A DNA stretch of 64,000 nt from Planctomycetota bacterium (GTDB lineage: Bacteria; Planctomycetota; Phycisphaerae; Phycisphaerales; UBA1924): NCBI GenBank assembly GCA_020831805.1, contig JAFIFX010000001.1, forward strand, positions 1 through 64,000. The letters run 5' to 3'. The translations under genes were made by a program, and so were the position numbers. Positions 1-64,000 of this stretch are shown one piece after another. Position 1 is the stretch's first letter, and the number at the start of each line of letters is the position of its first letter. The notes beneath the pieces are model-generated. The model was given only the letters and a program-made list of their open reading frames with translations, was not told where the DNA came from and ran no database searches.

Positions 1-130
1 GCGCGGGGGTTGTTGCTCTTGGGGGGGGGGCTGGACCTGGGGGGGTTGGGCGGGGGGGGGGGGTAGCCGGGGGTGGGGGGGGGGGGGGGCGGGGGGGGGG
101 GCTGACGCCCCGCGGCGGGTTTGTTGATGG
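1..130. repeat. G-homopolymer-rich low-complexity stretch
   Basis: The first ~105 bases are mostly runs of G broken by single T, C or A bases, unlike anything else in the window. No ORF or signal can be read in it. It may be a genuine G-rich (G-quadruplex-capable) tract or unreliable sequence at a contig end. I lean towards the latter because the run lengths are extreme and lie at the window edge. Confidence 0.6.
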
Positions 131-153
131 CTCAGTCTATATAGAGGAGAAGC

Positions 154-588
154 ATGATGACTCGGAAGGTCTTTGCGGGACGTGACGGGATGACCAGGAA
201 GATCCGGTTGCTCGCGAGCAACTGTGCGGGCGCGACGGATGGTTTTTCACGCACACTGCTGATCGCCGTGTCGGCGCCGGACCCTGTAGGGACGCCGGAC
301 TGCGAGATGGCGGGACCGCGTGCGATCCGGATCCAGACGCTCGATGACGGCATGACCAGCTCCGATATCGCGCTGCTCATGGGCACGATCTACGGGCTGC
401 TCGACACGATCGAGGACGACTACACGCGCGAGTTTGGTGAGGAGTTCCGCGACACGGTCGATGCGGCGCGGGAGTCACACGGGCACGCGATTGGCGTGGC
501 GGTGGTGCCGGTTGAGCCGTCCACGTCCAGGCCGTGGAAGCGGCGAGCGCCGGGTGATGGTGATGTCGATCTCCGGATCACGCACTGA
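154..588 (+). CDS. Small hypothetical protein upstream of the recombinase
   Basis: 144 residues, not recognised. The start ATGATG is preceded by GAGGAGA at a good distance, in a leader (TCTATATAGAGGAGA, 136-150) that nearly repeats the leader of the recombinase gene at 861-875, which supports translation. The middle (about residues 60-100) is acidic and could be helical (GLLDTIEDDYTREFGEEF); there is no signal peptide or membrane segment. It contains one of the few ACGT sites in the window (180-183). It may be an accessory gene of the mobile element. A spurious ORF is possible because several frames stay open here. Confidence 0.4.
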   Translation: MMTRKVFAGRDGMTRKIRLLASNCAGATDGFSRTLLIAVSAPDPVGTPDCEMAGPRAIRIQTLDDGMTSSDIALLMGTIYGLLDTIEDDYTREFGEEFRDTVDAARESHGHAIGVAVVPVEPSTSRPWKRRAPGDGDVDLRITH

Positions 589-883
589 GGCCGATTTGTG
601 CATGGATTCGGCGGTATTGCGGTCATTTTTGGTCAAAAAGAAGGAGTCTTCGCGTGGCTCATGGAATGGGGAAGGGCAGGCCACGCCGGCCGCAGGATGG
701 CGGCGGCTGCGACGGGGGGAGTGTTTCCCGCCCTCGCGGTCGTCCGTCGCGGCCGGTTTCGGTCGCGGTCTCGTACAGACCGCGTTCCGAAGAGGAGAAA
801 ACAGCAACAAATGACGCCCTCCGTCTCTTGCTCCGCGAGATGGTCCGCAGACGGATGGGCTCTATATAGGAGGGGGAGCCATC
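589..883. other. Intergenic stretch before the recombinase
   Basis: About 295 bases without a convincing gene. Short overlapping frames exist on both strands but none has a good ribosome site or recognisable protein. The right end carries TCTATATAGG followed by AGGGGGAGCC (861-880), the leader and ribosome site of the recombinase. Confidence 0.4.
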
Positions 884-2812
884 ATGGAATCTCCAAGACA
901 ACAGGGCAGACGGATCAAGCCCATCATCAGGTGCTCGACCAACGAGCAGAGCGAGCGGTCACCGGACGACCAGCTCGCCATCATCCGGTCCTGGGCGGAA
1001 AGCCGCGGGGACATCGTGCTCGATGCGGTCCGCATGGAGGGGCGTTCGGGCAGCCTGCGGAGCAACATGGATTGGGCGGTGGACCAGGTCATCGCCGCCG
1101 ACCGTGCCGGCGAGCGGGTCGACGCGGCCGTGGTCTACGACCAGAGCCGGATGGGACGCATCGGGGGGTTCGCCTTCGGTGCCCACAAGCAGCGGCTGGA
1201 GGACGCGGGCATCGGCTACATCGCCATCGACTGCCCGATCGAGGGGCCGCACGCGGACTTCATCCAGTTCGCCAACGCGGAGGCGGCACGGGCCCACGCG
1301 ATCAGCATCGCGGCGAGCTCGGCGCGCAGTTCGCAGATCTCGCTTGAGCGGGGCCTTCGGGGGCACTCGACGCAAGCACCGTACGGTCTCGACCGGCTCT
1401 ATCTCAACGCGAAGGGCGAGGAGCTGTTCGCCATCCGTAAGCTGGCCGACGGCACCAGCCTGCGGCTCGATCCCCGGACCGGGGCCGAGTTGGAGCGGTA
1501 CCCAAAGGGCGTCCGGCCGTACCGCAAGGGCGGATTGGAGACCGCGACGCTGTGCCCGGGGGCGGACGAGTTGCGGGAGGTGGTGATCGCGATCTATCGG
1601 ATGCGGCACGAGCAGGATTGGAGGGGGGCGAGGATTGCCCGGGAGCTCAACGACTGGGGCATCCCTTCCCCACGCGGGCGGCATTGGATGCAGGATGTCG
1701 TGAACAGCATCCTGGTGAACGAGGTCTACACCGGGTTCGCGTACGCCCATCGCTATACGGACGGGATCTACTTCCGCCACAAGGAAAAGGCCCCCGAACG
1801 GGTCAGCGGGCCCGGCGGCCGCAAGGTGCGGGGGCTGCGGCCACGCGACGAATGGTTCCGGGTGGACTATCCGCGGCTTGCCGAGTACCTGCCCCCGGAC
1901 CTCCGTGAGGCGGCGATGGAGTGGCAGGAGGCATACTGGGAGCGGTACAAAGACGGGCACATCAAGAGTCCGGAGCGGGGCCAGCGGCCGCAGCACCCGC
2001 TCTCGGGCATCATGGTCGAGTCGACGACCGGCGCGCCGATGTCCTGCACGCGGAGCGGCCGGCACGCAAGGCTCTACTACTTCCTTAACGGCCGGCACCG
2101 GCACTCGTCCGAGAAGACGGTCCTCCGCCGGCGGCTGCCGTCGGCACCGATCCATCGGGCGATCGCGGAACAGATCGAGATGCTGATCTGCGACGACGGG
2201 AGCCTCCGCGACATGCTGCGGGCCGAGATCAGGCGGCAGGAGCAGGAGCGGCGCGCCGCGGACGGTGAGGCCGAGTCGCTGCGGGCACGGTACGAGAAGC
2301 TCGGCCGGAAGTTGGCCTCACAGATCGATCTCCTGGGTGAGGACGACGACACCCTCATGCGGGACAAGATCGAGCAGACCAAAGCCCAGCGGCGGGCGGT
2401 GCAGGAGCGGCTCGCGGAGATCGATGAGGGGCCGCGGCTGACGGCGGCGGAGACGGACAAGCTCGTCGAGGGGCTCGTGGCCGATCTGCAAGACGAACTC
2501 GCCGCCTTCGCGGAGGCGGGCGATCCGGCGTTCCGCAGGCTCACCGAGACGCTGATCAGTTCCGCGATGGCCGATCTTGAGAAGGGCGAGGTCGCGATCG
2601 AGTTCGCGGTGCCGGCCTCGATGATCGAGCGGCGAGTTATGGGTATGGGTCGTCCCTGCGGACCCAAAGCACTGACCCATACCCATAAATGGCGGCCGCT
2701 GGTCGCCGGGCGTCTAACTGTCTTCCTGCCAAAGCGTTGCGGCAAGGGTTGCTGGAAGCCATTCGTGCCTCAGGGCTGCGACGAATGCCGCCGCCAGCGG
2801 CGGGCGGCCTGA
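884..2812 (+). CDS. Large serine recombinase
   Basis: 642 residues. The N-terminal resolvase fold has the catalytic-serine motif as IIRCSTNEQ (Ser17) and the arginine segment DQSRMGR near residue 90. A recombinase domain follows (about 165-300), then a region aligned with the usual zinc ribbon (LSGIMVESTTGAPMSC, about 370) and a charged coiled coil (about 440-535). Such enzymes integrate or excise phages and islands by site-specific strand exchange. The family's CxxC ribbon cysteines are missing here; only one Cys remains. The last ~60 residues do not look like a normal recombinase end and include a 15-bp inverted repeat (2637-2688), so the 3' end may be a fusion. It is the likely mobility gene of the island. 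The ribosome site is AGGAGGGGGAG. Confidence 0.85.
   Translation: MESPRQQGRRIKPIIRCSTNEQSERSPDDQLAIIRSWAESRGDIVLDAVRMEGRSGSLRSNMDWAVDQVIAADRAGERVDAAVVYDQSRMGRIGGFAFGAHKQRLEDAGIGYIAIDCPIEGPHADFIQFANAEAARAHAISIAASSARSSQISLERGLRGHSTQAPYGLDRLYLNAKGEELFAIRKLADGTSLRLDPRTGAELERYPKGVRPYRKGGLETATLCPGADELREVVIAIYRMRHEQDWRGARIARELNDWGIPSPRGRHWMQDVVNSILVNEVYTGFAYAHRYTDGIYFRHKEKAPERVSGPGGRKVRGLRPRDEWFRVDYPRLAEYLPPDLREAAMEWQEAYWERYKDGHIKSPERGQRPQHPLSGIMVESTTGAPMSCTRSGRHARLYYFLNGRHRHSSEKTVLRRRLPSAPIHRAIAEQIEMLICDDGSLRDMLRAEIRRQEQERRAADGEAESLRARYEKLGRKLASQIDLLGEDDDTLMRDKIEQTKAQRRAVQERLAEIDEGPRLTAAETDKLVEGLVADLQDELAAFAEAGDPAFRRLTETLISSAMADLEKGEVAIEFAVPASMIERRVMGMGRPCGPKALTHTHKWRPLVAGRLTVFLPKRCGKGCWKPFVPQGCDECRRQRRAA
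2637..2688. repeat. Perfect 15-bp inverted repeat inside the recombinase 3' end
   Basis: TTATGGGTATGGGTC (2637-2651) is repeated exactly in inverted orientation as GACCCATACCCATAA (2674-2688), with a 22-base spacer. It is translated as part of the recombinase tail. No T-tract follows, so a terminator is unlikely; a recombination site or protein-binding site is more plausible. Confidence 0.75.
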
Positions 2813-2931
2813 GGGCCGTTGGCCGGTCGGGCTGAATCCGCATGGTCGTCCCGGTCTCAACGGGCCGGGACGGCCTTCAGAAAAAAAATTCGGCGACGGC
2901 TCCGCCGTCGACCGTACCCGGGGAGGCGTGC

Positions 2932-3771
2932 ATGTCGAGCAGCAGGGACGGGGAACTGACGGACATCGAGAAATCGTGGTTGGTCGCAATCGACGCCTTG
3001 CTGACCCAGAACACGGCTAACGCTCACGCCATGGCGGCGGGGCGGATGGTCGATTTGTGGGAAACCGGCGGAGCGGCGTTCCGGCATCAGTTGGGCGAGC
3101 GGGCGGCGGCGTGGCTGCGGCGGCACTCGCAGTTGACCAAGATGATGGCCGACACGACGGGGCCGTGCCACCGGCTCATCGAACTGATGGAACGACCAGA
3201 CCGCACGCCGGAGCGGCCGAAGCGGCCGCGGCGGGGCCCTTCGCGGCCCGTCCGGCCGAGCCACCGGGGGCATTGTCATCGGGGGCGGATCCGGGATGCG
3301 GAGGTCGAGAAGTTCATGGCACTGATCGACGAGGAGGGGATCAGCGTGGTGTTCGATCCGGGGGTCAGCGTGACCACGGACGATGTGTTGTTCAAGCCGC
3401 CACTGATCACGCTGGATGGGGTGGGCGTGTTCCATGAGCAGATTGCCCCGGTGTACCAGCGGGGGGACATCGAGCGGGTGTGGGATCCGGTCGAGCGGGC
3501 ACCGGCGATCGCGTTGGCAATGGATCTTGCTCTGTTGGCGATCAGCCGGGAGAAGAAATGGACCTGGGTGATCTGCGATCGGCACTTCCAGCGGCTGCCT
3601 TGGGGGCACCCGTGCAAAGCGGGGCCAGAGGGGCGGCCGGGGTGGAAGGTGGTAACGGGGGCACTCGAAGCAGCCGGGCTGATTGGGCGGAGGAGGGGGC
3701 AGACGTGGCGATTGACACTGGCGGGGAAGCAGGCGGCGGAGCGGGCATTAGCGGTTTGGCGACCACAGTAA
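2932..3771 (+). CDS. Hypothetical protein with winged-helix-like C-terminus
   Basis: 279 residues from ATG 2932, chosen because GGAGG lies five bases upstream; the frame is open back to 2842 without a ribosome site. The N-terminal part is helical. An Arg/Pro-rich linker sits at about residues 90-120 and a folded C-terminal part (about 125-279) ends in GWKVVTGALEAAGLI..., resembling a winged-helix DNA-binding unit. No family was recognised. It lies directly after the recombinase and may be an accessory or regulatory gene of the island. Confidence 0.6.
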   Translation: MSSSRDGELTDIEKSWLVAIDALLTQNTANAHAMAAGRMVDLWETGGAAFRHQLGERAAAWLRRHSQLTKMMADTTGPCHRLIELMERPDRTPERPKRPRRGPSRPVRPSHRGHCHRGRIRDAEVEKFMALIDEEGISVVFDPGVSVTTDDVLFKPPLITLDGVGVFHEQIAPVYQRGDIERVWDPVERAPAIALAMDLALLAISREKKWTWVICDRHFQRLPWGHPCKAGPEGRPGWKVVTGALEAAGLIGRRRGQTWRLTLAGKQAAERALAVWRPQ

Positions 3772-3889
3772 GACATCCGTCGTGCGGGGACCGCACCAGT
3801 CGTCTCGGGCGAGCCACACCCATTCGGATACCGTACAGATATGCAGCGAGGCCCTGCTGAAAATTTGTAGTGGACCTACTTAATTCTAC

Positions 3890-3918
3890 TTGACGGGCAT
3901 TCTCAAAAGTGGTACACT
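3890..3918 (+). promoter_or_regulatory. Sigma70-type promoter of the R-M operon
   Basis: TTGACG (3890-3895) and TACACT (3913-3918) are separated by exactly 17 bases, about 100 bases upstream of the first gene of the restriction operon. The surrounding 60 bases are AT-rich compared with the flanks. This is the clearest housekeeping-type promoter in the window. Confidence 0.65.
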
Positions 3919-4020
3919 GTAGCGGGTCTACATCGTTCCGGAAGATGTGGCCGCATGGGCACCCGCTCATGTTAACAGAATCGCCCCGGAGCGGCATTCG
4001 CCTGCTTGCAGAACACCTCG

Positions 4021-4626
4021 ATGGCCACTCGAACAGCACAACTCGAACGGATCGCCGAGGTCTTCAGCGGCCACTACGAAAAGGGTAGTGCCCAGGACGA
4101 GCCGTCCGGGACCCACCGGCTGGTCTTCATTGGATCGATCGACCCGGACCCGGGCCACCGCCTGCTCCGCGACCGGTGCCCCAGGTTCACGCCGGGGAAA
4201 GAACCTGGCGATGCAGTCCTTCGTCATGGCGACCTTGTCATCCCTGCCCGCGGCGAGCGGCACGATGTCGCCCTTGTGGACGGACACTCAGGCCGCCGCC
4301 CGCTGGTCGCCGCGTCCTTCCTTCATGTCATACGGGTGCATGATGGCGACGCCGACCCGGGATACCTCGCCTGGTGGCTCAACCAGCCGCAGGCGCAGGC
4401 AGGTCTTCGCGACTGCACCCGCGGCTCCAAGATCCCATTCCTTTCTCTCAAGGCAACGCGGGCACTTGAGGTTCATCTGCCCCCGCTCGACGTTCAGCGT
4501 CGCATTGCCCAGTTCCACCGTCTTGCCGTCCAAGAGTTTCAGATCATGACGCGCCTGCGTGATTCGAGATCGCGTTTGAACGATGCGCTCGCCCACGAAG
4601 TCGCCACAGGAGCCCTCCGCACATGA
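4021..4626 (+). CDS. Half-size type I specificity (HsdS-like) subunit
   Basis: 201 residues from ATG 4021; a TTG at 4006 is an alternative start and neither has a strong ribosome site. The sequence reads like one target-recognition half of a type I S subunit. It has a domain ending in YLAWWLNQPQAQAGLRD...SKIPFLSLKATRALEVHLPP, then the S-subunit phrase PPLDVQRRIAQF and a conserved-type helix (residues ~165-201). It would need to dimerise or pair with the full HsdS to recognise a bipartite site. Its stop overlaps the hsdM start by four bases (ATGA), so it is translationally coupled to the methylase. It contains an ACGT site (about 4489). Confidence 0.7.
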   Translation: MATRTAQLERIAEVFSGHYEKGSAQDEPSGTHRLVFIGSIDPDPGHRLLRDRCPRFTPGKEPGDAVLRHGDLVIPARGERHDVALVDGHSGRRPLVAASFLHVIRVHDGDADPGYLAWWLNQPQAQAGLRDCTRGSKIPFLSLKATRALEVHLPPLDVQRRIAQFHRLAVQEFQIMTRLRDSRSRLNDALAHEVATGALRT

Positions 4627-6128
4627 GCCAGATCAAGCACACCACTAAGCAGATCGCCGACGCCGTTTGGGCCGCGTGCGACACGTTCCGCGGGGCCGTC
4701 GATCCGGCCAACTACAAGAACTACGCCCTCACGATGCTCTTCCTGAAGTACCTGTCCGACATGATGCTCGACCGCCGGGAGGAGCTGTTGGAGAAGTACA
4801 AGGGCGATGAGGCCCGTGTCGAGCGGGCGCTCCGCAACGAGCGTTTTCAACTGCCCAAGGGGTCTGACTTTCGGGACCTCTACGCCAGCCGTGACGCCGA
4901 CAACATCGGCGAGCTGATCAACATCGCGCTGGCCAACCTCGAAGACGAGAACAAAGCCAAGCTAGAGAATGTCTTCAGCAATGTGGACTTCAACAGCGAG
5001 TCCGAACTCGGCGAGACCCGCGAGCGGAACGCCCGCCTGAAGAATGTGCTGGAGGACTTCAACAAGATCGACTGCCGCCCCTCGCATCTCGCCGGGCGCG
5101 ACACCATCGGGGATGCGTACGAGCGGCTCATTGGCTGGTTCGCCGCCGGCGCCGGGAAGAAGGCGGGGGAGTTCTACACCCCGCCCGAGGTCTCCACCCT
5201 CCTGGCCAAGCTGCTCAGGCCCGAGGATGGTGCCCGCATCCTCGACCCCGCCTGCGGCTCGGGCTCGCTGCTGATCAAGGTCGCCCGCGAGATCGGGTCG
5301 GACAACTTCGCGGTCTTCGGGCAGGAGTCCAACGGCTCCACCTGGGCCCTGTGCAAGCAGAACATGTTCCTGCACCGTATGGACCAGGCCCGGATCGAGC
5401 GGTGCGACACGCTCCGCTCGCCCAAGCTGCTCGACGACGACGAGTTGATGCGGTTCGATATCGTGGCCGCCAATCCGCCTTTCAGCCTGGACAAGTGGGG
5501 CCAGGAGGACGCTGAGAAGGACCGCTTCAACCGCTTCTGGCGCGGCGTGCCGCCCAAGAGCCGGGGTGACTACGCCTTCATCAGCCACATGGTCGAAACC
5601 GCTCTGGAGGGCCATGGGCGGGTGGGTGTGATCGTGCCCCACGGCGTGCTGTTCCGCGGCGGGTCCGAGGGCCGCATCCGCCGCAAACTCATCGAAGACA
5701 ACCTGCTCGACCTCGTCGTCGGCCTGCCGCCCAACCTCTTCTACGGCACGGGCATCCCCGCCGCGATACTCATCTTCGACAAGTCACGGAAGGGCGACGC
5801 CAAGCGGGACACGGTGCTCTTCATCGACGCCAGCCGCGAGTTCGAGCAGGGCACCAACCAGAACCGCCTGACCGAGGTGAACATCAAGCAGATCCTCGCG
5901 ACCTACGAGGCCTACGAGAGTGTCGAGAAGTACGCCCACGCCGCGACGGCAGAGCAGCTCGCGGAGAACGACTTCAACCTGAACATCCCGCGGTATGTCG
6001 ACACTTTCGAAGACGAGGAGGAGATCGATATCGAGGCGACGCAGGCGGAGATCGACCGGCTTGAGACGGAGCTGGCTGAGGTTCGCGGCAAGATGGCGGC
6101 AACGCTGAAGGAGCTCGGCGTTGGCTAA
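4623..6128 (+). CDS. hsdM: Type I R-M methyltransferase subunit HsdM
   Basis: 501 residues, normal length for HsdM. An N-terminal HsdM helical domain (about 1-140) is followed by the N6-adenine methylase domain with the SAM motif LDPACGSGSLL (208-218) and catalytic NPPF (285-288). A C-terminal coiled coil (about 475-500) should bind HsdS. It methylates adenine in the site chosen by the S subunit and is part of the restriction complex. It overlaps the gene before by four bases and the gene after by eight. Confidence 0.97.
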   Translation: MSQIKHTTKQIADAVWAACDTFRGAVDPANYKNYALTMLFLKYLSDMMLDRREELLEKYKGDEARVERALRNERFQLPKGSDFRDLYASRDADNIGELINIALANLEDENKAKLENVFSNVDFNSESELGETRERNARLKNVLEDFNKIDCRPSHLAGRDTIGDAYERLIGWFAAGAGKKAGEFYTPPEVSTLLAKLLRPEDGARILDPACGSGSLLIKVAREIGSDNFAVFGQESNGSTWALCKQNMFLHRMDQARIERCDTLRSPKLLDDDELMRFDIVAANPPFSLDKWGQEDAEKDRFNRFWRGVPPKSRGDYAFISHMVETALEGHGRVGVIVPHGVLFRGGSEGRIRRKLIEDNLLDLVVGLPPNLFYGTGIPAAILIFDKSRKGDAKRDTVLFIDASREFEQGTNQNRLTEVNIKQILATYEAYESVEKYAHAATAEQLAENDFNLNIPRYVDTFEDEEEIDIEATQAEIDRLETELAEVRGKMAATLKELGVG

Positions 6129-7332
6129 CCTTGGTGCTCACTTCCAACCACTTGCGACCTTGTGCGTACCAAAAAACGGGCTGCAAACCGGTCCCTTCGG
6201 TAGTCAGTTGCACGCGAGCGACTATGTCGCCGAAGGCATTCCTGTCGTCATGCCGCAGGACATTCGGGCGGGGAGAATCCGCACGGACAAGGTTGCTCGG
6301 GTGAGTCCGGAGACGGCCGAGCGTCTGGGTCGTCACCGCCTCCGTCTTGGAGACATCGTCTTCAGCCGGAGAGGCGATGTCAGCCGATACGCGATCGTTC
6401 GGGACCGAGAGGCGGGCTTCCTCTGCGGCACGGGTTGTCTGCGTGCCCGACTGAGTGGCGGGATTGAGCCGGACTACATGGCGGCCGTGCTGGAAGCGGG
6501 CGATGCTGGCAGGTGGCTGACGGACAACGCCGTCGGCCAGACCATGCCGAACCTAAATGTCGAGATCGTCGGCGAGCTCCCGGTGCCGATGCTGGATGCT
6601 GCCGGGCAGACTCTATGTACCCGTGTGTTGAGAGTCTGCCGCTCGGCAGAAGCCCGTTACGCGCGCGTCGTCGCTTCGAAGCGACTTCTTCTCCGCGGCC
6701 TGATGCAGCAGCTCCTGGCCGGCCGCCGCCGCGTGCCGGCGTTCGCGGGAGAGGCGCGGGAAATGGTCCGCTTGCGTGATGTGCTCAAGGAGTCAACTAA
6801 ACGAAATCGTGGAGCCCTCGCAAGCGACTCTGTGATGGCGGTCAACAAGTTCCACGGCTTGATCCCGATGCGTGAACGGACCATTGCCGATGACCTGGGC
6901 CGATACAAAATCGTACCACCCGACGCTTTCGCATACAATCCAATGCGTGTAAACATTGGCTCGATTGCTCGGTCTGGATTTGAGCACCCGGTGCTTGTGA
7001 GCCCCGACTATGTCGTATTTGAGTGTTCTGGCTGCGACGCTGGTTACCTCGACCATTTGCGTCGCAGTGATCTATGGCGTCGCCACATGGTCATTGCGGG
7101 CAACGGAAGCGTCCGTGTCAGGATCTATTTCAATGACTTGGCACAGATGAAGGTCATGCTGCCGTCCTTGGCCGAGCAGCGTGCCATCGCCGACATCCTC
7201 GACACCGCCCACCGAGAGATCGAGCTGCTCGAACAGCTTCGCGAGCAGATTCAACTCCAGAAGCGTGCCCTGATGCAGAAGCTGTTGACCGGCGAGATCC
7301 GTGTGCCCGCAGAGGCCACCAGGGGATCATGA
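6121..7332 (+). CDS. hsdS: Type I R-M specificity subunit HsdS
   Basis: 403 residues with the usual two target-recognition domains (about 1-150 and 210-350). Each is followed by a long helix: VASKRLLLRGLMQQLLAGRRRVPAF (split here as about 183-208) and the C-terminal QLQKRALMQKLLTGEIRVP. It sets the DNA sequence recognised by the complex. The start is TTG 6121: AAGGAG sits seven bases upstream and no other early start exists; it overlaps hsdM by eight bases. The second recognition domain is less GC-rich than its surroundings, as usual for exchanged HsdS domains. Confidence 0.95.
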   Translation: MANLGAHFQPLATLCVPKNGLQTGPFGSQLHASDYVAEGIPVVMPQDIRAGRIRTDKVARVSPETAERLGRHRLRLGDIVFSRRGDVSRYAIVRDREAGFLCGTGCLRARLSGGIEPDYMAAVLEAGDAGRWLTDNAVGQTMPNLNVEIVGELPVPMLDAAGQTLCTRVLRVCRSAEARYARVVASKRLLLRGLMQQLLAGRRRVPAFAGEAREMVRLRDVLKESTKRNRGALASDSVMAVNKFHGLIPMRERTIADDLGRYKIVPPDAFAYNPMRVNIGSIARSGFEHPVLVSPDYVVFECSGCDAGYLDHLRRSDLWRRHMVIAGNGSVRVRIYFNDLAQMKVMLPSLAEQRAIADILDTAHREIELLEQLREQIQLQKRALMQKLLTGEIRVPAEATRGS

Positions 7333-8645
7333 ATCAGTACCGCAAGCCTGTTCCTGAGCCATTTGCCATTATGAGAACGACTATGGACGACCTCCTCTTC
7401 TACAACGACCGCCGGATCGACCTGTCTGATGTGCTCCGTGCCCAGACCGAGAAGATGAAGGCCGACATTGCGGACACGCCAGCGGCTCGCATGAACGGCG
7501 GAACGGATGAGGAGCTGATCGAGCACTTCATCTCGAAGTACGAGATTGAGCCCCTGCATATCCATGAGGACCAGGCCGAGGCGGATCACAAGGAGACGAA
7601 GGTCGATGTCTCCCACGATCACTTCCGACGGTTCATCCGGGAGGGCAGCGGGCCGGTCATGGTGAAGGGGGACGCGATCTCGATCCGCGTGCCCTTCACC
7701 GGCGACGCCGAGCTGTTCAAGTACACGCCGAGCACCCGGAGCTTCAACCCGCCCCGTGGCCGCGTTCATGGGTCCGGTGGGCTTGGCGGGACGGTCACGC
7801 TTTCGCTCGCCCTGCCGTCAGACACGGGAGACGCGGACCGGTTCAATCGGTGGATCAAGGAGCAGCTCGACGGACTCAAGCAGTACGAGTCCTGGATCAG
7901 GAATGATGTGACGCGATTCAACAACGAACTGCGGCAGCACGCACAGCACGCCGTGACGGCACGGAGGCAGCAGCTTGAGAAGCAGGGCTCCCTGCTCGGC
8001 AAGCTCTCGATTCCAATTCGTCCTCGATCTGACGCCCCGAGCCCGACGCCGATCCCGATGCCGAAGAAGGTGGTCAAGCCGCTCCCAAAGTCGCGGCCGG
8101 TTGAACAGGAGTACGGCATCAGCAACGAGGACTACGAGTACATCCTGAAGATCATTCGCCAGGAGTCACGCTCGTTTGAGTCGACACCCGCCACATTCGC
8201 CGGGCTCGGCGAGGAGGCGTTGCGGGATGTGGTTCTTGCACACCTCAACGGGCACTTTGAGGGGGCCGCGGCGGGTGAGCGATTCCGTAAGCACGGAAAG
8301 ACCGACATCTGCATCGAGCATGAGAATCGGGCGGCTTTCGTCTCCGAGTGCAAGCTTTGGAAAGGCCCGAAGGCACTGCACGAGGCGGTTGATCAGCTTC
8401 TTGGCTATTTGACCTGGAGGGACACGCGGACCGCACTGATCTTGTGGAACAAGTCCGTTAAGGACTTCGCGAAGCTCCAAAGCGACCTCGCGTCGCATCT
8501 GGAAAGCCACCCGAAGTTCGTGCGATCGGCAGACAGCGGACAGCCGGGCGAGTGGCGTGTCATCATGCAATCTGAGTCCGATGACGGCAGGGACATCCTG
8601 ATTCACATCTTCCTCGTCGATCTGTCCCCGGGAGAGTCGGCATGA
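7329..8645 (+). CDS. Protein with PD-(D/E)xK-like nuclease C-terminus embedded in the R-M operon
   Basis: 438 residues. The first ~220 residues are unrecognised and rich in charged helices; a Pro/Lys linker follows (about 232-260). The C-terminal domain (about 265-438) has the pattern EEALRDVVLAHLN, then GKTDICI (Asp326), then FVSECKLWKG (Glu340, Lys342). The D...E-x-K spacing and the following EAVDQLLGYLTWRDT helix fit a restriction-endonuclease fold. It starts inside the hsdS stop (ATGA) and overlaps the next gene by four bases, so it is a fixed member of the operon. Nuclease activity is inferred from motif pattern only. Confidence 0.6.
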   Translation: MNQYRKPVPEPFAIMRTTMDDLLFYNDRRIDLSDVLRAQTEKMKADIADTPAARMNGGTDEELIEHFISKYEIEPLHIHEDQAEADHKETKVDVSHDHFRRFIREGSGPVMVKGDAISIRVPFTGDAELFKYTPSTRSFNPPRGRVHGSGGLGGTVTLSLALPSDTGDADRFNRWIKEQLDGLKQYESWIRNDVTRFNNELRQHAQHAVTARRQQLEKQGSLLGKLSIPIRPRSDAPSPTPIPMPKKVVKPLPKSRPVEQEYGISNEDYEYILKIIRQESRSFESTPATFAGLGEEALRDVVLAHLNGHFEGAAAGERFRKHGKTDICIEHENRAAFVSECKLWKGPKALHEAVDQLLGYLTWRDTRTALILWNKSVKDFAKLQSDLASHLESHPKFVRSADSGQPGEWRVIMQSESDDGRDILIHIFLVDLSPGESA

Positions 8646-9697
8646 CAACGCCCGAGCTGCTGGATTTCAACGACGCGATCAAGCGGTGCAACAAGCCTCC
8701 GCACGCATTGCTCGGCAACGGTTTCAGCGTGGCGTGTCGACCGAACCTGTTCAACTACAGCCGCCTGCTGGATCAGGCCAACCTCGCCGATCGCCCGCAG
8801 GCTCGTGAGGCGTTCGATCGGCTCGGCACGACCGACTTCGAAATCGTCATGAACGGCCTCTCCCGTGCCGCCGAGCTCGCCGAGGTGTACGCCACCTCCG
8901 ATGCGACGCTTGCAGCCCGATTCCGCGAGGATGCGGAGGCCCTAAAGGAGGTCCTCGTCCAAACTATCGCCGGATCCCACCCGGATCGGCCAAAAGCGAT
9001 CACAGATGAGGAGTGCGCGGCGGCCAAGCGATTTCTTGGGAACTTCCGCGGCAAAGGTGATAAGCAGAAAATTTACTTGCTCAACTACGATCTGTTGACC
9101 TATTGGGCGTTCATGCGATCCGATGCTGAGCCGCAACTCCAATTCGATGACGGATTTCGGCAACCAGAAGACGGGCCAGAGGAATGGGTCGTATGGGATT
9201 CCAACCGCCACAAACAGGATCTCTTTTACCTTCACGGTGGACTGCATATCTACCAGTCCGGGCCCGAGATCCGCAAGTTCACCTGGTCGAACACCCGTAT
9301 TCCGCTCATGGATCAGATCAGGTCTGCCCTCAACGACAACCGATTCCCGCTGTATGTCGCGGAAGGTACTTGGGAGGACAAGCTTTCGCGCATCCGCAGG
9401 AGTGACTTTCTCGGCCGAGGTCGGCGGAGCTTTTGTCAGATAGGCGGATCATTGTTTATCTATGGACTGTCCCTCAGTGACAACGACGACCACATTTTGC
9501 ACGCGATCGCTGGGGGTAATGTGGAACAGATCTTTGTCTCCGTATATGGCGACGCGAAGACCGAGGCGAATCGAGCATTGATTGAGCGTGCGCTGACCCT
9601 GTCCGACCGGCGACAACAGGCGCACGGCGGCAAATACGTCAAGGCGCTGGACATCCGGTTCTTTGATGCCGAGTCGGCGCAGGTTTGGAGCATCTGA
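8642..9697 (+). CDS. SIR2-like (DUF4917-type) protein embedded in the R-M operon
   Basis: 351 residues. GNGFS (25-29) matches a nucleotide-loop start, LLNYD (146-150) the SIR2 'NxD' segment, FYLHGG (195-200) the catalytic-type His, and YGLSLSDND (274-282) the C-terminal loop. This set is what I know from DUF4917/SIR2-like proteins. SIR2-like proteins in defence operons usually hydrolyse NAD+ on phage infection; here that is an inference. The gene overlaps its neighbours by four bases and one base, so dosage is tied to the nuclease-like gene and HsdR. Confidence 0.65.
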   Translation: MTTPELLDFNDAIKRCNKPPHALLGNGFSVACRPNLFNYSRLLDQANLADRPQAREAFDRLGTTDFEIVMNGLSRAAELAEVYATSDATLAARFREDAEALKEVLVQTIAGSHPDRPKAITDEECAAAKRFLGNFRGKGDKQKIYLLNYDLLTYWAFMRSDAEPQLQFDDGFRQPEDGPEEWVVWDSNRHKQDLFYLHGGLHIYQSGPEIRKFTWSNTRIPLMDQIRSALNDNRFPLYVAEGTWEDKLSRIRRSDFLGRGRRSFCQIGGSLFIYGLSLSDNDDHILHAIAGGNVEQIFVSVYGDAKTEANRALIERALTLSDRRQQAHGGKYVKALDIRFFDAESAQVWSI

Positions 9698-12600
9698 TGA
9701 TCAATCTCCCTTCAACACCTCGTTCGGACGAGGACGCCACCAGTCAGCTCCCGGCTCTGAAGGTGCTGATCAACCTCGGCTGGCGCTACCTGACGCCCGA
9801 GCAAGCGCTCGCGCTGCGGGGTGGGCGGACATCCGATGTCATCCTCTACGGAGTTCTCGAAGACTGGCTCCGGACGCACAACCGCATCGAGTATCGCGGC
9901 GAATCGGTCCCGTTTACCGAGGCCAACATCGCGTCGGCCATCGCCAACCTACGGGACGAGGAGGACGATGGGCTCGTCCGCACCAACGAGAAGATCTACG
10001 ACCACCTGCTCCTCGGCAAGTCACTCAAGCAGACGGTGCTCGGGGACAGCAAGAGCTTCCAGCTCAAGTACATCGACTGGGATGTACCGGAAAACAACAT
10101 CTTCCATGTGACCGAGGAGTTTCCGGTCGATCGGCCCGGCTTGCAGAAGACCTATCGCCCCGACCTCGTGCTTTTCGTCAACGGGATCCCGCTGGGCGTG
10201 ATTGAGTGCAAGCGCGGGGACACCGGACCGGGAAAGCCGGCCCCGGTGATCCAGGCCATCGAGCAGCACATCCGGAATCAGAAGCCCGACGGCATCCCAA
10301 AGCTCTATTGGTATTCACAGATTCTTGGAGCGTTTTCCCCGGCGGGTACGCCGCTGGCGGAAGGGGCCTCGGACGAGTACAAGTCCGAGGCCAAACTCCC
10401 CGCCCGCTACGCCACCACGGGAACGCCGCGGAAGTTCTGGGCGGGCTGGCGGGAGACCGCGATCGCGGACGGGGCCATGGAAGTCTCCGAGGAGACGGTC
10501 GAGGCGGCTGTGAACGATTGCCTGCCGCCGGACGACCTGACGCGGCTCCTGCGCCACCGATCGGCCGGTATTGGGGAGGATTTTCGAGCCGCGGAATCGC
10601 AGGGGCGGCTCGTCACCGAGCAGGACCGCCTGTTGTGCCGGGTGTTCTCGCCGCAGCGGCTCCTGCGCTTGTCGCACCGGTACATCGTGTTCGATGCCGG
10701 CGTCAAGAAGATCGCGCGGTACCAGCAGTACTTCTGCGTGGAGAAGATCCGGAGCCGCATCCGGACCCTCGGGGCGGACGGCATGCGCCGGGGAGGCGTG
10801 GTCTGGCACACCCAGGGTTCGGGAAAGAGTTTGACGATGGTCATGCTCGCCAAGGCGATCGCCATGGATCGGCACCGCGGCAGCCTTCCCGGCGGGGATG
10901 GCGGCGAACGGATTGTCCTGGTCACCGACCGGGTTGACCTTGATGACCAGATCTACAAGACATTCAAGCATTGCGGGTTGAAGGCCCAGCAGGCCAACAA
11001 GGGGAGTGATCTCGTTCGGATGCTCAAGGATACCGAAGCCAAGATCATCACGACGGTGATCAACAAGTTTGATGCGGCGTTCGGAAGGGAGCAGGTCAGC
11101 ATTGATGATCCGAATGTCTTCGTGCTGGTGGACGAGGGGCACCGGACCCAGTTTGGTATTCGGCATTCGACCATGCGTCGGGTGCTTCCCAACGCCTGCT
11201 ACATCGGGTTCACCGGGACGCCCGTGCGCCGGGAGGACCGGAGCACCGTCGAGAAGTTTGGGGGCCTGATCGACTCCTACACGATCAAGCAGGCAGAGCA
11301 GGATCGGGCGGTGCTGCCGATCGTCTACGAGGGCCGGCATGTGGTGAAGGATGTGAACCAGGCCGAGATCGACGACTGGTTCGACAAGTACACGGAGGGG
11401 CTGTCCGACGAGCAAAGGCAAGACCTGCGGCGCAAATTGAGCACCGAGGACCAGGTGATGCAGGCGGATCCGGTGATCCGTCGGATAGCCAGGGATGTGT
11501 CGGAGCACTATCGGAATTTCCTTCAGGGCACCGGGTTCAAGGCACAGCTTGTTGCGCCTTCCAAGGCTGCCGCCATCCGCTACAAGCATTGGTTGGATGA
11601 CCTTGGCGAAGTGCGCTCGGAAGTATTGATCTCTCCCCCGGACGATCGCGAGGGTGACGAAGACATCTACAAACCGAACCGTGAGCTTGTCAATCGATTC
11701 TGGGATGGCATGCTTCAGCGATTTGGCACCGATGTGCAGTATGCCAAGCAGCTCGTGAACTCGTTCAAGCACGGTGACACGCGGGACCCGGAGAGCGATG
11801 CCCCCGAGATCATGATCGTCGTGGACAAACTCCTCACCGGCTTTGATGCCCCCGAGAACACCGTGCTGTATCTCGCGCGGAAGCTACGTGAGCACAATTT
11901 GTTGCAGGCCATTGCCCGCGTCAACCGGCTCGCGACCGGAAAGGAGCGGGGGTATGTTCTTGACTACCGCGGTGTGCTTGAAGAGCTCGACGACGCATTC
12001 GCGATGTACTCCCGTGATGCGAACGACCCGGAGTCTGCCGACCTGGGCTTCGTGGAATCCCTCGCGAGCATCGACAAGGCGTGGGATGATCTCCCGCAGC
12101 GACACTCGTTGCTCTGGGATACTTTCAAGGATCTTGCCGGGAGCCGTGACCGCGAGGCGTACGAGCAGCATGTTGCGGATGAGGCCCTGAGAATTCGATT
12201 TTATGAGCGCTACGCCGCCTTTGCCCGGGTACTTGACGTCGCCTTGTCGTCCCACAAGTTCCTCGCTTACACGCCGGAGAAGACGGTTGCGAAGTATCGA
12301 GCGGATCTGAAGTTCTTTGGCGAGCTTCGTCGTGCCGTGCGGATTCGGTATGCCGAGGTGGTCGACTTCTCTGAGTACGAGCCCAAGATCCGCAAGCTGC
12401 TGGACCAGTACATCACGGCAAGTAGTGTTGAAAGCATCACGGGTAAGATCGATCTGTACGACCGCGACCAGCGAGCCGCGGCGCTCGAAGCGGCGGGCTC
12501 GGCCTCGTCGAAGGCCGAAACGATCGCGAGCAATGTGAGCCGAGTGCTCGAAGATCGCACGAAGAGCGAGGATCCCGCGACATATCGCCGGCTTTCGGCG

Positions 12601-12996
12601 ATGCTCCGCGAGATCATCGAACGGATGCGGGAAGGTTGGCTTGCGGCCGCCGACGCATTGATTCAAATCGAGGCCGTGGAAGAGGAAGTAGTCCGGCCGA
12701 CTGCATCAGATGTCCCGAGCTCGCTTAAAGAGACCCGCCTCGGTGCAGTTGTTTTTCGAAACATCAAGGATATCTTGGGGCCGGCCGCCGAGCAGGCCGC
12801 TCTAGCCATAGACAGGATCATTCATGAAAAGGCGATCGTAGGTTGGGCGGAGAACGGTGATTGCCAGAAAGAGATGCGACAGGCTATCGACGATTTTCTG
12901 TTTGATCTGAGCGAGCAGACAGGCTCCCATTGGTCGATCGAGACTATAGATCAGACGATTGATGTTGCCCTGGAACGCGCAAGGGCCGTCCTGTGA
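9697..12996 (+). CDS. hsdR: Type I R-M restriction subunit HsdR
   Basis: 1099 residues from ATG 9697, which shares its A with the previous stop. The nuclease motif is RPDLVLF (Asp156) ... GVIECKRG (Glu170, Lys172). The SF2 translocase has Walker A HTQGSGKS (371-378), VLVDEGH (476-482), the GFTGTP motif and DKLLTGFDAP. The C-terminal helical part binds the methylase. It pumps DNA and cuts unmodified DNA at a distance. All catalytic residues are present, so it should be active. It carries ACGT sites near 11885 and 12234. Confidence 0.97.
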   Translation: MINLPSTPRSDEDATSQLPALKVLINLGWRYLTPEQALALRGGRTSDVILYGVLEDWLRTHNRIEYRGESVPFTEANIASAIANLRDEEDDGLVRTNEKIYDHLLLGKSLKQTVLGDSKSFQLKYIDWDVPENNIFHVTEEFPVDRPGLQKTYRPDLVLFVNGIPLGVIECKRGDTGPGKPAPVIQAIEQHIRNQKPDGIPKLYWYSQILGAFSPAGTPLAEGASDEYKSEAKLPARYATTGTPRKFWAGWRETAIADGAMEVSEETVEAAVNDCLPPDDLTRLLRHRSAGIGEDFRAAESQGRLVTEQDRLLCRVFSPQRLLRLSHRYIVFDAGVKKIARYQQYFCVEKIRSRIRTLGADGMRRGGVVWHTQGSGKSLTMVMLAKAIAMDRHRGSLPGGDGGERIVLVTDRVDLDDQIYKTFKHCGLKAQQANKGSDLVRMLKDTEAKIITTVINKFDAAFGREQVSIDDPNVFVLVDEGHRTQFGIRHSTMRRVLPNACYIGFTGTPVRREDRSTVEKFGGLIDSYTIKQAEQDRAVLPIVYEGRHVVKDVNQAEIDDWFDKYTEGLSDEQRQDLRRKLSTEDQVMQADPVIRRIARDVSEHYRNFLQGTGFKAQLVAPSKAAAIRYKHWLDDLGEVRSEVLISPPDDREGDEDIYKPNRELVNRFWDGMLQRFGTDVQYAKQLVNSFKHGDTRDPESDAPEIMIVVDKLLTGFDAPENTVLYLARKLREHNLLQAIARVNRLATGKERGYVLDYRGVLEELDDAFAMYSRDANDPESADLGFVESLASIDKAWDDLPQRHSLLWDTFKDLAGSRDREAYEQHVADEALRIRFYERYAAFARVLDVALSSHKFLAYTPEKTVAKYRADLKFFGELRRAVRIRYAEVVDFSEYEPKIRKLLDQYITASSVESITGKIDLYDRDQRAAALEAAGSASSKAETIASNVSRVLEDRTKSEDPATYRRLSAMLREIIERMREGWLAAADALIQIEAVEEEVVRPTASDVPSSLKETRLGAVVFRNIKDILGPAAEQAALAIDRIIHEKAIVGWAENGDCQKEMRQAIDDFLFDLSEQTGSHWSIETIDQTIDVALERARAVL

Positions 12997-13730
12997 CTCG
13001 GCATCTCGACCAGCCCGTGCATTCAATAGTCGTCGGGACGGAGACGATCGAGTATTTAGTTACCCGTTCGGATCGCTCGACAACACGTCTGATCGTAAAT
13101 CCCGATGGAGCGGTAGAAGTCCGCACCAGTCTGGATCGGCCTGACAAATCAATTGCTAGTTTTGTACAATGCAAGGCACGATGGATCCTACGCCAGCAGG
13201 TCTACTTCGAAAGTTTTCGACCGCGCGTGCCCGAGAGGCGCTTTGTATCCGGAGAAACCGTTCGCTACCTAGGCCGCCAATATCGACTGAGAATTGAGTG
13301 CATGGATAGAGAGGACGTGAAACTGCTTGGCGGGCACCTCAGGGTCTTTGCCCCGCGCGACGCCGGACAAGACCTCCCTAGGAGACTAGTGGAAGGCTGG
13401 TACAAGAACCGTGCAAAGGACATCATTAGCAAACGGCTGGCCATTTGTCTCGCCAAAGCATCACCTCACGGGGTCACAGAGCCACCATTACTAATTCATT
13501 GGATGACACGTCGCTGGGGAAGTTGCACACCCGCGGGCAGAGTACTCATAAACCCCCTTCTCATGATAGCTCCGCTTGACTGTGTCGATTATGTTGTTAT
13601 GCACGAGATGTGTCATTTGAAGCACCCATCTCACTCCCACGCATTCTACCGTTTGCTTGATACGACGATGCCCGACTGGCCTCAACGACGGATTCGGCTA
13701 GCGAGCTTAGGGCAGCACTTGACAATGTAG
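12993..13730 (+). CDS. YgjP-type zinc metallopeptidase (DUF45/M48-like)
   Basis: 245 residues from GTG 12993, overlapping the hsdR stop by four bases. The zinc site HEMCH (204-208) is followed by HPSHSHAF, the third-ligand segment, and preceded by the family phrase RRWGSCTPAGRVLINPLL (about 173-190). There is no signal peptide, so it acts in the cytoplasm. Such genes are common at the end of type I R-M operons, where a role in degrading HsdR or handling DNA-protein adducts has been suggested but is not settled. Codon use is visibly less GC-rich than HsdM. Confidence 0.85.
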   Translation: MTRHLDQPVHSIVVGTETIEYLVTRSDRSTTRLIVNPDGAVEVRTSLDRPDKSIASFVQCKARWILRQQVYFESFRPRVPERRFVSGETVRYLGRQYRLRIECMDREDVKLLGGHLRVFAPRDAGQDLPRRLVEGWYKNRAKDIISKRLAICLAKASPHGVTEPPLLIHWMTRRWGSCTPAGRVLINPLLMIAPLDCVDYVVMHEMCHLKHPSHSHAFYRLLDTTMPDWPQRRIRLASLGQHLTM

Positions 13731-14016
13731 GGAGAAGTCGTCCGCCTTCCCGGAACCAATCATCGAAGGATCCGGATGTGGTAGCAGTAGCAGAGCATCG
13801 ACGCCGTGCTCCGAAGTGGCCGAACCCGCCACGATAGTGGCTTGACCGAGGCAATAAACGCCGGAGGAATGTGGTTGAGCGGTGCATTAAGTGACTTTAA
13901 GAAATCCGGCGAGTGGCGACACGCTACGTGATGCTGGCGACCGATTACCTCACCACATGATCCAACGCCGTCTGTGGTTGCTGGATCTGTAAACTAAATC
14001 TAGTACGACGACATCG
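13731..14016. other. Convergent gap between R-M and metal operons
   Basis: 286 bases between two convergent operons. I see no convincing ORF and no clear GC-rich hairpin with a T-tract. Base composition is lower in GC than the metal operon. One ACGT occurs near 13925. Confidence 0.4.
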
Positions 14017-16389
14017 TCACGATGAATTACTCGTGAGCAAACGGAGTCTTAGGGCGTTGGCGATCACGGAGACCGAGCTGAGGCTCATTGCGGCCGCTGC
14101 GATCATTGGGCTCAGCAAGGCACCGAACACGGGGTAGAGAACGCCCGCGGCGATCGGAACGCCCGCGGCGTTGTAGGCGAAGGCAAAGAACAGGTTCTGG
14201 CGGATGTTCCGCATCGTTGCCCGGCTAAGCTCGCGTGCCCGCACCAGACCGTTGAGATCACCGCCGACCAGCGTGATCGAGGCGCTTTCGATCGCAACAC
14301 CCGCGCCTGTTCCCATCGCGACACCGACGTCGGCCTGGGCGAGGGCGGGGGCGTCGTTGACGCCGTCTCCCGCCATTGCGACCTTCTGGCCTTCGCTCTG
14401 GAGTTTGCGGATGATCTCGGCCTTCTGGTCGGGCAGCACCTCCGCTTCGACGCGGTCAATGTCGAGCTGGTCGGCGATGGCCTGCGCCGTTGTGCGGTTG
14501 TCTCCTGTGAGCATGACCACCGAGAGCCCCTGCTCGTGCAGGGCGTCGATCGCCTGCTTTGTGGTCTTCTTGATCTGGTCCGCGACCGCGAGTAGGGCAG
14601 CCAGCTTCCCATCGACCGACGCGAACATCGATGTCCCGCCCTTGCGTCGTTGCTCCTCGGCTCGATCGGCCAGGGAATCAACCTCGACGCCCTCATCTCG
14701 CATCAGCGCGGGTGAGCCGATGGCCACACGCGCGCCATCGACCGTGGCGATGATCCCCTTGCCGGTGATGCTCTCGAAGTCCGTGGCCTCGAAACGCTGT
14801 TCGGTCCGATCGTCCAGACCGGCGACAATCGCCTCGGCCAGCGGGTGCTCGCTGCCCCGTTCTGCCGCGGACAGCAGAGCCAACACCCGAGGCTCATCCT
14901 GACCCTCCGCAACTTCCGCGATGACCAACTCCGGCCTGCCCTCGGTCAGTGTGCCGGTCTTGTCCACGACGACGGTGGTGATCTTCTCAAAGACTTCAAG
15001 GGCGGCGGCGTTCTTGATCAACACGCCCTGCTTGGCCCCCTGCCCAGCCGCCACCATGATCGACATGGGTGTAGCCAGCCCCAAGGCGCATGGGCAGGCG
15101 ATGATGAGGACTGAAACCGCCGCGACCAGCGCGTAGCTGAATGCCGGGGACGGACCGACGAGGAGCCACACGACAAACGCTATGATGGCGATCAGCACCA
15201 CGACCGGCACAAACCATCCGGATACCGTGTCGGCAAGCCGCTGGATGGGTGCTCGTGACCACTGGGCGTCGGCGACCATCTTTACGATCTGCGCCAGCGT
15301 TGTGTCCGATCCGGTGCGGCTGACTCGCATCACGAAGGATCCGGTCTTGTTGACCGTGCCGCCGGTGACCGAATCCCCGGCTCCCTTCTCCACGGGAACG
15401 GGCTCGCCGGTCAGCATGGCCTCGTCGATAGTGCTCCGGCCCTCAACAACCTCGCCGTCGATCGGGATCTTGTCTCCGGGGCGGACCCGCACCCGATCAT
15501 CGGGTCGGAGTTCCTCGACCGCCACATCCTCTTCGGAACCATCTTCGGCGATTCGGCGGGCCGTCGGGGGTGCGAGTTCAAGCAGTTCGCGGATCGCGCC
15601 ACCGGTTTGGCGTCTAGCTCGCAACTCCAGGACCTGTCCGAGCAGCACCAGTGTCACGATCACGGCCGCGGCCTCGAAGTACACGCCAACCCGACCCGCC
15701 TCGTCCCGCAACGACTCCGGGAAGAGCGTCGGTGAGACGGTCGCGACCACGCTGTAGATGTACGCGAGCGATACACCAATGGTGATCAGCGTCCACATGT
15801 TCGCCGACATCGTTCGGATGGACCGCACGCCGCGCACGAAGAACGGCCACGCGCACCACAGCACCACGGGTGTGGCCAGGACCATCTCGGCCCACTGACT
15901 CACCGTGGGGCTGATCCAGCGATGGAACGGGTGTCCGAGCAGCATATCGCCCATGACATAGATCAGGAGCGGCGCGGTGAACGCTGTGCCGACCCAGAAC
16001 CGCCGTGTCATGTCACGCAGTTCCGTGTCATCCTGCTCTACCGTCGCGTCGATCGGTTCGAGCGCCATCCCGCACTTGGGGCAGTCGCCCGGTCCTACCT
16101 TTCGCACCTCCGGGTGCATGGGGCAGGTGTAGATGGCATCCTTCGGACCCTCGTGCCTCTCTGACCCATTCACTGCGTGCTTGTGCGAGCAGGAGGAGTG
16201 CTCTGTGGATTTCGCGTCAGGTTCTCTGCTCGACAGATACCGCAGAGGATCAGCTCGGAACTTTTCTGCGCAGTGCTTCGAGCAGAACAGATGCGTGATA
16301 CCGTCGTGCTCGATGCGCTCCGCTTCTGATCCGGGCGTCACGGCCATGCCGCACACGGGATCAGTTGTGGGCCTATTCGGATTCGTCAT
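14017..16389 (-). CDS. copA: Copper/silver-translocating P1B-type ATPase with YHS domain
   Basis: 790 residues. The N-terminal YHS/TRASH domain has DPVCGM (Cys13) and CSKHC (36-40); a Cys/His linker and a heavy-metal-binding motif YTCPMHPEV...CPKCGM (about 87-107) follow. The ATPase core has the CPC motif [14 protein letters not shown], the phosphorylation motif DKTGTLT, the TGES-equivalent LTGEP and [10 protein letters not shown]. It exports Cu(I)/Ag(I) from the cytoplasm to the periplasm. No classical HMA domain is present; the YHS and HMBD motifs replace it. It is the last gene of the operon and overlaps the permease gene by 17 bases. Confidence 0.95.
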
Positions 16390-17725
16390 CGCATGAGTCC
16401 TTCCGTCGCAGGAACCACCACTCGGCTGCGAAAATCATGCCCATGCCCACCGCGGCTACCGCAACGACCAGTGGGTCCGATTGGAGTTTCATCCAGAGGA
16501 ACGCGCCGAGCACAACCGCGTCCAGAACGATCGCGGTGAGCAGGATCCAGCCCCGCGCACCGAGATCGCGGCGCAGGTACCTGAAGATGCCCCAGTGGAT
16601 CGCCATGTCCATCACGATGTAGAAAATAGCGCCCAGCGATGCGATTCGCCCCAGATCGAAGAACACCGTCAGGGTGATCGCTAGAACGGCCGTATACACG
16701 AGTGTGTGCTTCTGGATCCGCCCCGGCATGCCAAAGTGGCGATGCGGGACGAGTTCCATGTCGGTAAGCATTGCGAGCATCCGGGACACCGCGAACATGC
16801 TGGCGATGATCCCCGAGACGGTCGCGACGATGGCCAGACCGATGGTCAGCCACTCTCCCCAAGGTCCGACTGCGGGTCGGGCCGCCTCGGCAAGGGAGGA
16901 GTCACGCGCAGCGATGATCTCGTCCACGCTGAGGTTGCCGGCCACGGCGAGTGTGACAAGCAGGTAGAGGCCGGTGCAGATCAGCAGACTGAAGAGGATC
17001 GAGCTGCCAACATTCTTCTTGGGCTCCTTGAGTTCGTCTCCGCTGTTGGTGATGGTCGTGAAGCCCTTATAGGCGAGGATCGACAAAGCAACAGCCGCGA
17101 GGAACCCGCCTATGCCGCCTTCGGCCTGGCTTGCCGCCCCATCGCCAACAACGCTATCGAAGGATAGACCAGAGACCCACAGCCCGATCCCGGCAAAGAC
17201 CGCGATGCCGCCGATCTTGATGATCGCGGTCGCCTTGCTCAGTCCGCCGATGACCTTGTTGCCCATCAGGTTGACTGCAAACGCGAACGCGATGAGCCCG
17301 ACACCCAGAGTGGGCACGAGCCATGAGTCTGAGCCGATACCGAAGATTCGCAAGGTGTATGTGCCGAAGGTACGGGCAACCAGACTCTCATTGATGACCA
17401 TGGAGAAGTACATCAGCATCGAACACCCGGCGGTCACCACACCGGGTCCGTATGCCTTCTTGAGAATCATCGCGATGCCGCCCGCGGACGGGTACTTGTT
17501 GCAGACCTTGATATACGAGTAGGCGCTGAACGCCACCACGATCGCAGCCGCGATGAACGCGAGCGGAAAAAGCCCACCTGCGAGTTCGGCGACTTGACCG
17601 GTGAGCACAAAGATCCCCGCACCGATCATGACGCCGGTTCCCAGCGCGATCGAACCGGTCAGCGTCAAGCTCCCGCTGCGGTACTCTGATCGATGATTGT
17701 GCCCGTCGTGATCTGCCATGCTCAA
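16373..17725 (-). CDS. APC-family amino-acid permease with His-rich N-terminus
   Basis: 450 residues with about 12 hydrophobic segments. The first helix motif [17 protein letters not shown] is typical of the amino acid-polyamine-organocation family. The N-terminus [13 protein letters not shown] is His/Asp-rich and could bind metal. The gene sits between the TRASH protein and CopA with overlaps on both sides (four and 17 bases), so it belongs to the metal operon. Its substrate is unknown; transport of a metal-chelating amino acid is a guess. The start 17725 is supported by the ATGA overlap; a second Met two codons on is possible. Confidence 0.88.
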
Positions 17726-18792
17726 TCCTGCGGCAGATTGGCGAGAAACTCGACTGGGTTGGCCTTGAACTTCGGCAGGCAGCCGGCGCAGCAGAAGCGG
17801 ACCAGCGTTGCGCCTGCGACGAGCTCGACCGGATCACCCATCGAACCCAGTTTCGCACCGGTGACGACGCAAGTGTCAAGGGCGTAGTTCGCACGCTGCT
17901 GATCAGCATACGCTGCATCGAGTTTGGCCATGTGCTTTGCAGGCTCGGTGGCGATTGACTCCTCGCAGGCACCACAGCACAAGCGGACGAGGCGATTCAT
18001 GTAGATGAAGTTGACCGGATCGCCCATCGAACCGAGCGGACCACCGACGGGGCAGTTGTCCATCGGGTATCCGGGGAGCTGGGTCTCGATGATTCGCTTG
18101 TCGAGAGCGTCGAGGTGCTTCTTCGGATCAGCCTTGAACGCGGTGACTGCGTCGGCGTTTGCGAGTCGGACCAAGCGGTTGTTGTGCACATGGTTCACAG
18201 TGCTAGCCCCCAACTTTTCGCCGGTCACAATACAGGTGTCGATGGGGTAGTGCATGAGCTGCTGCAGGATGACTTTCTCATCGATCTCGCCCCAGTACTT
18301 GGCCTTGTCGCTTTCAAATGTCCGGATGCAGCCGGCGCAGCAGAAACGGACCTCCCTGTTGTCGTAGACCTTGACGATCGGATCACCCATCGAGCCGAGG
18401 GGGCCGCCGACGGGACAGTCGGGCAGTGTGTACGGGTAAGTCTGCCCGGGTGAGGCCGCGCCCGTCGCGGATTCGTCGGCGGGCTGGCCGTGCCGCTCCG
18501 ATCCCGGTTCGCGTCCTGCGACAGCCAGCACGACGAACTCGTCCTTGCGGGATTCATCCCAAGCAAAGAATGCCTCGCCGCAGCCGGGACAGCAGAGGCC
18601 GACGGTCTTGCCCTTGTACTCGACTGTACCGGCGGACGGGACGATCGGCTCCTTGCCGATCGGGCACATCGCGTTGACGGGCTCGGCAGCGTGCTGGGTG
18701 ATAGAACCGTGGGCATCACCGTGGTGCTCCGCGAGCGCGAGGGTGGCCGGAGCGGTGAGGCAGAGACACGCGATCAGGGTTGCGGGTTTCAT
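17722..18792 (-). CDS. Periplasmic five-unit TRASH-like metal-binding protein
   Basis: 356 residues with a signal peptide (1-21, ALA before EHHGDAHG). Five related units follow, each starting with a Cys-x-x-(T)G segment and ending with a C-C-x-x-C cluster. They lie at about 43-72 (CPIGKEP / CCPGC), 126-155 (CPVGGPLGSMGD / CCAGC), 187-215 (CIVTGEKLG, no CC cluster), 247-276 (CPVGGPLGSMGD / CCGAC) and 308-338 (CVVTGAKLGSMGD / CCAGC). The TRASH family binds copper or silver through such cysteines. Unit 3 has lost the second cluster. The role is probably a periplasmic metal sponge or chaperone for the efflux pump. It is coupled by four-base overlaps to both neighbours. Confidence 0.75.
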   Translation of the reverse strand: MKPATLIACLCLTAPATLALAEHHGDAHGSITQHAAEPVNAMCPIGKEPIVPSAGTVEYKGKTVGLCCPGCGEAFFAWDESRKDEFVVLAVAGREPGSERHGQPADESATGAASPGQTYPYTLPDCPVGGPLGSMGDPIVKVYDNREVRFCCAGCIRTFESDKAKYWGEIDEKVILQQLMHYPIDTCIVTGEKLGASTVNHVHNNRLVRLANADAVTAFKADPKKHLDALDKRIIETQLPGYPMDNCPVGGPLGSMGDPVNFIYMNRLVRLCCGACEESIATEPAKHMAKLDAAYADQQRANYALDTCVVTGAKLGSMGDPVELVAGATLVRFCCAGCLPKFKANPVEFLANLPQD

Positions 18793-21700
18793 ACGGAGTC
18801 TCCTTGTGCCGGGGGCACTTCAGGGGTGGGTGCCGAGGGCGCACTGGGGTTTGATGCCGGGCGAGACAGGCGGAACTTCCACTCCTGCGTCCAGCAGTAG
18901 AGGATGGGAACGACGAACCAGGTGATGGATGCGACGGCCATGCCGCCGAACGACGGGATGGCCATTGGGACCATGATGTCCGAGCCCCGACCGGTGCTTG
19001 TGAGTACGGGGAGCAACGCGAGGATGGTGGTGGCGCTGGTCATGACCGCGGCGCGGATGCGGAGTTGACCGCCCTCCACGACGGCCTTACGGATCGCTTC
19101 AATCGAGTCGGGCTTGTTCTCGGCCATCGACTGCTCGATCCGGGTGGCCATGATGACGCCGTCGTCGGTGGCGATGCCGAACAGCGCGAGGAACCCTACC
19201 CAGACCGCGATGCTCAGGTTGAACTCTCGCACCTGGAAGAGCCCACGGAGGTTGGTGCCGAGCAGCGTGGTATCCAGGAACCACGGCTGTGCGTAGAACC
19301 ACAGCATCAGGAACCCGCCGCCCCACGCGACGAACACGCCGCTGAACACCATCAGGGTGACGCTGACCTTGCGGAACTGGAAGTAGAGCAGAAGAAAGAT
19401 GACCGCCAGCGACAGTGGCAGGACGATGCTCATCCGCTTGGCGGCGCGGATTTGATTTTTATACGAACCGGCAAACTCGTAACTCACTCCCGCGGGCACG
19501 GTTAACTGACCTGTGTCAATCTTGCTCTGGATCAAGTCACGGGCGTCCTCGACTACTGTGACCTCAGCGAATCCCGGACGCTTATCGAAGAGCACATACG
19601 CAGTAAGAAATGTGTTCTCGCTCCGGATCATCTGGGGCCCGCGCCGATACTCCAACGTGGCGAGTTCTCGCAATGGCACCTGTGCGCCCATCGCTGTCGG
19701 CACGAGGATGTCACCCAGCGTCTCGGGTTGATCGCGCAGTTCTCGAAGGTAGCGCACCCGGACGGGATAGCGTTCCCGTCCCTCCACGGTCATGGTCAGC
19801 GGCTTGCCCCCGATGGCGACCTCGATCACCTCTTGCACATCTGCAATGCTCAGGCCGTAGCGGGCGATCCTTTCACGGTCGATGTCGATTTCCAGGTACG
19901 GCTTGCCCACGACCCTGTCGGCAAACACCGCGGCTGGCTGGACGCTCGGCACCTGCTTGAGCAGCCGCTCCAGTTCGAGACCGAATGACTCGATTGTTTC
20001 GAGATCCGGGCCGTAGACCTTGATACCCATCGGCGCGCGGAAGCCCGTTTGCAACATCACGATGCGGGTCTCGATCGGCTGGAGCTTCGGGGCGCTGGTC
20101 ACACCGGGCATGTCCGCGGCCGCCACGATCGCGTCCCAGATGTCCTGCTGGGACTCGATCTCCTCCCGCCACTGCCGGTATGGGCGGCCGTCCTCGTCCG
20201 GGATCAACTCGCCCTGTGTGTCTCGGACATAATCGCTTGTTGATGTGTCGTAGCGGAAGTTGAGACGCCGCCCTTGATCATCGGTGCGGTACTCGCTTTG
20301 GTACTGGATGACGGTCTCGACCATCGAGATCGGCGCGGGATCAAGCGGGCTTTCGACCCGTCCGATCTTGCCCACGGCCATTTCGACCTCGGGCACACTC
20401 ATGATTCGACGGTCGAGCTCCTTGAGAATGTCCGTTGCCTCGCCGATCGATGCATGCGTCATGGTTGTCGGCATATAAAGGAACGCCCCCTCATCGAGCG
20501 AGGGCATAAACTCGTTTCCCAGTCCGGGAAAAGCATGTGCGATCTCGACCACTGCTTGTTTACTACGGATCGAATCGGGTAGCCACCCGAAGACGCGATC
20601 GAAGCCGAGCCATGTTGTCGCGCCAAGCAGGACGACGAGGAGAGCGGGCGAGAGTCCGATGAGTTTGTGCCGCAGCGTCCAGGCAAGCACATACGGGAAC
20701 GCTAAACGCACGGCCCAGAACGCCAGCAGCACCAACCCAACGATCGATCCAATGAACACCGAGTTTCCGAGCACTCCCGGCTCGGGGCCGAGCGGCTCCC
20801 AGGCACCAGCGAGAACAACGAGGACCACGAGAACGGCGACGAGGTTGGCAGACCACTGCAGGCCCCGAGCAACCATCGCCGGCAGCCATGGGCGAGCGAG
20901 ATAGAACGCGCCGAATGCCGCGAGAATCAGTCCACCGATGGGTTGCAGGAAAACAGCAATCGCCAGACCCACTACAGTGAGTGCTGCGGCCCCGGCGGTG
21001 CGAATCGCTCCGGCCCGTGGCCTGAACCCCATCAGCACATGTGCCGCCGCGGGCAGGATGGTCAATGCGATGATAATCGAGGCGATTAGAGCGAATGTCT
21101 TGGTGTACGCCAGCGGCTTGAACAGTTTGCCCTCGGCGGCCTCCATCGTGAAAACAGGAAGGAAGCTGACCACAGTGGTGGCCACGGCGGTCAGCACGGC
21201 GCTGCCGACTTCGGTCGTCGCGCGGTAGATTGTTTCAATCGTCGGCTCTCGGTTTGACTCGTTGGCCTCGGCTTCGTCGAGCCGCCGGAGGATGTTCTCG
21301 CTGAGCACGATGCCCATGTCGACAATCGTTCCGATCGCGATCGCGATGCCCGAGAGCGCAACAATGTTCGCATCGACGCGAAACAGTTTCATGCCGATGA
21401 AGGTCATCAGGACCGTGATCGGGAGCATCGCCCCGATCAGCAGGCTGCTGCGTAGGTGCATCACCATGAGGACAACGACGATGATCGTGACCAGCACCTG
21501 CTGAGTGATCGCCGAGTTCAGTGTCTGGAGCGTCTCGCGGATAAGACCCGAGCGGTCATAGAAGGGAACGATGGTCACTCGGCTCTCGGTTCCGTCGGCC
21601 AGTATCATTGAGGGCAGCCCCGATGAGATCTCGGCGATTCGGTCCTTGACACGCTGGATCATCGCCATCGGGTTCTCGCCGTAGCGCACAACCACGACGC

Positions 21701-22652
21701 CGCCGACGGCCTCCTCACCGGCCTTGGTCAGCACGCCGCGCCTCAGGGCGGGGCCGAGCGAGACCTTCGCAATGTCCCCTACCAGAATCGGTTGTCCGTC
21801 ACGCGCGGTGATGGCCGCTTGCTCCAGATCTTCGACCGATTCGATAAATCCAAGCCCACGCACGATGTACTCGACCCGGTTCACCTCGATGGTCCGAGCG
21901 CCAACATCGAGGTTGCTCTGCCGGACTGCGGCGATGACCTCTTGGAGCGAGACACCCGCTGCACGCATCGCGTCGGGGTTTACATCGACCTGGTATTCCT
22001 TGACAAAGCCGCCGATTGAGGCGACTTCCGAGACCCCCTCGACGCTGGCAAGCCGGTACTTCACGACGAAGTCCTGAATAGATCGCAGCTCATGCAGATC
22101 CCATCCGCCGGCGGGGTTTCCGTCCGCATCTCGCCCTTCGAGCGTGTACCAGAACACCTGACCGAGCGCCGTCGCATCCGGTCCGAGCGCTGGCATCACA
22201 CCCTGTGGGAGTGTTCCGGCCGGCAATGAGTTGAGCTTCTCCAGGACACGCGATCTCGACCAGTAGAACTCGACTTTCTCGTCGAAGATGATGTAGATGC
22301 TCGAAAACCCGAACATCGAATAGCTTCGAATGTCTTTAACCCCGGGTAATCCCAGCATGGCGACCGTCAGCGGGTAACTGATCTGATCATCGATGTCCTG
22401 CGGGCTCCGCCCGGGCCACTCGGTGAAGACGATCTGTTGGTTCTCGCCGATGTCGGGGATGGCGTCGACCGGCACCGGGTCGCGAGGCAGCCCGCCGAGA
22501 TCCCAATCGAACGGCGCAACCAGCACACCCCAGAACAGCGTTCCGACGAGAAGGATGGCGACCACGAGCTTCTGCTCAAGGCAGAACCGGATCAGCGTGT
22601 TGAGCGGCCCGCGCGGAGTTACAGGGGGAGTGATGGGGGTACGGTCACTCAT
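18789..22652 (-). CDS. cusA: CusA-type heavy-metal RND efflux pump, enlarged
   Basis: 1287 residues, some 230 longer than typical CusA. The N-terminus (WPGRSPQDIDDQISYPL, LPGVKDIRSYSMFGFS) and the GNEFMPSLDEGAFLYMPTT segment are diagnostic of the heavy-metal RND branch. An insertion at about residues 545-655 adds about four hydrophobic stretches between the TM6-equivalent (LTILPAAAHVLMGF) and the second periplasmic loop. It pumps Cu(I)/Ag(I) across the envelope using the proton gradient with the CusB- and CusC-like proteins encoded upstream. It overlaps cusB by eight bases and the TRASH gene by four. Confidence 0.95.
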   Translation of the reverse strand: MSDRTPITPPVTPRGPLNTLIRFCLEQKLVVAILLVGTLFWGVLVAPFDWDLGGLPRDPVPVDAIPDIGENQQIVFTEWPGRSPQDIDDQISYPLTVAMLGLPGVKDIRSYSMFGFSSIYIIFDEKVEFYWSRSRVLEKLNSLPAGTLPQGVMPALGPDATALGQVFWYTLEGRDADGNPAGGWDLHELRSIQDFVVKYRLASVEGVSEVASIGGFVKEYQVDVNPDAMRAAGVSLQEVIAAVRQSNLDVGARTIEVNRVEYIVRGLGFIESVEDLEQAAITARDGQPILVGDIAKVSLGPALRRGVLTKAGEEAVGGVVVVRYGENPMAMIQRVKDRIAEISSGLPSMILADGTESRVTIVPFYDRSGLIRETLQTLNSAITQQVLVTIIVVVLMVMHLRSSLLIGAMLPITVLMTFIGMKLFRVDANIVALSGIAIAIGTIVDMGIVLSENILRRLDEAEANESNREPTIETIYRATTEVGSAVLTAVATTVVSFLPVFTMEAAEGKLFKPLAYTKTFALIASIIIALTILPAAAHVLMGFRPRAGAIRTAGAAALTVVGLAIAVFLQPIGGLILAAFGAFYLARPWLPAMVARGLQWSANLVAVLVVLVVLAGAWEPLGPEPGVLGNSVFIGSIVGLVLLAFWAVRLAFPYVLAWTLRHKLIGLSPALLVVLLGATTWLGFDRVFGWLPDSIRSKQAVVEIAHAFPGLGNEFMPSLDEGAFLYMPTTMTHASIGEATDILKELDRRIMSVPEVEMAVGKIGRVESPLDPAPISMVETVIQYQSEYRTDDQGRRLNFRYDTSTSDYVRDTQGELIPDEDGRPYRQWREEIESQQDIWDAIVAAADMPGVTSAPKLQPIETRIVMLQTGFRAPMGIKVYGPDLETIESFGLELERLLKQVPSVQPAAVFADRVVGKPYLEIDIDRERIARYGLSIADVQEVIEVAIGGKPLTMTVEGRERYPVRVRYLRELRDQPETLGDILVPTAMGAQVPLRELATLEYRRGPQMIRSENTFLTAYVLFDKRPGFAEVTVVEDARDLIQSKIDTGQLTVPAGVSYEFAGSYKNQIRAAKRMSIVLPLSLAVIFLLLYFQFRKVSVTLMVFSGVFVAWGGGFLMLWFYAQPWFLDTTLLGTNLRGLFQVREFNLSIAVWVGFLALFGIATDDGVIMATRIEQSMAENKPDSIEAIRKAVVEGGQLRIRAAVMTSATTILALLPVLTSTGRGSDIMVPMAIPSFGGMAVASITWFVVPILYCWTQEWKFRLSRPASNPSAPSAPTPEVPPAQGDSV

Positions 22653-24693
22653 GGTCGTGACCCTCCATCGGGCCGTTCATCGCAGTGCCGTCGATCGGCT
22701 CGAACGACTCACGGATGTCGCCGCACCGAAGCATGCTCGCGCCGAAGTACGGGTTGTTGACCTGCTCGCCCCGCTGGAGCCAGTCCGCTCCTTTATTGTC
22801 GAGGGCCATCGGGCAGTGCGCGATGTACCACTCTTCACTCCCGCGATGACCGAACCGACGCTGAAGGACGATGATCGCCTCGCTCATGCCCTCAAAGCGG
22901 GCCCGGGCGCGTTCGATATCCGTCATGCCGGACTCAACACGCAGTTTCGCCGCAGCCCGCCTCCACACGCCGAGCGGTTCACCCACAAGCCCGGCTTCCT
23001 CGACGAAGCCGATCGCGGTTCGAAGATCTGCGGCTGCCTGCGAGAATCCACCCAGATCGTCAGCAGCTAGCGCCTCCTGGGCATCCAGATACGCCGCATA
23101 GACAGGCTTGAGCGCGTACACGAAACTGTCCGGAACATTCACACGCTCTTCCATGTCCGGTATCGCCCCCGCCGCCATCCCGCCGTGCCCCGCGTGCGGG
23201 TCGCCACCGCTGCCACCGCCCGGGGTCATCATGCTCGGCTTGGCGGCGATCTGCATGGCGCTGTCGATGCGGAACGCGCCGTTGACCACCACACGCTCGC
23301 CCCGATTCAGTCCCCCGCGGACGATGTAGAAGTCGCCCGCTCGTGGCCCCAGCACGACCGCCCGCCCCTCATAGGTCGGCCTCTCCGTCTCAGGCATCTC
23401 GACATACACCACCGAGCGCGTCCCCGTGAAGAGGACCGCCGAGCGGGGGATGACCAGTGGCTCTTCGACCAAGCTCGGGTCACCGACCACGCCGAGCGAC
23501 TCGGCGGAGACAAGGTCCATCCCGCAGATGTCACATTGGCCCGGGCCGTCCCTGACCACGGTCGGGTGCATCGGGCTGATCCATCGCCCTGCGAGTTCGT
23601 CGTTCACGACGGCCCCGTTCTGAGCGACGCGGGTTCGGACCACTGCCGAGGCGAACATCCCGGGCTTGAGTCGCCGTTCCTTGTTCTCCACCGCAACACG
23701 CACCGCCGCTGTTCTGGTCTGCGCACCAACCAACGGTTCGATGAACGAAATGCGCCCCTCGAACACCTCACCTGGGTGCGCCTCCACCGTGAAGGTTACG
23801 GGCTGCCCCCAGCGGAGCAGCGGCAGCTGCGACTCGTACGCCTGCATGTCGAGCCACAGGCGTGAGAGATTGGCAATCGTGGCGATTGGCGCGCCCGTCT
23901 GCACATAGTCCCCCTTGCGCACCGCGAGATGGGTCACTACGCCTCCCATGGGGGCGTAGATCGGCAGACGATCCGAGTCGAATCGTCCTTCCTCGACCGA
24001 TTCGATCTGCTCCGCGGTCAGCCCAAACAGCCGCAGCTTCTCCCGCGCGGCCGTGAGCGTGTCGCGCGTCGCGGATCGCAGGAGTTCACTACCCGATCGT
24101 GAACTGCCCGCGGCGTCCGAAACCTGGCGGAGTTCCTCGAACGCGGCGAGCAACTCCGGGCTGTACACCTCCGCCATGTGAGCCCCGGCCGATACCGGTA
24201 CGCCGACATAGTTGACGAACAGCCGCTCGATCCGCCCCGGGAAGTACGCCGTCAGCCGGGCGACCGAGGTCTCGTCGTAGGTGACCTTGCCATACAGCCG
24301 CACCTCGGCCGTCGGGAAAAACCGCCCGACCGGAGCCGTCTCGATTCGGCTGAGTGCGGCCGCCGCCTCGCTCATCGTGACGCGCAGTTCATTCCCCTCG
24401 CCCTCATCCGCGGCGACCGGGATCAGGTCCATGAAGCAGATCGGGCACTTGGCTTTCGGGTCGGGCAGACGCACGGACGGGTGCATCGAGCAGGTGTACA
24501 TCCGCGGCTGGCCCGTGTCTTGGCCGTGGTCGTGGGCCTCCGCGGCCACCTCACTCACTGGCTCTGGCGCTGGCCGACCGATCCGGTAGCCGATGATCAG
24601 CGCCGCGACAATGAGCACAACAGCGATTCCCGCGGCGGTGTGCTTCCACACCCAACCGACGATGGAGCGGATGCGTGGTAAGACCGCTTTCAT
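22645..24693 (-). CDS. cusB: CusB-type membrane-fusion protein with two metal-binding motifs and DUF3347-like end
   Basis: 682 residues, long for CusB. An N-terminal membrane anchor (about 17-33) precedes a heavy-metal-binding motif YTCSMHPSV...CPICFMDL (about 65-90). The HlyD-type barrel-sandwich follows, then a second motif ISPMHPTV...CDICGMDL (about 370-395) placed inside the adaptor. The C-terminus (about 530-650, FVYALKPVYAAYLDAQEAL ... WYIAHCPMALD) resembles DUF3347, a copper-binding domain seen at CusB ends. It links the RND pump to the outer-membrane channel and can receive metal. It overlaps cusC by four bases. Confidence 0.92.
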   Translation of the reverse strand: MKAVLPRIRSIVGWVWKHTAAGIAVVLIVAALIIGYRIGRPAPEPVSEVAAEAHDHGQDTGQPRMYTCSMHPSVRLPDPKAKCPICFMDLIPVAADEGEGNELRVTMSEAAAALSRIETAPVGRFFPTAEVRLYGKVTYDETSVARLTAYFPGRIERLFVNYVGVPVSAGAHMAEVYSPELLAAFEELRQVSDAAGSSRSGSELLRSATRDTLTAAREKLRLFGLTAEQIESVEEGRFDSDRLPIYAPMGGVVTHLAVRKGDYVQTGAPIATIANLSRLWLDMQAYESQLPLLRWGQPVTFTVEAHPGEVFEGRISFIEPLVGAQTRTAAVRVAVENKERRLKPGMFASAVVRTRVAQNGAVVNDELAGRWISPMHPTVVRDGPGQCDICGMDLVSAESLGVVGDPSLVEEPLVIPRSAVLFTGTRSVVYVEMPETERPTYEGRAVVLGPRAGDFYIVRGGLNRGERVVVNGAFRIDSAMQIAAKPSMMTPGGGSGGDPHAGHGGMAAGAIPDMEERVNVPDSFVYALKPVYAAYLDAQEALAADDLGGFSQAAADLRTAIGFVEEAGLVGEPLGVWRRAAAKLRVESGMTDIERARARFEGMSEAIIVLQRRFGHRGSEEWYIAHCPMALDNKGADWLQRGEQVNNPYFGASMLRCGDIRESFEPIDGTAMNGPMEGHDHE

Positions 24694-26105
24694 GGCTGCA
24701 CCTCATCTTGGTTTTGGTACTGCGAGGGCTGGTTCGCAGGCTCTGTCGGGACAGGCTCACCGACCAGTGTGTTGAGCCGCGCGAGCGCTTTGCCCCGGTC
24801 CGCCCGGGCCCGCTCGGCGGCGATGGCGAGTTCCAGAAGCGTCCTTTCCGTGTCGAGCAGATCCAGGAAACTTGTCTCGCCGGCGCGGAAACCGGCGAGC
24901 GAGGCGTGCAGCGACTCCTCGGCCTTAGGAATCAGCGTGTGTTCGTAAAGGTGCACGCGCCGGTGTGCGTCGGTGTGCTCGAACCACGCTCTATGGATAG
25001 ATGCGGACAGTAGGTTTGTTTCGCTCGATCGCTCAGAGGAAACAGCGAGTCTCCTCGCAAGAGCCTCCCGTACCCCTGCATCGTACTTCTCGCGCCAGAG
25101 AGGTATGCTCATTCCCATGGTGACCATGACCGGATATCCCGCGCCTGTTCGATTGACCACATGCCCCTCGTAGAACATGTAGTCGATGCCAACGGAGAAC
25201 TCCGGCAATCCGTCCTTGCGGGCAGCCTCCGCAAGCATCCGCTGTTCTTCCCTCCGTTGATCTAGTGCGAGCAAGGTTGGATTTGTCCGTTGTGCCAGGG
25301 CAATTACCGATGACACATCACCGACAACCCGAAGGCCGGGGAGTTGGCTGACAGGCCTGATCTCAACCAAAGGTGCACGGTTGAGCACCGCATTCAACTC
25401 GGCCACATAGACTGGACGCAGCGCACGAAGTTCGGCAAACCGATCCTCCATCTGACCCAGTTCAACCTGGACGCGTATGAGTTCTGAGTGTGAACCCGCA
25501 CCGACACGGTACCTGCTGCGTACTACCCCTTCGAATGACCGAATCAACTCAAGGTTCTCGTCTGTGATCCTGATTGCGGCATCAACAAACGCGAGTTCGT
25601 GCAGACTTATGAGAACCCGTTCAGCCACCGCCAGGCGGACCGCTTCAAGATCACGCCACGCGGCCATTGCAGCGTGGGCGGCTGAAGCTTCCCTGCTGGT
25701 CAGCGTCCCGGGCCATGGGAATGACTGCATGAGCCCAAGGATGGCTTCGTCATCCATGAAGCTATAGCGAAGATTGGCACGCGGGTCGGGCAAGGCACTG
25801 ACCTGTGGCAACCGCTCCGCGGCCGCGCGCCATCGCTGGTACGCCGCCTCCACCTCCGGGCTGTGGTACAAGGCGTACCGGACATATTCATCAGGAGAAG
25901 CTTCAGCCATCAGGGTCAGCGCAGCGGTTCCCACGCCACTCTGGTGGTCTCGATAGACGGATGGTGGGATACGTTCGATGCCCTGCGGCAGGGTCTTGTT
26001 GAGTGAACGCGTGATGTCATGGGGCTGATCGAACGGCGACGAACACCCCGCGAGAAGTCCTACCGCTCCGGCGCAGATCGCGCTCGCGGCAATTCGCGAT
26101 GCCAT
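24690..26105 (-). CDS. cusC: Outer-membrane efflux channel lipoprotein (TolC/CusC type)
   Basis: 471 residues. The N-terminus has a lipobox, GLLAGC, with Cys20 as the lipidated residue. The rest is the outer-membrane-efflux-protein pattern of long amphipathic helices in two repeats, for example LMQSFPWPGTLTSREA and FRAGETSFLDLLDTERTLLELA. It should form the exit duct of the CusCBA pump. The start ATG 26105 follows directly from the lipoprotein signal. It lies 94 bases after the small Cys-rich gene in the same operon. Confidence 0.88.
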   Translation of the reverse strand: MASRIAASAICAGAVGLLAGCSSPFDQPHDITRSLNKTLPQGIERIPPSVYRDHQSGVGTAALTLMAEASPDEYVRYALYHSPEVEAAYQRWRAAAERLPQVSALPDPRANLRYSFMDDEAILGLMQSFPWPGTLTSREASAAHAAMAAWRDLEAVRLAVAERVLISLHELAFVDAAIRITDENLELIRSFEGVVRSRYRVGAGSHSELIRVQVELGQMEDRFAELRALRPVYVAELNAVLNRAPLVEIRPVSQLPGLRVVGDVSSVIALAQRTNPTLLALDQRREEQRMLAEAARKDGLPEFSVGIDYMFYEGHVVNRTGAGYPVMVTMGMSIPLWREKYDAGVREALARRLAVSSERSSETNLLSASIHRAWFEHTDAHRRVHLYEHTLIPKAEESLHASLAGFRAGETSFLDLLDTERTLLELAIAAERARADRGKALARLNTLVGEPVPTEPANQPSQYQNQDEVQP

Positions 26106-26199
26106 GGATTGGCTCCTGGGTTTCTGGCGATTCGAGATCTCCGAACTGCGAGGGATCGCGGCCGAAGTCGGCGCGCAGAATCCCTATCGAACTCGGGCT

Positions 26200-26607
26200 C
26201 TAGGTTTGCCAGATACACAGGAGGGCTTGGATCTCGTTGTGGGTAAGGCCGGAGAGCAGGCTCGGCGCGGCCAGAGCGGAACGAAGCGGGATCGCCTCGG
26301 TTTCGAGAAGCGTCTCAATCGTGATCGGCGGCGCCCGCACGGCGGTCAGCGAATCCCGATCCGTCTTGGGAAATGGAGCGTGTGGGACGGGCTGCGGATC
26401 CGGCAGCGGCGAAACACCGCACTCGCACGGACCGCCACTCATCGGGCAGTAGTCGCCCGCCGACGGTGGCTCGCTGCAGCAAGACTGCATTTCAAGCTGG
26501 GGCGCACAGGCCGGGTGGGCGCAGTCTCCATGCACGGGCGTTCCACCCAGGAAAAACCGGATGTTGCCCGAGGTCATGAGGAGCAGAATGGCCACGAGGC
26601 GTATCAC
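26200..26607 (-). CDS. Small secreted Cys-rich protein, first gene of the metal operon
   Basis: 135 residues, not assigned to a family. The N-terminal hydrophobic stretch (MIRLVAILLLMTSG) is a probable signal or anchor. Residues about 29-65 contain eight cysteines in short order (CAHPAC, CC, CPMSGGPCECG), suggesting metal binding. The C-terminal half is Pro-rich, then hydrophobic. First-gene position and Cys content fit a periplasmic copper binder, by analogy with CusF or CopZ but without sequence similarity that I can see. Confidence 0.6.
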   Translation of the reverse strand: MIRLVAILLLMTSGNIRFFLGGTPVHGDCAHPACAPQLEMQSCCSEPPSAGDYCPMSGGPCECGVSPLPDPQPVPHAPFPKTDRDSLTAVRAPPITIETLLETEAIPLRSALAAPSLLSGLTHNEIQALLCIWQT

Positions 26608-26928
26608 GAAAGGATGCTACTCCGTTTCTTACCTCTTTGAACCGGATCCCAACGCCCGTCTATTCCCGAAGGAGTGCCCCCTCTGCAATCAACTCCGACT
26701 CCGTAGCCGCGTCCGCAAGGGGAGTCGAGACGGTCAGCGGACGGCTGCAATCGACCTTTCGACTTACCCGATCCAAATCCAAACCTGAATGGCAAATGGG
26801 CATCGGTCGGGACGATGGATTCGCTGTCCTTGGAAGAAAAGTCTTTCGCAAAACATCCGTTTTGACATCCGTTTTGGACGCCTAGAAGCCTCAAAAATGC
26901 TTCTTAAACGCTGCTAGAGCTGATTGAG
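26608..26928. other. Upstream region of the metal operon, with a tandem repeat
   Basis: About 320 bases. The left part must hold the promoter of the - strand metal operon, but I find no MerR-type dyad or good -35/-10 pair. A + strand 82-codon frame (26637-26885) lacks support. At 26853-26876 the 12-mer ACATCCGTTTTG occurs twice in tandem. No copper-responsive regulator gene (CueR, CusRS, CopY, CsoR) is visible anywhere in the window. Confidence 0.5.
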
Positions 26929-26975
26929 CCTGACTACGGATCAGGAGGTTGAGGGTTCGAATCCTTCCGCCCGTG
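26929..26975 (+). pseudogene. 3' half of a tRNA-Arg(ACG) gene (probable attachment-site scar)
   Basis: The anticodon arm is perfect: CCTGA (26929-26933), loop CTACGGA with anticodon ACG (26936-26938), TCAGG (26941-26945). A normal T-arm follows: GAGGG, TTCGAAT, CCTTC (26951-26967), with one G-U pair. The acceptor 3' strand would be CGCCCGT (26968-26974). The required 5' partner (ACGGGCG) and a folding D-arm are absent upstream, so the gene is a 3' fragment. A strong terminator follows immediately. This is what the core side of an island inserted in a tRNA gene leaves behind. Confidence 0.7.
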
Positions 26976-26979
26976 CTGG

Positions 26980-27013
26980 CCGGTCCCGGAACTCCGGGGC
27001 CGGTTTTCTTTTT
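26980..27013 (+). terminator. Rho-independent terminator after the tRNA fragment
   Basis: CCGGTCCCGG (26980-26989) pairs with CCGGGGCCGG (26994-27003), one G-U pair and an AACT loop, followed by TTTTCTTTTT. It probably is the native terminator of the disrupted tRNA gene. It also insulates the genes to the right from transcription out of the island. Confidence 0.9.
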
Positions 27014-27261
27014 GCCGGGGTCTTTCCCTGGTCGGCCGCACGAGCCCTTCCAGATTACCTACCGATAATTGAGATTGGATTTTGATAGGGTCCTGGAGAA
27101 TAGCTGCCAATTCGCCCCGCTGTCAAGTATTTCCTTTGTCATCCCCCAGGTTGGGTGTACATTGCATTGACCGGACGAGTTTCCGGTTGTGCTGTATCGG
27201 CGTCTGGCAGTCCTGTGGGGTACACGGGTCTGAGAGAGGCCACGGAGAGAGGATTACCAAG

Positions 27262-28023
27262 ATGAAGAGCAAGATTTCGATGTGCTGCGCGGGTCTGATC
27301 GCCGCCTCGGCGGGCCTCGCGAGCGCGGATGTGCTGTGGGACAACGGGTCGATGGTGACCCACGCCGGCGCTGGCGCCGGTGGTGCCGATGTGAGCATGG
27401 CGTCGGCCGTTCCCAACACGGCCGGATCCAATGTGACCGCGTCCCTCCTTCGCGGTGACGACTTCAGCGTCGGCGGCCCGGGCTGGATCATCTCGAACAT
27501 CCAGATGTTCGCCTATGACACGAACAACGCCAATCCGCGTTGGTCCGATGCCCAGATCTCGATCCGCGAGAACAACGGCGGCAGCGTGGGCGATGTCGTC
27601 GCGAGCGCCGCGGCGACCTGGGAGTACTCGGGCATCAACCGGGTGTTCAACGGTGAAGCCAACCTGTCGAACACCGCCCGGCAGATCCAGACCCTGACCG
27701 CGGACTTCGGCGGCCTGGTCCTCGGCGCCGGCGATTACTGGGTGACGATCGGCATCACCAACACGGCCGGCGTGAACAGCTGGATGTCGTTCGTGATGGA
27801 CAACAACCCGGACGACGCCAACAACCCGATCACCCGCGTCGGCAACTCGATCATCAGCACCAACAGTGGCGAAACCTGGGCTGCCGGGAATGTCACGACC
27901 GGTGACTGGAACCAGTCCCCCGAGTTGCCGTTCCTGATCAACGGCACCATCGTTCCCGCTCCCGGCGCCATGGCCCTGCTCGGTCTCGGCGGCCTGATGG
28001 CCGGCCGTCGTCGCCGCGCCTGA
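27262..28023 (+). CDS. Secreted protein with exosortase-type (PEP-CTERM-like) sorting signal
   Basis: 253 residues from ATG 27262, preceded by GAGAGAGGA; the frame is open further upstream without a start signal. A signal peptide (1-22, GLASA) leads to a beta-rich body with many Asn/Gly/Asp residues. The C-terminus is VPAPGAMALLGLGGLMAGRRRR: a VPAP box, one membrane helix and an Arg cluster. Exosortases cleave such tails and link the protein to surface polysaccharide. The exosortase encoded at 63051-63941 could process it. The function of the body is unknown. Confidence 0.85.
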   Translation: MKSKISMCCAGLIAASAGLASADVLWDNGSMVTHAGAGAGGADVSMASAVPNTAGSNVTASLLRGDDFSVGGPGWIISNIQMFAYDTNNANPRWSDAQISIRENNGGSVGDVVASAAATWEYSGINRVFNGEANLSNTARQIQTLTADFGGLVLGAGDYWVTIGITNTAGVNSWMSFVMDNNPDDANNPITRVGNSIISTNSGETWAAGNVTTGDWNQSPELPFLINGTIVPAPGAMALLGLGGLMAGRRRRA

Positions 28024-28050
28024 ACGACGCGTTCGAGTGAATCCGCTTGC

Positions 28051-28078
28051 GGCGGGGACTTCGGTCCCCGCCGTTTTT
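28051..28078 (+). terminator. Rho-independent terminator of the secreted-protein gene
   Basis: GGCGGGGAC (28051-28059), tetraloop TTCG, GTCCCCGCC (28064-28072), then GTTTTT. The stem is perfect with a stable UUCG-type loop. It separates the upstream gene from the lysine operon, which therefore needs its own promoter. Confidence 0.93.
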
Positions 28079-28108
28079 CGTTGGACACGCGGCCCCTCCC
28101 GGGCCGAT

Positions 28109-28136
28109 TTGACTTGGACGCCGGGTGTGGTAGCAT
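28109..28136 (+). promoter_or_regulatory. Putative promoter of the lysine operon
   Basis: TTGACT (28109-28114) and TAGCAT (28131-28136) are spaced by 16 bases. Transcription would begin near 28143, giving a very short leader before the leader-peptide ORF at 28154. It lies between a strong terminator and the attenuator, where a promoter is required. Confidence 0.5.
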
Positions 28137-28153
28137 CCGCCGAGCCACGATTC

Positions 28154-28243
28154 ATGATGACCGCCACGACCAAAAAAGCCGCCAAAGCCAAAGACACCTC
28201 GGGTGTCCGGGCTGTGATGGTGGCTGTGGTCGGAGCGGGCTAA
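28154..28243 (+). CDS. Putative lysine leader peptide (attenuator ORF)
   Basis: A 29-codon ORF starting ATGATG, with four lysine codons in seven (residues 7, 8, 11 and 13: KKAAKAK). All four are AAA, whereas nearby genes mostly use AAG. It ends VVGAG. The ORF is followed by a terminator (28275-28303) and contains the sequence that can open that terminator (28200-28211). Ribosome stalling at the lysine codons when Lys-tRNA is scarce would leave that sequence free. The ribosome site is weak and the ORF is nearly leaderless. It is probably a cis-acting control peptide rather than a functional protein. Confidence 0.6.
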   Translation: MMTATTKKAAKAKDTSGVRAVMVAVVGAG

Positions 28244-28289
28244 GTACCCGAGCACCGAGACCCGAAGCACACCGCGCCCCGGACACCCG
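28200..28289 (+). promoter_or_regulatory. Antiterminator pairing of the lysine-operon attenuator
   Basis: CGGGTGTCCGGG (28200-28211, inside the leader ORF just after the lysine codons) is the exact complement of CCCGGACACCCG (28278-28289), the left arm and loop of the terminator. The 12-bp pairing excludes the terminator. A third option, CTCGGGT (28198-28204) with ACCCGAG (28246-28252, just after the stop codon), would sequester the first segment and favour termination. These are the mutually exclusive folds expected of translation-coupled attenuation. Confidence 0.65.
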
Positions 28290-28303
28290 TCCGGGGCGTT
28301 TTT
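28275..28303 (+). terminator. Attenuator terminator upstream of lysW
   Basis: CGCCCCGGAC (28275-28284), loop ACCC, GTCCGGGGCG (28289-28298), then TTTTT and a second T-run (28306-28309). The 10-bp stem is perfect. It stands between the operon promoter and lysW (28360), so it must be bypassed for operon expression. Confidence 0.9.
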
Positions 28304-28359
28304 CGTTTTGGACCTGTTTGTGAACATCCGTCGGAACCCAACCACAAGGAGATCTCGTC

Positions 28360-28542
28360 ATGTCGACCGCCACCATCGAAGCCGTCTGTCCTGAATGCGA
28401 CGCCGCCGTCCGCTTCGACCGCAGCCCCCTGAACGGGCAGGTCGCCCGATGCGCGGACTGCGGGGCCGAGTTGGAAGTGACCAGCCTGAGCCCCCTGACC
28501 CTGGAGCTGGCGCCGGAGGTCGAGGAGGACTGGGGCGAGTAA
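28360..28542 (+). CDS. lysW: LysW amino-group carrier protein
   Basis: 60 residues, the normal length. Zinc-ribbon cysteines are CPEC (10-13) and CADC (31-34); the acidic tail ends EDWGE, the hallmark of LysW, whose terminal Glu is joined to the amino group of the substrate. It carries alpha-aminoadipate (lysine route) or glutamate (arginine/ornithine route) through the LysX-LysK steps. AAGGAGAT lies eight bases before the ATG. It is the first gene of the operon, 57 bases after the attenuator. Confidence 0.97.
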   Translation: MSTATIEAVCPECDAAVRFDRSPLNGQVARCADCGAELEVTSLSPLTLELAPEVEEDWGE

Positions 28543-28598
28543 GCCCGGCCCGCGCTCCCAGGCCCCCACCGCCACCCCAACCACCTTCGAGGATTCCC

Positions 28599-29474
28599 AT
28601 GCGCATCGCGTTGACATACACCCGGCTCCGGGTCGAGGAAAGACTGTTGCTGGACGCGTTCGCCGCCATCGGCGTCGAGGCGGTGCCGGTCGATCTGCGG
28701 GAGGCCGTGTTCGACCTGGACAGCCCGGGGGACTGGGCGGGGTACGACATGGTCGTGGACCGGTCGGTGAGCCTGACCAGTTCGCTGACCAGCGTGCGGA
28801 TCCTGGAGGGGCACGGGATCCGGTGCATGAACCCGGCCCGGGCGATCGAGGCCTGCTCGGACAAGCTGATGACCTCGATCGCGTTGGCCCGGGCAGGGGT
28901 GGCGCAGCCGCGGGTGCTGGTGGGGACCAGCGCCGAGTCGGGGCTGGCAGCGGTTGAGGGGATCGGGTACCCGGCGGTGCTCAAGCCGACGGTGGGGTCA
29001 TGGGGGCGGCTGGTGGCCCGGGTCAACGACCGCGACGCGGCCGAGGCCGTGATCGAGCACCGGGACACCCTCGGGTCGGTCGGCCAAGGCGTGTTCTATG
29101 TGCAGGAGCACATCGACAAGCCGGGGCGGGACATCCGCGTGTTCGTCGTGGGCGGCGAGCCCATCGCGGCCATCGCCCGCGCCAGCGCCCACTGGGTGAC
29201 CAACACGGCCCGTGGGGCGAAGGCGTCGGGGCTGGAGGTCACCGAGGAACTCGGGGGGCTGTGCCGGCGGGCCGCGGCGGCGGTCGGGGCGGATGTGGTC
29301 GCCGTCGATGTGCTCGAATGCCCGCGCCGGGGCTACCTCGTCAACGAGCTGAACCACTCGATGGAGTTTCGCAACAGCATCGACACCACCGGGGTGGACA
29401 TCCCGGGCCGGGTCGCGCGGCACGCGGTGCGGGTCGCCGAGGCCGCCCGGTCTGGTGAGGCGGTGTCGGCGTGA
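28599..29474 (+). CDS. lysX: LysX, LysW-alpha-aminoadipate ligase (ATP-grasp)
   Basis: 291 residues. The N-terminus MRIALTYTRLRVEERLLLDAF is nearly the family consensus (the start is chosen for it, with GAGG seven bases upstream). The ATP-grasp core is seen in YPAVLKPTVGSWGR (about 126-140) and the C-terminal NELNHSMEFRNS segment, which binds the LysW tail and substrate. It joins the LysW terminal Glu to the amino group of alpha-aminoadipate with ATP. It overlaps lysY by four bases. Preference for aminoadipate over glutamate cannot be decided by eye. Confidence 0.93.
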   Translation: MRIALTYTRLRVEERLLLDAFAAIGVEAVPVDLREAVFDLDSPGDWAGYDMVVDRSVSLTSSLTSVRILEGHGIRCMNPARAIEACSDKLMTSIALARAGVAQPRVLVGTSAESGLAAVEGIGYPAVLKPTVGSWGRLVARVNDRDAAEAVIEHRDTLGSVGQGVFYVQEHIDKPGRDIRVFVVGGEPIAAIARASAHWVTNTARGAKASGLEVTEELGGLCRRAAAAVGADVVAVDVLECPRRGYLVNELNHSMEFRNSIDTTGVDIPGRVARHAVRVAEAARSGEAVSA

Positions 29475-30499
29475 CGGTGCGGGCGTCGATCGTCGGCGGC
29501 AGCGGGTACACGGGCGGCGAGCTGCTGCGGCTGCTGCTCGGTCACCCGGGGGTGGAAGTGGCGCAGGTGACCTCCCGGGCGCTGGCGACACAGCCGGTGC
29601 ACCGATCGCACCCGAACCTGCGGGGGCACACGGAGCTGGCCTTCGTGAACCCGCAGGAGATGGCTCCCTGCGATGTGCTGTTCCTGTGCATGCCGCACGG
29701 GAAGGCGGCGGGGGACATCGGACGGTGGATGGAACTCGCGCCGCTGGTGATCGATCTTTCGGCGGATTTTCGTTTGAACGACGGAGAGCGGTACCAGCGA
29801 TGGTACGGAGAGACGCATCCCAACCCCGGAGCGCTGGCCGAGGCCGTGTACGGGCTGCCCGAGGTGTCCAGGCAACGGCTGCCCGGGTCTCGGCTGGTCT
29901 CCGGGGTGGGGTGCAACGCGACGGCGATGACGCTGGCGCTCTTGCCGCTGGCGCGGGCGGGGCTGATCCGGCGGGCGATCTGCGATGTGAAGGTCGGATC
30001 GTCGGAGGCCGGGGCCGAGCCGAGCGCGGGCTCGCACCACCCGGTGCGGGCCCGGACGGCGCGGACCTACAGCGCGTCGGGGCACCGGCACCTCGGCGAG
30101 GTGGCGCAATCGCTGGGCGACCTCGATGTCGACGCGACGGTGACGGCGATCGACATGGTGCGGGGCGTGCTCTGCACGACCCATGTCGAGCCGACGCGGC
30201 CGGTGGAGATGAAGGAGCTGTGGAAGCTGTACCGCGGGGCGTACGCCGATGAGCCGTTCGTGCGGCTGGTCGCGGACCGGAGCGGGCCGAACCGGTTCCC
30301 GGATCCCCGGGTGCTGGTGGGGTCCAACCACGCGGATGTCGGGTTCGCCGTGGACGAGCGGTCGGGGCGGATCATCGCGCTCTGCGCGATCGACAACCTG
30401 GTGAAGGGGGCGGCGGGGTCGGCGGTGCAGTCGATGAATGTCGCCCTGGGACGCAACGAAACCGAAGGACTGTGGTTCCCGGGTCTGCACCCGGCGTGA
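29471..30499 (+). CDS. lysY: LysY, LysW-aminoadipyl-6-phosphate reductase (ArgC family)
   Basis: 342 residues from GTG 29471 (overlap with lysX). NADPH fold GGSGYTGGELLRLL (9-22), catalytic Cys148 in SGVGCNATAM and the later His-containing TYSASGHRHLGEV segment match the ArgC/LysY family. It reduces the acyl-phosphate made by LysZ to the semialdehyde. The order Y before Z is the usual LysW-operon order. All main motifs are intact. Confidence 0.94.
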   Translation: MTVRASIVGGSGYTGGELLRLLLGHPGVEVAQVTSRALATQPVHRSHPNLRGHTELAFVNPQEMAPCDVLFLCMPHGKAAGDIGRWMELAPLVIDLSADFRLNDGERYQRWYGETHPNPGALAEAVYGLPEVSRQRLPGSRLVSGVGCNATAMTLALLPLARAGLIRRAICDVKVGSSEAGAEPSAGSHHPVRARTARTYSASGHRHLGEVAQSLGDLDVDATVTAIDMVRGVLCTTHVEPTRPVEMKELWKLYRGAYADEPFVRLVADRSGPNRFPDPRVLVGSNHADVGFAVDERSGRIIALCAIDNLVKGAAGSAVQSMNVALGRNETEGLWFPGLHPA

Positions 30500-30509
30500 G
30501 GAGCGAGCG

Positions 30510-31337
30510 ATGACGACGGTGGTGATCAAGATCGGCGGCGGCGAAGGGATCGACCTGGGGCCGATCGCGGGGCAGTTCGCGGAGCTGGTGCGGTCGGGTG
30601 TGCGGGCGGTGCTGGTCCACGGGGGGTCGCACGAGACGAATGTGCTCTCGGAGGCGCTCGGGCATCCGGCCCGGACCATCACCAGTCCCAACGGGCACAC
30701 ATCACGCCGCACCGACCGGCGGACGCTCGAGATCTTCGAGATGATCTACTGCGGGAAGATCAACAAGGGGATCGTCGAGCAACTCCGCGGGCTGGGGGTC
30801 GATGCGGTCGGGCTGAGCGGGATCGACGCGGGGATCTGGACGGGGTCGCGGAAGACGGCCATCCGGGCGGTCGAGGACGGGCAGACGGTGATCATCCGCG
30901 ACGACCTGTCCGGCCGGGTGGAGTCGGTGGACGCGGGGTTCCTCAACATGCTGCTCGACGCCGGACGGGTGCCGGTGCTCACGCCGCCGGCGATCACGCC
31001 GGAGGGGGTGGCGATCAATGTCGATGCGGACCGGGCGGCGGCGGCGACCGCGGCCGCGCTCGGAGCGGACGAGCTGCTGCTGCTTTCGAATGTGCGGGGG
31101 CTGCTGCGGGATGTGGCCGACCCGGGATCGCTGATCCGGGAGGTGAACTCGGAGTCGCTGGAGATCGCGCGTGCGGCGGCCAAGGGGCGGATGAAGAATA
31201 AGGTGCTGGCGGCCGAGGAGGCCCTGACGGGCGGGGTCCCACGGGTGGTGATCGGTTCCGCACTCGGTGACGACGCGATCGGGCGTGCCCGTGCCGGGGA
31301 GGGCACCGTGTTCTTGGGCGCGGGGGTGACGGCGTGA
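30510..31337 (+). CDS. lysZ: LysZ, LysW-aminoadipate kinase (ArgB family)
   Basis: 275 residues from ATG 30510 (GAGGAGCGAGCG just upstream; the frame is open further left but without a start signal). Amino-acid-kinase fold: VVIKIGGGEGID at the N-terminus, VLVHGGSHETN (about 34-45) and NVDADRAAAATAAAL for nucleotide binding. It phosphorylates the side-chain carboxylate of LysW-bound aminoadipate. It lies ten bases after lysY and overlaps lysK by four bases. Confidence 0.94.
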   Translation: MTTVVIKIGGGEGIDLGPIAGQFAELVRSGVRAVLVHGGSHETNVLSEALGHPARTITSPNGHTSRRTDRRTLEIFEMIYCGKINKGIVEQLRGLGVDAVGLSGIDAGIWTGSRKTAIRAVEDGQTVIIRDDLSGRVESVDAGFLNMLLDAGRVPVLTPPAITPEGVAINVDADRAAAATAAALGADELLLLSNVRGLLRDVADPGSLIREVNSESLEIARAAAKGRMKNKVLAAEEALTGGVPRVVIGSALGDDAIGRARAGEGTVFLGAGVTA

Positions 31338-32437
31338 GTGTCACGAACTCCCAGAGCGTGGACGCGGAGACCGCCGTGCGGGTGCTGCACGACCTCGTCG
31401 CGACGCCGAGCGTGTCGGGCTCGGAGGCGGCGGCGGTGCGGGTGTTCGTGCGCCATGCGGCCGCGATGGGGTTCGAGACGGAGATCGACGCCGCGGGGAA
31501 CGGGCTCGCGCACCGGGGGGCCTCTGCGGCGGGAGCGGCCGTCCATATCGTGCTGCTCGGACACATCGACACCGTGCCGGGGCACATCCCGGTGCGGATC
31601 GAGGATGGGGTGCTGCACGGGCGGGGGAGTGTGGACGCGAAGGGGCCGCTGGCGGCGATGCTCGTCGGGGCGGCCAACGCCGAACTGCCGGCAGGGGTCC
31701 GGGTCACCGTGGCGGGCGCGGTCGGGGAGGAGACGGCCGACTCGCCCGGGGCCCGGCACCTCGCCGGCCAGTTCCGGCCCGACGCGTGCATCATCGGCGA
31801 ACCGAGCGGGTGGGACGGAGTGACGCTGGGGTACAAAGGGCGGCTGATCGGTCGGCTCGTGTGCGAGCGGTCATGCGCCCACACGGCCGGGCCGGGCCTG
31901 TCGGCGGCGGATGAGGTGCTGGCGTGGTGGTGGCGGATTCTGGCGGATGTCGAGTCATTCAATGGGGATCGGGCGCGGGTGTTCGAGCGGATCCAGGCGT
32001 CGGTGCGGGGGCTTTCGGGCGGTTCGGACGGTCTGACGGAAGCCGCGGTGCTGGAGGCGGGATTCCGCCTGCCTCCGGGGGTGGATCCGCACGAGCTTGC
32101 GCAGCGGCTGGAAGCCCTGGCCGGCGATGGTTGCGGCGTGACATGGCGGGGCCACGAGGTCGCCCACGCGACGGATCGCAACGACCCGGTGGTCCGGGCG
32201 CTCAGCGGCGCGATCCGTTCGCTCGGCGCGACTCCGAGGCCCAAGCTGAAGACCGGGACGGCGGATCTGAATGTGGTCGGGCCGGTGTGGGGATGCCCGA
32301 TCGCGGCGTACGGGCCGGGGGACAGCTCGCTGGATCACACGCCGGAGGAACGGCTGGACATCGCCGAGTTCGCAAGGTCGGTCGGTGTGCTTCAGCGGGG
32401 GATGGAGTTGCTCGCGGCGGAGCTGGGCGGAGCGTGA
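31334..32437 (+). CDS. lysK: LysK, LysW-lysine hydrolase (M20 family)
   Basis: 367 residues from GTG 31334. M20-type metal ligands appear in GHIDTVPGH (about 76-84), GRGSVDAKGPLAAM and GEETADSPGARHL. It releases lysine (or ornithine) from LysW, the last step. The operon lacks lysJ, the aminotransferase for the step between LysY and LysK, which must be encoded elsewhere. The stop lies directly against the stop of the convergent peptide synthetase, with no gap for separate terminators. Confidence 0.92.
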   Translation: MSVTNSQSVDAETAVRVLHDLVATPSVSGSEAAAVRVFVRHAAAMGFETEIDAAGNGLAHRGASAAGAAVHIVLLGHIDTVPGHIPVRIEDGVLHGRGSVDAKGPLAAMLVGAANAELPAGVRVTVAGAVGEETADSPGARHLAGQFRPDACIIGEPSGWDGVTLGYKGRLIGRLVCERSCAHTAGPGLSAADEVLAWWWRILADVESFNGDRARVFERIQASVRGLSGGSDGLTEAAVLEAGFRLPPGVDPHELAQRLEALAGDGCGVTWRGHEVAHATDRNDPVVRALSGAIRSLGATPRPKLKTGTADLNVVGPVWGCPIAAYGPGDSSLDHTPEERLDIAEFARSVGVLQRGMELLAAELGGA

Positions 32438-35400
32438 TCAGGCGGTTTCGGCCGCGTCGGCGATGGCGCGGGCGACATCGAACGCCGCGTCGGTCTTGAT
32501 CAGGTTCATGTGGCTGGCCTGGATGGATACCCTGGACGGTTCCTGGGTCAACCATTCACGCCAGCCGTTCGCGCCGTCGTCCTTGAGTGAATACATCCAA
32601 TCGGGGCGGTAGCCCTGGATGACGAGCACCTTGCCGTGGTACTTCGCGGAGGGGACATAATCCCGGACGACGCGGAGATTCGCGAAGGTCAGCCTGCGGA
32701 CTTCCGGCAGTTCGTCATACCCATCGCCGCGTTTGAACATTTTCCTCAATCGACGCCTGACGGCATCGACCCGCTTGGCGATGTACTTGCCCCGCTGGTC
32801 ACCCGGCATGGTCAGGATGTTCCGGACATGAACGCCGATCGGCACGGGCTTGAACTTGACCGGGTACTTCTTGAGCAGGTGAGCGTCCACGATGACCAGC
32901 AGGCGGGGGGCCATCCCTTCCTCCTGCAGGCGGACCGCGAGTTCGTAGCCGAGGATGCCGCCGAGGCTGTACCCGATGAATGTGCTGGCGCCGGGATCAA
33001 ACCCGGGCCTGATCGCTTCGTGGAAGTAGCGGACCATGTCCGGGAGCGACTCGAACGGCTTGCGGTCCGGGGTGGTGCCCGGATAGAGGGCGGCGCGGCA
33101 TGTCCAATCTTCGCCGAGGCCGGTAACGAGACGGCGCATGCTCAAGATGTCCCCGGTCACGCCGGGGAGGATCCAGCCGGTGTGCCTGCGGCCCCCCTGG
33201 TTGATCTGGAGGAACGGTTCCTGGCTCGGATGCGTGGCGTGCTCGCGCATGCGGCGGGCCAGGCTGCGCGGGGTCGCGTTGCGGAACATCGAGGCGGTCG
33301 CCAGGTCGGTCGGGTGCGACTGGCGGATGATCGAGAACGCCCGGACCGCCCTGAGCGAATCGCCTCCCCTGGCGAAGAAGTCGTCGTCGGGGCCGAGGTC
33401 AGGGTCGGAGAGGACATCACGGAAGACATCCACGATGGTCCACATCACATGCTCGGTCGCGGGGTCGGCGGCCTCCGCTTGGTCTGAAGCGTGGCTGGAA
33501 GGATCCTTCTGAACGCCTCCCTGGTGGGAACTGACCCGAGGTGGTTCCGGGCTGGTGATCTGGTCGCGGATGAAGGCGAGCAAGGATCGTGCCTCCGGAA
33601 CCGACCCGGACTCAAGCCAGTCCGCGTCGCGTGCGGTGATGACCAGCCTGGCGGTCGAAGCGTGGCGGTACAAGGTGCAGAGCAGGTCGAACCGGGCCAG
33701 GCCGTGGTCGGCTTCCTCCCAGACCGGCTCGAAGAGACCGTACGGACCTAATCCGGGCGCGAGCGGGGCCCGGTCGATAATGTTGAAGTAGACATTGGTG
33801 ATCGGGGTCGATCGATCGTGCCCGCCATCCGCGGAATGACGGACCAGGCGGTCGAACGGGACGGGCCCGTGATTCAACGCGCTGCGGACCGCCTCGGCGG
33901 TCAGCATCACGCGATCGCGGAAGGAATCCCGCTGCAGATCGAGCAGAACCGGGACGGTTTCCACGAAGAATCCCACCGCGTTCTCGAAGGGCCCATCGTC
34001 CCGGGTTGACACCGCAAGACCGATCGCCGGTTTGTTCGTCCCGCAATGCGTCGGTCCCGCCCAGTCCGCGAAAAGGGAGAGCCAGACGGCGTGCGATGTG
34101 ACGCCGAACTTTTCAGCACACTGGCTGACGGCACGAACCAGATCGGCCGGGATGTCGACGGCGGTGGTCACGGCAGGGCGATTCTCCACGTGGGCTTCCG
34201 CGATGCGGCCCCGGGTGGGCTGCCGATCGCGGAACGGTGCGGCGGCACGCCGGGCCTGTTCTTCCATGTTCTCGGAATCCTGCTTCCCATGCAGCCAGAC
34301 CGCATGGGCCGGCTGACCTGGGCCGGGATCGGGCAGGTTCGGAGCCGAACGCGTCCTGCGGGCCTCGTACAGCAGTGCGAGATCGCGGAACACCACCTCC
34401 ATGGACCACGCATCCGAGACGATGTGGTGCATGACCAGCAGGCCTTGGCCCGTTTGGTTCGAGATGATCAGGCGGGTCAAGGGAGGATTGCCGAGATCGA
34501 ATGGTCTGATGACCAGCGATCGAACCATGTCCGGATCATCCAACGGTCCTTCATGCCATTCGATCCCGGCTTCGACCGTGGCCAGCAGGGTCGCCATCGG
34601 CTCGGTTACGGAAGGATCGGGGAACGCGGTCCGGAGGGCGGGGTGCCGGTCGTGGAGGTCCTGCCAGGCGCCCTGAAGATCGGCGCGATCGGGTGCTCCC
34701 CGAAGCCGGAAGCGGTACGCGATGTTGTAGGCGGCGCTATCCGGGTCGATGTGCTGGATCGCCCACAGGCGACACTGCGACGGCGACATGTGGACCAAGC
34801 CGGGCCGGGCCTGCTGGAACTTGAGTTCTGCGCTCGGTTGATCGGCACGGGTTTCGATCACGGAGGCCAATGTCACAAGATCCTTTGCGGCCAGCACTTC
34901 GGGGACCGATACCTCCACGCCGAAGCGGTCGCGGATCCGGACGCGGAGCATCATCGCCCGCAGGGAGTTGCCGCCGCACTGGGTGAAAGACCGATCGGTG
35001 GATGCCACGGGATCGGGCAGCACCTCAGAGCAGACTGTCAGCAACGCGCGCTCCGTCTCGGTCGTGGGCGGCCTGGCTCGGTGCTCGCCGGCTTTGGAAT
35101 CGAGGCGATCGACTGAGGCCGTAACAACTTCGCGCAACTCAGAGCGGTCGACCTTGCCGTTGCGGTTGATGGGCAGTTCTCGGATCGGCACGATCGGAGC
35201 AGGCATCATGGCGCTGGTCAAACGCCGTGCGATCCGCAACTCGAACGCGTCGGGATCGAACGCTCCGGGGTCAACGGGAACGATGCAGGCCGCAACCCGT
35301 GCGGCGGTGCCGGAGCCGATCACCACGCTCGCCGCGGCCTTGACCGCGGGATCATCCGCAAGCACCGCGTCGATCTCGCCCAGCTCGATCCGCTGCCCAC

Positions 35401-36661
35401 GCACCTTGACCTGGTCATCGATGCGGCCCAGATACGCGATCGCTCCATCGGGAAGCCTGCGGACCAGGTCCCCCGACTTGTACAACCGCTCACCCGTCTT
35501 TGGATCGGAGAGGAACTTGGCCGCGGTCAGCGCCGGATCCTTCAGGTATCCCCTCGCAAGCCCGACACCGCCGATGATCAGCTCGCCTGTTTCTCCGTCC
35601 GGGACGGTGCGGCCGGAATCGTCCGTGATGCGGAGCGTCATGCGGTTGAGCGCGACGCCGATCGGCACGATCGGGGGATCAGCCGGACACGGCCGCGGGA
35701 TTTGGTGCGTGGTGGTCAGGGCGGTGCACTCGGTCGGTCCATAGGCGTTGTAGAATGTCGCGTTCGGGAGCCGCTCCTGGGCCAGGCGGATAAAACGGGG
35801 ATCGGCCGGCTCGCCGCAGACACCGATGACCGGGATCCGCTCGAACGCGCCCGGGTCCGCCTCGAACAGCGCACGGAACAGGCTGAAGGACACGCAGACC
35901 GCGTTGAGCCCCTCATGCTCGGCATAGTGGCGGACCACCTCGGGCGTGAGCACATCATCGGAAGAGATCAGCAGCTTCGAGCCGTGCAGGAGCGGGGTAT
36001 AGATCTCGATGGTGGACAGGTCGAAGGAGAGCGGACCGCCATAGAGGAAGTTCAGCTCCGGACCGAACGGCATGTAGTCCTGGCCGTGGACCAGCCGGAC
36101 AACGCCCGCGTGCTCGATCATGGCCCCCTTGGGCTGCCCGGTGGAGCCGGATGTGTACATGATGTAGGCGAGATTGGCGGGGAAGATCGGGAGCTTCGGA
36201 TTGGCCTCATCGCGGCCGCGGCCATCGTGCGGATCGATCCGCAGGGGCACCTCGTCCAGGATCTCCGGAAGATACCCCGGGGCGGCGACCGCGAAACGGC
36301 AGGACGCGTCCCGAAGGATCGCACGCAGCCGATCGGGCGGCTGATTGGCCACGATCGGAACATACGCCCCGCCGGCTTTCAGCACCCCGAGCACGCCGGC
36401 GACATGGGCCACCGACTTCGGCACGGCCAGCGCGACCGGATCCTCGGTCCGCACGCCCGCGGCGATCAGGTCCGAAGCGATCGCGTTCGCCCATGCGTTC
36501 AGCTCGGCGTAGGTGGCCTTCTCCTGCCCGCAAACAACGGCCGTGCTGTCTGAGTACTGATCGACGACGGATTCAAAGACCGCGTGCACGGCCATCCCGA
36601 AGACGCCATCGGCTTCCGCATGCGCTCCGACGGGATGGGGCTTGTGCTGCTCCGTGCTCAT
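32438..36661 (-). CDS. Nonribosomal peptide synthetase, domain order A-T-C-T-TE
   Basis: 1407 residues. Adenylation domain about 25-510 (YTSGSTGQPKG at 169-179; NAYGPTE; YKSGDLVRRLPDG), carrier 1 with GGNSL (Ser566), condensation about 620-1030 with HHIVSDAW (745-752), carrier 2 with GGDSL (Ser1101), thioesterase about 1155-1400 with GYSLGG (Ser1232). The second module has no adenylation domain, so carrier 2 must be loaded in trans or by the one A domain. A rough hand alignment gives pocket residues D-L-I-C-G-C-A-A-L, with no match I recognise. It is the last gene of the - strand glycan operon, 26 bases after the sugar dehydrogenase. Confidence 0.93.
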   Translation of the reverse strand: MSTEQHKPHPVGAHAEADGVFGMAVHAVFESVVDQYSDSTAVVCGQEKATYAELNAWANAIASDLIAAGVRTEDPVALAVPKSVAHVAGVLGVLKAGGAYVPIVANQPPDRLRAILRDASCRFAVAAPGYLPEILDEVPLRIDPHDGRGRDEANPKLPIFPANLAYIMYTSGSTGQPKGAMIEHAGVVRLVHGQDYMPFGPELNFLYGGPLSFDLSTIEIYTPLLHGSKLLISSDDVLTPEVVRHYAEHEGLNAVCVSFSLFRALFEADPGAFERIPVIGVCGEPADPRFIRLAQERLPNATFYNAYGPTECTALTTTHQIPRPCPADPPIVPIGVALNRMTLRITDDSGRTVPDGETGELIIGGVGLARGYLKDPALTAAKFLSDPKTGERLYKSGDLVRRLPDGAIAYLGRIDDQVKVRGQRIELGEIDAVLADDPAVKAAASVVIGSGTAARVAACIVPVDPGAFDPDAFELRIARRLTSAMMPAPIVPIRELPINRNGKVDRSELREVVTASVDRLDSKAGEHRARPPTTETERALLTVCSEVLPDPVASTDRSFTQCGGNSLRAMMLRVRIRDRFGVEVSVPEVLAAKDLVTLASVIETRADQPSAELKFQQARPGLVHMSPSQCRLWAIQHIDPDSAAYNIAYRFRLRGAPDRADLQGAWQDLHDRHPALRTAFPDPSVTEPMATLLATVEAGIEWHEGPLDDPDMVRSLVIRPFDLGNPPLTRLIISNQTGQGLLVMHHIVSDAWSMEVVFRDLALLYEARRTRSAPNLPDPGPGQPAHAVWLHGKQDSENMEEQARRAAAPFRDRQPTRGRIAEAHVENRPAVTTAVDIPADLVRAVSQCAEKFGVTSHAVWLSLFADWAGPTHCGTNKPAIGLAVSTRDDGPFENAVGFFVETVPVLLDLQRDSFRDRVMLTAEAVRSALNHGPVPFDRLVRHSADGGHDRSTPITNVYFNIIDRAPLAPGLGPYGLFEPVWEEADHGLARFDLLCTLYRHASTARLVITARDADWLESGSVPEARSLLAFIRDQITSPEPPRVSSHQGGVQKDPSSHASDQAEAADPATEHVMWTIVDVFRDVLSDPDLGPDDDFFARGGDSLRAVRAFSIIRQSHPTDLATASMFRNATPRSLARRMREHATHPSQEPFLQINQGGRRHTGWILPGVTGDILSMRRLVTGLGEDWTCRAALYPGTTPDRKPFESLPDMVRYFHEAIRPGFDPGASTFIGYSLGGILGYELAVRLQEEGMAPRLLVIVDAHLLKKYPVKFKPVPIGVHVRNILTMPGDQRGKYIAKRVDAVRRRLRKMFKRGDGYDELPEVRRLTFANLRVVRDYVPSAKYHGKVLVIQGYRPDWMYSLKDDGANGWREWLTQEPSRVSIQASHMNLIKTDAAFDVARAIADAAETA

Positions 36662-36687
36662 GAGGCTCCCCCCGCCCCCTCGTTGAA

Positions 36688-38055
36688 TCAGGCTTTCACC
36701 ACCCGTGCGTTGATCGGGACGGTCGCCCGCCCCATCGCGTTGCGCGTATCGACCACCAGCCCCGCGTGCGTCGCGATCGCGTTCCAGTCGATCACCTCAT
36801 GATCGGTCACGATGAGCACGCAATCACACCCAGAAAGCGTCTCGGCGGTCAGACCGACCGAGGACATCTCCAGGTCGTACGCACGCATCTCGGGGAAATG
36901 CGGCACGAGCGGGTCGTGGTAGCTGACCCTCGCCCCACGGGCCGCCAGGAGCTCGATGATCTCCGCCGCCGGCGTTTCACGCGTGTCATCGACATTCGGC
37001 TTGTACGCCAGGCCGACGACGATCATGCCAGACCCCCTGACGGACTTGGAGTCGTCGTTCAGGGCTTCGGCGACCTTCTCGACCACCCACTCTGGCATGC
37101 CGCGGTTGATCTCTCCGGCGAGTTCGATGAAGCGGGTCACCCGTCCGTGCTCACGGGCCTTCCAGGTCAGATAGAACGGGTCGATCGGGATGCAGTGCCC
37201 GCCGAGTCCGGGCCCGGGGTAGAACGGCATGAACCCGAACGGCTTCGTGGACGCGGCCTGGATCACCTCCCAGACATCGATGCCCATGGTGTCGAACACC
37301 ATCTTCAGTTCATTGACCAGGGCGATGTTGACCGCGCGAAAAACATTCTCAAGGATTTTGGCCGCCTCGGCGACATCGGCCGAACTGACCGGAACGACCT
37401 CCTTGACCCCGTGCGCATAGAGCGCACAGGCCAGCTCCGTGGAGACCGGATCGACGCCACCGACGAGCTTGGGGATCGTTGTGGTGGTGTGCGATTTGCG
37501 ACCCGGGTCCTCCCGCTCAGGCGAGAACGCCACGAAGACATCCCGACCGATCTCGAGCTTTCCGCGGCCGGACTCCTCAGCCGCACGCAGCATCGCCGGG
37601 ATGAAATCCTCCCGGGTCGTGCCGGGGTAGGTGGTCGATTCGAGGACGACGAGCTGCCCGGCGCGGAGACAACGGCCGATGGCCTCCGCTGTCTTGATGA
37701 CATAGCTCAGGTCTGGCTCGAGGTGCGGACCGACGGGCGTGGGGACGCAGACCAGGATCGCGTCGGGCTCGTCCAGGCGCTCGAAATTCGCGGTGGCCTC
37801 AAACCGGCCGGAAGCGGACAGGCGTGTTGTCATCTCCGCACCGAGGTGCTTGAGGTAGTTCTCGCCGCGAGAGAGCTGGTCGATTTTCCGCTGGTCGATG
37901 TCGAAGCCGAGGACGCGCAGGCCGCCTGTATGAAGCGCATCGGCAACGGGTAGACCAACATAGCCCAGCCCGATGACGCCGATAGTCGCCGTGCGGCGGC
38001 CGATTCTGTCCCCGAGTTCAGCAGCATGATCGATCATCGCCTGCGCCACATTCAC
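36688..38055 (-). CDS. UDP-N-acetylhexosamine 6-dehydrogenase (nucleotide-sugar dehydrogenase)
   Basis: 455 residues. NAD-binding GVIGLGYVGLPVADAL (about 27-42), central ENVFRAVNIALVNELK and catalytic-Cys segment GPGLGGHCIPIDPFYL identify a UDP-GlcNAc/ManNAc dehydrogenase of the WbpA type rather than UDP-glucose dehydrogenase. It makes a uronic acid donor for the surface polysaccharide. It lies between the Alg13-like gene (55-base gap) and the peptide synthetase. The exact sugar is uncertain. Confidence 0.92.
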   Translation of the reverse strand: MNVAQAMIDHAAELGDRIGRRTATIGVIGLGYVGLPVADALHTGGLRVLGFDIDQRKIDQLSRGENYLKHLGAEMTTRLSASGRFEATANFERLDEPDAILVCVPTPVGPHLEPDLSYVIKTAEAIGRCLRAGQLVVLESTTYPGTTREDFIPAMLRAAEESGRGKLEIGRDVFVAFSPEREDPGRKSHTTTTIPKLVGGVDPVSTELACALYAHGVKEVVPVSSADVAEAAKILENVFRAVNIALVNELKMVFDTMGIDVWEVIQAASTKPFGFMPFYPGPGLGGHCIPIDPFYLTWKAREHGRVTRFIELAGEINRGMPEWVVEKVAEALNDDSKSVRGSGMIVVGLAYKPNVDDTRETPAAEIIELLAARGARVSYHDPLVPHFPEMRAYDLEMSSVGLTAETLSGCDCVLIVTDHEVIDWNAIATHAGLVVDTRNAMGRATVPINARVVKA

Positions 38056-38110
38056 CTACCGGTGTTGTTCCTCAGATATCTCGGCCGCCACGCGGAGCGA
38101 GGCCCCACAT

Positions 38111-38602
38111 TCATATCGATTGATTCAGCCCGAAAATGAAGCCGCGCACAACATCGATCAGTTCGGCCGACGCCTCGGCAGGAATCCGCGGGCCGCTGCG
38201 AATTTCAGCCAATCGATCCAGAACCCCGGACAGTTCCTGCTCATCTTTCGCCAGAGAAACCTTGCCGAGTTCATGGAACCTTCTGGCGGTGGCGATCTGG
38301 TGGTCATTGCGTGTTTCGCGCAGTTGCGCGAAACGCGGCATGACCAGGATCGGGGTTCCCAACTCCAGCGCTGTCAAGATGGTGCCGGTGCCGGCGTGGG
38401 CGACCACCAGTTCCGCATCGGCCACCCGGTCACGAAACTCTTGCCCAGACATGCTCCGAACCCATTCCATGTGTGAAGGCTCGTACTTCGCATCGCCCAC
38501 CTGGGCGAAAAGATCGGCCCGCCCTGCCCGGCCCGCCCACGCGTCGACCGCCATGACCAGGCGATCAAAGGGCATCTGATGGCCAACAGTGACAAAGATC
38601 AT
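38111..38602 (-). CDS. Alg13/PssE-like glycosyltransferase catalytic subunit
   Basis: 163 residues from ATG 38602, which overlaps the previous stop by four bases; the longer open frame is not coding. MIFVTVGHQMPFDRL at the start and AHAGTGTILTALELGTPILVMPR (read as about 68-90) are the signature of the small GT28-type C-terminal subunit. It works with the Alg14-like partner encoded just upstream to add a sugar to a lipid-linked intermediate at the inner face of the membrane. Confidence 0.88.
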   Translation of the reverse strand: MIFVTVGHQMPFDRLVMAVDAWAGRAGRADLFAQVGDAKYEPSHMEWVRSMSGQEFRDRVADAELVVAHAGTGTILTALELGTPILVMPRFAQLRETRNDHQIATARRFHELGKVSLAKDEQELSGVLDRLAEIRSGPRIPAEASAELIDVVRGFIFGLNQSI

Positions 38603-39069
38603 AGCACGGCGCCCCGATACTCCGGCCCATTGCTGTCCGCCAGGTGAGGCCACTGGGTCAGCCAGAGATCCACAAACCGGCCTGCAAGCTGGCCGGACCT
38701 GGACAACTCCTCCACATTGGCGATCGAATCGAGCCAGGCCACCTTCGCGCCAAGAACCTTGGCGATACGGCAGGCGAGATAGCCCGGCATCGCGCCGGTG
38801 GTGATGACGAACGCCGGTCGCTCCTTTGCGATGATGCGTGCGAGCTGCGCAGCACAGAGCAGCCATTTGAGCTTGTTCCACCTAGTCACATCAACAACCG
38901 TATGAAAGCGTGCCGAGGACGGGATCTGATCCCGGTAGTCCGAAACGACCGTCACATACGCCATGTCACAATCCGTGAAGGCCGGCGCCAGCCGCAGCAA
39001 CTCCACCCAATGGCCGCCGCCGGACGACACCGCGAGAACCCGTGGTTTCCGATCGTTCGTCCGACTCAC
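38599..39069 (-). CDS. Alg14/PssD-like glycosyltransferase membrane-anchor subunit
   Basis: 156 residues. SSGGGHWVELLRL (15-27), the middle VVDVTRWNKLKW and ITTGAMPGYLACRIAKVLGAK are the Alg14/PssD pattern; the C-terminal FVDLWLTQWPHLA docks the partner. It recruits the Alg13-like subunit. The overlap ATGA with both neighbours keeps the pair in one translational unit. Confidence 0.88.
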   Translation of the reverse strand: MSRTNDRKPRVLAVSSGGGHWVELLRLAPAFTDCDMAYVTVVSDYRDQIPSSARFHTVVDVTRWNKLKWLLCAAQLARIIAKERPAFVITTGAMPGYLACRIAKVLGAKVAWLDSIANVEELSRSGQLAGRFVDLWLTQWPHLADSNGPEYRGAVL

Positions 39070-40067
39070 GGCAGCGCCTCGCTGACGGATTGCGCTCGCG
39101 GGTTGTGCTCACGATTCGCGTTCTTGCGGATGTGATCGTGGTACTTCTGCATGGTTTTTCGCTTGCCGAAGAGGAGCGAATCCCGCTCATATTTGCGGAA
39201 AAATCGCAAGTAATCCCTGTCGCTGTACCTCGCGTCCCCGCGGATCCAGGATCCAAGATATCCGCAGAAAATGCCCAACCCGCCGATGACGAAGGGACGC
39301 TCGAGCATGCGGTATGCAGAAACCGCGGCCACATAAAACGGCGACGAACCCATGAAGTACTTGCCCCGCCCCCAGCGCTTCCGGCCGGTCCAGATGCCGA
39401 CCTGGCTCGATCCTTGCGGCCGATAGTGGCGGATCCGCAGTTCCTTGCGATCGATCGATTCAGCGATCCAGCCGCACATCCGGCACCGGTGGCCGTCGAT
39501 CCCGTCCCAACTCGCCTGCTTCACAAACCCGCCGATATCCAGATAGCACGAGACACGGTAGAACTTGGCGGGACCAATGGCGTTCTCGTCGCCCATGCGT
39601 TCCGAAACCCACCGGCCGGACCCCGTCTGGATGTAGGTTTTTCCGGAAAGATTGCCGCGGAGCGGGTCGGCCTCCATCATCTCCACGATTGTTTCGAAGT
39701 AGCGCTCCGGAAGCCCAAGGTCCGCGTCGAGCTTGCAGATGTAGTCGTAATCTTCGAGGCGGATCTGCGCGAGACCATCATTGAACGCCTCGACGACCCC
39801 GCCTCCCACGGCGCGAGTGCCCCGATCGGGACGCTTGTAGAGGCGTATCCAATCGTGCTCCTTCGATGCAGCTTCAACGATCGACGGAGTCTTGTCATCG
39901 GACCCATCATCGACGATGATCCAAACATCCGGACGCTTCGTCTGGTTCACGATCGACTCGATGATACCCGGAAGATATGCTTCTTCGTTGCGGCACGGCG
40001 TGATGACGGCGTAACGCGGCGCCCCCTGACGGGCCGCCGGCTCGTTGATCATCGTGCCCCTGGTCAT
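39066..40067 (-). CDS. Family 2 glycosyltransferase
   Basis: 333 residues from ATG 40067, chosen because it overlaps the preceding stop by four bases. Nucleotide-sugar site AVITPCRNEEAYLPG...IVDDGSDD and the metal-binding CKLDADLGLP (DxD) are clear. The C-terminal part has a Cys-His group (DGHRCRMCGW) and one hydrophobic stretch near FVIGGLGIFCGYLGSW, suggesting membrane association. It adds one sugar in the surface-glycan pathway; donor and acceptor are unknown. Confidence 0.9.
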   Translation of the reverse strand: MTRGTMINEPAARQGAPRYAVITPCRNEEAYLPGIIESIVNQTKRPDVWIIVDDGSDDKTPSIVEAASKEHDWIRLYKRPDRGTRAVGGGVVEAFNDGLAQIRLEDYDYICKLDADLGLPERYFETIVEMMEADPLRGNLSGKTYIQTGSGRWVSERMGDENAIGPAKFYRVSCYLDIGGFVKQASWDGIDGHRCRMCGWIAESIDRKELRIRHYRPQGSSQVGIWTGRKRWGRGKYFMGSSPFYVAAVSAYRMLERPFVIGGLGIFCGYLGSWIRGDARYSDRDYLRFFRKYERDSLLFGKRKTMQKYHDHIRKNANREHNPRAQSVSEALP

Positions 40068-41326
40068 GGGCACGCCCCGTCTGCACACGATGTGCAACTG
40101 CCTTGAATGACGCGAAGGATCCGTTGCGCATTGGCATCCAGATCAAACTCTTCCTCCACCCACGCCCGGCCCGCAGCGCCCAGCCGTTCGATCCGTTCCC
40201 GGTCCTCGGCGAGTTGCGTCAATGTCCGGACGAGCGCGTCCCGGTCCCCCGGTGGCACCATGACCCCCGTCTCGCCGTCCCGGACGAGTTCGCGGATCGT
40301 CTCAAGATCCCCGCACACGACACACCGCCCCCGTGCCATCGCCTCCATGAGCACGACCGGGATACCGTCACGGTCCCCCGAACCCGCTACGCGGCAGGGA
40401 ATCACGAACAGGTCGGCTTCGCCCATCAGGTCCATGATCCGATCGTTGGGGGCCTCGCCCAACAACTCCACATCGGCGCCCGGCGGCAGCTTCTCGATCA
40501 TCGTTTGCAGCCGGGCCTCCTCCTCGCCCCCGCCGGCGATCCGGGCCCGGAACTTCGCCCCCCCGGAACGGGCGATCTCGCCGAGGGCCTCAACAAGGAT
40601 GTCAAAGCCTTTCTTCTCGACAAGCCGCCCGACCGCGAGCACCTCGAGAACCTCGCCGCCAGGAGCCCGGGTCGGTTCGTACCGGGCTGTGTCGACGCCG
40701 CAGCGAACAATCGGGTAGTCCGAATCCGGCCGGTCAACGATGGACCGGTAGAAGCCCCGGTGCCACTCAGAGATGCAATGCACCCACGCGGCACGCTGGA
40801 GTTTTTCCCGTAGCAGGGTCCGGTTTGGGAACAGGTCGTTCGCGTGGCCGGTAAAACTGAAGCGGATGCCCAGTTGGAGTGAAGCGTACATGCCGATCGT
40901 TGTCGGGACATGGGCCATGTGGGCATGGATGTGGGTGATGCCCAAGCGCCTGGCCCGGTGGGCCAGCGACAAGGCGGCCAGCCCCTGCCAGAGGATCTTG
41001 GGCCGGCGTGCGGCGGGAAGCTCCCGGGCGCATGCCGCGTCCCTGAGCACCCGAGAGACGGTCGCCACCGTCGCGACCGGGCGGATGGCCAGTTCGGACA
41101 AGGCATCCGTCAGGATGCCCGCGACGCCACGCGTGTACACCCCGATGGTGTCGCGGGCCATCTCGTCCAGCGGGCCGTCGTCCAACCCGCGGACCGGTGC
41201 ATGCACGCTCGCGGTCCGGATATCGATCCCGAGTTGGCGCAGCGCAAAGATTTCACGGTAGACGAAGGTCTCCGACCGCGTCGGAAGCGTGCCGGACATG
41301 TACAGGATGACCGGCGACTCAGGCAT
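40064..41326 (-). CDS. Family 4 glycosyltransferase
   Basis: 420 residues from ATG 41326 (eight-base overlap with the gene before; the longer frame to 41371 is less likely). GT-B fold: ILYMSGTLPTRSETFVYREI at the N-terminus, AVGRLVEKKGFDILVEAL and the C-terminal FVIPCRVAGSGDRDGIPVVLMEAMARG with the EX7E-type donor-binding segment. It transfers a sugar from a nucleotide donor with retention. Tight coupling in the glycan operon supports a role in repeat-unit assembly. Confidence 0.91.
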   Translation of the reverse strand: MPESPVILYMSGTLPTRSETFVYREIFALRQLGIDIRTASVHAPVRGLDDGPLDEMARDTIGVYTRGVAGILTDALSELAIRPVATVATVSRVLRDAACARELPAARRPKILWQGLAALSLAHRARRLGITHIHAHMAHVPTTIGMYASLQLGIRFSFTGHANDLFPNRTLLREKLQRAAWVHCISEWHRGFYRSIVDRPDSDYPIVRCGVDTARYEPTRAPGGEVLEVLAVGRLVEKKGFDILVEALGEIARSGGAKFRARIAGGGEEEARLQTMIEKLPPGADVELLGEAPNDRIMDLMGEADLFVIPCRVAGSGDRDGIPVVLMEAMARGRCVVCGDLETIRELVRDGETGVMVPPGDRDALVRTLTQLAEDRERIERLGAAGRAWVEEEFDLDANAQRILRVIQGSCTSCADGACP

Positions 41327-42356
41327 CGACGCTCTCCGCGGCGGGAACCGCGTCCGCCCCTTTGTACTCAATCAGCGTCGAACGCTGACCCAGGAGCCGC
41401 TTCCGCCAGTACAGCAGCATTCCGGACACCTGGGCCGGTTTGGCGACCAAAGTGAAGAATCCGACCAGCCAGGCATCGGATCGAGAGCGGCCCCGGGCCA
41501 GCTCCTTCCGGCGAATGCGCCAGGCCTGGAGCAGCAGCAATCCACCCAGCGCAACAAGGGAGAGCCCGTAGGTCCAATAAGCCGCGACCACCGCGAGCAG
41601 CGGCAGGATTGCTCCCCATACCAGCGCGGATCGCACCCCCCACACCCCGTGCCGGTCCGGGCCCTTACCGTGCAGGGCGGCTCCTTCGGCGTAGGCGTGC
41701 CCGGCCCGCTTGGCCCGCTTCCAGTACTGACCGAACCGGGTCATGGCGGCGTCGTGCAGGGTCATTTCGAGGCCCAGCCGATGGACCGCGAAGCCCGCCG
41801 AGCGGATCCGGACGCACAACTCCGGCTCCTCCCCGGCGATGAGCGACACCCGGTACCCCCCCACCGCCTCGAAGACGGACCTCCGGAACATGGCATCGCC
41901 GCCGCAGGATCTAGCCTGACCGACCGGGGTGTCCCACTCGAGATCGATCAGGCGGTTGTAGACCGATTGGTCCGGTGATCGCTCTCGTCGCCGTCCGCAG
42001 ACGACCGCACAGCGTTGATCCTCGTCAAGAAACCCAGCGGCAAGACGGATCCACGACGGATCGAACTCGCAGTCTCCATCGACCACCTGAAGGTACTCGA
42101 TCTCCGGCCAGCGGGCGACCAGGCGTGCGATCCCCTCATTGCGGGCCCGGGCCGCGGTGAACGGGACGGAGGTATCCAGCTCGACGACTTCCACGCCGAG
42201 TGAGCGCGCAAACGCAACCGAGCCGTCCGTGGATCCGGAATCGACATACACAACGCGGTCCGTTTCCGCCATGGCAGAGCGCAGGCAACGCTTCAAACGA
42301 TCGCCTTCATTCCGGCCGATCGCGACCACCCCGACTCGGCGCAAATCACCCGTCAT
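41319..42356 (-). CDS. Family 2 glycosyltransferase with C-terminal membrane segments
   Basis: 345 residues from ATG 42356 (ATGA overlap with the sulfotransferase stop). VVAIGRNEGDRLKRCL, VYVDSGSTDGS and QVVDGDCEFD (metal-binding DGD) identify a GT-A enzyme. Two or three hydrophobic helices follow near residues 255-295 (SALVWGAILPLLAVVAAYW and GLSLVALGGLLLLQAW), so it acts at the membrane. The substrate is unknown. Confidence 0.9.
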   Translation of the reverse strand: MTGDLRRVGVVAIGRNEGDRLKRCLRSAMAETDRVVYVDSGSTDGSVAFARSLGVEVVELDTSVPFTAARARNEGIARLVARWPEIEYLQVVDGDCEFDPSWIRLAAGFLDEDQRCAVVCGRRRERSPDQSVYNRLIDLEWDTPVGQARSCGGDAMFRRSVFEAVGGYRVSLIAGEEPELCVRIRSAGFAVHRLGLEMTLHDAAMTRFGQYWKRAKRAGHAYAEGAALHGKGPDRHGVWGVRSALVWGAILPLLAVVAAYWTYGLSLVALGGLLLLQAWRIRRKELARGRSRSDAWLVGFFTLVAKPAQVSGMLLYWRKRLLGQRSTLIEYKGADAVPAAESVDA

Positions 42357-43246
42357 GCCGGCACCCCCACCCACTCCGGAGGGCCGTGCGGCTCAAGAAC
42401 TGCTTCCCTGAACCGTTCGCAGGTCAGCGACAGTCCCAGCATTCCGCCAAGCCGACGCATCTCCGGATCGAGCCGCTCGATGCAATGAGACCGCGCCTCA
42501 CCCGAGAGTTCGGGCCGGGCCTCCATCCGCCATCGCGACTTGATCCGATCACGAACCCCCTCCGGCAACAAACCTCGACGCAGGGACCTCAACACGCCGA
42601 TATCCAGCACCGTCTCGAGCATTGGGTGGCAGCGCAATCGCTTCGCCGAGACATTGCGGGGCTCGGCATCCTCGGCCCAACACACCGGGCCCGCGCAGCC
42701 GATGAAGCGGGCGATCCGCTCGAACTCCTCCTGCGGCCGCCTCGTCAACCGCTCAAAGAACACCGGCAGCACCCGCTGCGGACCGAACAAGTCCAACCAC
42801 GGCTGCAACTGCATGCCATAGCAGGAGTACGCGATCAGCTCATCGTGCTCGTGCACGGCCTCGTTCAGAGGCCGGTCAAGCTCACGGCAAGACCAGGCGT
42901 GGATGTAGTGCGAAACAAGCCGATCGATCGGATCACGCATCACATAGATCAACCGGGCGTGGGGCAAGTGGGCGTGCAAACGCACCGCCGCCATCGGAAA
43001 AGTCGGCAACTTGGTGTAGTGGGTGCTCGATTCACCACAGACCGCGGCATCGGGCGCCGAATCGAACAGCCCCTTGTACCAGCCCAAGCCCCTGGCCCAC
43101 ACATCCTCGTCGGAGAAAAAATTCGGTTCTTTCGGCTCTGACATGAACACCCCGGGCTGCCTGGAGAGTTGATCATGCAGCGTACTCGTGGCGCATTTCA
43201 TCGCGCCAATGATGACGAAGTGAGGGTGTGCGAGGGTCTCAGCCAT
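42353..43246 (-). CDS. Sulfotransferase (PAPS-dependent)
   Basis: 297 residues from ATG 43246 (eight-base overlap with the gene before). The 5'-phosphosulfate loop is GAMKCATSTLHDQL (14-27) and the 3'-phosphate motif is YVMRDPIDRLVSHY. Residues FFERLTRRPQEEFERIARFIG match the sulfotransferase C-terminal helix. It likely sulfates a sugar of the exopolysaccharide, which would fit a marine or saline lifestyle. No PAPS-synthesis genes are in the window. Confidence 0.92.
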   Translation of the reverse strand: MAETLAHPHFVIIGAMKCATSTLHDQLSRQPGVFMSEPKEPNFFSDEDVWARGLGWYKGLFDSAPDAAVCGESSTHYTKLPTFPMAAVRLHAHLPHARLIYVMRDPIDRLVSHYIHAWSCRELDRPLNEAVHEHDELIAYSCYGMQLQPWLDLFGPQRVLPVFFERLTRRPQEEFERIARFIGCAGPVCWAEDAEPRNVSAKRLRCHPMLETVLDIGVLRSLRRGLLPEGVRDRIKSRWRMEARPELSGEARSHCIERLDPEMRRLGGMLGLSLTCERFREAVLEPHGPPEWVGVPA

Positions 43247-44240
43247 GTCCGCCCCCGACCACGGCCGCCGACTGGCCGGACAACCCACCCGCCTGCTGAG
43301 GCCTGCCGGCGTCAGCCGGGGTCCAGATATCCCGCCACTCGCGCTCCACGGCGTCGGATCTCCCCAGGCAGGCCGCAAGCCCCCAGCCGCAGATCCAGAG
43401 CAGGTTCGCCGCCCACCGGCCGACCGGCCCGTACCAGGTATGAAAGTAGTGGCTTCTCGCGGCGTAGTAGTACGCCGGACGGCGCTTCCGCTCCACCGTG
43501 TTCCGCTTGACCTCGCTCGATCCGCCGCGCAGGTGAACAACCCGTGCCGCCGGTTCATGGCCCACGAGAAAACCGGCCCCCTTCGCTCGACGACAGAAAT
43601 CCATGTCCTCGTAGTACATGAAGTACCGTTCATCGATCATCCCGACACGCTCGAAGACCGCATCACGGATCGCCACGCACGCGAAACTCACCCAATCCAG
43701 ATCATCGACCGCCCGCACAACCGGCCGGGCTACCACATGACCCAGGAATCGACGCCCCAGCCAGCCCGATCGGCTCGCGGAGATCAACTCCGTCAAGGGT
43801 GACCGGAACCGGAAGGTCGAGACCTGCGCCTCGCCGTCCGGCCATTCCAGCCTTGGCCCTATGATCCCGACCCGGTCATCCGCCCCCCGCAGCGCCCCGA
43901 CGAGCGTGTCTATCGCACCAGGCCGCACGATCGTGTCGGAGTTCAGGAGGATGTAGATCCCGGCATCCGCGGCACGCACACCCACATTGTTGCCCGCCGC
44001 AAACCCCCCGTTCACGGGGGACGCCACCACGCGGGCCCAGCCTGCCCACCCACGATCCGCGATCGCCTTCCGGATCCGCTCGGCCGAGTCATCCGGCGAG
44101 CAGTTGTCCACCACCACCACCTCGCGAACACCCGGCGAAACCTGCCTCTCCAGCGACGCGAGACAGTCCACCACCAGATCCGGTGTCCGATAGTTCAGCA
44201 CGACCACGGTCGCCTCAAGTTTGGTCGCACGCTCTGCCAT
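43239..44240 (-). CDS. Family 2 glycosyltransferase, rhamnosyltransferase-like
   Basis: 333 residues from ATG 44240. VVVLNYRTPDLVVDCLASL, VVDNCSPDDSAERI, FAAGNNVGVRAA and LLNSDTIVRPG, then YFMYYEDMDFCRRAK form the pattern of WbbL/RfbF-type rhamnosyl or related transferases. It is the first gene of the - strand glycan operon. The dTDP-rhamnose genes at 51677-53061 could supply its donor. The first 10 residues of the longer frame are not needed. Confidence 0.9.
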   Translation of the reverse strand: MAERATKLEATVVVLNYRTPDLVVDCLASLERQVSPGVREVVVVDNCSPDDSAERIRKAIADRGWAGWARVVASPVNGGFAAGNNVGVRAADAGIYILLNSDTIVRPGAIDTLVGALRGADDRVGIIGPRLEWPDGEAQVSTFRFRSPLTELISASRSGWLGRRFLGHVVARPVVRAVDDLDWVSFACVAIRDAVFERVGMIDERYFMYYEDMDFCRRAKGAGFLVGHEPAARVVHLRGGSSEVKRNTVERKRRPAYYYAARSHYFHTWYGPVGRWAANLLWICGWGLAACLGRSDAVEREWRDIWTPADAGRPQQAGGLSGQSAAVVGGGHG

Positions 44241-44622
44241 GCACCTTATCCCGGGGATCCAACGCTCCACCTCAGCAGATGATCATCCCCATTCGTCCCA
44301 GCATCCGAGTGTTTTCTCTTCGCTTTCAACATCGACCGATATACCATGATCGCAGCGGACGATATCGTCCGCTTGCATCACCGACGACCACCCTTTATAG
44401 GGTATCGGCGGTTTGAGCCCGCCCCGCCCATGGAAGCCGTGCGGACGAGGGGTCCACCCGGTCTCCGAGGGGCATCCCGCTCGGTCTGGACCGATCGCAA
44501 CGGCCACGCGGGCTGGGCAACTGGGGAGGAAGTGAGATTCTGGACAGTGCGTCTGGCAAATCGTTCCGCCGCTTCCGACCCTCAAGATCTCAGGCAAGCC
44601 GCCCGACCGGAGGATTGACTCC
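44241..44622. promoter_or_regulatory. Divergent control region between the two glycan operons
   Basis: About 380 bases between divergent operons. GCGGACGATATCGTCCGC (44355-44372) is a perfect 18-bp palindrome, a good operator candidate. Directly to its right TTGCAT (44373-44378), a 17-base gap and TATAGG (44396-44401) form a possible + strand promoter. Reading the other way, TATATC near 44335-44342 could be the -10 of the - strand operon. The remaining ~200 bases before 44623 show only the ribosome site CGGAGGA. Confidence 0.45.
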
Positions 44623-46251
44623 ATGAGCCGAACCAGCACCGTACTCGCCATCCACCCCATCCGCCGCCTCTTCGCCGGCCTCGCCCTCGGCCTGGTTCTC
44701 GCGGCAGGAACCCCCTCCGACGCCTACGCCCAGACCTACAACGCCGACGGCTGGACCGTCCTCCAGCCCTCCGAAGACACCCGCTTCGTCTTCGTCTCCT
44801 CCTCCGAGGGCAACGACCAGAACAGCGGCCGCTCCCCCGCCCAGCCCGTCCGCACCATCGCACGGGCCAAGGAACTCATCCGGGACGGTTATCCGGACTG
44901 GATGCTCCTCAAACGCGGCGATGTCTGGAACGAAGGGCTCGGATCTTGGCGAGCCTCCGGCCGATCCAACACCGAACGCTCCGTCATCGCGTCGTACGGG
45001 GACTCGGATGATCGACCCAAGCTCATACTGACCGACATCTCAGGAATCATCGCCCCCTACCAACAGGACACCTCCCATGTCGCCATCGTCGGCATCCACT
45101 TCGAGTCCAACCGCACCGACTCCTCCCCTCGGGGCATCCGCTGGCTGTCCACCGGCAAGGACCTGCTCGTCGAGGACTGCTACATCGGCGGCTTCAAGGA
45201 CAATGTCACCATCGAGGGCCAGGGCGACGGCTTCAGCGATGTGATCTTCCGCCGCAACATCGTCGTCGATGCCTGGTCCATCAGCAGCCACTCCCAGGGC
45301 CTGTTCATCAACCGCACCGAGAACATCCTCATCGAAGAGAATGTGATCGACCACAACGGCTGGAACCCGAACATCGCGGGCGCCAACCCAACCGGGTTCA
45401 ACCAGAATGTCTATGTCCAGACCTCCACCGAGAACACCACCTTTGTCGGCAACATCACCGCCAGAGCCTCCGGCGCGGGCGCCCAGCTCCGCAACGGCGG
45501 CATCGCCAGGCACAACCTGTTCTACGCCAACCCCATGCCGCTCCGCTTCGGGTACAACTCCAGCTCCAACGGCAACTCCGGCAACGCCAGCGGAGAGGTC
45601 AAGTTCAACACGGTCGTGGGTGGTCCACTCTCGAATCCGAACGCGGGGTCGTCCTTCGGGATCTGGCTCGAACGCCTGGACGGCGTGGAAGTCATGCATA
45701 ATGTGATCACGACCAACCAAAGCGGCGAGTCGAACATCTGGGGTTTCAGTCTGCACGGCTTCGCCCGCAACGGCATCATCACCAACAATGTCGTCTACGG
45801 CTGGAACGACGCCTCGGGAGCCGGTGGCCAGTTCCTCCGATCCGCCGCCAACGCCGAATCGACCCTCCTCATCAAGGACAACATCTGGTTCCTCACCGCC
45901 CCCTCTTACCAGCTCTTCCGGATCGATCACCCGTCGAACTTCCATTTCGTGAACAACCGCTTCGCGAACCTGCCCGCCACCCAGGACGCCTTCCGCATCC
46001 AGGGCAACAGCAGGATCAACTTCAACCAGTGGTCGGGCCTGGCCATGGTGAACGGGGACCAGCTCCAGGCGACCTCATTCGTCGACCCTGGCCGCAACCT
46101 CAAGGACTATGCCCAGCACCTCGGCTTCACCGACGAGGTCGCCTTCCTCGAGGCCGCCCGCCAGCTCAGCCGACGGAACTGGCGACCGGAACTGACCGCG
46201 GAAGCCGCCTCCGCCTGGATCCGGGCCGGCTACCAAGTCCAACCAAACTGA
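44623..46251 (+). CDS. Secreted parallel beta-helix protein (polysaccharide lyase/epimerase-like)
   Basis: 542 residues. A signal peptide (about 1-36, ending SDAYAQ) is followed by repeated short strands of the right-handed beta-helix type (DLLVEDCYIGGF, DVIFRRNIVVDAW, NILIEENVIDHNGW, TTFVGNITARASGAGA, EVMHNVITTN, NGIITNNVVYGW). Such folds occur in alginate-type lyases, C5-epimerases and AlgX/AlgG-like polymer processors. No catalytic set can be named by eye. First in the + strand operon, so probably an exopolysaccharide modifier in the periplasm or outside. Confidence 0.85.
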   Translation: MSRTSTVLAIHPIRRLFAGLALGLVLAAGTPSDAYAQTYNADGWTVLQPSEDTRFVFVSSSEGNDQNSGRSPAQPVRTIARAKELIRDGYPDWMLLKRGDVWNEGLGSWRASGRSNTERSVIASYGDSDDRPKLILTDISGIIAPYQQDTSHVAIVGIHFESNRTDSSPRGIRWLSTGKDLLVEDCYIGGFKDNVTIEGQGDGFSDVIFRRNIVVDAWSISSHSQGLFINRTENILIEENVIDHNGWNPNIAGANPTGFNQNVYVQTSTENTTFVGNITARASGAGAQLRNGGIARHNLFYANPMPLRFGYNSSSNGNSGNASGEVKFNTVVGGPLSNPNAGSSFGIWLERLDGVEVMHNVITTNQSGESNIWGFSLHGFARNGIITNNVVYGWNDASGAGGQFLRSAANAESTLLIKDNIWFLTAPSYQLFRIDHPSNFHFVNNRFANLPATQDAFRIQGNSRINFNQWSGLAMVNGDQLQATSFVDPGRNLKDYAQHLGFTDEVAFLEAARQLSRRNWRPELTAEAASAWIRAGYQVQPN

Positions 46252-46276
46252 AGCCTCCCCTCCAGCCAGGCCGATG

Positions 46277-46323
46277 AATACAGTCGTGGGCGTGTTCCTC
46301 AGGGACACGCCCACCGCTGTATT
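46277..46323 (+). terminator. Long intercistronic hairpin
   Basis: AATACAG (46277-46283) pairs with CTGTATT (46317-46323) and, inside it, GTGGGCGTGTTCC (46286-46298) with GGGACACGCCCAC (46302-46314), with one G-U pair and a three-base loop. Only a short T-run follows. It may be a partial terminator or an RNA-processing/stability hairpin that lowers or separates expression of the downstream genes. Confidence 0.65.
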
Positions 46324-46358
46324 TCACCCATCCGCCACCGGCGGACCAAAGCCGGGCC

Positions 46359-47090
46359 ATGATCGCCGCCTACCCACCCCCAACCAGCACGCCATGGCTT
46401 GTCGCGGCGGCCATCCTCGGAACCATCGTGGCCGCGGCGGTCGTGCTCTACGCCCTCCCCCTGCTCATCCGGGCCAGACAGGTCGCCCGCTGGCGGAAGC
46501 GGGCGCCCGGTCATCTGGCCCTGACCTACGACGACGGGCCGGACGACACCACCACGCCGGCGGTGCTCGATCTGCTGGATGAACTCGGCGTGCCCGCCAC
46601 CTTCTACCTCGTCGGCTTCCGATCAGAGCTGAACCCGCAGACCGCCGCCCTGGTCCGGGACAGCGGCCACGAACTCGGCACCCACACCCACTCCCACAAG
46701 AACGCCTGGAAGAAGGGCCCGATCTTCGAGTTCCGTGATGCCCGACGGGCCTACCAAACGCTCGATGGCATCGTGCCGCCGAACGCCCCCTACCGCCCCC
46801 CATTCGGGAAATGTTCACTCCCAACCCTGCTGGCCATGTATGCAAAGGATCGGCGCGTCGATTGGTGGACGGCCCCGGCGAATGATTCCCGCGATGAACA
46901 GCCACAGCCCGCGGAGGCCGCACGACGCCTGCTCGACACGGGCGGCCCGGTGATCCTGATGCATTCGCACCACGCCGAACCCAACCGCCGCGCCTTCGTG
47001 CTTGCCCTCACGCGGGAACTTGTGCGACAGGGCCGCGAACGGGGTCGCCTGTTCGCAACCGTCCGCCAGGTACGAGAAGCGGCCGCATGA
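46359..47090 (+). CDS. Membrane-anchored polysaccharide deacetylase (NodB family)
   Basis: 243 residues. An N-terminal membrane helix (about 13-38) is followed by the NodB domain with LTYDDGPD (55-62, catalytic Asp58/metal Asp59) and the metal-binding HTHSH (109-113); later motifs RPPFGKC and MHSHH are also present. It removes acetyl groups from N- or O-acetylated sugars in a surface polymer. It overlaps the next gene by four bases. Confidence 0.92.
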   Translation: MIAAYPPPTSTPWLVAAAILGTIVAAAVVLYALPLLIRARQVARWRKRAPGHLALTYDDGPDDTTTPAVLDLLDELGVPATFYLVGFRSELNPQTAALVRDSGHELGTHTHSHKNAWKKGPIFEFRDARRAYQTLDGIVPPNAPYRPPFGKCSLPTLLAMYAKDRRVDWWTAPANDSRDEQPQPAEAARRLLDTGGPVILMHSHHAEPNRRAFVLALTRELVRQGRERGRLFATVRQVREAAA

Positions 47091-48094
47091 GCAACACTAT
47101 CCGCGAGATCACGGACGACGCCGAGTGGGATGCCCTGGTCGACCGGGCAGAACTCGGCACCGTCTACCACCGCTCGGGATGGCTGGGCGTGCTCAACGAA
47201 TGCACCGAGGCACGCATCCACCGGATCGCACTGGAAGGACCAACCGGTCTGCTGGCGATCTGGCCGATCGGTCTGCTGCGCAAGGGCCCCCTTCGAATCG
47301 GAGGCTCGCCGCTCCCCGGCTGGAACACCGCCTACCTCGGCCCGCTGTTCGCAAATGCATGTGAGGACAAGGCCGACGCCGTGCGACGAATGTACGCGGC
47401 GCCCCCGATTCGCAAGCCGGCATTCCTTGCCACGAGGGTCATGGACACCACCGCGGACTTCGGACCGCTCGGGTTCCGACGCATCAAGGACTTCGAGACC
47501 TACGAGATCGACCTGACCGAGTCGACCGAGACCCTGTGGGGCAATCTGAAAGGCACCTGCCGGACCCGGATCCGCAAGGGCGAGAAGAACGGCCTCGAGA
47601 TCAGGGAGGAGCACGACGACTCATACCTGGACGAGTTCATGACGATGGCGAGCGATGTGTTCGCGAAAACCAACAAAAAACCGCCCTTCTCGAAGTATTT
47701 TCTGAAGCAAGTCGATTCTCGGCTTCGCGCCCGAGGCGAACTGCTGGTCACGAGCGCGTTCCACGGCAGCGATCGCATCGCAACCCTGATTGTCCCACAC
47801 GACCGCCGCACGGCGATGTACTTCGCCGGCGTCAGCCTTGCCAGCCGACTCGACCTAGCCCCCAATAATCTGCTACACTGGCAGACCATCTCGCGAACAA
47901 AGGTATTGGGCATTTCCTCATATGATTTCATTTCTTCCAAAGGATCTCCCGGCCGGTTCAAAGCGACCTTCGGGCCAAACGCACGATCGACATCTATTCA
48001 CTGGGAACACACTAGCAACATCGTCGTTGAGAAGCTAAAAAGCTGGTACGAGACGCGAATGAAGTCCAAACAAAAAACTGCACATACCAAATGA
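47087..48094 (+). CDS. FemAB/GNAT-like protein, copy 1
   Basis: 335 residues. The middle LWGNLKGTCRTRIRKGEKNG and following helical segment, then SAFHGSDRIATLIVPHD...AMYFAGVS and LLHWQTI, are typical of the FemAB-like acetyltransferase fold that transfers aminoacyl or acyl groups. It is about half identical by eye to the next gene. GC content is high until about 47.87 kb and then drops inside the last 220 bases. The role may be decorating a glycan or its precursor with an amino acid. Confidence 0.75.
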   Translation: MSNTIREITDDAEWDALVDRAELGTVYHRSGWLGVLNECTEARIHRIALEGPTGLLAIWPIGLLRKGPLRIGGSPLPGWNTAYLGPLFANACEDKADAVRRMYAAPPIRKPAFLATRVMDTTADFGPLGFRRIKDFETYEIDLTESTETLWGNLKGTCRTRIRKGEKNGLEIREEHDDSYLDEFMTMASDVFAKTNKKPPFSKYFLKQVDSRLRARGELLVTSAFHGSDRIATLIVPHDRRTAMYFAGVSLASRLDLAPNNLLHWQTISRTKVLGISSYDFISSKGSPGRFKATFGPNARSTSIHWEHTSNIVVEKLKSWYETRMKSKQKTAHTK

Positions 48095-49113
48095 AGATGA
48101 ATACAAGCAAACCCGGGCTAAGTGTTCGTGACGTCACCAGCAACTCCGAATGGAACAAGCTTGTTGATAACGCTTTTTACAGCACCGTGTACCATCGATC
48201 CGGCTGGCTCAGGGCTCTCAGTGAAACTGCCGAAGTAAAAATCTACAAGCTCGCACTAGAAGATTCTCGCGGCGCCCTCGCGATCTGGCCTATCGGGGTT
48301 TTTAGAAAGGGACCACTTCGTATCGGCGCCTCGCCATTACCAGGGTGGAACACTGCATACCTAGGGCCGCTTTTCACCCAACTGTGCGGCGACAAAGTTG
48401 ATGCCGTGCGCATCATGATGCAATCCAAATTTATTAACCGCCCATCCTTTCTCACTTGCAAACTTATGGACACAGAAATTGACTTGTCTGAGTTGGGACT
48501 GAAAAAGGAAAAAGATTTTTATACCTATCAAATAAATCTAACTGAGTCCGAGGGCAAAATATGGAATTCTCTAAAAGGCAAATGCCGAACAGCAATTCGA
48601 AAGGGAGAGAAGAATAATATTAAGATCATAGCCGAAGACAACAGGCAATATATTCAGGACTTTATGGACATGGCCACGGATGTCTATGCAAAATCAAATC
48701 TAAAACCACCCTACTCCTCCCAGTTCATCGCGGCAGTAGATGAATATCTGAGAGAATGCAATGAGCTCGTGGTGATGAGCGCATTTCATTCTGGATGTAG
48801 AATTGCTACCGTTATCTTTCCGCATGACAATAACTCTGCGGTATATTTTGCAGGCGGTACATTTTCGCAATACAAACAGCTCGCCCCAAGTAACCTGCTT
48901 CACTGGCGAACCATGATGTTTTTTAAGGAAATGGGAGTTCAGACATACGATTTCATATCGTGTTACGGATCTCCGGGAAAGTTCAAGGAAACCTTTGGCC
49001 CCCAGAAGGTTCTGAAGTCTACTCACTGGGAGTATACCAGGTCGCCGATTGTGGAGCACGCGAAAAATTGGTACGAGGCGCGTAAAAAACGGCAATTAAG
49101 AAAAGATTGTTGA
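48091..49113 (+). CDS. FemAB/GNAT-like protein, copy 2 (AT-rich)
   Basis: 340 residues, a tandem paralogue of the gene before, with long shared segments (TVYHRSGWL, KGPLRIG.SPLPGWNTAYLGPLF, KG.CRT.IRKGEKN, YDFIS..GSPG.FK.TFGP). Codon use is AT-rich, unlike copy 1, so this is not a recent duplication inside this genome; the copy probably came from another source. It overlaps copy 1 by four bases. It contains one of the rare ACGT sites (48131-48134). Confidence 0.75.
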   Translation: MKMNTSKPGLSVRDVTSNSEWNKLVDNAFYSTVYHRSGWLRALSETAEVKIYKLALEDSRGALAIWPIGVFRKGPLRIGASPLPGWNTAYLGPLFTQLCGDKVDAVRIMMQSKFINRPSFLTCKLMDTEIDLSELGLKKEKDFYTYQINLTESEGKIWNSLKGKCRTAIRKGEKNNIKIIAEDNRQYIQDFMDMATDVYAKSNLKPPYSSQFIAAVDEYLRECNELVVMSAFHSGCRIATVIFPHDNNSAVYFAGGTFSQYKQLAPSNLLHWRTMMFFKEMGVQTYDFISCYGSPGKFKETFGPQKVLKSTHWEYTRSPIVEHAKNWYEARKKRQLRKDC

Positions 49114-49165
49114 CAGAACTGCTGCTATCCATAATCCAACTGCATCACAGTAGAATTTAGTCCAT

Positions 49166-50260
49166 ATGAAAACTAATCCTATTAATGTACTTGTCGCTTG
49201 CTCTGCAACAATTGATGCAGCAAAGATTTTTAGATGCCTTGGCAAGACCACTTCGCTGGCTTTTGGTGTCGGGCCTCCTCATTCAATATCTTCTAAATCA
49301 AGGTACTGTAGCCGCTACTTTTCTTTCGCTGGGCCAAACCTAGCGGACGAAACTGATTGTCTTGCGTCGTTTATACAGTCCAATGGCATAACCTGCCTAG
49401 TCACTTCCGACGATGCATCTTCTCGTATTTTGAGGCAGATGAGAGGTATGGCATTGCCCACTGGATTTTACGCACTTGCACCTTCCAACTCACAATATTC
49501 TTTAGTGGATGACAAGTTTAAATTTTATAATTGGTGCGCATCCAACGAGATATGTACGCCACGAACATGGAATGTCGACATTTTGCAGAGGGCAGTCGAC
49601 TACCCTCTCGTAGTCAAAAAGCGGACTGGAAGTGGTGGTAAGGGATACTTTCTAATTAAGGACCGCGAAAGTGCTCTTATTGCTTACGATAAAATAGGGG
49701 AAGACTCACGCAGCTGGATGGTACAAGATTTTGTATCCGGAACCGACTTATCTGTCAATGCGGCTTGTGTCGAGGGTCGGGTGATAGCATTTTTCACGCA
49801 GACATGCGTTTCTCAGCGAGGCACTCTTGGGCATCAATCTGTTTTTTTGGTATCCCACCAAGACAATAATGTTTCTTCCATTGCAAAATCGGTTCTAGAA
49901 CAACTATCTTGGCATGGACCTGCAGTTTTGGATTTTCGCGTAAACTCTACAAACGCATATTTATTGGAAATAAACTCTAGATTCGGCAGGGGAGTAGAGG
50001 CTGGGCTGGGAGTGGGAGTAAATCTACCAGCCAAACTTGTTGGAGCTGAATGTAAAAAGCCAAACAAAAAAACATTGTCCGAGCGAGAATTTGCTTATCC
50101 GTCAGTGCTGGCCAAGAACCCAAAAATGTTTTTTAGTGCACAAATGATTTCTGGATATCGTTTCTCTTCATTTGAAAGTGTCTTAAGAGACCCTGTACCA
50201 AATATTGTAGGTCTAAGCCGGAAGTTTCCTCTTCGTCTTCGGGCCACGAGAGGGGGATGA
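49166..50260 (+). CDS. ATP-grasp ligase-like protein (AT-rich)
   Basis: 364 residues. N-terminal pre-ATP-grasp domain with LVTSDDASSRIL, ATP-grasp core with YPLVVKKRTGSGGKGYFLI (about 148-166), VQDFVSGTDLSVNA and the metal-binding LLEINSRFGRG. Such proteins ligate carboxylates to amines using ATP. Together with the two FemAB-like genes it suggests aminoacyl decoration of a glycan. The gene is wholly within the AT-rich patch; 52 bases separate it from the gene before. Confidence 0.82.
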   Translation: MKTNPINVLVACSATIDAAKIFRCLGKTTSLAFGVGPPHSISSKSRYCSRYFSFAGPNLADETDCLASFIQSNGITCLVTSDDASSRILRQMRGMALPTGFYALAPSNSQYSLVDDKFKFYNWCASNEICTPRTWNVDILQRAVDYPLVVKKRTGSGGKGYFLIKDRESALIAYDKIGEDSRSWMVQDFVSGTDLSVNAACVEGRVIAFFTQTCVSQRGTLGHQSVFLVSHQDNNVSSIAKSVLEQLSWHGPAVLDFRVNSTNAYLLEINSRFGRGVEAGLGVGVNLPAKLVGAECKKPNKKTLSEREFAYPSVLAKNPKMFFSAQMISGYRFSSFESVLRDPVPNIVGLSRKFPLRLRATRGG

Positions 50261-50263
50261 AGC

Positions 50264-51673
50264 TTGCAATCCTTTGGCGTACTGTTTATTTTTGTTTATA
50301 TTGTAGTAGCTCCGCTTTTTCTGCATATTCTGCGTGGGCCACTCGGTGCTTATGTGGCAGTTACCGCTGGCTGGATCGCTCTGTCTCCTCGCTTAGGCAT
50401 TAATTTTCCTGGCCTGCCTACACTGTCAAAGAGCTTTGCAGTTGGCTATGTCTTGTTGATTGGTGTTTTAGTTTTTCGACCTCGCTCACTGCGTGCGTTT
50501 ACTCCGTCGTACCTTGACGCGATTTTCTTTGTACTCTTGATCGGCCCCGGAATTAGCTCGTTGCTTAATGGGCTCGGCGCATGGGACGCAGGCTCTGAAA
50601 TCTACGGCAGACTCATCGTCTGGGGCGTGCCGTACCTCGCCGGTCGGATCCTCGTCGACAGCCTCGATGATGTCAGGCAGTGCGCCCTCGCCGTCCTCCT
50701 CGCCGGACTCATCGCCGTCCCGCTCTGCCTGATCGAGATCCGGCTCAGCCCCCAGCTCCACCGCTGGGTCTACGGCTTCTACCAGCAGCCCTTCCACATG
50801 TCCAAACGCCTCGGCGGCTACCGCCCCATGCTCATGTTCCGCCACGGGATCGAGGTCGGGTCCTGGCTCGCATGCAGCACCGCCATCGCCGTCTGGTTCG
50901 CGCTCGTGACGCCCAGGCTCAGGGCCTTCTTCTTCCCCCCGGCCGCCCACGCGGCGATCCTCATCGGCGTGAGCATCCTGTCCCGATCCCTCGGGGCCCT
51001 CGCGCTCCTCGCCGCCGCGACATCCGTCGCGGTCGCATCCCGGGCGACACGGCTCAAGATTTTCCTCCTCCTCCTGACCCTCGCCGTCCCCACCTACCTG
51101 ACCGTCCGCGTCGCCGGGACCTGGAGCCCCGACTTCGCTGTCAATGTCGTCGAAACCCTCGTGGACCCGAGCCGCGCCCGATCGCTGAACGCACGGATCA
51201 CCCAGGAAGAAGTCCTCAGCGAAAAAGCCAGGGAAAGAATCTTCTTCGGCTGGGGCGGCCACAACCGCTTCCGCGTCTTCGACGACTTCGGGCAGCAGAC
51301 CACCGCCGTCGACGCCCTCTGGCTGATCATCTTCGGCAAGTACGGCCTCGTCGGCCTTGCCTCCCTCTACGGCCTGCTCTGCATCCCCTCGATCATCATC
51401 ATCTGGAAAACCCCAGCAAGATACCTGTTCCACCCCAACATGGCCGGCGTCGTCGCCCTCATCCTTGCCATCACCATCGCGAACGCCGATTCGCTCCAGA
51501 ACGCCTTCTACTCCCCGCTCATGATGATCTCCGCCGGCGTCCTGGCCACCACGGCCCTCTCGCTGCGCGACTGGCTCCCCAAGCCCGGCTCCCAGCCGCC
51601 ACCGAACCGACCCTCGCCCCCTCCCCCACCACCACCCGGCGAAACCCCCGATACACTGCCCCCCAAGGAGTGA
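50264..51673 (+). CDS. O-antigen ligase/polymerase-like membrane protein
   Basis: 469 residues from TTG 50264 (AGGGGG about ten bases upstream; the nearby ATG 50257 is out of frame). About 10-12 hydrophobic segments and a large periplasmic loop with ERIFFGWGGHNRF are typical of Wzy/WaaL proteins. It would polymerise or ligate repeat units at the outer face of the membrane. The tail is Pro-rich (PSPPPPPPPGETP). GC content switches from low to high near 50.6 kb inside the gene, suggesting a mosaic. Confidence 0.8.
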   Translation: MQSFGVLFIFVYIVVAPLFLHILRGPLGAYVAVTAGWIALSPRLGINFPGLPTLSKSFAVGYVLLIGVLVFRPRSLRAFTPSYLDAIFFVLLIGPGISSLLNGLGAWDAGSEIYGRLIVWGVPYLAGRILVDSLDDVRQCALAVLLAGLIAVPLCLIEIRLSPQLHRWVYGFYQQPFHMSKRLGGYRPMLMFRHGIEVGSWLACSTAIAVWFALVTPRLRAFFFPPAAHAAILIGVSILSRSLGALALLAAATSVAVASRATRLKIFLLLLTLAVPTYLTVRVAGTWSPDFAVNVVETLVDPSRARSLNARITQEEVLSEKARERIFFGWGGHNRFRVFDDFGQQTTAVDALWLIIFGKYGLVGLASLYGLLCIPSIIIIWKTPARYLFHPNMAGVVALILAITIANADSLQNAFYSPLMMISAGVLATTALSLRDWLPKPGSQPPPNRPSPPPPPPPGETPDTLPPKE

Positions 51674-51676
51674 CCC

Positions 51677-52171
51677 GTGCAGATCCTCTCCCCCCAACGA
51701 GCCGAGGGCGACATCCGCCAGGCCTACGAATCCGCCCGCTCGAACCGCACGCCCCTGTTCGTCCCGACCGCCCACTACGCCGACGATCGCGGCTGGTCGC
51801 TGATGAACCAGCTCCAGGGGGTCCTCTCACCCGAGGGTCAGGTCAACTTCTCCGTCCAGTACCCCGGCGTGGTCAAGGCCTGGCACCGCCACGAGCACCA
51901 GACCGACTTCTGGATCTGCCTGACCGGCCACATCAAGGTTGGCGTCTACGACCAGGATTCCAGCACCGCCTGGTCCATCGTCCTCGGCGAGAAACGCCCC
52001 GGGACCCTGATCATCCCCCCACCGCTCTGGCACGGCGCCGCCACCGTCGGCGACGCTCAGGCCGGGCTGCTGTACTACGTGACCAAGGCCTACGACCCCG
52101 CCAACCCGGACGAGGAACGCACCGATCCCGACGCGTTCCCCGGGTTCCCCTGGGGGGTCGAGCACCGGTGA
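51677..52171 (+). CDS. rfbC: RmlC-like dTDP-4-dehydrorhamnose 3,5-epimerase family protein
   Basis: 164 residues from GTG 51677. Cupin-type strands with DRGWSLMNQL, VVKAWHRHEHQTDFWICLTG (His pair) and the C-terminal YDPANPDEERTDPDAFPG match the RmlC family. It would epimerise a dTDP- or related nucleotide 4-keto sugar. The stop overlaps the reductase start (GTGA). RmlA and RmlB are not in the window, so the product sugar is inferred. Confidence 0.82.
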   Translation: MQILSPQRAEGDIRQAYESARSNRTPLFVPTAHYADDRGWSLMNQLQGVLSPEGQVNFSVQYPGVVKAWHRHEHQTDFWICLTGHIKVGVYDQDSSTAWSIVLGEKRPGTLIIPPPLWHGAATVGDAQAGLLYYVTKAYDPANPDEERTDPDAFPGFPWGVEHR

Positions 52172-53061
52172 GCACCACCCCGCTCCAGTCCGTCGGCCCG
52201 CGCCGCCCGATGCCTGGGCAGGCCGTCGTCCTCGGAGCCCGCGGCATGGTCGGCCGCTCGTGGTGCGGCCTCCTGACTGCCCACCAAATCCCCTTCCGCG
52301 CCCTCGCCCGGCCGGACTTCGACCTCGATCAGCCGGCAACGCTGGTCGCGGCCGTAGAAAAAGGCAACCGCCTTGTCGTCAATGCCGCCGCCTGGACCGA
52401 TGTGGACGGCGCCGAATCCGATGAGCCCGCGGCCACCCGAGCCAACGCCGAGGCCGCTGGCGTCCTCGCCGAGCGCTGCGCCACGGTCGGAGCCACCCTG
52501 ATCCACTACAGCACCGACTATGTCTTCAGCGGCCAAGCCCGATCACCGTACCCGGTCGACGCACCGATCGAGCCCATGAATGCCTACGGACGCTCCAAGG
52601 CCGCTGGCGAAGCCGCGGTCCGTGGCTCTGGCACTGAGCACCTGATCATCCGAACCAGTTGGGTCTACGCCCCATGGGGAAAGAACTTCGTCCGCACGAT
52701 CGCCAAGCTCGCGGCCGAACGCGATCGGCTCGAGGTGGTCAACGATCAGCGTGGGCGACCGACCTCGGCCGAGCATCTCGCCGCCAGTTCTCTCGCTCTG
52801 TATCTAGCCGGGGCGAATGGAACCTGGCACGCGACCGACGCAGGGGAATGCACCTGGTTCGACTTTGCGACCGCGATCGCCGAGCAACTCGGCTCGTCCT
52901 GTTCTGTCGAGGCGTGCACCAGTGAAAAGTTTCCCAGACCCGCCAGGCGGCCCGCATACAGCACGCTCGATCTGGAGCAGACTGAAGGCCTGATCGGTCC
53001 TCTGGCAGATTGGCGGGTGGCTCTTTCCAAGGTTCTTTGCCGCATCGATCAGACGGGCTGA
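52168..53061 (+). CDS. rfbD: RmlD-like dTDP-4-dehydrorhamnose reductase
   Basis: 297 residues from GTG 52168, in a GTGA overlap with the epimerase gene. Rossmann motif VVLGARGMVGRSWC, NAAAWTDVDGAESD, YSTDYVFSG and the catalytic YGRSKAAGE (YxxxK) define the RmlD family. It reduces the 4-keto sugar to dTDP-L-rhamnose, a likely donor for the rhamnosyltransferase at 43239-44240. Last gene of the + strand operon. The larger open frame to the left (from 50680) is not coding. Confidence 0.9.
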   Translation: MSTTPLQSVGPRRPMPGQAVVLGARGMVGRSWCGLLTAHQIPFRALARPDFDLDQPATLVAAVEKGNRLVVNAAAWTDVDGAESDEPAATRANAEAAGVLAERCATVGATLIHYSTDYVFSGQARSPYPVDAPIEPMNAYGRSKAAGEAAVRGSGTEHLIIRTSWVYAPWGKNFVRTIAKLAAERDRLEVVNDQRGRPTSAEHLAASSLALYLAGANGTWHATDAGECTWFDFATAIAEQLGSSCSVEACTSEKFPRPARRPAYSTLDLEQTEGLIGPLADWRVALSKVLCRIDQTG

Positions 53062-53080
53062 TTCACAAAGTCGCAAAAGA

Positions 53081-53110
53081 CAAGCGGGAGGGCCATGGCC
53101 CTCCCGCTTG
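53081..53110. terminator. Bidirectional terminator between convergent genes
   Basis: CAAGCGGGAGGGCC and GGCCCTCCCGCTTG form a perfect 30-base palindrome centred on CATG. On the - strand it is followed by TCTTTTG. It lies between the convergent rfbD and sorting-signal protein genes, whose stops are 74 bases apart, so it can serve both. Confidence 0.85.
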
Positions 53111-53135
53111 AGCGTATCGGATTGTCGTCCCGCGA

Positions 53136-53858
53136 TCAGCGGCTGCGACGACGGAGACGGGCCACGCCCGCGACACCGAAGAGGGTCGCCAGACCGGCGA
53201 ACGCGGCCGGGGGCAGCGGGACCACATAGAGAAGGTCCTGAGCGTTGTTGCTGACGGCAGCACGCAGGCCGGACACAGAGCCGCCCGTGGTGAACGCGCC
53301 GTTATCGGTCAGCGCATCAATCACGCCCTGAACGGTGGCGTTCGAGGCCGAGGTGTTGCCATACCCGTAAATCGCGGCCCAGATGGCGCCCTGGATACCA
53401 GCGAGCTGCTGATTGGTCACGGTGTTGACCGACAGATCGCTGTTGATGTAGCCCGCGGCGACAGCCTGAGCGACGACCTGCTGGATGCGGGTGGCGATCT
53501 GGAAGCCATAGGGCTGACCCGGGTTGGGATTATTCGCGCCGCTGAGCGGAGCGGGAGCACTTGACAGATTAACGATCTTGTAAGTCCGCGGACTGCCCTG
53601 GACGAACTGATCGATCTCGATGCAGAAGGTATTGAAGCGGTGACCGGCGCCACCGACGAACTGGCCAGCCGCACCACCAGCGGGCGAACCAGACCCGGCG
53701 GCGTACTCGAACTCGATGTGGCTGGCATTGAAGTTGTTGCCGTTCACATTGACCGACGAGGATGGGGTGTTGGAAATGTAGATGGCATCAAAATCTGTGG
53801 CCAGAGCAAGTCCCGAAGTCGCGGCCAAGACGGCCGTCATACCAACGATGTTCTTCAT
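53136..53858 (-). CDS. Secreted protein with exosortase-type sorting signal (second)
   Basis: 240 residues from ATG 53858; the ribosome site region GAGAGAGGACA resembles that of the gene at 27262. Signal peptide 1-21 (GLALA), a beta-rich body, and a C-terminus VVPLPPAAFAGLATLFGVAGVARLRRRSR-type tail: VPLPP box, helix, Arg cluster. The phrase HRFNTFCIEIDQFV is common in choice-of-anchor proteins. It is a probable substrate of the exosortase at 63051-63941, and the last gene before the polysaccharide group. Confidence 0.85.
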   Translation of the reverse strand: MKNIVGMTAVLAATSGLALATDFDAIYISNTPSSSVNVNGNNFNASHIEFEYAAGSGSPAGGAAGQFVGGAGHRFNTFCIEIDQFVQGSPRTYKIVNLSSAPAPLSGANNPNPGQPYGFQIATRIQQVVAQAVAAGYINSDLSVNTVTNQQLAGIQGAIWAAIYGYGNTSASNATVQGVIDALTDNGAFTTGGSVSGLRAAVSNNAQDLLYVVPLPPAAFAGLATLFGVAGVARLRRRSR

Positions 53859-54248
53859 GATACTGTCCTCTCTCGTGCGATTCGATCGCATGTGTAAAAC
53901 ACTGCACGCTGTTGAACGGGCCTGCATACCCATTCCGGAAAAGCCGTCGCCCTTCCCAGCGCCCCCCCTGCCTTCCCCGCAAGGGGGCCGAGGCTCCACC
54001 ATCCGGGTGGACCTCGAACCTTCCTTCGATGTCCAGCGTGAACTGGACGAGTGATTCACGGATTCTGGAACGATTTTCTGTCCTGAATCCACTTATAGAG
54101 TATCAGAGATCCGCCCGATGTCGACAAAAAAACAGGTGAATTGCGTATCAAGCCTGAGAAAGAGGGGGGGCAGGATCGTCCGATAATTATTGCTCGATGC
54201 GCGGACAAACCGGTCCCTGTCCCGGTCACTGTTCCGCGCTCATCAAGA
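53859..54248. other. Gap upstream of the second sorting-signal gene
   Basis: About 390 bases. No ORF is credible. On the - strand TTGTCG (near 54123-54128), 17 bases and GATACT could be a weak promoter for the gene at 53858. Near 54185-54250 sequences GCGCGGA and TCCGCGC could pair across a long loop downstream of the TPR gene, but there is no T-tract. Confidence 0.35.
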
Positions 54249-57200
54249 TCACCAGTCGATGCCAACCTCGGCCAGACGCGCCCGGAGTTGGGGGTTCGGA
54301 CGGGCATCGCGGGCCAGCTCGCGCGCCCGGGTCACCGTCTCCTGAACAGCCGTAGGTTCATGCCCTGCCTTGGCTTGCGCGGCTGCCAGACCCGCCACGA
54401 TCTCGTACGAACCCCGATCCAGCTCCGCAGCCCGCCGGAACGCCGAGACTGCCTCGTCATGGCGAGAGAATCCGAGCAGAACCCAACCCTTGGTGCTGAA
54501 GAATGGGCCGAGTTCGTCGAACGCGATCGCCTGCTCGATCAGGGACATGGCCTCCTGGAGGCGTTCACTCGTTGGATTGGATCTGGTGAGGATGCCGGCC
54601 AGGTTGTTCCGGATCGCGGCTCGGAAGAGGCCCTCGGTCCGAGAGTCTTCCAGTAATGTCCGATAATAGCGTTCCGCCTCGAATGAGCGTCCGGCCCGGT
54701 CCGCGCAGATCGCAGCGGAGAACATGTGGACAAGGTTGTTCGAGTCGAGCTGGGCGGCCCGGATGTGCAGCGTTTCCGCCTGGCGGTAGGTTTCGTGCGA
54801 GGCCTCCGCCGACTGGTAGGACGCCCAGAGTTGCAGGGCCCCCGCTGCCGCGGCGATTACCTCGACCCGCTCGGTCTCCTGTCCGACCAGTTCACCCGCG
54901 ATCCTCGCAGCGTTGAAGGCGAAATCGGCTCCCTGCCGAGGGAATCGTTCGGCGAGGATGCTCCAAGCTCTGATGAGTACCAGCTCCGAACCCTGCATGC
55001 CCATCTGCTCGGCGGACTTGATCCATGCCGCGGCGCGCTGTGGGTCCTCTACGCTGAGTGCCGCCAACTCGATCCAGACCGACGAGCGGAACTGGCTCGA
55101 AGCGCGGGCGACGGGCTCGAGACGCTGCCTGACCGCGGACTCGCTTGAGGTCCTCAGCGCCGATCGGCTGTGGACAAGGATCAGCCCGGGATTCAGCCCG
55201 GTATCCGGACTGGCCAGGGCGGCATCAAGGTAGGCCATCAGGCGATCGACCACGGCGTTGTGGTTCCCGAGCCCCTGCAACGCCCGGGCCCAGACCAGAT
55301 CAGGCTCAAGCGTGGAGCCGAGCGTGATGCCCCGCCAGCCGGTCGCGATCGATCTGGCCTGTTCGTACCGGCCCGCAGCGAGATTGGATTCCGCCGCGAT
55401 GCGCAAAAGCTGTTCGTCATCACGAAATCGCCGTGTCGCTTCGTACGCATCGGGGGCGATCGACGCTGGATCCTCGTTGAGCCCGAGACGCTCGGCAAGA
55501 ACGAACTTCTGGACCGCGAGGTTTCTCGGGAACGCCCGGGTGATCTCACGCAACTCCGCGATCTGCTGATCTCGGCTGAGGTTCTCGCGGTTGCGATCGA
55601 ACGCCTCGACCCGCTCGAACGCGAGGCGGATCGACTCGTCGACGCCCTCGGCGTCGAACCGCTCCCGAAGGGCGTCCGCCGCGCTGCCCGAGGCCATCTG
55701 CCGCCAGAAGCGGAGGTCTTCATCGCCGGGGTGATGCTCCAGGGCCCGGTCCACGATCTCGGCGGCCCGTTCGCTTTCCCCGTTGCGCAGGAGCAGTTCG
55801 AGCAAAGCCTTCCACGAGACGAGATCTTCAGGATGGGCCTCGACGGACTGCAAGTAGATCGATTCGGCCTCGGCGAGATTTCCCGTGCCCAGGGCGAAGT
55901 TCGCACGCACACGCCTTGCCTCCATGTCCGAGAGGCCATACCTTGACGCCTCCGCGATGACCCGATCGGATTCCGCGTTCATCCCGACCTGCCTGAGCTT
56001 GGCAGCAAGCTCGGTCACCTGTCCGGCCGAGAGGGTCTCGGCCCGTGTGATCTCGCGCAGCACCTCCGTCGCGAGCCGCCGGTTGTCCGTGGCGATCGCG
56101 CTCTGAACAAGCTGGAACCCGATGGTCACCCGGGCGTTTCCGGAAGCGTTCGCGAACAACTCGGTGAGCAACCGCGTGGTTTCGGTCCGGTCGGTCAGCA
56201 AGTTGATCCGGCGCGCGACCTCCTCCTGCAGGAACGGATTGCCACCCGCACGGGAAACGATATCGAGCATGATCTGGCGTGCCTGGCCCTCGTTGCCACG
56301 CTCGCGCTGCAGTTCGAAGGCCGCAAAAAGGTAACCGAAGACCTGGCTGCCGGTCACCAGGTTGGCGGCGGCGAGGTACTGCTCGATCGCACCGACCGGG
56401 TCCGGATTGAACCGCTCGTTCTCCGGGAGCCCGGGCGGGCTGGGGAACTGGAGCATGTTCGCCAGCATCGTGCGGGCACGCACGTTCTGCGGTTCGGCGG
56501 TCACCACGGCGCGGACGATGGAGAGCGCCTCCTCACGCCGGCGACGGTTGGGAGCCTCGCCGAACACCGCATTGGCCCGCGCGAGGCGCAGCCGCGACGG
56601 GAGCGTGCGCCCCTGCGTGGCGGTCAGCTGGACAATCCGCTCGATGGTTCGATCCACATACTCGAGATTCCCACCCAGGGCGCTGGACTCGACCGATTCG
56701 GTCAGCAGGTCGACATTGTCCGGAGCGGCCTGCACGGCCGCCTGCCAGGCTTGCGTGGCTTCATCGCGGCTGGCGAACGCGTCCTTGAACATCGCGTCGG
56801 TCCGAAGCCAGCGAGATCGGTTCTCCGGACCGGCGTTATCCAGCCCACGCTGGATCAGGTCCTGGGCCTCGCGGACCCGCTCGGAGAAAGCATCCGACGG
56901 CGCGGAGAGGTAGGCCATCACGGCACGCAGCGCGATGTCGGGATCTTCAATGCGTTCGGGGAGCGATCGTTCGCCCATCCGTTCGGACAGGCCCAGCGCA
57001 AAGCGCGAGTCGATCGACAGAATCTCAGCCTGGAGCTCCTCATCGATGACCTCTGAGTCCATGAGCCGAGCCAGCTCCTGGCGCGCGGCCTCCTGGTTCC
57101 CGAGCGCCGCCTCCAAGGCCGCCAGCGCGATGGTCAGCCGTTGCTGCTGCTGCACGCCGAACAGCCCGCTGTCCCGCAGCCCACGCCCAGCCGCCCTGGC

Positions 57201-58706
57201 CCGTTCGACACGGGCGGCGTCGATCTGACCCAGGCGGGCCAGCGTGGCGTCGGTCTCGACCAGCACCGCGACCGCCGCCAGGTTCCCGTTGCTCCGCTCG
57301 ACGAGCTGCATCGCGAGCGGGCTGGCCTCGGTGGCCCGCTGGGCCCGAAGGTACGCGGAAACACGCCGGAACCCGGGCTCGAGCCACACATACGGCTCGG
57401 CCAGTTCCGCGGCGAGCGTCCAGGCATCCAACGCGTCCGAGAGCCGGCCGAGTCGGTGCTGGATATCGCCGAGCATCATCCGGATGGTCGGCTCGATCGC
57501 GTGCTGCTCGATGGCCTCGGTCGCCCGAGCGCGAGCGTTCACAAAGTCGCCGTCGCGGTAGGAACGCCTGGCCTCGATCGCTTTCAACCAGCCGATCGCC
57601 CGGTACTCATGGCCGTGCGTCTGAAGTTCAGCCTCGCGCTCGCGGGCCTGCTCGTCTTCGTCGCGGTCCAGATGCACGAGCGCCGCGTACCCGACGACAT
57701 CGGCCACAAATCGCCCGCTCGGCATGGTCGTCGGCTGGCTGAGAATGGCGTCGTGACGGCCTTCCCAATACCGGCGGCGGACCAGATCACGCGCAAAGGA
57801 TGCGTCGTCGCTCCAGGCGATGGTCTCTTCCAGAATCGCCAGGGAGAGGTCTTCCCGCAGCGACATGCCCAAAGCCCGGACAATGACGCGGACCATCTCC
57901 TCATCACGCACGGACGCCGCCCCGTGCCACCGGCCGGATTCGGTATCCAGTTCGATCGCTCGGGCCAACTCGGCCATGGCGTCCGTCCGGTCCAGGTCGC
58001 GTGTTCCGTGGATCGCGCCCAGCAGCCTCGGGCCGATGGCTTCGGGCGTCGCGACGATGTACGCGTCCAGAACCTCGACCAAACGATCCGGTTGGCCGGT
58101 GGTCTCCGCACGCACGAAGGCGCGCCAGGCGTCGATGAACGCGGGCGGCTCCGAGGCGAGAAGCCGGTCCTCGAGACGCACGATCACCGGGTCCGTGCTG
58201 TTCAGGGCCGTGCGGGCGCGGGCCTCATGGCGGAGGACCTTCAGCCGGTCCGTCGGTGTCGCCTCGATCTCCGACGGTCGCAACCGGACCGCCAGCTCCC
58301 GAGCCTCGACCCAGGCGCCCGTGCGGACGAACAGCCCGAGCAGTTCCTGGCCGACCTCGGTATCGTCGGGGTAATCGCGCAGGTATTCTCGCAGCACACC
58401 GGCTGCGGCCGGGACATGGCCGCCGTCACGGGCTTCCCACGCCAGCCTGGATCGGGCAAACGCCAGGCGGACCTCCGGCGAAACCTCCTGATCACCCATC
58501 CCCCTGAGATGGCGACCGAGCATGACCACGGCCTCGTGATGCCGCCCCTCTTCATGAGCCCGCAGGCCGTCACGCTCGAAGGCTTGGAGCTGGCGAGCGT
58601 TCTGGATTTTGGGCACCGTGAAGAAGGCGATCCCGCCGATCACCAGCAACACCAGCAGCCCGCCGGCCAACACCAGGCGACGAGCGGTTCTTGGTCTGAG
58701 CCCCAT
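54249..58706 (-). CDS. Giant membrane-anchored TPR protein of the exosortase/EPS locus
   Basis: 1485 residues. One N-terminal membrane helix (about 10-31) then almost continuous helical pairs of the TPR type (for example EEGRHHEAVVMLGRHL, ARATEAIEQHAIEPT, EAESIYLQSVEAHPEDLVSWKALL, AFRRAAELDRGSYE). Large TPR proteins accompany exosortase systems (PrsT-like) and probably scaffold polysaccharide synthesis and export in the periplasm. It starts 15 bases after the sugar transferase stop, so it is in that operon. Function is inferred from context only. Confidence 0.8.
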   Translation of the reverse strand: MGLRPRTARRLVLAGGLLVLLVIGGIAFFTVPKIQNARQLQAFERDGLRAHEEGRHHEAVVMLGRHLRGMGDQEVSPEVRLAFARSRLAWEARDGGHVPAAAGVLREYLRDYPDDTEVGQELLGLFVRTGAWVEARELAVRLRPSEIEATPTDRLKVLRHEARARTALNSTDPVIVRLEDRLLASEPPAFIDAWRAFVRAETTGQPDRLVEVLDAYIVATPEAIGPRLLGAIHGTRDLDRTDAMAELARAIELDTESGRWHGAASVRDEEMVRVIVRALGMSLREDLSLAILEETIAWSDDASFARDLVRRRYWEGRHDAILSQPTTMPSGRFVADVVGYAALVHLDRDEDEQAREREAELQTHGHEYRAIGWLKAIEARRSYRDGDFVNARARATEAIEQHAIEPTIRMMLGDIQHRLGRLSDALDAWTLAAELAEPYVWLEPGFRRVSAYLRAQRATEASPLAMQLVERSNGNLAAVAVLVETDATLARLGQIDAARVERARAAGRGLRDSGLFGVQQQQRLTIALAALEAALGNQEAARQELARLMDSEVIDEELQAEILSIDSRFALGLSERMGERSLPERIEDPDIALRAVMAYLSAPSDAFSERVREAQDLIQRGLDNAGPENRSRWLRTDAMFKDAFASRDEATQAWQAAVQAAPDNVDLLTESVESSALGGNLEYVDRTIERIVQLTATQGRTLPSRLRLARANAVFGEAPNRRRREEALSIVRAVVTAEPQNVRARTMLANMLQFPSPPGLPENERFNPDPVGAIEQYLAAANLVTGSQVFGYLFAAFELQRERGNEGQARQIMLDIVSRAGGNPFLQEEVARRINLLTDRTETTRLLTELFANASGNARVTIGFQLVQSAIATDNRRLATEVLREITRAETLSAGQVTELAAKLRQVGMNAESDRVIAEASRYGLSDMEARRVRANFALGTGNLAEAESIYLQSVEAHPEDLVSWKALLELLLRNGESERAAEIVDRALEHHPGDEDLRFWRQMASGSAADALRERFDAEGVDESIRLAFERVEAFDRNRENLSRDQQIAELREITRAFPRNLAVQKFVLAERLGLNEDPASIAPDAYEATRRFRDDEQLLRIAAESNLAAGRYEQARSIATGWRGITLGSTLEPDLVWARALQGLGNHNAVVDRLMAYLDAALASPDTGLNPGLILVHSRSALRTSSESAVRQRLEPVARASSQFRSSVWIELAALSVEDPQRAAAWIKSAEQMGMQGSELVLIRAWSILAERFPRQGADFAFNAARIAGELVGQETERVEVIAAAAGALQLWASYQSAEASHETYRQAETLHIRAAQLDSNNLVHMFSAAICADRAGRSFEAERYYRTLLEDSRTEGLFRAAIRNNLAGILTRSNPTSERLQEAMSLIEQAIAFDELGPFFSTKGWVLLGFSRHDEAVSAFRRAAELDRGSYEIVAGLAAAQAKAGHEPTAVQETVTRARELARDARPNPQLRARLAEVGIDW

Positions 58707-58721
58707 GGATCCTCCCTCGGC

Positions 58722-60140
58722 TCACTTCCGGGTCAGGGCGCTGAACACCAGCACCACCGTCCTCCAGATTATGTACAGGTCGAGCCAAAAGCTCGCCCGT
58801 TCTACATACTCGATGTCGTAGCGGATCCATTCCTGGAAATCCGCCCCGTCCGCCCTGGTCCGCCGGGTCTGCCACAGGCCTGTGACGCCGGGGCGGACGC
58901 TCAGCCTGGCCTCCCGCCAGCCCGGGCAGTATTGGTTCTCCGAGTACGGGCTGGGGCGTGGGCCGACCACGGACATGTGACCCGTCAGCACATTGATGAA
59001 CTGCGGGATCTCATCCAGCTGCAGCTTGCGGAGAACCCGTCCGACCCGGGTGATCCGGGGGTCGTCCTCGATGAAGAACTGCGGGCCGTCGGCTTTGTTT
59101 TCCTGCTGGAGCCGGGCCTTCATTTCCTCGGCGTTTCGGAACATCGTCCGGAACTTCAGGCAGCCGAACTCCCGGCCGTGGATCGATTCGCGCTTATGGG
59201 CGAAGAAGAACGGACTGCGGTCCTCAAGATAGATCGCCAGCATGATGAACGGGTAGAGAGGCAGCGTCAGGCCCAAGGCAAACAGGGCGAAAAGGATATC
59301 AAACCCCCTTTTCAGGGCACTCCCGGTGTACGGGGCTGCCTCCTCGATCCCCCGCTCCGACCAGCCGGGCTTGGCCTCGATGTCCGCCCACGAAACATCC
59401 TCGACGGGCGGCCTGGCTTCGGGATCATCCCACATCACGGCCGGTCCCACCGCGACAACCCCGGCCGGAACCGAACGCCCCGCCCCGATCCACAACGGGC
59501 CGGTCAGCTCGGAGGACTCGGAAGCGGCTGCGTCCTTGTCAGCCCAACCTTCACGGCCCGTACGCCGCGCCCGCGAGATCGTCGCATCCGGGCGGGGCCA
59601 GATCTCCGCCAGATCGCGGACGAACCGGGCGTTGTCACGATCCAGCTCCGACGAATAGATGCGCCCGTCCTCACGCAAACCGGCGAACATGTCCGGCGGA
59701 ACAATCCGTCGCAGTGCGGCCCAAGGCCGCTCCTGGGCATCCATCGCGGCCCAGTCCTTGGCGATATCGATCTCGCTGGTGAAGGCGACGCGGGCGAGCC
59801 GGGACGCGTGCCCGTCGTACACCCTCCGGAACCGCAGGAAGCGACCGTCCGCCCGCGACTCGACACGCTCGCGGTAATCGCTGATCGACTTGTCGGCCAA
59901 TCGCACGAGCAGCAGATCCGGTTTCAGCCAGCAGAGCAGCTCCAGCGTCCGGCCCAGCGGCATGATGACCATCCGCGACCGCTCCGCCAGCAGGTACAAC
60001 TCCGCGTCCGGGCTGACTTCCGCCCCGGAGCCCGCGTGGATAACCTGGACGCCGTGGGCCGCCCAATACCGCGCGTGGAGCTGCGGCGGGGTCAGACCCC
60101 AGAGCGTGGGCGTGTTCTGGATCGATTCCGTGGCGATCAT
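58722..60140 (-). CDS. Initiating sugar-phosphate transferase with unusual soluble N-terminus
   Basis: 472 residues. The C-terminal half (about 265-472) is a bacterial sugar transferase: KRGFDILFALFALGLTLPLY membrane helix, KFRTMF, LRKLQLDEIPQFINVL, SVVGPRPSP and VRPGVTGLWQ. It loads the first sugar phosphate on undecaprenyl phosphate. Instead of the usual four N-terminal helices there is a ~250-residue soluble part whose segment GPLWIGAGRSVPAGVVAVGP looks like left-handed beta-helix turns of nucleotidyltransferases. It overlaps the Wzc-like gene by four bases. Confidence 0.9.
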   Translation of the reverse strand: MIATESIQNTPTLWGLTPPQLHARYWAAHGVQVIHAGSGAEVSPDAELYLLAERSRMVIMPLGRTLELLCWLKPDLLLVRLADKSISDYRERVESRADGRFLRFRRVYDGHASRLARVAFTSEIDIAKDWAAMDAQERPWAALRRIVPPDMFAGLREDGRIYSSELDRDNARFVRDLAEIWPRPDATISRARRTGREGWADKDAAASESSELTGPLWIGAGRSVPAGVVAVGPAVMWDDPEARPPVEDVSWADIEAKPGWSERGIEEAAPYTGSALKRGFDILFALFALGLTLPLYPFIMLAIYLEDRSPFFFAHKRESIHGREFGCLKFRTMFRNAEEMKARLQQENKADGPQFFIEDDPRITRVGRVLRKLQLDEIPQFINVLTGHMSVVGPRPSPYSENQYCPGWREARLSVRPGVTGLWQTRRTRADGADFQEWIRYDIEYVERASFWLDLYIIWRTVVLVFSALTRK

Positions 60141-62374
60141 CCCTTCTCGTTCCCCGCCGAGGCTCGGGCCTGGGCCTCCGGCCTGAAGAGCGAACCGCCG
60201 AGCGGACCGATCGAGGTTTGACCGCTCGCGGCCTGCTCGGCGGCCTGCCGTGACGCTTGACGCGAGAAGTGCACGGACATGCTGCTGCTGGATTGACGCA
60301 ACTCCTGGATCGACGCGCGATTAAAGACCGTGGCCGTGACCTGCCCGCCGACCGCGATGATCTGGTCGACCGCCCGCTTGACCAGCGGCCTGAGCTGGTT
60401 CCGTCCCACGACCATCATCACGCCATCCACAGCGGGCGCGAGCAGCCCCGCCTCGATCGAGCCGAGAATCGGGCCGGAGTCGATCAGGATCGTGTCGTAC
60501 TCATCGCGGAATGTGTCGAGCAATCGCCGCACGACCGGTGGGCTCAAGCGGCTGATGCGGAGCTCATCGCCAAGCCCCGCCGGCAGGACGCTGAGCCGCT
60601 CGAACCGTGACTCGTGGACCAGCCCGCGCAGGTCGGATCCAGAGGCGGCCGCCTCCGCGAGACTGGGCGCCGAGGCGTGCCCGAAATGCAGCGACAGGCC
60701 GCGACCGATCAGGTCCATGTCGATCAGCAGCGTCCGGTCGCCGCTCTCCGCGAACGAGAGACCCAGCGCGATGATCATGCTGGTCTTTCCGTCGCCGGGT
60801 GCCGGGCTGGTCACCGCGAGGACCGAGGCCTTCTCACGACCGCGCATGATCTGCAACTGGGAGCGGATCTGGTGCACGGCGAACGCGGACGCCTCGGCCA
60901 GCTCCCGGTCGGTGATCGAGCGGCCCAGGTCGGGCAGCACGCCGACGATCCGCGACTGCGCCGCGTCAAGAATGCCGTCATCCGAGTAGCGGATCCGCCG
61001 TCCCATCAGCCCGAGCCCCAGCATGGCGGCGACGGGCACCGCGCCGGCGCCGACGAATCCCGCACCGGCGAGCTTGATCCGTTTGTCGCTGGAAGGGTTC
61101 CGCGGCATCGTCGCCGGGCCGACCACGCTGACCCGCCCGGACACTTCCGAGATCGACCCGGCCTGGGACTCGAGACGCAGCGCGTCGATGCGTTGCTCGG
61201 TCCGCGAAATTTCCCGATCAAGATCCATTCGTTCCGAGTTGAGATCACGCAATCGCAGGTTCGCCTGACCAAGTCGCTCCTGCTGCTCGCGTGCTTCACG
61301 CAGGCGAGACTCCACCCGCTCAAGCCGCATGCGCAGCCCCTCCAGCGTCACCCCGCCCGCGCTCATCGAGCGGCCATCGCCGTCATCATTCATGAACGCG
61401 ACCTCGAGCGCCGCGATCCGATTCTGGATCTCCCGATCGATCTCGCGGATCCCGTTCTGGAGCGTGCGATAGTCCCGGTGACCGGCGAGGATCCCCGCGG
61501 CGATGTACCTGGTCCGCTCCGCCTCCAGCTCCCGGCGGATGCCCAGCAGCTCTGCGACGCCGGAATCCAGCTCTGCGGCCTGCTCGGGCGTCAGGCCCGT
61601 GGTATCCCCCTGGCTGCGACGCGCGGTGAGCAACTGCAGATCCTCGATCTGCGACTCCAGCGAGCGCCGCTGCTCGTTGTACGCCTGCACCGTCTCGAAC
61701 GCGGCCTGCATCTGCGGCCCGAGCTGATCGGTGCCGAACTCCCGGGCCACCCGCGCGATCTCCGCGTCCTTGAGGTTCTTCTCGTTGCGGAGCGTCGTGC
61801 GGCGAGCTTCCAGAATGTTCAGCCGGCCCTCGACGCTGATCTCTGTCGACCGGCCGTACAACTCCATGTACGCATCGACCACTGAGTCGGTCGCCGCGTG
61901 GGCGATGATCGCGTGCTCGTGCTCGAACTCGACGGAAATCAGCTGCTGGGTCGCCCGGCTTGTCCGCACCCGCAGCCCGCGCCGGAACTCCTCGAACGAG
62001 CTGATCGAGACATCTGCCCGCCGGGTCGCTTCACGCCACCGGTCCGAGTCCATCGCGAAGTTGATCACATTCTGGCCGCTCATCAGCTCCGCCTGGGAGG
62101 CCACGAAGCTGGCGAACATCGCCGGGGCGGAAGTCTGCTCGGTCTCGAAAAGGATCTTGGGCATGACCGGCTGGATCTGGATGATGGCATCCGACTTGTA
62201 CAGCGGCTTCTGCGAGAAGTATCCCGCCGCCGCACCGGCCAGCGCGAACAAACCCGCCAGAAAAATCGTGATCAGATAACGCCCACGCAGCAGACGGTGC
62301 ACCATGGCGAACACATTGGCGTGCGGCTGCGGCGTCTCGGCGGCCCAGTCGGTGTTGGAGTTGACAGAACTCAA
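60137..62374 (-). CDS. Wzc-like polysaccharide co-polymerase fused to BY-kinase-type ATPase
   Basis: 745 residues. Membrane helices at about 34-50 and 434-455 flank a long coiled coil (190-400), the Wzz/PCP part. The C-terminal P-loop ATPase has Walker A SPAPGDGKT (523-531) and Walker A' LLIDMDLIG (549-557). The tail after residue 690 is Ser/Gln/Ala-rich with no tyrosine cluster, unlike autophosphorylating Wzc/CpsD kinases. It controls chain length and export. Overlaps with the genes on both sides place it in the exosortase operon. Confidence 0.92.
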   Translation of the reverse strand: MSSVNSNTDWAAETPQPHANVFAMVHRLLRGRYLITIFLAGLFALAGAAAGYFSQKPLYKSDAIIQIQPVMPKILFETEQTSAPAMFASFVASQAELMSGQNVINFAMDSDRWREATRRADVSISSFEEFRRGLRVRTSRATQQLISVEFEHEHAIIAHAATDSVVDAYMELYGRSTEISVEGRLNILEARRTTLRNEKNLKDAEIARVAREFGTDQLGPQMQAAFETVQAYNEQRRSLESQIEDLQLLTARRSQGDTTGLTPEQAAELDSGVAELLGIRRELEAERTRYIAAGILAGHRDYRTLQNGIREIDREIQNRIAALEVAFMNDDGDGRSMSAGGVTLEGLRMRLERVESRLREAREQQERLGQANLRLRDLNSERMDLDREISRTEQRIDALRLESQAGSISEVSGRVSVVGPATMPRNPSSDKRIKLAGAGFVGAGAVPVAAMLGLGLMGRRIRYSDDGILDAAQSRIVGVLPDLGRSITDRELAEASAFAVHQIRSQLQIMRGREKASVLAVTSPAPGDGKTSMIIALGLSFAESGDRTLLIDMDLIGRGLSLHFGHASAPSLAEAAASGSDLRGLVHESRFERLSVLPAGLGDELRISRLSPPVVRRLLDTFRDEYDTILIDSGPILGSIEAGLLAPAVDGVMMVVGRNQLRPLVKRAVDQIIAVGGQVTATVFNRASIQELRQSSSSMSVHFSRQASRQAAEQAASGQTSIGPLGGSLFRPEAQARASAGNEKG

Positions 62375-63054
62375 CGCACATCTCCTCGACGATGGGCGGG
62401 GGCGCCTTCGAGCAGCACCCTCAGCACAGGTTCCGCGATGGTGTACATCTGCTCAAGAATCCAGCCGTGCTCGTCCGGGCTGACCTCGTCCCCGATCACA
62501 ATCTGGATCTGGGCGGCCCCGTACGGCCGCATCACATAGTCCGCCGCCGCCCGCCGGACACGGGACATCGAGGTCGTCACCTCTCCGGTCGGCATCACGA
62601 ACAGGTTGTACACCGTGATCTCACGCTGCCCGTTGCCCGCCGTGCGGCGGAAGTCGTACCGCACCGCCTCCAGCGAGCCGAAGCGGATGCCCTCCCCGGT
62701 GTCGCCCTCCGCCCACCCGTGAGCCGGATAACAGTTCGGGGGGTAATGCCCCTGCATGTCACGGATGTCCTTGCACTGCACCAGCATCAGCGTCGCCGAG
62801 AGCCCGCCGCGCACATCCGTGCGATACTCGCGCGCGACGATGGCGTTGGGGCGCAGCAGCTTCGTCGCCGAGGGCGGAAGGGCCACCTCGTGCCCGACCC
62901 AGACGCCGAAATCGACGGGGAAGTACTCGACCGCGTCGCGGATCTGGCCGTGGAAGGCCTCCACCGCCTCAGTATCGGTCCCCACACGCTGGGAAAAGGC
63001 GATCCCCGCGAGCATCGCACCGGCCACCACCGCGCTGATCACAGGCCCTCTCAT
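62371..63054 (-). CDS. epsI: EpsI-family exosortase-associated protein
   Basis: 227 residues from ATG 63054, overlapping the exosortase stop by four bases. An N-terminal signal/anchor (about 1-20) precedes the EpsI fold with the diagnostic YPPNCYPAHGW segment (about 104-114) and the later FVMPTGEVTTSM strand. EpsI proteins occur next to or fused with exosortases; a role in processing or polysaccharide attachment is assumed but not proven. Confidence 0.9.
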   Translation of the reverse strand: MRGPVISAVVAGAMLAGIAFSQRVGTDTEAVEAFHGQIRDAVEYFPVDFGVWVGHEVALPPSATKLLRPNAIVAREYRTDVRGGLSATLMLVQCKDIRDMQGHYPPNCYPAHGWAEGDTGEGIRFGSLEAVRYDFRRTAGNGQREITVYNLFVMPTGEVTTSMSRVRRAAADYVMRPYGAAQIQIVIGDEVSPDEHGWILEQMYTIAEPVLRVLLEGAPAHRRGDVR

Positions 63055-63941
63055 GCTCGGTGCTCCGTCATCTGGTGCGCCAGCGTGAACCGATAGGTCG
63101 GCACCATCGCCCAACGCAGAAGCCTCGTGATGCCCATGAGCATCAGGAACGCGATCGGCAGCATGGCCCAGCCGGAGATGTCATGGAACATGTCCGCGGT
63201 CGATTCCTCCGCATAGCCGTACAGCAGCACCGTCGGCGTCAGACGGATGACATTGCAGATGAGCGCCGCCACCGGGCTGAGCAGGAGGATCGCCAGCCGG
63301 ACCGAGTTACGCAGCGGCACCGTGAACGCGAACGCGTAGGAAACCAGCACCAGCGCGAAGACCATCCGCATGCCGTTGCAAGCCTCGTGCACCGCGACCG
63401 CCTGGTCATTGATCACCAGCAGATTCCCGGACCGCTCGACCCACTGGCCCATCGCCTCGAGCACCACCCGGGTCACCTCGGCCGATGCGGTCTGCAATGG
63501 CCCGGCGATCATCAGCCGCAGCCTTCCCGGCACCGGGATCAGCATCGCCATCAGCAGCACCGCCGGCGCAAAGTTGGCCAGCACCTGCACGCCCACGACC
63601 GACGCCACCGCTCCCACGAGCATCAGCACGGCCCCGCCGTGCCACCCCGCCTGGAATGCGGTGCGGAAACTCACCCACGCGAGCACCCAACCCGCCGCGA
63701 TCAATGCCGGCCCGACCCAGCTGAACCGCGGCGGCGAACGCCGGAAGCGAACACGACGAACCCAGACCAGCCACGCGACGATCAAGGGCACCAGCAGGAT
63801 GTGGCTGGCCTCCTCGTCGCGCCACGCGATCGTGAAGATATCAACCCATTGCGTCCATCCAGCCAGGACCGCAAGCAAGGACAGCACCAGAAGAGCCGCC
63901 ATCTGACCCGCCGACCAGCCATATCGGGACACACCAAACAT
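63051..63941 (-). CDS. Exosortase (membrane cysteine transpeptidase)
   Basis: 296 residues with about eight membrane helices. The catalytic set is complete: Cys188 in VHEACNGMRM, Arg233 in ICNVIRLTPTVLLYG and His253 in MFHDISGWAML. It cleaves C-terminal sorting signals such as those at 27262-28023 and 53136-53858 and is the first gene of the - strand group seen here. Genes further upstream are outside the window. The subfamily cannot be fixed by eye. Confidence 0.93.
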   Translation of the reverse strand: MFGVSRYGWSAGQMAALLVLSLLAVLAGWTQWVDIFTIAWRDEEASHILLVPLIVAWLVWVRRVRFRRSPPRFSWVGPALIAAGWVLAWVSFRTAFQAGWHGGAVLMLVGAVASVVGVQVLANFAPAVLLMAMLIPVPGRLRLMIAGPLQTASAEVTRVVLEAMGQWVERSGNLLVINDQAVAVHEACNGMRMVFALVLVSYAFAFTVPLRNSVRLAILLLSPVAALICNVIRLTPTVLLYGYAEESTADMFHDISGWAMLPIAFLMLMGITRLLRWAMVPTYRFTLAHQMTEHRA

Positions 63942-64000
63942 CAGTCATCCCCCCCACCCGCGACCACGCGACCCACGCAGCGTGCCCCGGCGGGCACCAC

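Follow-up and report, generated by a model that had tools for sequence, protein, structure and literature searches.

The window, by which we mean the whole 64-kb stretch of DNA analysed, contains a LysW operon preceded by a promoter-like sequence, a short ORF rich in lysine codons and a terminator. Is this arrangement a switch that reads the supply of lysine, or a coincidence of its parts? We regard it as highly probable that it is a ribosome-mediated transcription attenuator, which responds to charged lysyl-tRNA and governs the lysine operon lysWXYZK.

The leader and the operon in the window

The leader consists of the following elements.

28109-28114 and 28131-28136, forward strand: promoter-like sequence (sequence and scan), with -35 TTGACT, a 16-nt spacer, -10 TAGCAT, and TG before the -10
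28154-28243, forward strand: leader peptide ORF, MMTATTKKAAKAKDTSGVRAVMVAVVGAG, 29 codons plus the stop TAA at 28241-28243
28172-28177, 28184-28186 and 28190-28192, forward strand: control codons, Lys AAA at codons 7 and 8, 11, and 13, read from the sequence
28193-28198, forward strand: segment 1, GACACC, pairing with GGTGTC at 28202-28207 (the start of segment 2) as an anti-antiterminator hairpin
28202-28211, forward strand: segment 2, GGTGTCCGGG, left arm of the antiterminator, pairing with segment 3
28278-28287, forward strand: segment 3, CCCGGACACC, common to the antiterminator and the terminator
28274-28303, forward strand: intrinsic terminator, stem 28274-28284/28289-28299, loop 28285-28288, T tract to 28303

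A first-pass annotation of this DNA had proposed the promoter TTGACT/TAGCAT and the 29-codon ORF with AAA at positions 7, 8, 11 and 13, and all are present in the sequence. The terminator and its T tract, also claimed there, stand as well. We read the stem as 11 pairs (28274-28299), 9 of them GC, with a loop of 4. Likewise, the 12-nt complement CGGGTGTCCGGG between 28200-28211 and 28278-28289 is exact. A third pairing, 28198-28204 with 28246-28252, had been put forward as favouring termination. This 7-bp complement is exact too, but it was not found as a conserved element. Its place is taken by the hairpin 28193-28198/28202-28207, the conserved antagonist of the antiterminator, which that annotation had missed.

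Some of these parts are uncommon in the window. Among 811 short ORFs of the 64 kb, the leader alone has at least four AAA within 7 codons, from either ATG. The window has 7 exact 12-mer inverted pairs separated by 15-120 nt, which lie at 3 places; about 0.8 would be expected. Because of the rarity of these two features, the coincidence of all the leader parts is not due to chance. The scan gave 3 promoter-like sites in 7.5 kb, this promoter among them, against an expectation of 0.3.

The ORF starts with a tandem ATG-ATG (28154 and, in frame, 28157), 17 nt past the -10 hexamer, and has no Shine-Dalgarno sequence. Upstream of homologous leaders, the pattern TTGAC-N15-18-xAxxxT occurs in 63 of 87, compared with 1.3% of random windows. 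The ATG lies no more than 12 nt past the -10 hexamer in 35 of these 63, the commonest gap is 7-10 nt, and a Shine-Dalgarno sequence is usually absent from the 63. With the ATG so close to the -10 and usually without a Shine-Dalgarno, the leader mRNA is probably leaderless or nearly so. The leader peptide of the Sinorhizobium trpL attenuator is leaderless: its start codon coincides with or adjoins the 5' end of the transcript, as is probably the case here too. However, that system belongs to tryptophan and to alphaproteobacteria.

A second strong terminator (28049-28074) ends the upstream gene (27262-28023) and parts it from the leader transcript. The C terminus of that gene product, PAPGAMALLGLGGLMAGRRRRA, is PEP-CTERM-like by eye.

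The genes after the leader were assigned by NCBIfam profile scores, and lysX was also aligned to solved LysX/ArgX.

28346-28351, forward strand: Shine-Dalgarno AAGGAG of lysW, by direct reading
28360-28542, forward strand: lysW, amino-group carrier protein, C-terminal EDWGE (TIGR01206, 65 bits, cut-off 53)
28599-29474, forward strand: lysX, LysW ligase with the LysX-type signature MEFRNSIDT (TIGR02144, 315 bits, cut-off 276)
29471-30499, forward strand: lysY, ArgC family reductase (TIGR01850, 350 bits)
30501-31337, forward strand: lysZ, [LysW]-aminoadipate kinase (NF010659, 341 bits, cut-off 223)
31334-32437, forward strand: lysK, [LysW]-lysine hydrolase (NF003367, 401 bits, cut-off 363)

These profiles bear out the LysW operon (lysW, lysX, argC/lysY, lysZ, lysK) of the first-pass annotation. 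Convergent to lysK, on the reverse strand, lies a 1407-aa non-ribosomal peptide synthetase-like ORF (32438-36661).

LysW systems can serve lysine or arginine; in haloarchaea, arginine is made by an ArgW pathway (PMC10433800). The same attenuator could then precede an operon that makes ornithine/arginine from glutamate on LysW, and the Lys codons would report a non-end-product. The absence of homocitrate synthase and homoaconitase matches in G000, the window's genome, and likewise in several relatives, favours this possibility, as does the haloarchaeal precedent. Even so, we find it improbable, and not only because the leader codons are those of lysine. G000 has its own arginine locus on another contig (G000:C20, L208), with N-acetylornithine carbamoyltransferase, argG, an argE-like gene and argB/NAGS. 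A second argB is present in all 10 LysX-positive family members checked, mostly beside the carbamoyltransferase, whereas LysX-negative members have one or none. In the alignment, the window LysX (HWVTNTARGA...MEFRNSIDT) resembles Thermus LysX (MEFKNSVHT), with which it shares the NS signature, and differs from Sulfolobus ArgX (PEFKGFMVA), which has GF. Finally, LysA exceeds its cut-off in 3 of 17 LysX-positive genomes versus 29 of 44 LysX-negative ones. Given the LysX signature, the separate arginine locus, the second argB and the LysA distribution, the operon serves lysine on the evidence of the sequences.

The source of aminoadipate is less plain. We rejected a canonical homocitrate synthase in all LysX-positive genomes, since only G008 has one over the cut-off. 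G000 also has LysA, which is unusual for a carrier of the lysW operon. With LysA present and no match to homocitrate synthase or homoaconitase, the need for the operon in G000 is only partly explained.

Conservation and covariation of the leader in Phycisphaerales

The window belongs to a Phycisphaerales genome, whose closest named relatives are MAGs of Phycisphaerales/Phycisphaeraceae. LysX is present in 91 of 163 genomes of the window's family, and only rarely in the rest of the class. In the approximately 89 Phycisphaerales loci with enough upstream DNA, the arrangement before lysW is that of the window, with a promoter, a Lys-rich short ORF and a terminator in this order; the short ORF is present at every one of them, and a GC-rich terminator lies between it and lysW in nearly all. 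Examples of leader ORFs from relatives are MTATTKKAAKAKDTSGVRAV, MTFLTKKSVKAKDASGVRAV, MLTRTLKTTVKAKDAKSVRAF and MNFAQSKKSMKAKDAKASGL. Five loci that an AAA-only filter had missed also have the leader, with fewer codons or with AAG. Four loci were left out, being truncated or without a recognisable lysW upstream. At the more distant f19 LysW loci (L068 and L069), no Lys leader was found on reading. Judged by sequence comparison, this conservation in relatives settles that the leader arrangement is not due to chance. Conservation in relatives was the test that the first-pass annotation had set for refutation, and its proposal survived: the ORF and its Lys codons are kept in essentially every relative with the operon.

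The leaders have on average 4.2 Lys codons, with AAA:AAG at 351:21 (94% AAA). Compared with this, the predicted genes of the window have 80:372 (18% AAA). In the alignment A1, of 37 sequences, the AAA columns are invariant or nearly so.

The compensatory stem changes that had been asked for are present in both the terminator and the antiterminator helices. The consensus of A1 is GCGTCCGGG for segment 2 and CCCGGACGC for segment 3. Helix 2:3 shows standard pairs in 90.2% of the cells, and 6 of its 9 pairs have changed on both sides. None of 500 shuffles reached the observed level of covariation, and sliding the partners by 1-3 columns lowers the pairing to 20-55%. In the terminator, both partners have changed in 8 of 10 pairs. 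Hairpin 1:2 is paired in 81.8% of the cells, although its covariation is weaker than for the other helices. A clear case of compensation is found in L010, where GTCCAAGG stands opposite CCCTTGGAT.

We also exchanged leaders and terminators among 41 representatives with less than 70% similarity. Native combinations of leader and terminator arm pair more strongly (-19.1 kcal/mol) than exchanged ones (-15.9 kcal/mol; permutation p<=5e-5), a difference from which relatedness is not fully removed. When the leaders were shuffled, z averaged -1.9 over 85 loci, with the same reservation about relatedness. In the more divergent half of the family, some members show helix 2:3 less clearly (for example L012, L017 and L086, with shuffle p>0.4).

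Since the ORF is conserved in all the relatives, it might encode a functional small lysine-rich protein, to which the RNA pairing would be secondary. Peptide length and sequence vary outside the Lys cluster, however, and the C-terminal part keeps to the RNA pairing even where the frame changes. In L007 and L047, 1 nt is missing before segment 2 and the peptide reads ASG instead of SVR, so the RNA sequence is kept though the peptide frame changes. The element also recurs before a second lysine-related cluster, as described below. A small protein is, in our judgement, extremely unlikely as the main function.

A terminator with an alternative structure could likewise be governed by a T-box or by a metabolite-binding riboswitch, for lysine or another ligand; lysine riboswitches govern lysine genes in other phyla. 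The Rfam scan of the leader returned sub-threshold chance matches only and no known riboswitch or leader family, with none above the gathering score for the lysine riboswitch (RF00168) and T-box models. Nor does the alignment show a conserved unpaired core like that of an aptamer; only the Lys codons and helices 1-4 are conserved. This explanation has next to no probability. The leader resembles the lysine riboswitch (L-box) in controlling lysine genes at the RNA level by termination. However, the L-box is a ligand-binding aptamer with no peptide, and no L-box match occurs here. The attenuator would provide RNA-level control of lysine without a riboswitch.

Four genome loci of genus g90 (L246, L247, L248 and L251) have paralogous Lys-rich leader ORFs with terminators, for example MNMTLKQFKSKQSKGIKHARAIVLALNGWV. 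A nitrilase-family gene is alongside in at least 2 cases, and the downstream genes differ.

Predicted folding and the proposed switch

The leader was folded with a thermodynamic model. A ribosome was placed at each codon, with footprint edges of 10-16 nt, and the free RNA was folded. In the window, antitermination has a predicted probability of 0.8-0.99 for most placements of the A site from codon 7 to codon 13, and of almost zero once the ribosome is past codon 14 or has reached the stop. The terminator has a probability of about 0.9-0.99 before codon 6, after codon 14, at the stop or without a ribosome (0.99 in this last case, with hairpin 1:2 at 0.995). Averaged over all the loci, the sequestration of arm 3 is 0.81 with the ribosome at the best Lys codon, versus 0.31 at the stop. 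The folding of alternative structures, which the first-pass annotation had called for, predicts read-through only for a stall at codons ~7-13, the Lys stretch. This predicted behaviour is that of a classical attenuator with default termination.

Termination by default in the model would also suit a constitutive upstream ORF and terminator that only insulate or damp lysW, with no sensing of lysine. The extreme conservation of the Lys AAA codons, the mutually exclusive covarying pairings and the coincidence of the antitermination window with the Lys codons make such a device very unlikely.

Several properties expected of ribosome-mediated leader-peptide attenuators come together at this locus. 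An intrinsic terminator stands before the first gene, in nearly all relatives and with covariation. The antiterminator shares the 5' arm of that terminator, and the codon cluster corresponds to the end product (Lys codons, operon assigned to lysine). In the folding model, and only there, a stall frees the antiterminator and passage restores the terminator. From anatomy, conservation, covariation, codon bias and predicted folding, we infer the stalling, the termination efficiency and the response to lysine. The comparison strongly supports the earlier reading of a lysine attenuator, with lysine starvation and read-through themselves deduced in this way. The leader and its mutually exclusive hairpins almost certainly turn the LysW genes on only under lysine shortage.

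In the proposed switch, transcription would start near 28143, and the leader peptide would be translated from a near-leaderless 5' end. With plentiful lysine, the ribosome would pass the AAA codons and cover or clear segments 1 and 2. Hairpin 1:2 could then form, and terminator 3:4 (28274-28299) would halt the RNA polymerase before lysW. With lysyl-tRNA in short supply, the ribosome would stall at codons 7-13 and mask segment 1 (28193-28198). Segment 2 (28202-28211) would then be available to pair with segment 3 (28278-28287), so that the terminator would not form and the operon would be transcribed. For an untranslated leader, the predicted default is hairpin 1:2 together with the terminator.

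Attenuation by a leader peptide is a known kind of regulation. The his, thr, leu and trp attenuators of Proteobacteria share the four-segment logic, with helices 1:2, 2:3 and 3:4 and an intrinsic terminator. Unlike them, the leader of the window precedes another operon and has a Lys cluster in place of the His/Thr/Leu codons. Its control codons are almost only AAA in a high-GC genome, and its start is near-leaderless, with no Shine-Dalgarno. The first-pass annotation knew of no leader-peptide attenuator for LysW-type lysine synthesis. This is probably wrong, because one is said to have been described for the lysine cluster of Thermus thermophilus by Tsubouchi and colleagues in the J Biol Chem in 2005. 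That leader, which we take to lie before hcs rather than lysW, reportedly resembles the present one in placing a control-codon peptide before LysW-pathway lysine genes and in attenuating transcription. The present leader differs in its phylum, in its position before lysW and in its conservation with covariation across a whole family. In the open literature searched, we found no description of an attenuator in Planctomycetota or for LysW. A survey of Actinobacteria predicted candidate attenuators comparatively, as leader peptides with terminators outside Proteobacteria as here, and none was for lysine operons (PMC1262725). By comparative support, the leader is among the best-supported ribosome-mediated attenuators in Planctomycetota. 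Its most interesting extensions are the regulon and the tandem forms.

A second cluster under the leader and leaders in other phyla

The leader, conserved family-wide, can serve as a search image and helps to trace missing steps of the pathway. We ran R2, a covariance model of the leader, over the family. The matches above 60 bits lie before lysW operons, except for 2 on short contigs or at contig ends and another two at G104:C11 and G105:C3. At the last two the leader precedes a cluster as follows.

G104:C11 (L242) and G105:C3 (L243), after the leader: genes for a citrate-synthase/citryl-CoA-lyase-like protein, an HD protein, a fused homoaconitase, a homoisocitrate-dehydrogenase-like protein and MmgE/PrpD

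The fused homoaconitase scores 672 bits (cut-off 530). The citrate-synthase-like/homoaconitase cluster also follows lysK inside the operon of G057 (L137), and the same gene order is present in G015 (L134). In G034 (L142), a separate copy of the cluster stands behind a divergent Lys-rich leader and a terminator of its own. Related but distant citrate-synthase-like loci (32-39%) have no such leader. The search image finds a second cluster, a plausible source of alpha-aminoadipate by way of an unusual homocitrate synthase. We infer a citrate-synthase-family enzyme with this predicted activity.

Elsewhere R2 gave matches of 24-43 bits. Several of these (L244, L245 and L252-L255) are the 3' ends of atpD or other genes with an ordinary terminator, and were rejected. 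For this reason, the R2 E-values of ~1e-8 are no evidence.

The operon of G057, on a contig of Phycisphaerae isolate 4_bin.8, belongs to another family (f6), and its LysX is 73% identical. This suggests a horizontal transfer together with the leader.

Outside Phycisphaerales, 14 of 57 lysW loci, mostly of Chloroflexota, have a short ORF with at least 4 Lys in 7 codons and then a terminator; the controls gave 2 and 0 of 1014 windows. With a little less than even confidence, we propose that attenuation by a Lys leader is general for LysW lysine synthesis across phyla (single in Phycisphaerales, often in tandem in Chloroflexota, and in Thermus). In the same tentative proposal, the Phycisphaerales regulon would reveal a non-canonical branch to alpha-aminoadipate, with a short protein of the citrate-synthase/citryl-CoA-lyase family in place of the usual homocitrate synthase.

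On inspection, at least 5 loci (L268, L294, L309, L314 and L326) have two leader and terminator units in tandem, and L317, L319 and L325 have similar, less certain ones. Such tandem Lys leaders in Chloroflexota may be a design that makes the response steeper or graded, which is open to testing. Their Lys codon is mostly AAG.
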